Origin: Baffinella frigidus
Taxonomy: Eukaryota > Cryptophyceae > Cryptomonadales > Baffinellaceae
Direction: 5' to 3'
Assembly (NCBI GenBank): GCA_026770585.1
Contig: MU646689.1
Span: forward strand, 112,886 to 137,439
Length of the DNA stretch: 24,554 nt
The position numbers were made by a program, and so were the translations under genes. Shown piece by piece: positions 1 to 24,554 of the stretch. The notes under the pieces are model-generated. The model was not told the DNA's origin. It did not search any database and saw nothing but the letters and a program-made list of their open reading frames with translations. Every line of letters starts with the position of its first letter. Position 1 is the stretch's first letter.

Positions 1-70
1 GGTTCAGGGTGCAGGGTTCAGGGTGCATGGTTCAGGGTGCAGGGTTCAGGGTGCATGGTTCAGGGTGCAA
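1..70. repeat. GGTTCAGGGTGCA minisatellite
   Basis: Five tandem units alternate between 13 and 15 bases, giving a higher-order period of 28. The core TTCAGGG is a one-base variant of TTTAGGG and the second half (TGCAGGG) is another. The array is cut by the window edge. Confidence 0.85.
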
Positions 71-72
71 GG

Positions 73-300
73 GCTATGGGCAACCTCCGATTCGTACACG
101 GTGGCCATGTTGTTGTACGAGGTGGAAACGGACGAGTGGTACGGCCCGTGGACGTTGATATTGATGTCCAAAGTTTGGACATCAACTCCAAACTCTGCTT
201 GAACAAGCAGAGTGGGGCACTTCGCTCTCTTTCTCTCTCTCTAGATTTAAATCTAGGCTTGTACCAGAGGAGCCTGGACCTCTGGACCAAGCGCTAGATT
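73..300. other. Non-coding spacer with three palindromes
   Basis: No gene is supported here. The stretch holds an inverted repeat around TTGATGTCCAAA (161-185, 12-base arms, 1-base centre), a second around ACTCTGCTTG (192-213, loop AA), a short CT run (226-241) and the palindrome CTAGATTTAAATCTAG (241-256). An ORF spans it but has no recognisable features. Confidence 0.6.
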
Positions 301-365
301 ACCTTCTTGTACAGAGACGCTGGATGGTTTGTTACAGTTTGTTACTGCCACGACACAGAGGAGTC

Positions 366-384
366 AACTCAGCTCTTTCTCTCT

Positions 385-427
<43 letters not shown>

Positions 428-442
428 GATTTAAATCTAGAG
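366..442. repeat. CT satellite capped by a palindrome
   Basis: A (CT)n/(CCCTCT)n run ends in TCTAGATTTAAATCTAGA. The same CT-run-plus-palindrome arrangement occurs at 226-256, so the pair looks like copies of one small repeat rather than chance microsatellites. Confidence 0.7.
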
Positions 443-545
443 GGAGCCAGCTCGGCTCAGCAACACCGCGTGCGCTCCGCCCTAGGGGGCGCTGGGAGCC
501 AGCTCAGCTCAGCGCACAAAGTGTGCTGTGCCCTAGGGGCGCTCA
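442..545. repeat. Imperfect 52-bp tandem duplication
   Basis: Two units start GGGAGCCAGCTC (442 and 494) and both end near CCCTAGGGGGCGCT. The middle of the unit has diverged. No coding signal is seen. Confidence 0.65.
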
Positions 546-728
546 ATTGCCTCCGAAAAAGAGGATCTTGCATGCGCCCTCGGAGGTGGAGGGGGTCTTG
601 GTGGTTTACATGATGTCCCTAACGCCTCAAACGGTTCCAATTCCTTCAAGAAAAAGAAAAAGAAAAAGAAAGCGCATCATTGTACTTTTTTTTTTGTGTG
701 TGTATGTTCCCTAGTTCACACGAAAAGT
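546..728. other. Spacer with purine and T tracts
   Basis: Contains an A/G-only run made of AAGAAA units (about 648-672), a run of T (686-695) and a TG run just after it. No gene is visible. Confidence 0.6.
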
Positions 729-851
729 ACAGGGGCACCTCGCTCATAAGAAAGCGCCTCCCCCTGGGACCCTACAGTACTTGTAGGCCTATGCTTAGGG
801 CCCTATGGTGGTCCTGGGGGTGTGACTTTCTCATGAGCGAGGTACCCCAGT
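729..851. mobile_element. MITE family A, copy 1
   Basis: The left end reads ACAGGGGCACCTCGCTCAT and the right end is the near-exact reverse complement ATGAGCGAGGTACCCCAGT. Inside the TIR are a C-rich run and CCTAGGGCCC-type blocks that can fold on themselves. GTAC flanks both ends (727-730, 850-853), a possible 4-bp target-site duplication or part of the TIR. There is no coding capacity. Translation of the TIR gives a repeated GTSLIRK peptide that should not be read as protein. Confidence 0.8.
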
Positions 852-915
852 ACACTTGGTTCTTGAACGGCAAGATGTGCCACATTTCGGCGTCAAAAGC
901 CTCGAAAGTTGTTGT

Positions 916-1034
916 ACAGGAGTACCTCGCTCACAAGAAACCGCCCCCCCCTAGGACCCTACAGTAGGACCATGCCTAGGGTCATATGGTGGTCCTAGGG
1001 GGGGTGCGGTTTCTTATGAGCGAGGTACCCCTGT
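916..1034. mobile_element. MITE family A, copy 2
   Basis: Length is 119 bp. TIRs are ACAGGAGTACCTCGCTCAC on the left and ATGAGCGAGGTACCCCTGT on the right, with C7 and G7 runs just inside. The centre CCTAGGGTCATATGG differs from copy 1. Confidence 0.85.
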
Positions 1035-1135
1035 GCAGGTTTAGTGTTTGGGTCACTCAACATTAAGGACACGCACCCCTTTGATACCAACAGAAGACCC
1101 ATCCCTAGAAGCACTGTAAGGTCCTGGGGGGGGTG

Positions 1136-1435
1136 AAGGCTGTTGTATTCGAGATCTGGCGAACAAAACTCAAAGTTCTTGTATTGTCTCCTGCGTCCAC
1201 ACAGAGGGCAGGGATTTTCGGGCACTCAGTGCCCGAGTTTCCGTTATCTTATCCGTAGGAACCCCCCTATGACCCTACGGATTGCCTACCATAGGGTCCT
1301 AGATCTTATCGCTTAGGGGTTATTCGAAATCCCTTCGAAGTCCGCTGTGTGGACAGGGGATCTCGAATACAAGAACCTTCGAGTGACGTGTACAGGGGTA
1401 TTTCGCATACAGCAACCTGGACCTAGAGGGGGGGG
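1136..1435. mobile_element. Degenerate A-like element containing a D insertion
   Basis: Outer arms around TGTATTCGAGATC (1144-1156) and GATCTCGAATACA (about 1360-1372) are inverted. Beyond the right arm lies CAGGGGTATTTCGCATACA, an A-like TIR. Family D copy 1 sits between the arms. I infer an old A relative split by D1. Confidence 0.45.
1197..1352. mobile_element. MITE family D, copy 1
   Basis: Runs from CCACACAG to CTGTGTGG, 156 bp. Landmarks shared with the other D copies are a hairpin GGGCACTCAGTGCCC, the motif GTTTCCGTTA, CCGTAGGAACCCCCCTA and the right sub-terminal block GAAATCCCTTCGAAGTCCG. Confidence 0.8.
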
Positions 1436-1458
1436 CATGTGCATTTTAAACGTACTAC

Positions 1459-1603
1459 CCACACGGTGGACTACATGTACGAACCTTTCATCAAAAGTCA
1501 ACTTACCTCAAGACAATTAACTTCAAGGTTTTTTCTAATGCAAATTGGTCACGTAACACCCCGGAATCAGGGGTCAACGAAACCCTCGAAGCCCACCGAG
1601 TGG
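1459..1603. mobile_element. MITE family E, copy 1
   Basis: Begins CCACACGGTGGACTAC and ends GCCCACCGAGTGG. It carries the family E signature CATCAAAAGTCAACTTA near the left end and AATTGGTCACGTAAC near the right end. Confidence 0.75.
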
Positions 1604-1684
1604 CTTCCAACGTTGGAGCCATTCATCACCGAGTGGCTTGAAAGCTTCTTCAGAAGCTCATCTTTCTCGAAACGTGCCAGCGCC

Positions 1685-1813
1685 TCGACCAAATCGAGCA
1701 TGTAGCTTGAGCCATTTCCAGTCGGTTTCAGACGGGCTTTTGAGCCACTCGATGCGAATTCGAGGCGCTCCAGGCGTAAAATGACTCAAGCCACATCTTC
1801 GATTTGGTCCACG
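1685..1813. repeat. Inverted repeat, unassigned element
   Basis: The left arm GACCAAATCGAGCATGTAGC (from 1687) pairs with CATCTTCGATTTGGTC (to about 1812), with roughly four mismatches over 26 bases. GCGCCTCGA/TCGAGGCGC forms an inner pair. It may be a worn MITE. The flanks 1604-1684 and 1814-1903 hold nothing else I can name. Confidence 0.5.
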
Positions 1814-1903
1814 TCGAAGGGCTGGTGGTACATGTAGTCAGGAGCGCCTTTTCATCCCTTCAGTGGCGAGCAGATCTTACTTGAGCCGCACCAGGTGCCT
1901 TGC

Positions 1904-2337
1904 TCGGATAGCGAGGGGGCAAATAAATCGTTTGAGATTCTGGGCTTCAAGGCAACTCAGTGCCCGATGGGAACTGAGAAAGGGCTCCAATTCCCAGGAA
2001 CCAGAGGACCCCAGGTCACGCGGAAGGGGGTCGGACCAATATTAAAAGGGCGAGTAGGTGGTAAAGATCACGAATCTTATCACGTGGGTGAAATTCACCC
2101 CTATCCAATTCAACCGCGACATATCTCATTTCACCGGGGGCCGGATCTCGTTTGAGATAGACGGCTGACCCCCTTATCGAATCTTCTCGATTGTTTCTGC
2201 GTCTTTTTAAAAGACGTTTCGTGTAGATGCGTTCTTCAGTTGTCCGTGACGTGACGGGGACGTGTTTGCGTAATTTAATCGTTAAAAATAATTCATCAAA
2301 GCGTCTCAAAACGTCGGTTTGCCCCCTCGCTATCCGA
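1904..2337. mobile_element. 434-bp element with TCGGATAGCG termini
   Basis: The first 20 bases, TCGGATAGCGAGGGGGCAAA, recur as an exact reverse complement at 2318-2337. Similarity extends inward through CGTTTGAGA/TCTCAAAACG with a few mismatches. Internal hairpins include GGGTGAAATTCACCC and CGTCTTTTTAAAAGACG. It is the longest inverted-repeat element in the window and a probable non-autonomous DNA transposon. No transposase ORF is present and no target-site duplication is clear. Confidence 0.7.
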
Positions 2338-2345
2338 CCATGGTT

Positions 2346-2465
2346 ACAGGGGTACCTCGCTCATCAGAAACCGCCGCCCCCCAGGACCCTACAGCAGGCC
2401 TATGCGTAGGGCCCTATGTTGATCCTAGGGGGGGGGGCGTTTTCTTATGAGCGAGGTACCCCTGT
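2346..2465. mobile_element. MITE family A, copy 3
   Basis: ACAGGGGTACCTCGCTCAT to ATGAGCGAGGTACCCCTGT, 120 bp. A run of G bases (about 2428-2437) lies inside the right TIR. It lies 8 bp beyond the TCGGATAGCG element and 11 bp before B copy 1. Confidence 0.85.
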
Positions 2466-2476
2466 AGGCCCCTACG

Positions 2477-2570
2477 TATCCCTTAGGTGGCCAGTAGGCT
2501 CATACGCCCTACCGTAGGGCCCTAGGACCAGTGGGGGGTCAATTTTGACCCCCTGGCCGCTTAAGGGATA
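2477..2570. mobile_element. MITE family B, copy 1
   Basis: TIRs are TATCCCTTAGGTGGCC and GGCCGCTTAAGGGATA. The body contains GTAGGCTCATACGCCCTAC and a GGGGGTCAATTTTGACCCCC hairpin. CCTACG lies just outside both ends (2471-2476, 2573-2578), which may be a target-site duplication. Confidence 0.75.
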
Positions 2571-2595
2571 GGCCTACGTGGGAGCGTATTAGGCT

Positions 2596-2714
2596 ACAGG
2601 GGTACCTCGCTCATAAGAAACGCCCACCCCCCTAGGATTACCTTAGGGCCCTAGGCACAGCCCTACTGTAGGGTCCTAGAGGGGGGCGGTTTCTTATGAG
2701 CGAGGTACCCCTGT
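2596..2714. mobile_element. MITE family A, copy 4, between direct repeats
   Basis: Perfect ACAGGGGTACCTCGCTCAT termini, 119 bp. It is bracketed by an imperfect 21-bp direct repeat that starts TACGTGGGAGCGT (2575-2595 and 2714-2734). That is far longer than the apparent duplication at other A copies, so the target was probably already a tandem repeat. Confidence 0.85.
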
Positions 2715-2728
2715 ACGTGGGAGCGTGT

Positions 2729-2783
2729 GAGGCTACTGCTCGGCACTTGAGGCTACTCGGCACTAGAAGCTACTCGGCACTTA
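2729..2783. repeat. Short tandem repeat GAGGCTACTCGGCACTT
   Basis: Three units of 17-20 bases. In minus-strand sense the array begins with the GTAAGTGCC donor of the adjacent exon, so the splice donor itself seems to have seeded the small expansion. Confidence 0.6.
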
Positions 2784-2784
2784 C

Positions 2785-2847
2785 GCTCACGGCTTCAGGG
2801 ATGTTGTCGTCATTCCCATAGCTCCCTCCGCCGTAGTTGTCCGCAGG
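2785..2847 (-). CDS. Putative exon containing PADNYGGGSYGNDD
   Basis: This 63-nt, 21-codon open segment lies between a CAG acceptor (2848-2850) and a strong GTAAGTGCC donor (2784 downward), phase 0 at both ends. The peptide starts PADNYGGGSYGNDDNI and ends PEAVS. It is Gly/Asn/Asp-rich, as in a disordered tail or linker. The acceptor is duplicated: the same CAG-CCTGCGGACA occurs at 2981-2993 beyond a family C insertion, preceded there by a CCCTAGACC telomere-like stretch. I do not recognise a domain. The exon call rests on splice consensus and frame only; short open segments can occur by chance. Confidence 0.5.
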
Positions 2848-2850
2848 CTG

Positions 2851-2980
2851 TAGGAGGTGGAGTTAGAATCCATCCGAAAAATGCTCGTATGAGCGGCCGA
2901 CACGGGGTACAGCAAGTGGCACAATGCGTAGCATGTGCGGCGCTGACGCTGGTTGTTTGGCAATAACTTATCAATCTCTC
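2851..2980 (-). mobile_element. Family C introner-like element, copy 1
   Basis: Exactly 130 bp, flanked by the perfect 13-bp direct repeat TGTCCGCAGGCTG (2838-2850 and 2981-2993). It has no terminal inverted repeats. In minus-strand sense it starts GAGAGATTGATAA, carries GCATTTTCC, and ends TTCTAACTCCACCTCCTA. That end resembles a branch-point sequence followed by a pyrimidine tract. The next bases are CAG from the target-site duplication, so the element plus duplication rebuild a 3' splice site directly before the PADNYGGG exon. Confidence 0.8.
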
Positions 2981-3111
2981 TGTCCGCAGGCTGCGTGACG
3001 GTCTAGGGTTTAGGTCCTTTAGATCCATTAGGTTTTAAATGCTCCCAACATAGGCGAACACCTCTCCCTTCCGTAGAAAGGATCTGCAGAATTTAGGGTG
3101 CAGGGCTTAGT

Positions 3112-3267
3112 CCACACGAGAACGCTAGAGGGGCCTATTTACATGTGAAAAAACAGTTGAAAATATTTGTACCAGGATAAGGTAAAGTAACCTCGTGCCC
3201 GGTAAAAAATATACCAGGCGCGAGGTTACTTTTATCTTATCCTGGTACAAATTTGAGCGTTTGTGTA
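3112..3267. mobile_element. Family M element, copy 1 (truncated)
   Basis: The left end CCACACGAGAACGCTAGAGG matches family M copy 2. The core hairpin (about 3166-3250) has arms TTTGTACCAGGATAAGGTAA/CTTATCCTGGTACAAA around GTAACCTCGTGCCCGG and CGCGAGGTTAC. Similarity to copy 2 stops at GTTTGTGTA, where unrelated sequence and a GAA satellite begin. Confidence 0.75.
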
Positions 3268-3294
3268 TACATCCCTGGGCTGAGAGCAATACAG

Positions 3295-3368
3295 ATGATG
3301 AGAAGAAGAAGACGGAGAAGAAGAAGAAGAAGATGAGAAGACGAAAAAGAAGAAGAAGAAGAAGACCT
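3295..3368 (+). repeat. GAA/AGA microsatellite
   Basis: Imperfect (GAA)n with interruptions. A second tract with the same composition lies at 3605-3668. The pair flanks the family K element and the tail repeats, and may have duplicated together with them. Confidence 0.85.
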
Positions 3369-3402
3369 GAGGCGTGGAGGGTTCGGCATGTTACGAGCCT
3401 CC
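3367..3402 (-). pseudogene. Tail-repeat fragment ARNMPNPPRLR
   Basis: A diverged copy of the 48-nt tail repeat, ending CTCAG before GTCTTC. Its upstream border, where the other copies have CACCCAG, is replaced by the end of family K copy 1. It can also be read in the VHTQ...PAEPTTPQ frame of the tail exon. Confidence 0.45.
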
Positions 3403-3542
3403 CCACCAATCCTCACAGTCGGACCAAATCGACGAGTTTTTGGAGCCACTTTCCTTCGACAGAGGGGTCAGATCTGGCCCCGCTGCCGGGTAAATCTGAG
3501 GTCTTAAAATGGTCGATTTGGTCCTCCCGTGAAGGTTGTTGG
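3403..3542. mobile_element. MITE family K, copy 1
   Basis: Terminal arms CCACCAATCCTCACAGTCGG and the complement of TCCCGTGAAGGTTGTTGG continue inward as GACCAAATCGAC/GTCGATTTGGTC. It is inserted inside a tandem tail repeat, splitting CACCCAGG from GGAGGCTC on the minus strand. Confidence 0.75.
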
Positions 3543-3556
3543 CCCTGGGTGTGGAC

Positions 3557-3592
3557 CTGAGGCGTGGTGGGTTCGGCAGGTTGTGAGCCTCC
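3557..3592 (-). pseudogene. Tail-repeat copy EAHNLPNPPRL / PAEPTTPQ
   Basis: A 36-nt block between CACCCAG and CTCAG-GTCC. Together with the following GTCCACACCCAG it forms a 48-nt unit that can be read through as VHTQGGSQPAEPTTPQ, or spliced as an exon of 12 codons. The tail exon at 3808-3924 carries the same repeat, which makes the read-through frame more likely. Confidence 0.45.
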
Positions 3593-3604
3593 CTGGGTGT
3601 GGAC

Positions 3605-3672
3605 AGATGAGAAGGAGAAGAAGGAGAAGAAGAACAAGGAGAAGAGAAGACAAAAAACAAGAAGAAGACGAC
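3605..3672 (+). repeat. GAA-rich tract 2
   Basis: GAGAAG/AAGAAGAAG repeats run up to the edge of W copy 1. On the minus strand this is an uninterrupted pyrimidine tract (CTT)n. Confidence 0.8.
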
Positions 3673-3814
3673 CTCACATGGAGACGGTTTCAATTTAAAA
3701 CTATTGGATTCAGTAAAATTACTACACGCATGCTTGAATATTTCTAGTAAAACTCATTGTGTGTTGTAAATTTCATTGCCATGAAGTTTCAAATTAAAAC
3801 CGTTTTCCTATGAG
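3673..3814 (-). mobile_element. Family W element, copy 1, inserted like an intron
   Basis: The TIRs start CTCACATGGAGACGGTTT on the left and, from the right, CTCATAGGAAAACGGTTTT. The interior has AAAATTACTACACGC and TGTGTTGTAAATTTCATTGCCAT. The dinucleotide AC flanks both ends on the plus strand (3671-3672, 3815-3816), i.e. GT on the minus strand. Read in minus sense this gives CAG-GTCTCATAGG at the 5' border and ATGTGAG-GT at the 3' border. Element plus one GT would therefore form a 144-nt GT-AG intron that splices out cleanly. Confidence 0.75.
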
Positions 3815-3924
3815 ACCTGAACCGTGGTGGGTTCGGCAGGTTGCACCTGAGGCGTGGTGGGTTCGGCAGGTTTCGAGCCCCACTGGGTGTGGACGGGCAC
3901 GGAGGACTTTGCCGAGCACGCCCA
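3808..3924 (-). CDS. Putative C-terminal tail exon (Pro/Thr/Gln-rich)
   Basis: After the acceptor GCAAACAG (CAG at 3927-3925) the frame runs 38 codons to a TAG at 3810-3808. It begins WACSAKSSVPVHTQWGS, then KPAEPTTPQ and a second shortened PAEPTTVQ. It starts in phase 0, which matches the phase-0 end of the transmembrane exon at 5414-5492. The stop lies inside the terminal sequence of W copy 1. If W1 is spliced out, the frame continues past CAG into the (CTT)n tract instead. The composition fits a cytosolic or extracellular low-complexity tail. No family recognised. Confidence 0.5.
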   Translation of the reverse strand, partial: WACSAKSSVPVHTQWGSKPAEPTTPQVQPAEPTTVQVS

Positions 3925-4140
3925 CTGTTTGCGGGTGAGGAGTTAGGGTTGAGGCTTTAAGGTTTTGACTCCTGGCCCGGAGTGCTTTGCCGTGCACGCC
4001 CACTGTTTTGCGGTTCAGGAATTAGGGTTTGGGGTTTAAGGGGTTGAATCCTGGCCCAGAAGACTTTGCCGAGCACACCCACTGTTTTGCGGTTGAAGAA
4101 TTAGGGTTTAGGGTTGAAGGATTTAAGGGCTGGTTTTCTT
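3925..4140 (-). repeat. Triplicated exon start plus telomere-like introns
   Basis: The start of the tail exon (CAG-TGGGCGTGC TCGGCAAAG) occurs three times in minus sense, at 4081, 4002 and 3924, period 78-79. Each copy is preceded by CCCTAAnnCC-type sequence. Only the last copy continues into the tail repeats; the others end GGGCCAGG and lack a clear donor. This looks like tandem duplication of a 3' splice site with its exon head. Confidence 0.65.
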
Positions 4141-4275
4141 GGTTTGGTTTTAGGGTTTAGGGTTTAGGGTTTAGGGTTTAGGGTTTAGGATTCAGGGTTT
4201 AGGGTTAGGGTTTAGGGTTAGGGTTTAGGGTTTAGGATTTAGGGTTTAGGGTTTAGGGTTTAGGGTTTCGGGTTG
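4141..4275 (+). repeat. Interstitial TTTAGGG array
   Basis: Mostly uninterrupted TTTAGGG heptamers with occasional TTAGGG and TTCAGGG variants. The G-rich strand is plus. It is followed by an A copy truncated on that side. Confidence 0.9.
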
Positions 4276-4314
4276 GGGATATCGCCGACGATCAGGAGCA
4301 GGTGCGAGGCTGCC

Positions 4315-4413
4315 GAGAAACCGCCCCCCCCTAGGACCACCATAGGGCCCTATGCATAGTCCTACAATAGGGCCCTAGAAGGAGGCGGTTCCTTATGAGC
4401 GAGGTACCCCTGT
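4315..4413. mobile_element. MITE family A, copy 5 (left end missing)
   Basis: Begins at GAGAAACCGCCCCCCCC and lacks the outer ACAGGGGTACC part of the TIR. The right end ATGAGCGAGGTACCCCTGT is intact. TACGTCCTAGGTAGG occurs twice just downstream (4413-4450). Confidence 0.8.
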
Positions 4414-4477
4414 ACGTCCTAGGTAGGTAAGTCCCTACGTCCTAGGTAGGCCCTAAACCCTCAACTCGCAGGGATCA

Positions 4478-4607
4478 AAGAGATTGACAATTTATTGCCA
4501 AACAACCAGCGTCAGCGCCGCACATGCTACGCATTGTGCCACATACTGTACCCCTTGTTGGCCGCTCATACGAGCATTTTCCGGATGGATTCTAACTCCA
4601 CCTCCTA
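4478..4607 (+). mobile_element. Family C introner-like element, copy 2
   Basis: 130 bp in plus orientation, from AAGAGATTGACAATTTATT to TTCTAACTCCACCTCCTA. A CGCAG lies seven bases before the left end (4467-4471), as at other C copies. The right flank CATGCCGACC does not match, so no target-site duplication can be shown and one flank may have been exchanged. Confidence 0.75.
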
Positions 4608-4740
4608 CATGCCGACCTTCAACATAAACAACGACACTTCGAGACCGGTCCCTCTCTCATCATGAAAACCTAAACCCCAAACTCAACCCTAGAACCCAAT
4701 CGGTGGGGTGTGGGCAACCTTACTGCCGTGATGACATATA
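4608..4740. other. Spacer
   Basis: Contains a short C-rich telomere-like stretch (CTAAACCCCAAACTCAACCC, about 4669). No gene or element is recognised. Confidence 0.5.
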
Positions 4741-4895
4741 ACCGATCTAATGCAAAAACGGGTTTAGTTTAAAACTTCTGGGTAATGAAATTCACTACAC
4801 AGAATGATCTTTATGAGAAATATTAGATTAAAGCCTTTGTGTAGTAATCTTCATTGATTCCCAAGGTTTGAAATTAAAACCGTTCCCACATGAGA
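4741..4895. mobile_element. Family W element, copy 2
   Basis: The right end matches W copy 1 (GAAATTAAAACCGTTCCCACATGAGA). The interior pair ATTCACTACACAGAATGATC/TGTGTAGTAATCTTCATTGA matches a shorter fragment at 10190-10268. The left TIR is diverged. Confidence 0.65.
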
Positions 4896-4974
4896 TCCCC
4901 CGAATTCGCAGAAGGACGCGCACGACGAGAACCCCCAAATCTCTGTCAATGCGGCAATTCGGTGCGACGGGGGT

Positions 4975-5400
4975 TTACGGTTTGGGGTTTAGGGTTTAGA
5001 GTGTCGGGTTTAGGTTTGGAGGTGTAGTGTTTAGTGTTTAGGGTGGCGGGTTCAGTCTCACGAATAGGACGCCGGCGGGGCTACTGGGTTTATGATTTAG
5101 GGTTTGTGGTGTCTAGGGTTTAGGGTTTAGGGTTCAGGGTTTAGAGTTTATGGTTTAGGGTTGTAATTTTAGGGTTGAGGGTGTCGGATTGAAGGTTTAG
5201 GGTTTGGGTTGTCGGGTTGAAGGTTCAGGGTGTCAGGTTTAGGGTGTCGGGTTTAGGGTCGAGGATGTAGGGTTTAGGGTTTAGGGTTTAGGGTTCAGGG
5301 TGTAGGGTGTGGGGTTTAGAGTTTAGCGTTTGTTTAGGGTTCAGGGTGTAGGGTTTAGGGTTTAGGGTTTAGGGTTTAGGGTTTAGGGTTTAGGGTTCTG
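4975..5400 (+). repeat. Degenerate TTTAGGG/GGGTGTC array
   Basis: TTTAGGG units mix with GTGTCGGG, TGTAGGG and TTGAGGG variants. Cleaner TTTAGGG lies at 5110-5130, 5273-5295 and 5354-5393. It lies directly upstream, in minus sense, of two copies of the TM exon (5083 and, across its 3' side, 5492). Confidence 0.85.
5062..5083 (-). pseudogene. TM-exon 3' fragment, SPAGVLF
   Basis: After CAG (5086-5084) a 22-nt segment reads T plus seven codons, SPAGVLF, then the donor GTGAGACTG. Phase and donor match the full TM exon (…CGVLY-GTGAGA). It is an internally deleted copy that keeps the splice sites. Confidence 0.4.
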
Positions 5401-5413
5401 GGGTTGGTCTCAC

Positions 5414-5492
5414 GTAAAGGACTCCGCAGAAAGAGCACGCGAAGAGCACGCCGATGACCAGGAGGGGGGTCCCGATCGTCTGCACTATGCTC
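5414..5492 (-). CDS. Putative transmembrane exon SIVQTIG, best copy
   Basis: A 79-nt segment between the acceptor CCTACCGTTGCAG (CAG 5495-5493) and the donor GTGAGACC. One nucleotide completes a codon, then 26 codons follow: SIVQTIG followed by GTPLLVIGVLFACSFCGVLY. The hydrophobic run with Cys residues fits a single membrane-spanning helix. It ends in phase 0, compatible with the tail exon at 3924. Five further copies or fragments lie at 5062, 5601, 5742, 6100 and 6527. This copy is the longest and has no frameshift. The upstream intron end carries AACCTCCTACC, resembling the 3' end of family C. Protein family unknown. Confidence 0.55.
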
Positions 5493-5555
5493 CTGCAACG
5501 GTAGGAGGTTGAGTGAATTTTCAGAGGTGGTTTCAGGGGTGGCGGAACAGCATGT

Positions 5556-5603
5556 ACAGGGGTGCCTTGCTCACAAGAAAGCGCGCGCTCCCCTAGAACC
5601 GGC
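5556..5603. mobile_element. MITE family A, copy 6 (left end only)
   Basis: ACAGGGGTGCCTTGCTCAC and AAGAAAGCGCGCG are followed by CCCCTAGAACC. The right half is missing and sequence passes straight into a TM-exon copy, so the element truncates that exon. Confidence 0.7.
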
Positions 5604-5637
5604 CAGGAGGGGGATGCCGATCGTCTGGACTATGCTC
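5601..5637 (-). pseudogene. TM-exon copy, 3' truncated by A6
   Basis: Acceptor CCTACCCTTGCAG (5640-5638), then SIVQTIGIPLLAG before running into the A6 fragment. It is in the same phase as the best copy and preceded by TTAACTCCACCTCCTACC. Confidence 0.5.
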
Positions 5638-5676
5638 CTGCAAGGGTAGGAGGTGGAGTTAAAAGACCCACGCCAG

Positions 5677-5739
5677 GTCCTAGGCAGGTCCTAGGGCCCT
5701 ACGGTAGGGCGTATGAGCCTACTGGCCACTTAAGGGATA
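5677..5739. mobile_element. MITE family B, copy 3 (half, inverted)
   Basis: CCTAGGGCCCTACGGTAGGG, then CGTATGAGCCTACTGGCC and the complete terminus ACTTAAGGGATA. Orientation is opposite to copies 1 and 2 and the other half is absent. In minus sense it abuts the end of the TM-exon copy at 5742-5798. Confidence 0.7.
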
Positions 5740-5741
5740 GG

Positions 5742-5798
5742 CGGACACTGGAACGCCGAGGATCAGGAGGGGAATCCCGATCGTCTTGGACTATGCTT
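5742..5798 (-). pseudogene. TM-exon copy with +1 frameshift
   Basis: Starts after TTTGCAG with AGCATAGTCCAAGACG. One extra A relative to the other copies breaks the frame after SIVQ; past it the sequence reads TIGIPLLILGV. It has lost its donor at the B3 boundary. Confidence 0.5.
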
Positions 5799-5813
5799 CT
5801 GCAAAGCCCGGGT

Positions 5814-5987
5814 CCACGCCATGTCACAAGTGGGAATTTCACACGCAACGTTTCGCGCTAAAATTGTTTCGTGGTACGAAAAAACATTGTAGCGCCCACG
5901 AAGGGCTCCGATTCCCAACACTTTTGGCGTGGCAACTTTACCCGTGGATGGTGTAGTAATGAAAATCCGACTTGTGACCTGGCGCGG
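5814..5987. mobile_element. MITE family N, copy 4
   Basis: CCACGCCATGTCACAAGTGG to CTTGTGACCTGGCGCGG, with GTTTCGTGGTACGAAA inside as in other N copies. The left flank CTGCAAAGCCCGGGT is identical to that of E copy 2 (6345-6359) and both right flanks start TTAGGG. Confidence 0.7.
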
Positions 5988-6068
5988 TTAGGGTTCAGGG
6001 TTCCACTTCGCATCCACCAGGGGCTTCACGGAGACAGTCCATCTAAACGATTTGTACAAGAATCTTAT

Positions 6069-6128
6069 CCATTGCCCTGGATTCCAACCAGGGCAATGGA
6101 GGGAATTTTGATCGTCTGAACTATGCTC
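6069..6128 (-). pseudogene. TM-exon copy joined to a hairpin
   Basis: After AACAG (6131-6129) the frame reads SIVQTIKIPSIALV, then enters a perfect 12-bp-arm hairpin CCATTGCCCTGG/CCAGGGCAATGG (6069-6099). The upstream intron end has TAACTCCACCTCCTACC. The conserved hydrophobic 3' half is lost. Confidence 0.45.
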
Positions 6129-6157
6129 CTGTTAAGGTAGGAGGTGGAGTTAGGAAT

Positions 6158-6214
6158 AGGCCTACTGTACGGTCCTAGGGGGGGGGGGGGTTCTTATGAA
6201 CGAGGTACCTCTGT
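6158..6214. mobile_element. MITE family A, copy 7 (right end only)
   Basis: CCTACTGTACGGTCCTAGG, a run of 12-13 G, then TTCTTATGAACGAGGTACCT. It abuts the degraded end of family C copy 3. Confidence 0.7.
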
Positions 6215-6225
6215 AGCTCCTCCCC

Positions 6226-6338
6226 TGGTGGAGTTAGAACCCATCCGGAAAATGCTCGTATGAGCGGCCGACACGGGGTACAGTAGTGGCACAAAGCGTA
6301 GCATGTGCGGTTGTTTGGCAATAAATTATCAATCTCTC
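6226..6338 (-). mobile_element. Family C element, copy 3 (internal deletion)
   Basis: Matches C1 from GGTGGAGTTAGAA to CAATCTCTC but lacks about 12 bases (GCGCTGACGCTG) before GTTGTTTGGC. In minus sense the left flank is TTTGCAGGAAACA, so a CAG again lies just outside the start. The other flank is replaced by an A-family remnant. Confidence 0.75.
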
Positions 6339-6359
6339 TGTTTCCTGCAAAGCCCGGGT

Positions 6360-6497
6360 CCACACGGTGGACTACGCACCTTTCATCAAAAGTCAACTTA
6401 ACCTGTTGGCAGTTAACTTTAAGTATTTTTTAACGCAAATTTGGTCACGTTACCGCTAAATCTAGGGGTCCCGAAACCCTCGCAGCCCACCGTGTGG
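6360..6497. mobile_element. MITE family E, copy 2
   Basis: Ends CCACACGGTGG and CCACCGTGTGG are perfect complements over 11 bases. The interior has CATCAAAAGTCAACTTAA and AATTTGGTCACGTTACCGC. It is inserted within GGGT-TTAGGG. Confidence 0.8.
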
Positions 6498-6670
6498 TTA
6501 GGGGTCAGGGTCACGGGTTACAGGGAAGCCCGATTATCTGCAACGGGCTCCCGGTTAGGGGTTTGGGGTTTGGGGTTTGGGGTTTGGGGGTTGGATTTAA
6601 GGGTTTAGGGTTCAGACTGTATGGTTTAGGGTTGAAGATTTGGGACTTGGGGTTCAAGGTTCCTCCCTCA
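6498..6670 (+). repeat. GGTTTGGG / TTTAGGG variant array
   Basis: Mainly GGTTTGG and TTTAGGG-like units. A short TM-exon remnant in minus sense (GCAG then ATAATCGGGCTTCC, 6527-6551) is embedded in it. Confidence 0.7.
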
Positions 6671-6765
6671 GTATAAATTATACAACCAGCTAAGAACAAC
6701 AGTTTTTAGAATCGTCCCTTTACTGGCCTCGAGTGGTGTACATCGAATCTCCCTGAGTAAAACTT

Positions 6766-6914
6766 ATCCGGGGACCTGTTTAATTTAAAAGAAAATGTAT
6801 CCCTATGTGTTCATAGGAATTGAAAGAAGATTAATTAGGGCCCTAATCAAATTTAATTAGGGCAGAATCCGGTTTGATAGTACATTTTCTTTTAAATTAA
6901 ACATGTCCCCGGAT
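6766..6914. mobile_element. MITE family J, copy 1
   Basis: ATCCGGGGACCTGTTTAATT and AATTAAACATGTCCCCGGAT, with the arms continuing through AAAAGAAAATG. AATTAGGGCCCTAAT forms a central palindrome. 149 bp, no ORF. Confidence 0.85.
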
Positions 6915-7045
6915 GGAAACTCCGCGGGAGGTTTTGGGGTTTAGAACTTCGGGTTCGATTCTATGTTTTATGGTTATGTTTTTATGTTTTATGGTTTATG
7001 GTTTATGATTTATGGTGTATGGGTCAGGGTTTAGGGCGTAGGTGG
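6915..7045 (+). repeat. TTTATGG telomere-like variant tract
   Basis: Units of TTTATGG replace TTTAGGG around 6960-7020, then return to TTTAGGG. No gene seen. Confidence 0.6.
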
Positions 7046-7087
7046 TGCACGTAAATCTTACTGCTAGGCATTATCAAGCGTGCCCTT

Positions 7088-7278
7088 CCATACGAGAATG
7101 CTAGATGGGGCCTTTAAAAAATCGTTTGCTTTTACAAGTGGGCATTTGTGTAGTAACTTTCGTGAGGTTGATCACGTAACTCTGCGAAATTAGCACAGTC
7201 ACGAGGTTGGTTGCGTTATCCTGGTACAAATATTTACATCCGCACATGTAAATAGGATCCTCCAGCATTCTCAAGTGG
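7088..7278. mobile_element. Family M element, copy 3
   Basis: CCATACGAGAATGCTAGATG to CTCCAGCATTCTCAAGTGG. It shares TTATCCTGGTACAAATATTT and the TGTGTAGTAACTTTC block with M2 but the central hairpin has been rearranged. Confidence 0.7.
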
Positions 7279-7340
7279 TCCGCTCGCAGGCTATTGAATC
7301 ACTCCATTCTTGGCGTGAGAGGGGCGGGGCGTCTTCTGGG

Positions 7341-7470
7341 GATCAAGTCCAGTGCAAAGTCACTCCGGTCCGTGTAAAGTCACTTCGGTCCGTGTAAAGT
7401 CACTTCGGTCATCCTACACGGGACTGTATCCCCAGAACTTCGGTCCTCCTACACGGGGCTGTATCCCCAG
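7341..7470 (+). repeat. Two adjoining tandem repeats (20 bp and 35 bp)
   Basis: CACTTCGGTCCGTGTAAAGT repeats 3.5 times (7341-7411, period 20). It merges into two 35-bp units containing TACACGGGRCTGTATCCCCAG (7403-7470). Confidence 0.75.
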
Positions 7471-7487
7471 AGGGCGGGGCGCGCGCG

Positions 7488-7549
7488 CTCTCTCTCTCTC
7501 GTTCTCTCTCTCTCTCTCGCGCGCGCTCTCTCTCTCTCTCTCGCTCTCG

Positions 7550-7588
<39 letters not shown>

Positions 7589-7785
7589 TCTCGCTTTTTC
7601 GCTCTCTCTCTCGCTCGCGCGCTCTCTCTCTCGCTCTCTCTCGCTCTCTCTTGCTCTCTCTCGCTCTCTCTCGCTCTCTCTCTCTCTCGCGCGCTCTCTC
7701 TATCGCTCTATCTCTCTCGCTCTCTCTCTATCTATCTTGCTCTCTCTCTCTCTCTCCCTCTCTCTCGCTCTCTCTCGCTCGCGGG
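7488..7785. repeat. 300-bp CT/CG-rich satellite
   Basis: (CT)n interrupted by GCGCGC and CTCGCT, flanked on both sides by GGGCGGGGC. Translations in any frame are low-complexity Ser/Leu or Arg/Glu and are not genes. Confidence 0.9.
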
Positions 7786-7786
7786 G

Positions 7787-7866
7787 CGGGGCAGGACCAA
7801 TGGGTGAGAGAAGCCTCAAGGGCAATGGCAGGGCTCCAGAGGCGCAGGCAGGCTTCGTCCGAGCAT
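7787..7866 (-). CDS. Weak candidate exon CSDEACLRLWSP
   Basis: Starts after the CAG (7869-7867) provided by the target-site duplication of family C copy 4. One base and then codons CSDEACLRLWSPAIALEAS run open to the CT satellite. No good donor is visible (only TTG-GTCCTG). Placed here because the acceptor geometry matches the PADNYGGG exon. Could be non-coding. Confidence 0.25.
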
Positions 7867-7869
7867 CTG

Positions 7870-7999
7870 TCGGAGCTGGAGTTACAATCCATCCGGAAAA
7901 TGCTCGTATGAGCACCCGACACGGGGTACAGTAAGTGGCACAATGCGTCGAGCATTTGCGGCGCTGACGCTGGTTGTTTGGCAATAAATTATCAAACTC
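7870..7999 (-). mobile_element. Family C introner-like element, copy 4
   Basis: 130 bp, with the 12-bp perfect direct repeat TCCGAGCATCTG at 7858-7869 and 8000-8011. In minus sense the duplication is CAGATGCTCGGA, so a CAG follows directly after the element's TTGTAACTCCAGCTCCGA end. Confidence 0.85.
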
Positions 8000-8015
8000 T
8001 CCGAGCATCTGCGGG

Positions 8016-8205
8016 CCACGCCAGGTCGTAAGTCGGAATTTCAGGTAGAAGTCTGATTTTAAATTTTGTTCCCGGATCCGAAATTGTGTATCGGGACCGG
8101 AGGTAGAAAGGACGTGGAGCTGCGTCTCACCCGGTGGCTACGTACCATTTAGTACCACGAAGCGAAAGGTTGCGTTCTGAAATTGCCACTAATGACCTGG
8201 CGTGG
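8016..8205. mobile_element. MITE family N, copy 1
   Basis: CCACGCCAGGTCGTAAGTCGG to CACTAATGACCTGGCGTGG. It contains TACGTACCATTTAGTACCAC and GCGTTCTGAAATT, both conserved in N2 and N3. It begins four bases after the C4 duplication. Confidence 0.8.
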
Positions 8206-8585
8206 AAACCAAACCCGGTTCAGGGGCAACACCATAGGGGCGCCCTGGAGATAACTGAATCAGTCCCACTACACTGCCAGGGCGGAGTTTTTGTATTAGT
8301 CAACTCAAGGCAAAGATCGATTTTCGAAGTACCCAATCTGGGTCTTCGAGGAATTTCCTGGAACCTGCCCGTACGGCAACTTTTGATTGACCACCATCAC
8401 GTCTAAAGTGGTTACGGTCTGCGTTTGTTGAGGCGGTCTGAATAAATGGTCTCTGAGAGAGGCTCTTTGAGTTTGCTCAACCTCGTTTGGTGCTGCCGTG
8501 CGCTCTACCTCCGGATGACTCAATTCAAGGCTGGAGAGTAACAAAGCAGACAAACACGTATGCACTACAAAACGGTATTCCTGAC
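8206..8585. other. Spacer with family R end
   Basis: CAACTTTTGATTGACCACCATC ... TCTAAAGTGG (8379-8412) recurs at 16823-16855 with few changes, so a repeat end is present, but I cannot define the other end. CCAGGGCG/CGCCCTGG pairs lie at about 8240-8285. No gene. Confidence 0.45.
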
Positions 8586-8747
8586 CCACACAGCGGGCTA
8601 CCAAGGGATTTTCGGGCTCTGAGAGCCCGAATTTCCGTTACCTTATCCGTAGGAACCCCCCTTATGTCCCTACGGATTGCCTACCGTAGGGTTCTAGGTC
8701 TTATCGCTGAAGGGTTATTCGAAATCTCTTCGAAGTCCGCTGTGTGG
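8586..8747. mobile_element. MITE family D, copy 2
   Basis: CCACACAGCGGGCTACC to CGAAGTCCGCTGTGTGG, with the hairpin GGGCTCTGAGAGCCC near the left end and CCGTAGGAACCCCCCTTATG in the middle. Confidence 0.85.
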
Positions 8748-8807
8748 AGGAACAGAGTGCAGGGTGCTACCGATCGCCAAAACTAGCGAGTATCGATATA
8801 CCCGCAG

Positions 8808-9025
8808 GGTTTCGGATCTCGGGTCTCGGTTTTCGGGTTTCGGATTTCGGGTCTCGGGTCTCGGTTTTCGGGTTTCGGATTTCGGGTCTCGGGTCTCAGG
8901 TTTCGGGTCTCGGTTTTCGGTTTCCTGGTCTCGGGTCTCGGGTCTCGGGTCTCGGGTCTCGGGTCTCGGGTCTCGGGTTTCGGGTCTTGGGTTTCGGGTC
9001 TCGGTTTTCGGTTTTCGGTTTTCGG
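8808..9025 (+). repeat. TCTCGGG/TTTCGGG heptamer array
   Basis: Heptamers TCTCGGG, TTTCGGG and TTTTCGG, with a 35-bp higher-order repeat in the first half and eight consecutive TCTCGGG at about 8929-8979. They are TTTAGGG variants with A replaced by C. Confidence 0.9.
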
Positions 9026-9128
9026 GGTTCAGGTTGTGGAGTGTAGGGTGTAGGGTGTAGGGTGTGGGGTGTGGGGTGTAGGGTGTAGGGTGTAGGGTGT
9101 AGGGTGTAGGGTGTAGGGTGTGGGGTAA
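9026..9128 (+). repeat. TGTAGGG heptamer array
   Basis: About 14 units of TGTAGGG with a few TGTGGGG, in the same strand and register as the preceding TCTCGGG block. The switch between variants is abrupt. Confidence 0.9.
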
Positions 9129-9289
9129 CCCGTAGAAGTCCTTGTTTGCAGAGACTTCGCCCGTCGGGCAAAATCAACCTATACGAATCTTAGTAATTTC
9201 CTATAGGAATCTTAGTAATTCCCTACAGGAATCTTAGTAACTTCCTATAGGAATCTTACCCGTAGAAGTCCTTGTTCGCAGAGACGTCA
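9126..9289 (+). repeat. 22-bp tandem repeat between direct repeats
   Basis: CCTATAGGAATCTTAGTAATT repeats about 3.5 times (9178-9258). Both sides carry ACCCGTAGAAG then TCCTTGTT and GCAGAGAC (9128-9155, 9259-9286), a roughly 30-bp direct repeat. Confidence 0.75.
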
Positions 9290-9290
9290 A

Positions 9291-9647
9291 CCACGGGCTT
9301 CCAACATTGGACCTGACAGCGACAGAGAGATTGATTATTTAATTTATTGCCAAAAAATCAGCGTCAGTGCCGCACATGCGACGCATTGTGCCACTTACTG
9401 TACCCCGTCTCGGCCGCTCATACGAGCATTTTCCGGATGGATTCTAACTCCACCTCCTACTGACAGAGAGACCAGGCAGATCAAGCACCCACTTTGAAAC
9501 CCAGGGAGCTGTACAAGTGAGGCAGGTGTAGTAATTTTCATTTGTTTGGTCACGTGGCTACACGCGTTCCGTGTAGCCACGTGACCAACTCCCTACAAAA
9601 CGCCTACAATCTACATTTGAAAAGGGTGCCGGGGTAGCCTCGTGTGG
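9291..9647. mobile_element. Family G element, copy 1, with nested C5
   Basis: The right part is clear: GGTGTAGTAATTTTC, the hairpin TTGGTCACGTGGCTACAC/GTGTAGCCACGTGACCAA (9546-9588) and the end GTAGCCTCGTGTGG. The left TIR is a weak match (CCACGGGCTTCC at 9291) on the far side of family C copy 5. I infer that C5 inserted into G1. Confidence 0.5.
9325..9460 (+). mobile_element. Family C introner-like element, copy 5
   Basis: Starts GAGAGATTGATTATTT (about five extra bases) and ends TTCTAACTCCACCTCCTA. The flanks are CTGACAGCGACA and CTGACAGAGAGA, a 12-bp duplication with two mismatches that includes CAG, here followed by A-rich sequence on the plus strand. Confidence 0.75.
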
Positions 9648-9999
9648 AGGAGTGTGCGCCTCAGAAGAGAACTCCTTCAGTTATCTCGAGCCTTAGAATT
9701 GAGTGATCCAAAAGATTCCTTTTTCCGAAAGGGCCCGCCTTGGAACAACCGGCCCTTGAATTTGAATCAGAACTACCCTTGAGACCTAAGAACTCAGCTG
9801 TGAACCCTCCATCGCCGAAGTTAAGAACGAAACCCTAAACTCTCCACGAAGGTTGAATAATCCGGGCAGCGATTGTAATACCGGTTTGTGGTGTGTGATT
9901 TGGGGGTTGGGGTTTAGTGTTTGGGGGTTGGGGTTTAGTGTTTAGGGTTGCGTGGTTCCCGTTTGGGTTGCAGAGAAGGCGCTTCGAGCTCGAAGCGAG
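9648..9999. other. Unique spacer
   Basis: Nothing recognised apart from a GGGTTGGGGTTTAGTGTTTG repeat at about 9903-9945 and GTTCCCGTTTGGGTTG at 9955-9970, which recurs at 10173 and 10262. Confidence 0.5.
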
Positions 10000-10135
10000 C
10001 TACACCCTACACCCTACACCCTTCACCCTACACCCTACACCCTACACCCTACGCCCCCCACCCTACACGCTACACTCCACACTCCACACCCTGAACCCTG
10101 AACCCTGAACCCTGAACCCTGAACCCTGAACAGGG
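10000..10135 (-). repeat. C-rich (CCCTACA)n then (CCCTGAA)n array
   Basis: About ten CCCTACA units pass into six CCCTGAA units, so the G-rich strand is minus here. This is the reverse of nearly all other telomere-like tracts in the window. Confidence 0.9.
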
Positions 10136-10189
10136 GGTTGGGGTTGAGAGTTGAGGGTTGCGTGGTTCCCGTTTGGGTTGCAACCCTTC

Positions 10190-10268
10190 GTTCAAACAAA
10201 TTTACTACACAGCACGATCTTTATTAGTAATATTAAAGCAAACGTGTAGTAATTTTGATTGTTCCCGT
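10190..10268. mobile_element. Family W fragment (copy 3)
   Basis: ATTTACTACACAGCACGATC and CGTGTAGTAATTTTGATT with TTATTAGTAATATTAAAG between them match the core of W copy 2. Terminal arms are absent. It splits two copies of GTTCCCGTTTGGGTTG. Confidence 0.6.
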
Positions 10269-10349
10269 TTGGGTTGTGGAGGAGGCGCTTCGAGTCGCTT
10301 GGTATCGTTTATACATGTATTATTACATCTAGTTGTATCATCTATACAT

Positions 10350-10520
10350 TTATAAGATAACGGACTGCAAACCGGGTAGTTAGGCCTACGGTATTGCCTA
10401 CGGTAGGTCGTAGGACCCCCAGGACCTGATATTTCGTAGGACCCCCCCTACGCCCCAACGGCCTACCGTAGGCAATACCGTAGGCTTAACTACCCGGTTT
10501 TCAGGACGTTGGCCTATGAA
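10350..10520. mobile_element. MITE family P, copy 1
   Basis: The left arm (TAACGGACTGCAAACCGGG) pairs with the complement of CCCGGTTTTCAGGACGTTGG. Inner arms read GCCTACGGTATTGCCTACGG. By comparison with P3 the right end extends to CCTATGAA. It lies six bases before the donor of the first Cys/Gly exon copy in plus coordinates. Confidence 0.75.
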
Positions 10521-10530
10521 CATGTACTAC

Positions 10531-10591
10531 CGTTTGGCTTTCGGAAAAGGAGCCTGCCACGGCCGAACCACCCTCACACGAGCAGGAGTAT
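10531..10591 (-). CDS. Putative Cys/Gly exon, copy 1
   Basis: A 61-nt segment: one base plus 20 codons, YSCSCEGGSAVAGSFSESQT, then the donor GTAGTAC. The acceptor is ATAG, whose A is the last base of B copy 2 in minus sense, so the B insertion provides the new 3' splice site and phase is kept. Over the 16 shared codons from TGT on, it differs from the copy at 10818-10878 at five, four of them synonymous (GGT/GGA, GCA/GCC, TCC/TCG, TTT/TTC). That pattern supports past selection on the protein. The YxCxCxGG spacing faintly recalls the end of an EGF-like domain, but this is not enough for a call. Confidence 0.55.
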
Positions 10592-10592
10592 C

Positions 10593-10697
10593 TATCCCTG
10601 AAGTGGCCAGTAGGCTCATACGCCCTACTGTAGGGCCCTAGGACCTACCTAGGATCTCTTGGGGGTCAATTTTGAACCCCTCGCCACTTAAGGGATA
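10593..10697. mobile_element. MITE family B, copy 2
   Basis: TATCCCTGAAGTGGCC to CGCCACTTAAGGGATA with the GGGGGTCAATTTTGAACCCC hairpin. It ends precisely at the exon border of the Cys/Gly exon, copy 1. Confidence 0.8.
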
Positions 10698-10817
10698 CAT
10701 GTATTACCGTTTGGGTTGGTATTATTTATACATGTATTATTACATCCAGTTGTTTTATCTATACATGTATCACCGTTTGGGTATTAAATCTAGTTGTATT
10801 ATCTATACATGTATTAC
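10698..10817. repeat. TATACATGTATTACCG repeats
   Basis: ATACATGTATTACCGTTTGG occurs at 10696 and 10808 with variant units between them (TATACATGTATTATTACATC, TATACATGTATCACCG). A related stretch is at 10309-10352. In minus sense each CCGTTTGG border is an exon end followed by CGGTAATAC, so the donor region itself is repeated. Confidence 0.65.
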
Positions 10818-10878
10818 CGTTTGGCTTTCGGAGAACGAGCCGGCCACGGGCGAACCTCCCTCACACGCGCAGTAGCAC
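10818..10878 (-). CDS. Putative Cys/Gly exon, copy 2
   Basis: 61 nt between the acceptor CTCGGGTAG and the donor GTAATAC; one base plus 20 codons, CYCACEGGSPVAGSFSESQT. The upstream intron end is CCCTAAACCCTCAACCC, i.e. telomere-like sequence in C-rich orientation. It has the same length and phase as copy 1. This is the cleanest member of the set, with the acceptor not disturbed by an element. Confidence 0.55.
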
Positions 10879-10923
10879 CTACCCGAGGGTTGAGGGTTTA
10901 GGGTTTAGGGTACAGACATTTAG

Positions 10924-11078
10924 NNNNNNNNNNNNNNNNNNNNNNNNNNNNNNNNNNNNNNNNNNNNNNNNNNNNNNNNNNNNNNNNNNNNNNNNNNNNN
11001 NNNNNNNNNNNNNNNNNNNNNNNNNNNNNNNNNNNNNNNNNNNNNNNNNNNNNNNNNNNNNNNNNNNNNNNNNNNNNN
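10924..11078. other. Assembly gap (Ns)
   Basis: A run of 155 N. It follows a TTTAGGG-like stretch, so a longer telomere-like array may be collapsed here. Confidence 0.99.
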
Positions 11079-11174
11079 CCTTAAGTTAACCGAGGTTCCA
11101 CTTTTGCTTTGAGACGTTCCGCTCCCGACTTTTGTCTCGGTGGGCAGCGCAGTCGAGAAGCAAGAGGAACGGGT

Positions 11175-11306
11175 TTAATCCGTGAACAAATATTTTTCTT
11201 TTGAAAGCTGGCAATGCAAATTACTACACAACTGGTCACGTCCGACGCAACTGTGCAGTAATTTTCGTGCAGTTTTTTAAAAATAAAAACGCTTGTTCCC
11301 GGATGA
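11175..11306. mobile_element. MITE family I, copy 3
   Basis: TTAATCCGTGAACAAATATT and AACGCTTGTTCCCGGATGA are the ends; the core has GCAAATTACTACACAAC, GGTCACGT and GTGCAGTAATTTTCGTGC. Its right end replaces the donor of the third Cys/Gly exon copy (CAAAC then TCATCCGGG in minus sense). The stretch 11079-11174 holds nothing I can name. Confidence 0.65.
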
Positions 11307-11392
11307 GTTTGGGAGAAAGAGCCTGCCACTGGGGCCTAACCCCTAAACCCTGAACCCTAAACCCTAAACCACCCTCACACGCGCAGCAACAC
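11307..11392 (-). pseudogene. Cys/Gly exon copy 3 split by telomere-like repeat
   Basis: Acceptor CCTCACACAG (CAG 11395-11393), then CCCACEGG. The frame is interrupted by about 34 bases of TTTAGGG/TTCAGGG units (11338-11371) before PVAGSFSQTHP resumes. The upstream intron end contains AACTCCACCTCCTAC, matching the 3' end of family C. The donor is lost to I copy 3. Broken copy. Confidence 0.55.
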
Positions 11393-11395
11393 CTG

Positions 11396-11577
11396 TGTGA
11401 GGGTGTAGGGGTGAGAGTTGTAGGAGGTGGAGTTGCACTTGAGTTTGTGCCACACCAGATTGGACGTGGGGGTTGGATTTTTTATTGCGTACCAGGGTAC
11501 ACATGTTAACTTTTGAAACCCCTGCCTTGAGGAGGAATTGACTTTTGGAGACCCCTTCCAAGACTCTGGCGTGGTGG
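11396..11577. other. Spacer
   Basis: Contains GTAGGAGGTGGAGTTG (11422-11437; antisense of the family C end) without the rest of C. A minus-strand ORF covers the stretch but shows no repeat, motif or splice support. Confidence 0.5.
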
Positions 11578-11695
11578 GCGAGGGTTTAGGGTTTAGGGTT
11601 TAGGGTTTAGGGTTTAGGGTTCAGATATTGAGAGAGAGGGGGGTGGGGGGGAAACATTTGAGGGAGAGAGAGGGAGAGAGGGAGGGAGGGAATTC
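11578..11695 (+). repeat. TTTAGGG tract followed by G/A-rich tract
   Basis: About six heptamers (11581-11620), then GAGAGAGGGG and GGGAGAGAGGGAGG units to 11692. Confidence 0.8.
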
Positions 11696-11696
11696 T

Positions 11697-11741
11697 TACA
11701 ACCCCACATGTAAGTAGGCTGCTCCAGCATTCTCGAGTGGT
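11697..11741. mobile_element. Family M right-end fragment
   Basis: TTACAACCCCACATGTAAGT and GCTCCAGCATTCTCGAGTGG match the end of M copy 3. The rest is missing. Confidence 0.6.
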
Positions 11742-11774
11742 TGCTGCACTCAAGACCGCTCCCGGGGGACCTCG

Positions 11775-11985
11775 CCACACCAGAACGCTAGAGGCGCCTA
11801 TTTATATGTGAAAAAAAAGGATGCAAATATTTGTACCAGGATAAGGTAAAGTAACCTCGTGCCCGGTAAAAATTGTACCAGGCGCGAGGTTACTTTAATC
11901 TTATCCTGGTACAAATTCGAGCATTTGTGTAGTAAAGACTTTATATGTTCGGTTCTAAACAGGCCCCTCTAGCATTCTCGAGTGG
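11775..11985. mobile_element. Family M element, copy 2 (reference copy)
   Basis: 211 bp. Termini are CCACACCAGAACGCTAGAGG and CCTCTAGCATTCTCGAGTGG. The core hairpin has arms TTTGTACCAGGATAAGGTAA/CTTATCCTGGTACAAA and an inner pair GTAACCTCG/CGAGGTTAC. ATTTGTGTAGTAAAG lies to the right of the core. Confidence 0.85.
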
Positions 11986-12033
11986 CAGTTCAAACGTCCA
12001 GGTCCGAACAAACCGAGACAACTACTGAGCTAA

Positions 12034-12181
12034 CTACTGAGAACCATGGGCCCGTATTTCGCCTAAGCCATTTCGCCTCAAGGAATTCGCCTCAAGTCAT
12101 TTCGCCTCGAACAATTGAAGCCACTTGGTGTGAGAATCTCACACCTGGTTGACCAAACTACGGGCCCACAGTTTTCAGTAG
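12034..12181. mobile_element. MITE family Q, copy 1
   Basis: Terminal arms CTACTGAGAACCATGGGCCC and the complement of GGGCCCACAGTTTTCAGTAG. The interior repeats TTTCGCCTCAAG four times and has a TGGTGTGAGAATCTCACACC hairpin. AA lies outside both ends. Confidence 0.8.
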
Positions 12182-12193
12182 AAACTGCTCTCA

Positions 12194-12338
12194 CTACTGA
12201 AAACCCCGGGCCCGTATTTCAAATTCGAGGTTCCTCACATTTCACCAAGTGGCTCCAATTCCCTGGGCGAAATGACTTAAAGAGAAACATATGAGGGCGA
12301 AATGACTTAGCGAAATACGGGCCCGGGGTCTTGAGTAG
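12194..12338. mobile_element. MITE family Q, copy 2
   Basis: CTACTGAAAACCCCGGGCCC to GGGCCCGGGGTCTTGAGTAG, with TTTCACCAAGTGGCTCCAAT and GGGCGAAATGACTTA inside. It lies 12 bp after copy 1. CA lies outside both ends. Confidence 0.8.
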
Positions 12339-12459
12339 CACCTCTCAAGCTGCGTGAGAGGTCCCACTACGGCGCGTTTTAAAACGCCTTACGACCTTTA
12401 TAACCTTTTTAAAGTCTGAAATCTCGAAATCTCGAAGTCGAAAAGCGGACAAGTCCTAC
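12339..12459. other. Spacer with small hairpins
   Basis: ACCTCTCA/TGAGAGGT (12340-12362), the palindrome GCGTTTTAAAACGC (12374-12387) and tandem GAAATCTC. In minus sense this is the start of the intron after the YEISVPEDTR exon (GTAGGACTTGTCC). Confidence 0.5.
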
Positions 12460-12540
12460 CGGGTAGGAAGGGCTCCAGCACCTCTCCAGCTTCTCTTCCT
12501 CATAGTAGACTCTGGTGTCTTCCGGCACGCTGATCTCGTA
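12460..12540 (-). CDS. Putative exon YEISVPEDTRVYYEEEK
   Basis: An 81-nt, 27-codon segment, phase 0 at both ends. The acceptor is CCCTAAACCCTAATCCAG (CAG 12543-12541), where the upstream intron sequence is itself a telomere-like array. The donor is CCG-GTAGGAC. The peptide is YEISVPEDTRVYYEEEKLE, followed by RCWSPSYP. It is acidic, with Tyr, Trp and one Cys, plausible for an extracellular loop. Its phase-0 start matches the phase-0 end of the exon at 14803-14866. I do not recognise the family. Confidence 0.55.
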
Positions 12541-12720
12541 CTGGATTAGGGTTTAGGGTTTAGGGTTTAGGGCTTGGGGTTTAGGGTTTGGGGTTTAGGG
12601 TTCAGGGTTCAGGGTTTGGGGTTTAGGGTTTAGGGTTTAGGATTTAGGGTTTAGGGTTTAGGGTTTGGGGCTCGGGGTTTAGGATTTAGGGTTCAGGGTT
12701 CAGGGTTCAGGGTTTAGCAA
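12541..12720 (+). repeat. Interstitial TTTAGGG/TTCAGGG array
   Basis: About 25 units, TTTAGGG with TTCAGGG, TTTGGGG and TTAGGAT variants. Its left edge is the acceptor of the YEISVPEDTR exon. A short further tract lies at 12840-12871. Confidence 0.9.
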
Positions 12721-12976
12721 TAGTGAGGTGCATGTTTTTCGACTTCCGTTGCCTGAAAAGATTAAAATCAACATTTCCCCTGATTTGCACACAAGAGCAA
12801 TGTTTCCGCTTTACGGTTCGTGTTTTTGGGTCGATGGGTGGGGTTTAGGGTTTAGGATTTAGGATTTAGGGTGTGTGGTGTTGGGTCCATGGGCAGGGTT
12901 CGCAACATCAAGGCACGGGTGATATATCCCTCAAGACTTGACACGTGTCTCAGTAAAGGTAAAGAAAGAAAGAGAG
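12721..12976. other. Spacer
   Basis: No gene or element recognised; contains short TTTAGGG units at 12840-12871. Confidence 0.5.
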
Positions 12977-13270
12977 TAGAGCATTTTCGGTAATTGTTGT
13001 CCGCTTTCGAGATCGGGTTTTCATGTTTTTGAGTTTTCATTTGTACCAGAAGTTTACATTTAAAATGGTTTACGGCCTTCACAATATTTTACAGAGAGAG
13101 AGAGAGAGGGAGAGGGAGAGAGAGAGAGGGAGAGAGAGAGAGGGTGAGAGGGAGAGAGAGAGAGGGAGAGGGAGAGGGAGAGAGGGAGAGGGAGAGGGAG
13201 AGAGAGATGGGGGCTCGAAAACATGAAAACCCGATCTCGAAAACGGACAACAATTACCTCCAACGCTCTA
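12977..13270. mobile_element. Inverted-repeat element enclosing a GA satellite
   Basis: Arms of about 57 bp: TAGAGC...GGTAATTGTTGTCCGC at the left (12977-13033) and its complement ending GACAACAATTACC...GCTCTA at the right (13214-13270). The inner 45 bases have two mismatches. Between them are TTGTACCAGAAGTTTACATT and an irregular (GA/GGGAGA)n satellite (13094-13208). Confidence 0.75.
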
Positions 13271-13315
13271 GAGACACGGTTGTCATGGTTCAGGATTTAG
13301 GTTGACCACACGGTG

Positions 13316-13443
13316 GGCTTCGAGGCTTTCGGGGCCCCTAGATTTAGCGGTAACGTGGCCAAATTTGCATTATAAAATCCTTAAAGCTAACTGTCCACAG
13401 GGTAAGTCGACTTTTGATGGAAGGCCCGTAGTGCACCGTGTGG
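13316..13443. mobile_element. MITE family E, copy 3
   Basis: CCACACGGTGGGCTTCGAGG to GTGCACCGTGTGG, in opposite orientation to copies 1 and 2: GGTAACGTGGCCAAATTTGC is now near the left end and GTCGACTTTTGATGG near the right. Confidence 0.75.
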
Positions 13444-13535
13444 GGGGTGTTGTGTTGAGAAAACGTCAAGAAAGACACGGCTGTCCGTACCCGAGGCTGG
13501 AAAGGGGACTACTGACAACCCCTGTTTCGGCGGAA

Positions 13536-13727
13536 CCACGGCAGGTCATTACTGCGACTTTCAGGACGCAACGGTTCGTTTCGTGGTACTAAATGGTACG
13601 TAGCCACCCCGCCAAGTCGCGACGGTTCGTCGTTTCCACGTCCGGTCCGAACATAAAATTACCGGATCCGGGTACAAATATTTAAAAAGACTTGTACACT
13701 GAATTTCCGAGTTGTGACCTTGCGTGG
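13536..13727. mobile_element. MITE family N, copy 2
   Basis: CCACGGCAGGTCATTACTGC to GAGTTGTGACCTTGCGTGG. It has CAGGACGCAACGGTTCG and TACTAAATGGTACGTAGCC, inverted relative to N1. AA flanks both ends. Confidence 0.8.
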
Positions 13728-13916
13728 AAGTGACAACGTGACTAACAGTCCCTACGTTCGTCCGCTGCGAAGTGGTCACGTTCCGCGGGAGGCACGTGAC
13801 CATTCAAACAATTTGGTCCTTTTAAACGACCTGAAAGTCACTTTCCAGCCATAAAAAATGACTTTGTAAGCTGATCTTGAAAGTGAGCTTCTAACATTCC
13901 TGCATTCCACTCGAGG
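13728..13916. other. Spacer
   Basis: Includes GGTCACGTTCC and GGCACGTGACC (13772-13802), a GGTCACGT-type hairpin resembling the core of family G but without its termini. No gene. Confidence 0.45.
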
Positions 13917-14117
13917 TTGGAAGAGGGAGTATTTTAAATGTGGGGTTGTTAAATTTAGTACCAGTCACGGGCAGGCTTGGTCACGTACCTGCGGGATATC
14001 CAACAGGTACGTGACCAAACGCCCCTATTTGTGTGAAAATTACTACACACCTCTTTCCCCCCTTTACTTGTAAAAGATTCCCTGTTTTAAAATAGTGACA
14101 TTTCTAGCCTCGAGTGG
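13917..14117. mobile_element. Family G element, copy 2
   Basis: CCACTCGAGGTTGGAAGAGG to ATTTCTAGCCTCGAGTGG. The core hairpin is TTGGTCACGTACCTG/CAGGTACGTGACCAA (13977-14018), followed by GAAAATTACTACACAC. TT flanks both ends. Confidence 0.85.
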
Positions 14118-14491
14118 TTAACCAAGCCCGCTCGTGCCTGGTACAACCCCAACAACTACATCCAAGAAATAGCAATAGTCCCTTCTCCAGCCTCAACTCG
14201 GAACATCAGGTTTTCCAAGGTTGGACCTGCTCCTGGCGCCTGAGAGAAGAGTTTTGCGGTCCATTCTACGCCGCACCCCCCCATTTGAGGTCCTCACTTG
14301 TATTTCGAGTGGCACTGAGGCTCGCAGGGATCCCAATTGAATCCGGGGGATACCACGCCAGACTGCTGGAGGGGGTAGCGCCCTTTGGGAACGCCAACTT
14401 TGGCGTTCAACTATGCCACAAGTCAACAATTCTCCCGCATTCTTTCCGGGGAATTGACTTTTGGCGATGCGTTGCACGAATGTGGCGTGGC
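14118..14491. other. Unassigned low-repeat segment
   Basis: Open in one plus frame and one minus frame for about 100 codons, but neither translation shows a known motif. A hairpin AACGCCAA/TTGGCGTT lies at 14390-14407. The right edge GAATGTGGCGTGGCAC recurs at 15092 and 15197. Coding status undecided. Confidence 0.35.
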
Positions 14492-14496
14492 ACCTT

Positions 14497-14665
14497 TGAT
14501 AGGGTAACGGGCTGAAAACCGGGTAGTTAAGCCTACGGTATTGCCTACAGTAGGCCGTAGGGCCCCGGGGGGGGTCCTATGAAACATGAGGTCCTAGGGG
14601 CCCTACGGCCTACCGTAGGCAATACCGTAGGCCTAACTACCCGGTTTTCAGTCCGTTGTCTTGTG
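14497..14665. mobile_element. MITE family P, copy 2, at a splice donor
   Basis: Arms AACGGGCTGAAAACCGGG/CCCGGTTTTCAGTCCGTT and inner GCCTACGGTATTGCC. ACCTT occurs at both borders (14492-14496, 14666-14670). In minus sense this is AAGGT, so the upstream copy reads TACAAG-GTCACAAG and the downstream copy TCAAAG-GTGCC. Both keep an AAG-GT splice-donor-like motif. Confidence 0.7.
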
Positions 14666-14667
14666 AC

Positions 14668-14688
14668 CTTGTAGGTGTCATAGCAGGA
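14668..14688 (-). pseudogene. 3' fragment of the YDTYK exon
   Basis: CTGCTATGACACCTACAAG, then GTCACAAG: the last codons of the exon at 14803-14866 (CYDTYK) with a donor that coincides with the edge of P copy 2. Upstream is a partial family I element. Confidence 0.4.
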
Positions 14689-14693
14689 TTAGT

Positions 14694-14776
14694 GCTTTAA
14701 TATTACTCATAAAAACGAATTGTGTAGTAATTTTCGTTGCCATCAAATGAAAGAAAAATAGGTTTTCCCCGGATAA
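14694..14776. mobile_element. MITE family I, copy 1 (right half)
   Basis: CGAATTGTGTAGTAATTTTC, then AATGAAAGAAAAATAGG and TTTTCCCCGGATAA match I copy 2 almost exactly. The left half is replaced by ATATTACTCATAAAAA. Confidence 0.7.
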
Positions 14777-14802
14777 GCAGCTTGTAGGTGTCAGATATGC
14801 AC

Positions 14803-14866
14803 CTTGTAGGTGTCATAACAGATGTAGTCCTTGGTCGTCTGCCCCGTGCTGGAATCCTTGCTCTCC
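14803..14866 (-). CDS. Putative exon ending YDTYK
   Basis: 64 nt: one base plus 21 codons between the acceptor CCCCGGAACAG (CAG 14869-14867) and the donor GTGCATATC. The peptide starts ESKDSSTGQTTKDYI and ends CYDTYK. It is hydrophilic with a single Cys and fits an extracellular segment. Phase 0 at the end matches the start of the YEISVPEDTR exon. The last codons recur at 14668-14688 and again just downstream (14782-14790), so the donor end has been duplicated more than once. No family recognised. Confidence 0.5.
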
Positions 14867-14950
14867 CTGTTCCGGGGTTCGGGGTACGGCCTTTAGAGCC
14901 CTGCGTCCCGATCATCTCCCCCCCTAGCGTGAGCCGTCGCTTTCCGGGGC

Positions 14951-14966
14951 ATACCACGCGTGGTAT
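14951..14966. repeat. Perfect 16-bp palindrome
   Basis: ATACCACGCGTGGTAT inside GGGG(C)...CCCC. It adjoins the start of the CT satellite. Confidence 0.7.
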
Positions 14967-14969
14967 CCC

Positions 14970-15041
14970 CCATCTCTCTCTCCCTCTCCCTCTCCCTCTC
15001 TCTCTCTCCCTCTCACCCTCTCTCTCTCTCCCTCTCTCTCT

Positions 15042-15072
<31 letters not shown>

Positions 15073-15075
15073 CCT
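14970..15075. repeat. CT satellite, inverted copy of the 13094-13208 satellite
   Basis: The reverse complement matches the GA satellite at 13094 including its irregular points (the single GGGTGAGAGGG and the order of GGGAGA and GAGAGA blocks), apart from one missing ~22-bp block. Its flanks differ beyond GATGGGGG. Confidence 0.8.
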
Positions 15076-15235
15076 GTGGCGACGCGTCGCAAGAATGTGG
15101 CGTGGCATCTGCCTCAGCGGGAACACACCATCAAACCCCAGCCATGCTTTCGCTCTGCACGACCCCCCCTACAAGCGCGCCAGACGCCACGCCAGGATGT
15201 GGCGTGGCACCGTGCAGGTGGCATATCAGGAGTAG
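15076..15235. repeat. GTGGCGTGGCA repeats
   Basis: GCGACGCGTCGCAAGAATG then TGGCGTGGCATCTG at 15078-15112, a related copy at 15185-15215 with a GACGCCACGCC/GGCGTGGC hairpin, and a third at 14464-14495. There is no independent sign of a gene. Confidence 0.55.
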
Positions 15236-15382
15236 TGAAAACCGGGTAGTCAAGCCTACGGTATTTCCTACGGTAGGCCGTAGGGCTCCTAATGTTTCGT
15301 AGGACCCCCCCAGGCGCCTACGGCCTACCGTAGGCAATACCGTAGGCTTAACTACCCGGTTTTCAGGACGTTAGCCTATGAA
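15236..15382. mobile_element. MITE family P, copy 3
   Basis: 147 bp between perfect 7-bp direct repeats GGAGTAG (15229-15235, 15383-15389). The left end is TGAAAACCGGGTAGTCAAGC. The right end runs past the TIR core to GACGTTAGCCTATGAA, so the two ends are asymmetric. Confidence 0.85.
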
Positions 15383-15389
15383 GGAGTAG

Positions 15390-15654
15390 TCTTGCGTCGA
15401 CCCGCTCGAGGGCTTGGTCGACCTGCGCCGGGCTTCAGCTTTGGGGATCTAATCGCGCCGAGTATTTGACTCAAATACGATCCAGCAACGAAAATTACTA
15501 CAGACCCTTTCCAGTCACGTCCGTGTCGAAATTTTCGTTGCAAGTTCGTACACTGGAATTTCAGTTATAGGTCCTGTTGTTAATTTGATACCACACGAAC
15601 ATGGAAAGGATGATTTTTGGGAGAGGGAGGACGTGCAAAGAACGAACCGTCGCA
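15390..15654. other. Spacer with a G/I-family remnant
   Basis: CAACGAAAATTACTACAG and TCGAAATTTTCGTTG (15485-15540) form an inverted pair with AGTCACGT between them, resembling the core of families G and I without termini. No gene. Confidence 0.45.
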
Positions 15655-15735
15655 TGTCACCAGGTCAGTACGTACCGTTGAGTACCACGAAACGAACCGT
15701 TGCGTCCTGAAATTCCCGTTTACGACCTGCCGAGG
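15655..15735. mobile_element. MITE family N, copy 3 (right part)
   Basis: TACGTACCGTTGAGTACCAC, then GAAACGAACCGTTGCGTCC and TTTACGACCTGCC match N1/N2. The terminal GTGG is altered and the left end cannot be placed. Confidence 0.6.
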
Positions 15736-16320
15736 ATCCGCGGAGGGAAGAATAGAGGGAGGGAAGAATCAGAGAGACGAGGGAGGGAGGAGAAAAGGGG
15801 GAGGGTTTAGGGTTCAGGGTTCAGGGTTCAAGGTTTGGGGTTTGGGTTTATGGGTTAAGGGTTTGGGGTTTGGGGGCTAGGGTTTAGGGTTTATGGTTTA
15901 GGGCTTATGGTGTAGGGTGAAGGGTGGAGGGTGGAGGGTGTAGAGTTTAGGGTTTAGGGTTTAGGGTGTAGGGTGTAGGGTGTAGGGATCACCTTTCATT
16001 GGTTCAGGGTTCAGGGTTCAGAGTACAGGGTTCAGGGTTCGCAGTTCAGGGTTCAGGGTTTGGGGTTTGGGGTGTAGGGTGTAGGGATCAGCTTCAATTG
16101 GTTCGGGGTTCAGGTGTTTTGTATCACTCAACTCAAGGCTCACGGGCCTCATTTAGGACCTGTATCGAGAGTAATAAAGCACAAGAAGAAGAGAAGGTTC
16201 AGGGTTCAGGATTTCGGGGTTCTGGTAAAAAGTTCAGGGTTTGGGGTGTAAGGTGCAGGGTTCAGGATGTAGGGTGCAGGGTTTGGGGTTTGGGGTGAAG
16301 GGTGAAGGGTGCAGGGATCA
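15736..16320 (+). repeat. G-rich tract: GAGGGA then TTTAGGG/TTCAGGG/TGTAGGG mix
   Basis: GGGAGGG repeats to 15802, then heptamer variants in blocks. GTAGGGATCA and a following ATTGGTTC recur at 15983, 16081 and 16312, giving a longer-period repeat. Translations are Gly/Phe/Val-rich and artefactual. Confidence 0.8.
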
Positions 16321-16380
16321 CCGTTCAGTGGTCTCGGAAGACACGGTTATCTTTGCAATCATGCAGGTCGCCCCTGCCAA

Positions 16381-16561
16381 AGACCGTTACTCCTCAGTAA
16401 CAGAAACTCCCGACCGTTACTCCTCAGTAACGGAAACTCCCGGCCGTTACTCATCAGTAACGGAAACTCCCAACCGTTACTCATCAGTAACAGAAACTCC
16501 CGACCATTACCCCTCAGTAACGGAAACTCCCGACCGTTACTCCTTCGACCGTTACTCCTTG
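16381..16561. repeat. 30-bp tandem repeat with internal hairpins
   Basis: Five units of 30 bp (16381-16530) plus a degenerate sixth. Each unit holds CCGTTACTCCTCAGTAACGG, whose eight-base arms pair. Because 30 is a multiple of three, three or more frames stay open; the plus frame reads RYSSVTETPD repeatedly. Without splice or start evidence I regard this as a satellite, with coding possible. GTAACGGAAAC is shared with family D. Confidence 0.75.
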
Positions 16562-16619
16562 CCAAGGTTTCAAAACCTGAATTTTCTGTCAAGTCAATCC
16601 CCAACAATCTAAAGTTGAC

Positions 16620-16860
16620 GCCCCGTCAAGTCATTTTTTTTAAGTTGACGGAACTACCCTGCTCCGTGGTAACGGAAAGCGCCGACCGTTACTCCCAACT
16701 GACGGAACGCGCCCACCCTACGCTAGACCTGAGGGGAGGCAATCGCAAAAGTCAACTCACCCTCACCCTCGAGTCAACTTTTGCCAACTTCCACGGATTT
16801 CGTGGAACTTGCCGTTGCGTCAACTTTTGATTGACAACTATCAAGTCTAAAGTGGGTTAC
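16620..16860. other. Spacer with family R end
   Basis: CAAAAGTCAACTCACC and GAGTCAACTTTTGCC form an inverted pair at 16757-16787, and GTCAACTTTTGATTGAC ... TCTAAAGTGG (16819-16855) matches the repeat end at 8379-8412. Confidence 0.45.
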
Positions 16861-16874
16861 AGCGCAAGGCAACC

Positions 16875-16903
16875 CCGAGGCTCGAGATCTCGAGGCTCGA
16901 GAT
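16875..16903. repeat. CGAGGCTCGAGAT tandem palindrome
   Basis: Two CGAGGCTCGAGAT units overlap a CTCGAGATCTCGAG palindrome. Confidence 0.6.
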
Positions 16904-16934
16904 GCCCACGTCTCCCCGGACTACGCATCTTGCA

Positions 16935-16989
16935 AGCCCCCCAGGATCCGGGGGTCTCGTGATCAAATGTGTACCATCAAAGGCCTTAC
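16935..16989. repeat. 55-bp dispersed direct repeat, copy 1
   Basis: AGCCCCCCAGGATCCGGGGG, then TGATCAAATGTG and AAAGGCCTTAC recur at 17506-17560 with five differences. Copy 2 ends exactly at the donor of the hydrophobic exon copy at 17561; copy 1 has lost that exon. Confidence 0.75.
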
Positions 16990-17013
16990 GTGTAGTGTGT
17001 GACTACACGTTGT

Positions 17014-17105
17014 TGTAGAACGGAAACCAAGGCGCGAACAGCCTGCCGGGCCGGCTGAGCTCATGACCAGATCAAGTGTGTCAGAAAACTCCAGATCCTT
17101 GTAGT
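17014..17105 (-). CDS. Weak candidate exon DLEFSDTLDLVMSS
   Basis: In minus sense, after TACTACAAG, the frame reads DLEFSDTLDLVMSSAGPAG and stays open further. Composition looks protein-like and lies between the hydrophobic exon array and the YDTYK exon, where a soluble segment would be expected. No confident donor is seen, so this is tentative. Confidence 0.28.
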
Positions 17106-17174
17106 ACCAAAACCCCCGCAGGGGGTCTTAGAACGTGGTCATGCTGGTCTTGTAATCAATAAATTCTCTCTTAC

Positions 17175-17225
17175 CGAGGTCTGCGAAATCAGCTGAAGCG
17201 TCGAGTTAGGACGCGGCGCCGAGGT
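17175..17225 (-). pseudogene. Hydrophobic exon copy 9 (3' part, in-frame stop)
   Basis: Ends DASADFADLG with the donor GTAAGAGAG. Upstream the frame holds GCGTCC-TAA, an in-frame stop. The 5' hydrophobic part is replaced by (CCCTAAA)n on the plus strand. Confidence 0.6.
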
Positions 17226-17272
17226 TCTAAACCCTAAACCCTAAACCCTAAACCCTAAACCCCTAAACCTGG
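17226..17272 (-). repeat. (CCCTAAA)n tract
   Basis: Six to seven CCCTAAA units, G-rich on the minus strand, opposite to most tracts. It truncates the adjacent exon copy. Confidence 0.9.
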
Positions 17273-17288
17273 GACTATTCTAAACGTG

Positions 17289-17440
17289 GACTTGTTGAAT
17301 TTAGTACCAGTCACGGGCAGGTGACTTGTTGAATTTAGTACCAGTCACGGGCAGGTTTGGTCACGTATCTCAAGATATACCTTGAGATACCTTGAAATAC
17401 GTGACCAAACGCCCCTATGTGTGTGAAAATTACTACACGT
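17289..17440. mobile_element. Family G element, copy 3 (partial)
   Basis: An exact 34-bp tandem duplication starting GACTTGTTGAATTTAG (17289-17322, 17323-17356), then a TTTGGTCACGTAT...ATACGTGACCAAA hairpin with a duplicated CTTGAGATAC, then GAAAATTACTACACG. The outer TIRs are missing. Confidence 0.7.
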
Positions 17441-17456
17441 CTCTTTTTGGCCTTAC

Positions 17457-17508
17457 CGGGGTCGGCGAAATCGGCTGAAGCGAGGGCGCAGGCGGCGCCC
17501 AGGTTAGC
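17457..17508 (-). pseudogene. Hydrophobic exon copy 8 (internal deletion)
   Basis: TPGS runs directly into WGANLGAACALASADFADPG, losing the membrane segment. The donor GTAAGG is retained. Confidence 0.55.
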
Positions 17509-17560
17509 CCCCCAGGATCCGGGGGTCACGTGATCAAATTCGCACCATGAAAGGCCTTAC

Positions 17561-17665
17561 CGAGGTCTGCGAAATCGGGTGAAGCGTCGAGGGAGGACGG
17601 CTCGCTGAGGTTGGCGGCGTCGAGCGGATGAGGCTACTATCCCGCGACCACCAACGCCCCTAGGC
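17561..17665 (-). pseudogene. Hydrophobic exon copy 7
   Basis: Remnants GALVVAG, then DAANLSEPSSLDASPDFADL, with the donor GTAAGGCC. The membrane part is interrupted by stops. It abuts GGTAACGGAAACTC sequence of family D type. A second fragment with the same GGGGCGTTGGTGGTCGCGG block is at 17827-17877. Confidence 0.5.
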
Positions 17666-17715
17666 CGAGTTTCCGTTACCTTTTGAGTTTCCGTTACCTA
17701 AGGACGTAGAGCGGA

Positions 17716-17823
17716 TACGAGGCCAGGATCATCAGAGACATGTGCTTCATGCAGAAGGGAGCCACCAACTGGGTATCAACGGGAAGGTGATAAGCACATG
17801 TCTCTCATGATCTTGGCCTCGTA
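17716..17823. repeat. 32-bp inverted repeat
   Basis: TACGAGGCCAGGATCATCAG then AGACATGTGCTT (17716-17747), and the complement at 17792-17823 with two mismatches, around a 44-base loop. No terminal features link it to the other families. Confidence 0.75.
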
Positions 17824-17859
17824 CCAGGCTACCATCCCGCGACCACCAACGCCCCTAGG

Positions 17860-17981
17860 CCGAGTTTCCGTTACCTTATCCGTAGGAACCCCCCTACGTC
17901 CCTACGGGTTGTCTACCGTAGGGCCCTGGGTCTTATCGCTCAGGGGTTGTGTTCGAAATCCCTTGGAAGTCCGCTGTGTGG
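17860..17981. mobile_element. MITE family D, copy 3 (left end missing)
   Basis: GAGTTTCCGTTACCTTATCC to GGAAGTCCGCTGTGTGG. Its right edge is immediately followed by TACCGCGG, the donor of hydrophobic exon copy 6 in minus sense. Confidence 0.75.
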
Positions 17982-17984
17982 TAC

Positions 17985-18037
17985 CGCGGTCTGCGAAATC
18001 GGCTGAAGCGTCGATGGCGCACGCGGTGCCGAGCGCT
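17985..18037 (-). pseudogene. Hydrophobic exon copy 6 (3' part)
   Basis: Reads GTACAIDASADFADR, then G-GTA. The GTA donor is followed at once by CCACACAGCGG, the end of D copy 3, instead of AGT. The 5' part stops at GAGCGCT where an AT-rich segment (18038-18136) begins. Confidence 0.55.
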
Positions 18038-18136
18038 CTCACAAAAGAATATATTAAGAGGATTAAGAGGAAACTAGGGAAAAACTCAACTATAACACTA
18101 CCATCACCAGTGATTCACCACCCCCGCAACCACCAC

Positions 18137-18262
18137 CGTTCGTGTAGTAATTTTCACATGTTCGGTCGAATAGAAAGACAAGCTACACGTAGCACGTGAC
18201 CAATTCGCCCTACAAATTTTAAACCCGACGTTTATTCTGTTCGCATGGGTAGCCTCGTGAGG
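18137..18262. mobile_element. Family G element, copy 6 (left end missing)
   Basis: GTGTAGTAATTTTCAC, AGCTACACGTAGCACGTGACC and the end GGTAGCCTCGTGAGG. Most similar to G copy 5 (shared TATTCTGTTCGCATGG). Its edge meets the donor of exon copy 5. Confidence 0.7.
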
Positions 18263-18265
18263 TAC

Positions 18266-18324
18266 CGAGGTCTGCGACATCGGCTGAGGCGTCGAGGGCG
18301 GACTTGGTCCCGAGGTTGGCGGCG
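18266..18324 (-). pseudogene. Hydrophobic exon copy 5 (3' part)
   Basis: AANLGTKSALDASADVADL, then G-GTACC. The donor GTA is followed by CCTCACGAGG, the end of G copy 6. The 5' side is replaced at 18325 by ATTTCATTAGGATTC sequence (18325-18420, unassigned). Confidence 0.55.
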
Positions 18325-18429
18325 CTTGATTTCATTAGGATTCATAAGCAAATTTACCTATGCCATAGTAATTTCTCCTAGGATTTCTCCTATGAAATGA
18401 ACTTTTGGGTTGGGTGCCCTCTGACTTAC

Positions 18430-18545
18430 CGAGGTCTGCGAAGTCGGTTGAGGCGTCGAGGGCCGACGCGGTGCCCAGGTTCGCGCCGCCAAGCGCTAAC
18501 ATCACCACCCCCGCGACCAGAAACGCGAACGCGCAAAAGCACGTG
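18430..18545 (-). CDS. Putative hydrophobic exon, full-length copy 4
   Basis: 116 nt between CTTGGCAG (CAG 18548-18546) and a textbook GTAAGTCAG donor: one base, 38 codons, one base. It contains CAFAFLVAGVVMLALGGANL, long enough to span a membrane, then GTASALDASTDFADL. Pieces of at least eight other copies lie between 17175 and 19220; this is the only one with both ends, no stop and no insertion. The exon starts in phase with the PFGGD exon at 20807 (two bases left over), but its own end phase has no matching next exon that I can find. Likely the first membrane span of the predicted protein. Family unknown. Confidence 0.55.
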
Positions 18546-18573
18546 CTGCCAAGGGTTACGAGGCTCAGTGCGG

Positions 18574-18626
18574 ATGTCAACTTTCCCCGCAAAAATCATC
18601 GTTTTGTACCAGGAAATTTGATATGC
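18574..18626. repeat. GTCAACTTTCCCCGC repeat, copy 1
   Basis: GTCAACTTTCCCCGCAAAAA ... GTTTTGTACCAGGAAATTTG. Inverted copies lie at 20474-20515 and 20699-20747. A small dispersed repeat of unknown class. Confidence 0.65.
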
Positions 18627-18642
18627 ACGGCAAAAGTGGACA

Positions 18643-18717
18643 GCCGCGAGGTTCGCGGAGCCGAGCGCTAACATCACCGCCCCCGCGACCAGAAAGGCAA
18701 ACGCGCCGCAGCACGTG
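18643..18717 (-). pseudogene. Hydrophobic exon copy 3 (5' part)
   Basis: After CCTGGCAG: TCCGAFAFLVAGAVMLALGS, then ANLAA, after which it runs into the GTCAACTTTCCCCGC repeat. Only the donor part is lost. Confidence 0.55.
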
Positions 18718-18731
18718 CTGCCAGGGGTTTC

Positions 18732-18860
18732 ATCAGGGGACATGTTTAATTCAAAAGAAAATGGATCCTTATTTGTTCATAGGAGTTGGACGAAGGTTAA
18801 TTAGGGCCCCAAGTAAATTTGATTAGGACCAGAACCGTTAAATTAAACATGGTCCCGGAT
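18732..18860. mobile_element. MITE family J, copy 2
   Basis: ATCAGGGGACATGTTTAATT and TTAAATTAAACATGGTCCCGGAT; about 20 bp shorter than J1 because part of the right arm is missing. Confidence 0.8.
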
Positions 18861-18870
18861 GAGATTAGGG

Positions 18871-18996
18871 TTTAGGGAGGACGCGGCGCCCAGGTTCGCG
18901 GCGCGTGTTAGGGTGATGCGGTGATGGTAGGGCGGTGATGTGAGCGCTACCATCACCGCCCCCGTGACAAGGAACGCCAACGCGCCGCAGCACGTG
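18871..18996 (-). pseudogene. Hydrophobic exon copy 2
   Basis: After CGGGCAG: TCCGALAFLVTGAVMVAL, then a 27-nt insertion of CATCACCGC-type triplets, then AANLGAASSL and a CCCTAAACCC unit. The donor is gone. Confidence 0.55.
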
Positions 18997-19029
18997 CTGC
19001 CCGGCGCTCCGGGCTGAGGGCGCAGGGCT

Positions 19030-19168
19030 TTATCCGGGGACACCTTTTTTCTCTCTTTTGATGGCAATGAAAATTACTACACATTTTTAAAAATATTACT
19101 AGCAAGAACGAATTGTGTAGTAATTTTCATTGCCATCGAATGAAAGAAAAATAGGTTTCCCCGGATAA
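19030..19168. mobile_element. MITE family I, copy 2 (reference copy)
   Basis: TTATCCGGGGACACC to GGTTTCCCCGGATAA, 139 bp. Arms continue through TTTTGATGGCAATGAAAATT/AATTTTCATTGCCATCGAA. It cuts hydrophobic exon copy 1 after TTAGCC. Confidence 0.85.
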
Positions 19169-19220
19169 GGCTAACTTCACCGCCCCCACGACCCCGAACG
19201 CCAACGCGCCACACCTCGTG
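19169..19220 (-). pseudogene. Hydrophobic exon copy 1 (5' part)
   Basis: Acceptor CCTAACCCCGGGCAG at the edge of a telomere-like array, then TRCGALAFGVVGAVKLA, truncated by I copy 2. A Lys inside the hydrophobic run suggests decay. Confidence 0.5.
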
Positions 19221-19229
19221 CTGCCCGGG

Positions 19230-19660
19230 GTTAGGCTTAATGGGGTTTTTGGTTTAGGGCTCAGAGTGAATGAGGTTTTTGGTTTAGGGCTCAGGGTTAA
19301 TGAGGTTTTTGGTTTAGGGCTCAGGGTTAATGAGGTTTTTGGTTGAGGGCTCAGGATGAATGAGGGTTTTGGTTTCAAGGCTCAGGGTTTATGAGGTTTT
19401 TGAGTTTAGGGGTCAGGGTGAATGAGGTTTTTGGTTTAGGGCTCAGGATTAATGAGGTTTTGGGTTTAGGGGTCAGGGTTCATGAGATTTTTGGGTTCAG
19501 GGCTCAGGGTGAATTGAGGTTTTTGGTTTCGGGGTTAGGGTTTACGTGAGGTTTTTTTTTTGGTGTTTTGTGTGTGAAGATAAGGAGGGTTTAGGGTTTG
19601 GGTTTTAGGGTGCAGGCTTGAGGGTGTAGGGTGTAGGGTTAAGGAGGGTTTCGGGCAGCA
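19230..19660 (+). repeat. TTTAGGGCTCAGGGTTAATGAGG minisatellite
   Basis: About nine units of roughly 32-36 bases, each with GAGGTTTTTGGTTTAGGGCT and CAGGGTTAAT-like parts, then plain TTTAGGG/TGTAGGG. It is a higher-order derivative of the heptamer. Minus translations repeat KTSLTLSPKP. Confidence 0.85.
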
Positions 19661-19954
19661 TTCAACATAACGGACCGACATCTTTTGCATGTCTGTTATG
19701 TTGGGGATCAATCAATCTTAACCCCAAAAAGTTGCGACTCCTTTTTAAACAGACTCTCGTTTTATAATTGGTCCCAAATGAGGGCTTTGGGCACGGTCTA
19801 GGGTTTGCTGGACACGGGTGAGCGTGTGAGACACCGTTACAAGAGTGGAAAGTCTCAAAGCAAGATGGAACGTCTCAAAGCAAAAGTGGACCCTTTGTCA
19901 ACTTAAGTAACGGCGGATGCCCGGTCCCCGCCGGGGGCGAACGGTAGTCAGTAA
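19661..19954. other. Spacer
   Basis: A hairpin AACATAACGGA/GTTATGTT flanking CCGACATC...GCATGTC (19663-19702) is the only structure. GTCTCAAAGCAAGATGG and CGTCTCAAAGCAAAAGTGG (19852-19890) form a short tandem pair. Confidence 0.5.
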
Positions 19955-20165
19955 CCACGCGAGGCTAGCAATGTGACTGTTTTAAAAGTTTTAACTTTAC
20001 ATGTCCTTTACAAGTGGACCGCTGTGTAGTAATTTTCACACAAATATCAGGTTTTGGTCACGTAGCTGGGGAAATTCCCCCAGCTACGTGACCAAACCCG
20101 CCCGTGACTCGTACAAATGTTTACAACCCAATATTTAAAATGTTCCCCTTTCCAGCCTCGAGTGG
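19955..20165. mobile_element. Family G element, copy 4
   Basis: CCACGCGAGGCTAGCAATG to TTTCCAGCCTCGAGTGG, 211 bp. The hairpin TTTGGTCACGTAGCTGGGG...CCCCAGCTACGTGACCAAA is at 20053-20096, and GTGTAGTAATTTTCAC lies left of it. AA flanks both ends. Confidence 0.85.
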
Positions 20166-20284
20166 AAGTTTGATCCCTTTTCAGAATGTCGTACGTTGTT
20201 CGTAAGTTGTTAGGCCCCGTCCACAGGACTTAGTACAGAGATTGACAAGCAGGATACCATCCCATGAGGCCCGCCCTGCCCAAC

Positions 20285-20445
20285 CCACACAGCGGACTTC
20301 GAAGGGATTTCGAATAACCCCTAAGCGATAAGACCTAGGACCCTACGGTAGGCAACCCGTAGGGGCATAGGGGGGTTCCTACGTGTCAGGTAACGGAAAC
20401 TCGGGCTCTCAGCGCCCGATAATCCCTTCGTAGCCCACTGTGTGG
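20285..20445. mobile_element. MITE family D, copy 4
   Basis: CCACACAGCGGACTTCGAAGG to GTAGCCCACTGTGTGG, inverted relative to D1-D3. It contains GGTAACGGAAACTCGGGC and GGGCTCTCAGCGCCC. AA flanks both ends. Confidence 0.85.
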
Positions 20446-20473
20446 AAGAATGTCCACTTTCGCCGTGACTATT

Positions 20474-20520
20474 AAATTTCCTGGTACAAAACGTTGATTT
20501 GTACGGGGAAAGTTGATGTA
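20474..20520. repeat. GTTTTGTACCAGG repeat, copy 2
   Basis: TTAAATTTCCTGGTACAAAA, then CGTTGATTTGTACGGGG; matches copy 3 (20699-20747) on the other side of G copy 5. Confidence 0.65.
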
Positions 20521-20699
20521 CCACACGAGGCTGTCTATGAGAACATAATAAAAGTCGATTGTAGCGTTTTGCGGAGAAATTGGTCACGTGCTACACGCAA
20601 AGCGTGTAGCTTGTCTTTCTATTCAACCAAACATATGAAATTACTACACGAACGCTTACAATGGACATTTATTCTGTTCGCATGGATAGCCTCGTGTGG
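20521..20699. mobile_element. Family G element, copy 5
   Basis: CCACACGAGGCTGTC to GATAGCCTCGTGTGG, 179 bp, with TTGGTCACGTGCTACACGC and GCGTGTAGC in the core. TA flanks both ends (20519-20520, 20700-20701). Confidence 0.85.
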
Positions 20700-20806
20700 T
20701 ATTAAATTTCCTGGTACAAAACGTTGACTTTTGCGGGGAAAGTTGACATACCCGATGTCAACTTGATTTACGGGAAAAGTTGACATTACGGAAAAAGTTG
20801 ACATAC
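20700..20806. repeat. GGGAAAAGTTGACAT repeats
   Basis: Copy 3 of the GTTTTGTACCAGG repeat, then four AAGTTGACAT units with one inverted (AAGTTGACAT...ATGTCAACTT hairpin). In minus sense this begins at the GTATGTC donor of the adjoining exon. Confidence 0.65.
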
Positions 20807-20866
20807 CCTGCGACGAGCCCCGCCTTCACAAGTATCGGCATCGCGTCTGGATCGCCACCGAAGGGC
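20807..20866 (-). CDS. Putative PFGGD exon, short version
   Basis: 60 nt between GAGCTAG and the consensus donor GTATGTC: one base, 19 codons PFGGDPDAMPILVKAGLVA, two bases. Homologous to the exon at 21009-21080 with five residues fewer in the middle. The acceptor TAG lies directly at the end of the family S element. The two-base remainder fits the one-base start of the hydrophobic exon. Confidence 0.5.
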
Positions 20867-20869
20867 CTA

Positions 20870-20979
20870 GCTCCCCATAAATTCGCCCCCCCCCTCCCCC
20901 ATTTTAAAGGAAAATTTTGACACCCCAACCATGAAATTTACCCGTAAAAATTCGGGGGGGGGGCGAATTTATGGGGAGC
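20870..20979. mobile_element. MITE family S, filling an interval between two exons
   Basis: 110 bp. GCTCCCCATAAATTCGCCCC and its exact complement form the ends, each followed by a C9-10/G9-10 run. The interval between the donor at 21008 and the acceptor at 20867 is 142 nt, and the element makes up most of it. Confidence 0.75.
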
Positions 20980-21008
20980 CAAAATCCAAGTGGGACAGAG
21001 CTAGGTAC

Positions 21009-21080
21009 CCTGCGAAGAGGCCCATTTTCACGAGCATCTTGATCGCATCTTTGAATTCATCTTGATCGCCGCCGAAAGGC
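21009..21080 (-). CDS. Putative PFGGD exon, long version
   Basis: 72 nt between AACCCTCAACCAG (CAG 21083-21081) and GG-GTACCTAG: one base, 23 codons, two bases. It starts PFGGDQDEFKDAIKMLVKMG and ends LFA. Amphipathic, charged and probably cytosolic. The acceptor follows a telomere-like array in C-rich sense. The two-base end fits the one-base start of the short version. Whether both are used in one transcript or are alternatives cannot be told. Confidence 0.5.
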
Positions 21081-21087
21081 CTGGTTG

Positions 21088-21330
21088 AGGGTTTAGGGTT
21101 TAGGGTTTAGGGTTTGGGGTTTAGGGTTTGGGGTTTGGGGTTTAGGGTGTAGTGTTTAGGGTTTAGGGCTTAGGGTTTCGGCTGGCCGTTGAAAAGCCTA
21201 GTTCAGGGTTTAGAGTTTCGGGTTTAGGGTCTCGGGTCTCGGGTCTCGGGTCTCGGGTTTAGGGTTTAGGGTTTAGGGTTTAGGGTTTAGGTTTGAGGGT
21301 TCAGGATTTAGGGTTCAGGGTTTCAGCTGG
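21088..21330 (+). repeat. TTTAGGG array with embedded FFNGQ fragments
   Basis: TTTAGGG with TTTGGGG and TCTCGGG blocks (21228-21255). Two short minus-strand pieces lie within or at its edges: CTAG then GCTTTTCAACGGCCAGC (21180-21203) and CGGCAG then GTTCTTCAACGGCCAGC (21325-21347). They look like copies of a very small exon (FFNGQ). Confidence 0.75.
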
Positions 21331-21347
21331 CCGTTGAAGAACCTGCC

Positions 21348-21391
21348 GGTTGACTGAAAATGACCGGAAAGTTGACTGAAAACGACCGGAG
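21348..21391 (+). repeat. 22-bp tandem duplication
   Basis: GTTGACTGAAAATGACCGG repeated as GTTGACTGAAAACGACCGG. Confidence 0.75.
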
Positions 21392-21410
21392 GGGGGACGC
21401 GACCAGGAAG

Positions 21411-21540
21411 CAAAGATTGATATTTTTTTGCCAAACAATCAGCGTCAGCGCCGCACATGCTAAGCATTGTGCCACTTACTATACCCCGTGTCGCCCCCTC
21501 GTACGAGCATTTTCCGGATGGATTCTAACTCCACCTCCGA
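21411..21540 (+). mobile_element. Family C introner-like element, copy 6
   Basis: 130 bp in plus orientation between perfect 11-bp direct repeats CGACCAGGAAG (21400-21410, 21541-21551). It ends TTCTAACTCCACCTCCGA, followed by CGACCAG from the duplication. On the minus strand the interrupted sequence can be read as HLWYSSFLVASPL, so here the element may lie antisense to coding sequence. Confidence 0.85.
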
Positions 21541-21551
21541 CGACCAGGAAG

Positions 21552-21764
21552 GATGAGTACCACAGATGCCTGGAATCAGTCAACTGAAAAGGACACGGTT
21601 TAACTATCTAAAAACTAACAGTGCTAAAAAAAATTCAAACTGCATCGTGCTACGGTTTACGCACTCATTGTACAGTATAGAAACTAAAAGGTGGGAGCTG
21701 GGCGCGCTCACTTTCCCGTCTCGAAGCGGTCGGAACCGGGAGGCCCCTGCTGTTTCGGGGGTAC
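21552..21764. other. Spacer
   Basis: A minus frame after CCCGAAACAG (21750-21741) stays open for almost 50 codons but shows no features. No repeat recognised. Confidence 0.4.
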
Positions 21765-22215
21765 GGGTTAGGGCGCAGGGTTTACAGTTCGGTGTTTGGT
21801 GTTTGGAATGAGGGGTTGGGGTTTGGGGTTTGGGGGCTAGGGGTTGGGGTTTGGGGTTTAGGGGTTCGCGGTTTACGGTTTACGGTTCAGGGTTAGGGAT
21901 TGGGGGTTTAGGATTTAGAGGTTGCGGGTAGGGTTCAGGTTCCCGTTGGAACCCAACTGCGTGCGGCTGTTGGCTGGGTGTTTTGGGGTTGGGGGTTGGG
22001 GGTTGGGGAATTGGGGTTCAGGGTTTAGGGTTTAGGGAAACCCTAATCCTGGTTCAGGGTTTAGGGTTTAGGGTTTAGGGTTTGTTTAGGGTCGCAGGTT
22101 TAGGGTTTAGGGTTTAGGGTTTAGGGGTTGGGGGTTAGGGTTTAGAGGATATGGATATCAGGTTTTAGGGAATCCGTGGAGGGTTAGGGACGCCTGGAGG
22201 GTTAGGGACGCCGCC
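21765..22215 (+). repeat. TTTAGGG/GGTTGGGG variant array
   Basis: GGTTTGGGG and GGGGTTGG units at first, cleaner TTTAGGG at 22018-22130, then GGAGGGTTAGGGACGCC repeated twice at 22178-22213. Confidence 0.8.
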
Positions 22216-22238
22216 TTGCCACCACGCATTGGGTTTCA

Positions 22239-22390
22239 TCCGGGAACATGTTTGATTTCCCCAAAAGTTGATTTTGCACCAAGATTGGGACTTCTTAAGT
22301 TGAAGCCAGGCGAATTCGCCTGGCTGTCAAGGTAAAATTGAGGTCTGAAAATCGACGATTTGGTCTTTCCGTGAGGGTTGGTGGGAAAAG
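22239..22390. mobile_element. Chimeric J/K element
   Basis: Starts like family J (ATCCGGGAACATGTTTGATT) and ends like family K (GACGATTTGGTCTTTCCGTG then AGGGTTGGTGGG). A perfect 20-bp palindrome GCCAGGCGAATTCGCCTGGC is at 22305-22324. Confidence 0.6.
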
Positions 22391-22421
22391 AGGGCTTGAC
22401 CTTCCTCGAGTGGTAGTGTTC

Positions 22422-22570
22422 ATCCGGGAACATGTTTAATTTAAAAGAAAATGGACTATCAAACCGGATTCTGTCCTAATTAAATCTACTTAGGGCCCTA
22501 ATTAATCTTCGTCCAACTCCTATTGACACATAGGGATCCATTTTCTTTTAAATTAAACATTTCCCCGGAT
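22422..22570. mobile_element. MITE family J, copy 3
   Basis: ATCCGGGAACATGTTTAATT and AATTAAACATTTCCCCGGAT, arms continuing through AAAAGAAAATGGA. 149 bp as J1, with AGGGCCCTAATT in the centre, inverted relative to J1. Confidence 0.85.
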
Positions 22571-22744
22571 TAGGTTGTCCTCGCGCCGCGCCACCAGCCC
22601 TAAGAGTGCGAGCAAACCCTCTGTCGAGACCCCTGATTTGTACCACAGGTCGCCGGATTCCGACGAAATTCAGTACACATCAAGGGATCCAAAAAAGGCG
22701 ATCTGCTCCCACCCTGAGGGCTGGTGGGGTGTCCTCGCGCCGTC
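22571..22744. other. Unassigned, possible minus-strand coding fragment
   Basis: GTCCTCGCGCCG and CCACCAGC occur at both edges. In minus sense, after CCCCACCAG, the frame reads PSGWEQIAFFGSLD before GTGTAC (22694-22735). It is short and has no second copy, so coding status is open. Confidence 0.3.
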
Positions 22745-22949
22745 CACCAGCAACCCGTAGCAGCTTATACCGGGTACTTGCAAGGATTCGGGTATTTTAT
22801 TGGGGGGGGAAATCTTTCCTATGACCCTACAGTAGGAAACCCTAGGGACCTCGAATTGCTGACGGGAGATACCGAAGAGATTTCTTCGGTTTAGCTGAAT
22901 ATTACTACAGTACCCGACCCGGTTATAAGCTGCTACGGGTTGCTGGTGG
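22745..22949. mobile_element. Family U inverted-repeat element
   Basis: CCACCAGCAACCCGTAGCAG and its exact complement CTGCTACGGGTTGCTGGTGG are the ends. Arms continue to TTATACCGGGTAC/GTACCCGACCCGGTTATAA. An ACCGAAGA/TCTTCGGT hairpin is at 22871-22890. 205 bp. Confidence 0.8.
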
Positions 22950-23007
22950 GTGAGCCCTGTGGCAAACCGAGCTTCGATCGCGCGAGACCTCCTTCATCTG
23001 AAACGCG

Positions 23008-23145
23008 AACGCCAGCGAGGTACTTAGAGCCTACGGATTGCCTACGGTAGGAGCCCCCCTCCTACGACTTTTAAAGACCTTTTTGTTTTAAACGTCGTAG
23101 GAGGAGGGGGGGTTCCTACCGTAGGCTAAGGGGTCCGCTGGCGTT
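23008..23145. mobile_element. Family V inverted-repeat element
   Basis: Outer arms AACGCCAGCG/CGCTGGCGTT and inner arms GCCTACGGTAGGAGCCCCCC/GGGGGGTTCCTACCGTAGGC with CTCCTACGAC/GTCGTAGGAG. The inner part shares CCTACGGTAGG with families P and D. Confidence 0.75.
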
Positions 23146-23431
23146 AGCGTGTGGCATCATCCTGAACCATTGTCCTGAGGACAGTGTCCAGTGCCTCCCG
23201 GGACGCCCTCGAGGCTTTGGTTCCGGAGACGTGTCGAGGGTCCTTCTCGTGCGCTGACTTCACGTGTGCTAGCACCTCCTTGGGCATAGGAAACTGTACA
23301 TCCCCTTGCCTTCTTAGTAAAGGGCCGTGCAGCCCAGCAGCCCGCAGGTGTGAGGCGGGGGGGTCGTATCCTGCGTCCTGTCCAGCCACCGTCCGGTAGT
23401 CGGGGGCCGTCACGAACAACAATTGATTCAC
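23144..23431 (-). CDS. Hypothetical ORF NQLLFVTAPDYRTV
   Basis: Ninety-five codons from an ATG at 23431. It contains DVQFPMPKEVLAHVKSAHEK and, near the end, SREALDTVLRTMVQDD. Composition is protein-like (mixed charge, helix-prone C-terminal part), and unlike the rest of the window there is no MITE inside. The N-terminus may extend or be joined by splicing to the polyglutamine ORF upstream, which is in another frame. It could be part of a retroelement gag-like protein or an unrelated host gene; no motif decides. A longer open frame on the same strand (23157-23507) overlaps it and looks less protein-like. Confidence 0.4.
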   Translation of the reverse strand: MNQLLFVTAPDYRTVAGQDAGYDPPASHLRAAGLHGPLLRRQGDVQFPMPKEVLAHVKSAHEKDPRHVSGTKASRASREALDTVLRTMVQDDATR

Positions 23432-23461
23432 AGCTCTGGATCTCGCTCAGGCGAAGAAAGG

Positions 23462-23546
23462 TTACGAGGGGTTGGCAAGGGTGCTGCGGGATGCGGGGGC
23501 GGCGCAAGCTACAGCACTGGGACAGACGCTACCTGGTTCCAGCCTC

Positions 23547-23625
<79 letters not shown>

Positions 23626-23737
23626 CTCCATCTTGACGGAAATCACGCCCTGCTAGCGGCGCATGGGTCAGCGTTCGCCCATCCCCATCAATCTCTGGGA
23701 GCGAGGAGGCCTCCCAAGGTGATGGGGGCGCTCGCAC
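23462..23737 (-). CDS. Hypothetical ORF with polyglutamine tract
   Basis: Ninety-one codons: MRAPPSPWEASSLPEIDGDG, a middle ending FRQDGE, about 25 Gln encoded by pure CAA, then WRLEPGSVCPSAVACAAPA. Pure CAA repeats are open in three frames, so the Gln reading is chosen only because both flanks are open in that frame. Poly-Val and poly-Leu readings on the other strand are less likely. Confidence 0.3.
23549..23626. repeat. (GTT)26 / (AAC)26 microsatellite
   Basis: Uninterrupted trinucleotide run of 78 bases, expected to be length-polymorphic. Confidence 0.95.
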
Positions 23738-24554
23738 GCTCAGCTAGGGGGATCATAGAATGCAGGTGGACCACCATGCCGCAGCACCTGGCCTGGTGAC
23801 TAGTGCACGTGGTACACGGGAGCGGGGTGAGGCAAAGGGGTAGCCTAACCCACAGGAAGCGCGCTGTGCAGAACGTGGGTCGGAGTGTTTTTCAGATGCA
23901 CGTGTATGGGGCCTGACCTCAGGTCAGGGTGCGTGAGGACCGTCCGTGCGAGATTCCCGTCTTCGTCACCAGATTTTCTAAAAATACCCAAGAGGAAATA
24001 TTCAGTCATCCTGAACCCCTTGACCTGAGTTGACCAGATCCTGTTTAAAGGGACTTTTAAGCAACTGCACGGGCGTCAGCATAAATTGCTGGGGTCGCAG
24101 GCCAACCCTATCTTGCAGTTGAGTTTGTACCTAAAAAGTCCATCTAAACGTAACCGCAAAAAAATTCGGGCCATATTATCAGTTTCTCAAACGATACTAA
24201 ATATTTCAAATCTGTTTGATTTGACCACTCATGGTCACATGGGACTTGTTTAGCAGAACGGATCTGACGGATTTTCGGCCGAAAAGTTTCAAAAACGCAC
24301 CCATCTTTTTTGCGAAAAACAGGGTTCCCGAGTGGTGCATCTTTGATTTTTTCGACCCGGGCCACGGGAAAAGCTGTAGAAAGCTGTAGCTGAACCTCTA
24401 ATGTTTTTTGCAACATTGTTTTGTGGGGTTACCTAGAAACAGCGTGCCAATTTTCACGGATTTTGGCCTATGGGAAGTGCCGAAACGGCAAAACTATCAG
24501 AGACAGATTATGAACCCTACTTTCGAACCTCACAGACCCGTGATGTTCGGGCCA
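23738..24554. other. Right-hand tail without MITEs
   Basis: An AT-richer stretch after about 23970. One short palindrome CCTGACCTCAGGTCAGG is at 23912-23928. A minus ORF of 90 codons (24144-24416) has no recognised motif. TTGCAACATTG and GTGGGGTTACC, then CACGGATTTTGGCC read like the untranslated part of a dispersed repeat, but no second copy lies in this window. Confidence 0.4.

Follow-up and report, generated by a model that had tools for sequence, protein, structure and literature searches.

Can a short mobile element settle on an intron–exon junction and rebuild, from the target sequence that it duplicates, the 3′ splice site that it interrupts? The question is raised by a stretch of the Baffinella frigidus genome of 24,554 nt (the whole of it is called the window here), in which blastn and a profile search with nhmmer find six long copies, C1 to C6, of a repeat family that we call C. 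An earlier note on this DNA had described C1, C4 and C6 as 130 bp long between perfect direct repeats of 13, 12 and 11 bp, C5 as flanked by 12-bp repeats with two mismatches, and the copies as devoid of terminal inverted repeats (TIRs), with CAG in the duplications of C1, C4, C5 and C6 – all of which is borne out by the sequence, including CAG in four of these four, C5 itself being 135 bp long. The copies and the sites related to them are as follows.

2785–2847, minus strand: predicted 63-nt open exon after C1, with a GTAAGT donor at 2784 (sequence)
2838–2850, minus strand: C1 target duplication at the element 3′ end, CAGCCTGCGGACA in element sense, whose CAG is predicted to act as acceptor (acceptor-score rank 10 of 1395)
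about 2851–2980, minus strand: C1, full-length copy (blastn, nhmmer, sequence)
2981–2993, minus strand: C1 target duplication at the element 5′ end (acceptor-score rank 403 of 1395)
4479–4608, plus strand: C2, full-length copy, without target duplication (blastn, sequence, duplication script)
5501–5515, minus strand: diverged remnant of the C 3′ end (two mismatches) preceding a repeated exon with its putative acceptor at 5493 (sequence match, acceptor score)
5646–5664, minus strand: remnant of the C 3′ end preceding a repeated exon with its putative acceptor at 5638 (sequence match, acceptor score)
5765–5817, minus strand: exon copy e3 and its putative acceptor, CCCGGGCTTTGCAG followed by AAGCATAGTCC, AG ending at 5799; paralogous to the C3 site but free of C (comparison by eye)
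6137–6153, minus strand: far 3′ end of C3, split off by a later repeat and leading to the putative acceptor at 6129 (acceptor-score rank 9 of 1395)
about 6227–6338, minus strand: C3, older copy, main part (blastn, nhmmer)
about 7870–7999, minus strand: C4, full-length copy, duplications 7858–7869 and 8000–8011 (blastn, sequence, duplication script)
about 9325–9459, plus strand: C5, full-length copy of 135 bp, duplications 9313–9324 and 9460–9471 (two mismatches, matched by eye)
11420–11434, minus strand: 15 bp that match the 3′ end of C, 26 bp ahead of a predicted acceptor at 11393 (sequence match, acceptor score)
about 21411–21540, plus strand: C6, full-length copy, duplications 21400–21410 and 21541–21551 (blastn, sequence, duplication script)

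Read in element sense, C starts with a (GA)n run and closes with CTAAC and then CTCCACCTCCTAC (the whole end being TTCTAACTCCACCTCCTAC), a 3′ end that resembles a branch point followed by a pyrimidine tract. Its constant terminal motif is CTCCTAC, and the common end described before holds in part: the exact ending TTCTAACTCCACCTCCTA is missing from C4, which has TTGTAACTCCAGCTCCGA, and from C6, which has CTCCGA. The duplication script called only C1, C4 and C6 in the window, C5 falling under its threshold and C3 – an older copy, broken near its 3′ end by another repeat – going uncalled, with an imperfect duplication matched by eye (CTTTGCAGGAAACA and CTTAACAGGAGCAT). CAG is thus found in five of the five duplication-bearing copies, C3 and C5 being judged by eye, where a 12-mer of the window contains the motif with a probability of 0.13; the motif was, moreover, selected after these copies had been inspected. 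Flanking repeats of at least 11 were found in 188 of 19,743 trials with random 130-bp segments.

These window duplications are the strongest argument for an element directed to splice acceptors, in which either the insertion machinery or selection would place C on intron–exon junctions, the duplicated CAG restoring the acceptor so that the insertion stays silent. C2, which has neither a duplication nor a CAG downstream, already departs from such a rule. At the remaining copies, the neighbouring candidate acceptors were ranked by a simple home-made score over the 1395 YAG sites of the window: those at C3, C1 and C5 (plus strand) come 9th, 10th and 12th, within the top 1%, whereas those at C6 and C4 come 28th (2%) and 193rd (14%). 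The older sites, on the other side of the copies, rank 403rd at C1 and 526th at C3.

The best local case for a duplicated acceptor is C3. Its outer flank, GGACCCGGGCTTTGCAG followed by GA, is the same as the putative acceptor of a repeated exon 330 bp away that is free of C (GGACCCGGGCTTTGCAG followed by AAGCATAGTCC, AG ending at 5799), and past C3 the same exon resumes as AACAG followed by GAGCATAGTTC; an acceptor thus appears to have been duplicated here, as judged from predicted sites. At C1, the CAG is indeed followed, as had been claimed, by a 63-nt open stretch (2785–2847) and GTAAGT, which together make a predicted exon, and a DNA search of the organism's own genome for a second copy of this exon returned only this place. 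C5 is less easily read, for its duplication is also a strong predicted acceptor on the minus strand (CTGTCAG), ahead of a repeated exon with donor GTAAGA, and the antisense end of C itself (AATCAATCTCTC) is acceptor-like there too, ranking 15th, so that C5 does not clearly support the sense strand. An acceptor was plausibly duplicated at both C1 and C5.

It had also been proposed that the terminal string of C precedes the acceptors of repeated exons without the rest of the element. This stands for two exon copies, which keep just the last 15–19 bp of C (one of them with two mismatches) and whose predicted acceptors rank 16th and 43rd, but not for AACTCCACCTCCTAC at 6137–6151, which is the far end of C3 and not an independent short copy. 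Arrays of repeated short exons occupy the minus strand at 5458–6129, 10520–11395, 17165–18495 and 18477–19233, with exon types SIVQTIG, CxCEGG, SSLDASADFADLG and CCGAFAFLVAGAV, some of them broken by different repeats; they possibly record the gain or decay of introns in a gene repeated in tandem.

Whether the window pattern is a property of the family can be asked of the whole genome (382,457,362 bases), in which an exact 40-mer from the 3′ part of C occurs 278 times and its exact 19-mer end 583 times, neither reversed control being found. The 19-mer end is found on average about once per 650 kb; the window is unusually rich in C, with three exact 19-mer ends (2850, 4590 and 9442) and six copies in 24.5 kb. 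Two samples were drawn blind to the junction, both first in contig order: S1 comprises the 100 listed of the 278 places with the 40-mer, and S2 the 58 places lacking the 40-mer among the 100 listed of the 583 places with the 19-mer. Since both were chosen by the 3′ end, copies without that end are missed. Eleven S1 places are shared with an earlier, biased set of loci, which had been retrieved with a query containing C1's own duplication, so that its hits favour CAG at the junction and are not evidence: it gave CAG in 14 of 35 and AG directly after CTAC in 15 of 34, whereas AG stands there in 11 of the 100 junction-blind S1 copies.

Full-length copies (within 6 nt) make up 93 of the 100 in S1, and 62 of these 93 are at least 98% identical to the consensus. 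Among the seven shortened ones, one is cut by Ns and six were checked: a 5′-truncated copy (L053) is bounded by a 24-bp direct repeat, another (L045) shows a 10-bp repeat displaced by 16 nt from the 3′ end, and the other four have no notable flanking repeat. Two further arrangements were seen among the genomic copies. At one locus (L149:600–880), two diverged copies of C lie 240 bp apart with CAGGTGTGGAGCAATGG downstream of both, and the pair thus probably arose by duplication of C along with its flank; at another (L023:1503–1660), C has a reiterated 3′ tail (CTCCTACATCTAACTCCACCTCCTAC), an outcome expected from template slippage or jumping in reverse transcription.

One and the same caller found target duplications at 55 of 100 S1 copies and 28 of 58 S2 copies (83 of 158 in all), with false-call rates of 0.9% and 1.0%, respectively, when flanks were re-paired between copies; none was called at the other 75 of the 158, the caller also missing truncated copies such as L053. 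The duplications range from 9 to 24 bp, with a mode of 12 and with 70 of the 83 at 10–14 bp. Between CTCCTAC and the duplication, one to four extra bases, most commonly A, are present in 30 of 55 S1 and 17 of 28 S2 copies. Just ahead of the (GA)n start, 69 of the 83 duplications (among loci L042–L185) close with an A, a sharper target preference than that for CAG.

Duplications of such variable length, extra bases at the 3′ junction, the 24-bp repeat around a 5′-truncated copy, the A-ending duplications and the many near-identical full-length copies are, taken together, best accounted for by target-primed reverse transcription. On these grounds, we put the probability at roughly 0.8 that C is a non-autonomous, SINE-like retroposon, copied in this manner with enzymes borrowed from a LINE, and that any effect on splice sites follows from the landing site of a copy and reflects no rule of targeting. 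What we infer from these features, as opposed to seeing it, is an RNA intermediate, a partnership with a LINE and the direction of copying. The earlier note had allowed that long duplications without TIRs would fit a SINE-like mechanism, and this part of it is strengthened by the genome-wide duplication lengths, the 3′-junction additions and the truncated copy with its long direct repeat.

The same observations bear on a non-autonomous DNA transposon without TIRs. Such an element would account for the full-length ends of 93 of 100 S1 copies, and short repeats with TIRs abound in the window, but a duplication length spread over 9–24 bp, additional bases at the 3′ junction, the absence of TIRs and a 5′-truncated copy with a long direct repeat make it very improbable; by the same token, a duplication of 9–24 bp and the lack of TIRs set C apart from MITEs. 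The other repeats of the window include a hairpin-like family (TACAGGGGTACCTCGCTCATAAGAAA...TTTCTTATGAGCGAGGTACCCCTGTA, at 728–850, 914–1034, 2343–2465, 2593–2716 and 4316–4417) with apparent TA target duplications, resembling a mariner-like MITE by eye, one relic of which splits C3, and a 141-bp segment (22589–22729) with near-TIR ends between 13-bp direct repeats (TGTCCTCGCGCCG).

How often, then, does the duplication contain CAG? In untrimmed form, the motif is present in 19 of 55 S1 duplications (control 0.146, P 0.0002) and in 8 of 28 from S2 (control 0.105, P 0.007), an interim count over the first 21 S2 copies having given 2 of 8. Yet CA is a common ending of the duplications, and the element starts with G, so that part of this count is the element's own first base. 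Once the (GA)n run was removed from the duplications, with controls taken from the downstream flank, CAG remained in 14 of 55 in S1 (8.8 expected) and 5 of 28 in S2 (3.1 expected), which is 19 of 83 against 11.8 expected (P 0.02), and was absent from 64 of the 83; it then ranked fourth of the 64 trinucleotides, behind CGG, GGT and GGA. In S1, CAG had at first seemed strongly over-represented (18 of 49, P 0.0005, first of the 64 trinucleotides), and this too shrank on removal of the (GA)n start. At the genome-wide rate, five of five in the window would be expected with a probability of 0.23^5 = 0.0006, or 0.012 for the three script-called copies, figures to be read in the knowledge that the hypothesis came from the same window. 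The tabulation of duplications that had been proposed as a check, made here on 158 sampled copies, gives lengths of 9–24 bp (mode 12) and a weak over-representation of CAG.

A broader count, of YAG within 12 nt of the element end, gives 42 of 100 S1 copies if the element's last C is included and 33 when it is left out, the flank having 24%. Exon context was compared in 61 copies, namely those at biased and unbiased loci with long flanks, 23 of which have CAG: an exon-like stretch lies downstream of 2 of the 23 and of 4 of the 38 others.

Known genes offer a further view of the landing sites. A six-frame Pfam scan over about 1.2 kb at 58 loci (34 of the first 39 loci and 24 of 30 loci found with the 40-mer, L019, L034, L035, L040 and L041 being omitted and the other six 40-mer loci repeating earlier ones) gave useful domain matches at three: RWP-RK, ankyrin and EKR/Fer4, the two ankyrin and the two EKR members all falling in L004 and L025; matches to Atrophin-1 and PARP were taken as low complexity. 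None of the three copies sits at the acceptor of its own domain exon. In the first case (L003), C lies antisense about 150 bp ahead of the RWP-RK exon, its duplication containing CACACAG on the gene strand, and an unrecognised exon may lie nearer. In the second (L004:1490–1640), it lies antisense within an ankyrin exon that codes for protein (DATVQLL / QLLLDKGAAV), and its antisense end yields TTATCAATCTCTCTCTGTGCAG there, which resembles an acceptor within the gene. In the third (L025:1230–1680), the ferredoxin-domain exon of an EKR and Fer4 gene is present twice: the upstream copy has decayed and is interrupted both by C and by a stop, and an intact one follows about 165 bp on.

An element directed to acceptors has in its favour, then, the window duplications, the C-free paralogous acceptor at C3, the high scores at C1, C3 and C5, and a certain over-representation of CAG and of nearby YAG. 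Against this stand the 64 duplications without CAG and the three trinucleotides that outrank it, the exon-like stretches that are no more common beside CAG copies, and gene-anchored copies in a coding exon, in a decayed exon and about 150 bp ahead of an exon, and we consider it quite improbable. Because the pattern seen throughout the window is present in only about a quarter of the 83 sampled duplications, splice-site targeting cannot be claimed. This main reading of the earlier note fails as a rule of the family; as an outcome at a few loci, it may occur, to judge from the predicted sites.

The other form in which that proposal was cast, an introner creating an intron at any exonic site that it hits, would be in keeping with the acceptor-like end and with the presence of some copies within genes. 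Yet C has no GT at its sense-strand start, nor does the antisense copy in the ankyrin exon have one where exact removal would need it, and the paralogue of C3 suggests that the intron predated the insertion. Since C brings no donor and no new intron was seen to arise from it, an introner is not shown, and with most sampled duplications also lacking CAG, we give this reading hardly any credence.

Introners (PMC9860276) resemble C as repeat families beside splice sites that derive in part from duplication, but they create introns and have duplications of 3–9 bp, whereas C has no donor and longer duplications, which in most sampled copies are without CAG. The introner elements of Amoebophrya (PMC7789003) likewise have direct repeats at intron borders, in their case of 3–5 nt and accompanied by inverted repeats, neither of which is found in C. 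A parallel to the likeliest cases of C is the canine Merle SINE, which sits at the PMEL17 intron 10/exon 11 boundary with a 15-bp duplication that contains the original acceptor (PMC7349775): there too, a retroposon inserted in an acceptor and the acceptor was duplicated. The Merle insertion is a single event in antisense orientation whose poly(T) tract disturbs splicing, whereas C1 and C3 are in sense orientation with a pyrimidine-rich end. The case shows that a lone retroposon is able to insert at an acceptor and leave it duplicated, and C3 and C1 thus need no special targeting (PMC7349775). A literature search limited to listings and the opening lines of abstracts returned no described family of splice-site-targeted retroposons, which does not prove that none is in print.

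With SINEs as defined in PMC7245038, C shares short, non-coding, dispersed copies without TIRs, variable duplications of about 12 bp and the near-identity of young copies; it is a 130-bp repeat with 583 exact 19-mer ends in 382 Mb, and 83 of 158 sampled copies have LINE-type duplications (9–24 bp, mode 12). Other features of SINEs – a 5′ part derived from a small RNA, ordered A and B boxes and an A- or simple-repeat tail – were not found in C. Rfam and ARAGORN gave no small-RNA ancestor (tRNA, 5S, 7SL or other), Rfam having no match over the window at gathering score and, for C1 up to E 10, two matches far below gathering scores. Judged by the box consensus, C has only A- and B-like boxes in the wrong order; a search for an A-tail, simple-repeat or microsatellite tail met only zero to four extra bases at the 3′ junction; and no LINE with the C 3′ end was present among 58 further 19-mer places fetched of the 583, all of which align to C. 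C is a young family and SINE-like, and it behaves like a SINE, but it is not filed as one, no small-RNA ancestor, ordered boxes or tail having been found and no LINE with its end having been seen among those places.

RNA folding of C2 is not distinctive (z −1.05 sense, −1.85 antisense); two sequence patterns of C had no match in viral contigs or in genome contigs, and a third viral-contig pattern matched one 19-mer (L001) with no further long similarity to C, which was taken as chance. In the window, seven ORFs had no Pfam match and one protein search returned no homologue, and no DinoSL relic was found with the motif searched.

How might a SINE-like retroposon of this kind leave an intact gene behind? 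Where the duplicated target has a YAG among its opening bases, insertion would leave a usable 3′ splice site, on prediction at least, and where the target was already an acceptor, its duplication would put that acceptor back and the mRNA would show no trace of the insertion. On the sequence evidence, such a silent insertion with a restored acceptor probably occurred at C3, and perhaps at C1 and C5. One may go further and suppose that C carries a ready 3′ splice site lacking only the AG, which the duplicated target would supply. A copy landing on a junction would then lengthen the intron and leave the mRNA unchanged. This reading, a self-masking strategy of a minority of copies, favoured by their survival in genes, we regard as unlikely.

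What is of use in these findings is the description of a young, tail-less, SINE-like family without a recognised small-RNA origin, together with two individual loci – C3, with its C-free paralogue, and C1 – at which retroposition into a splice acceptor may have been neutral.
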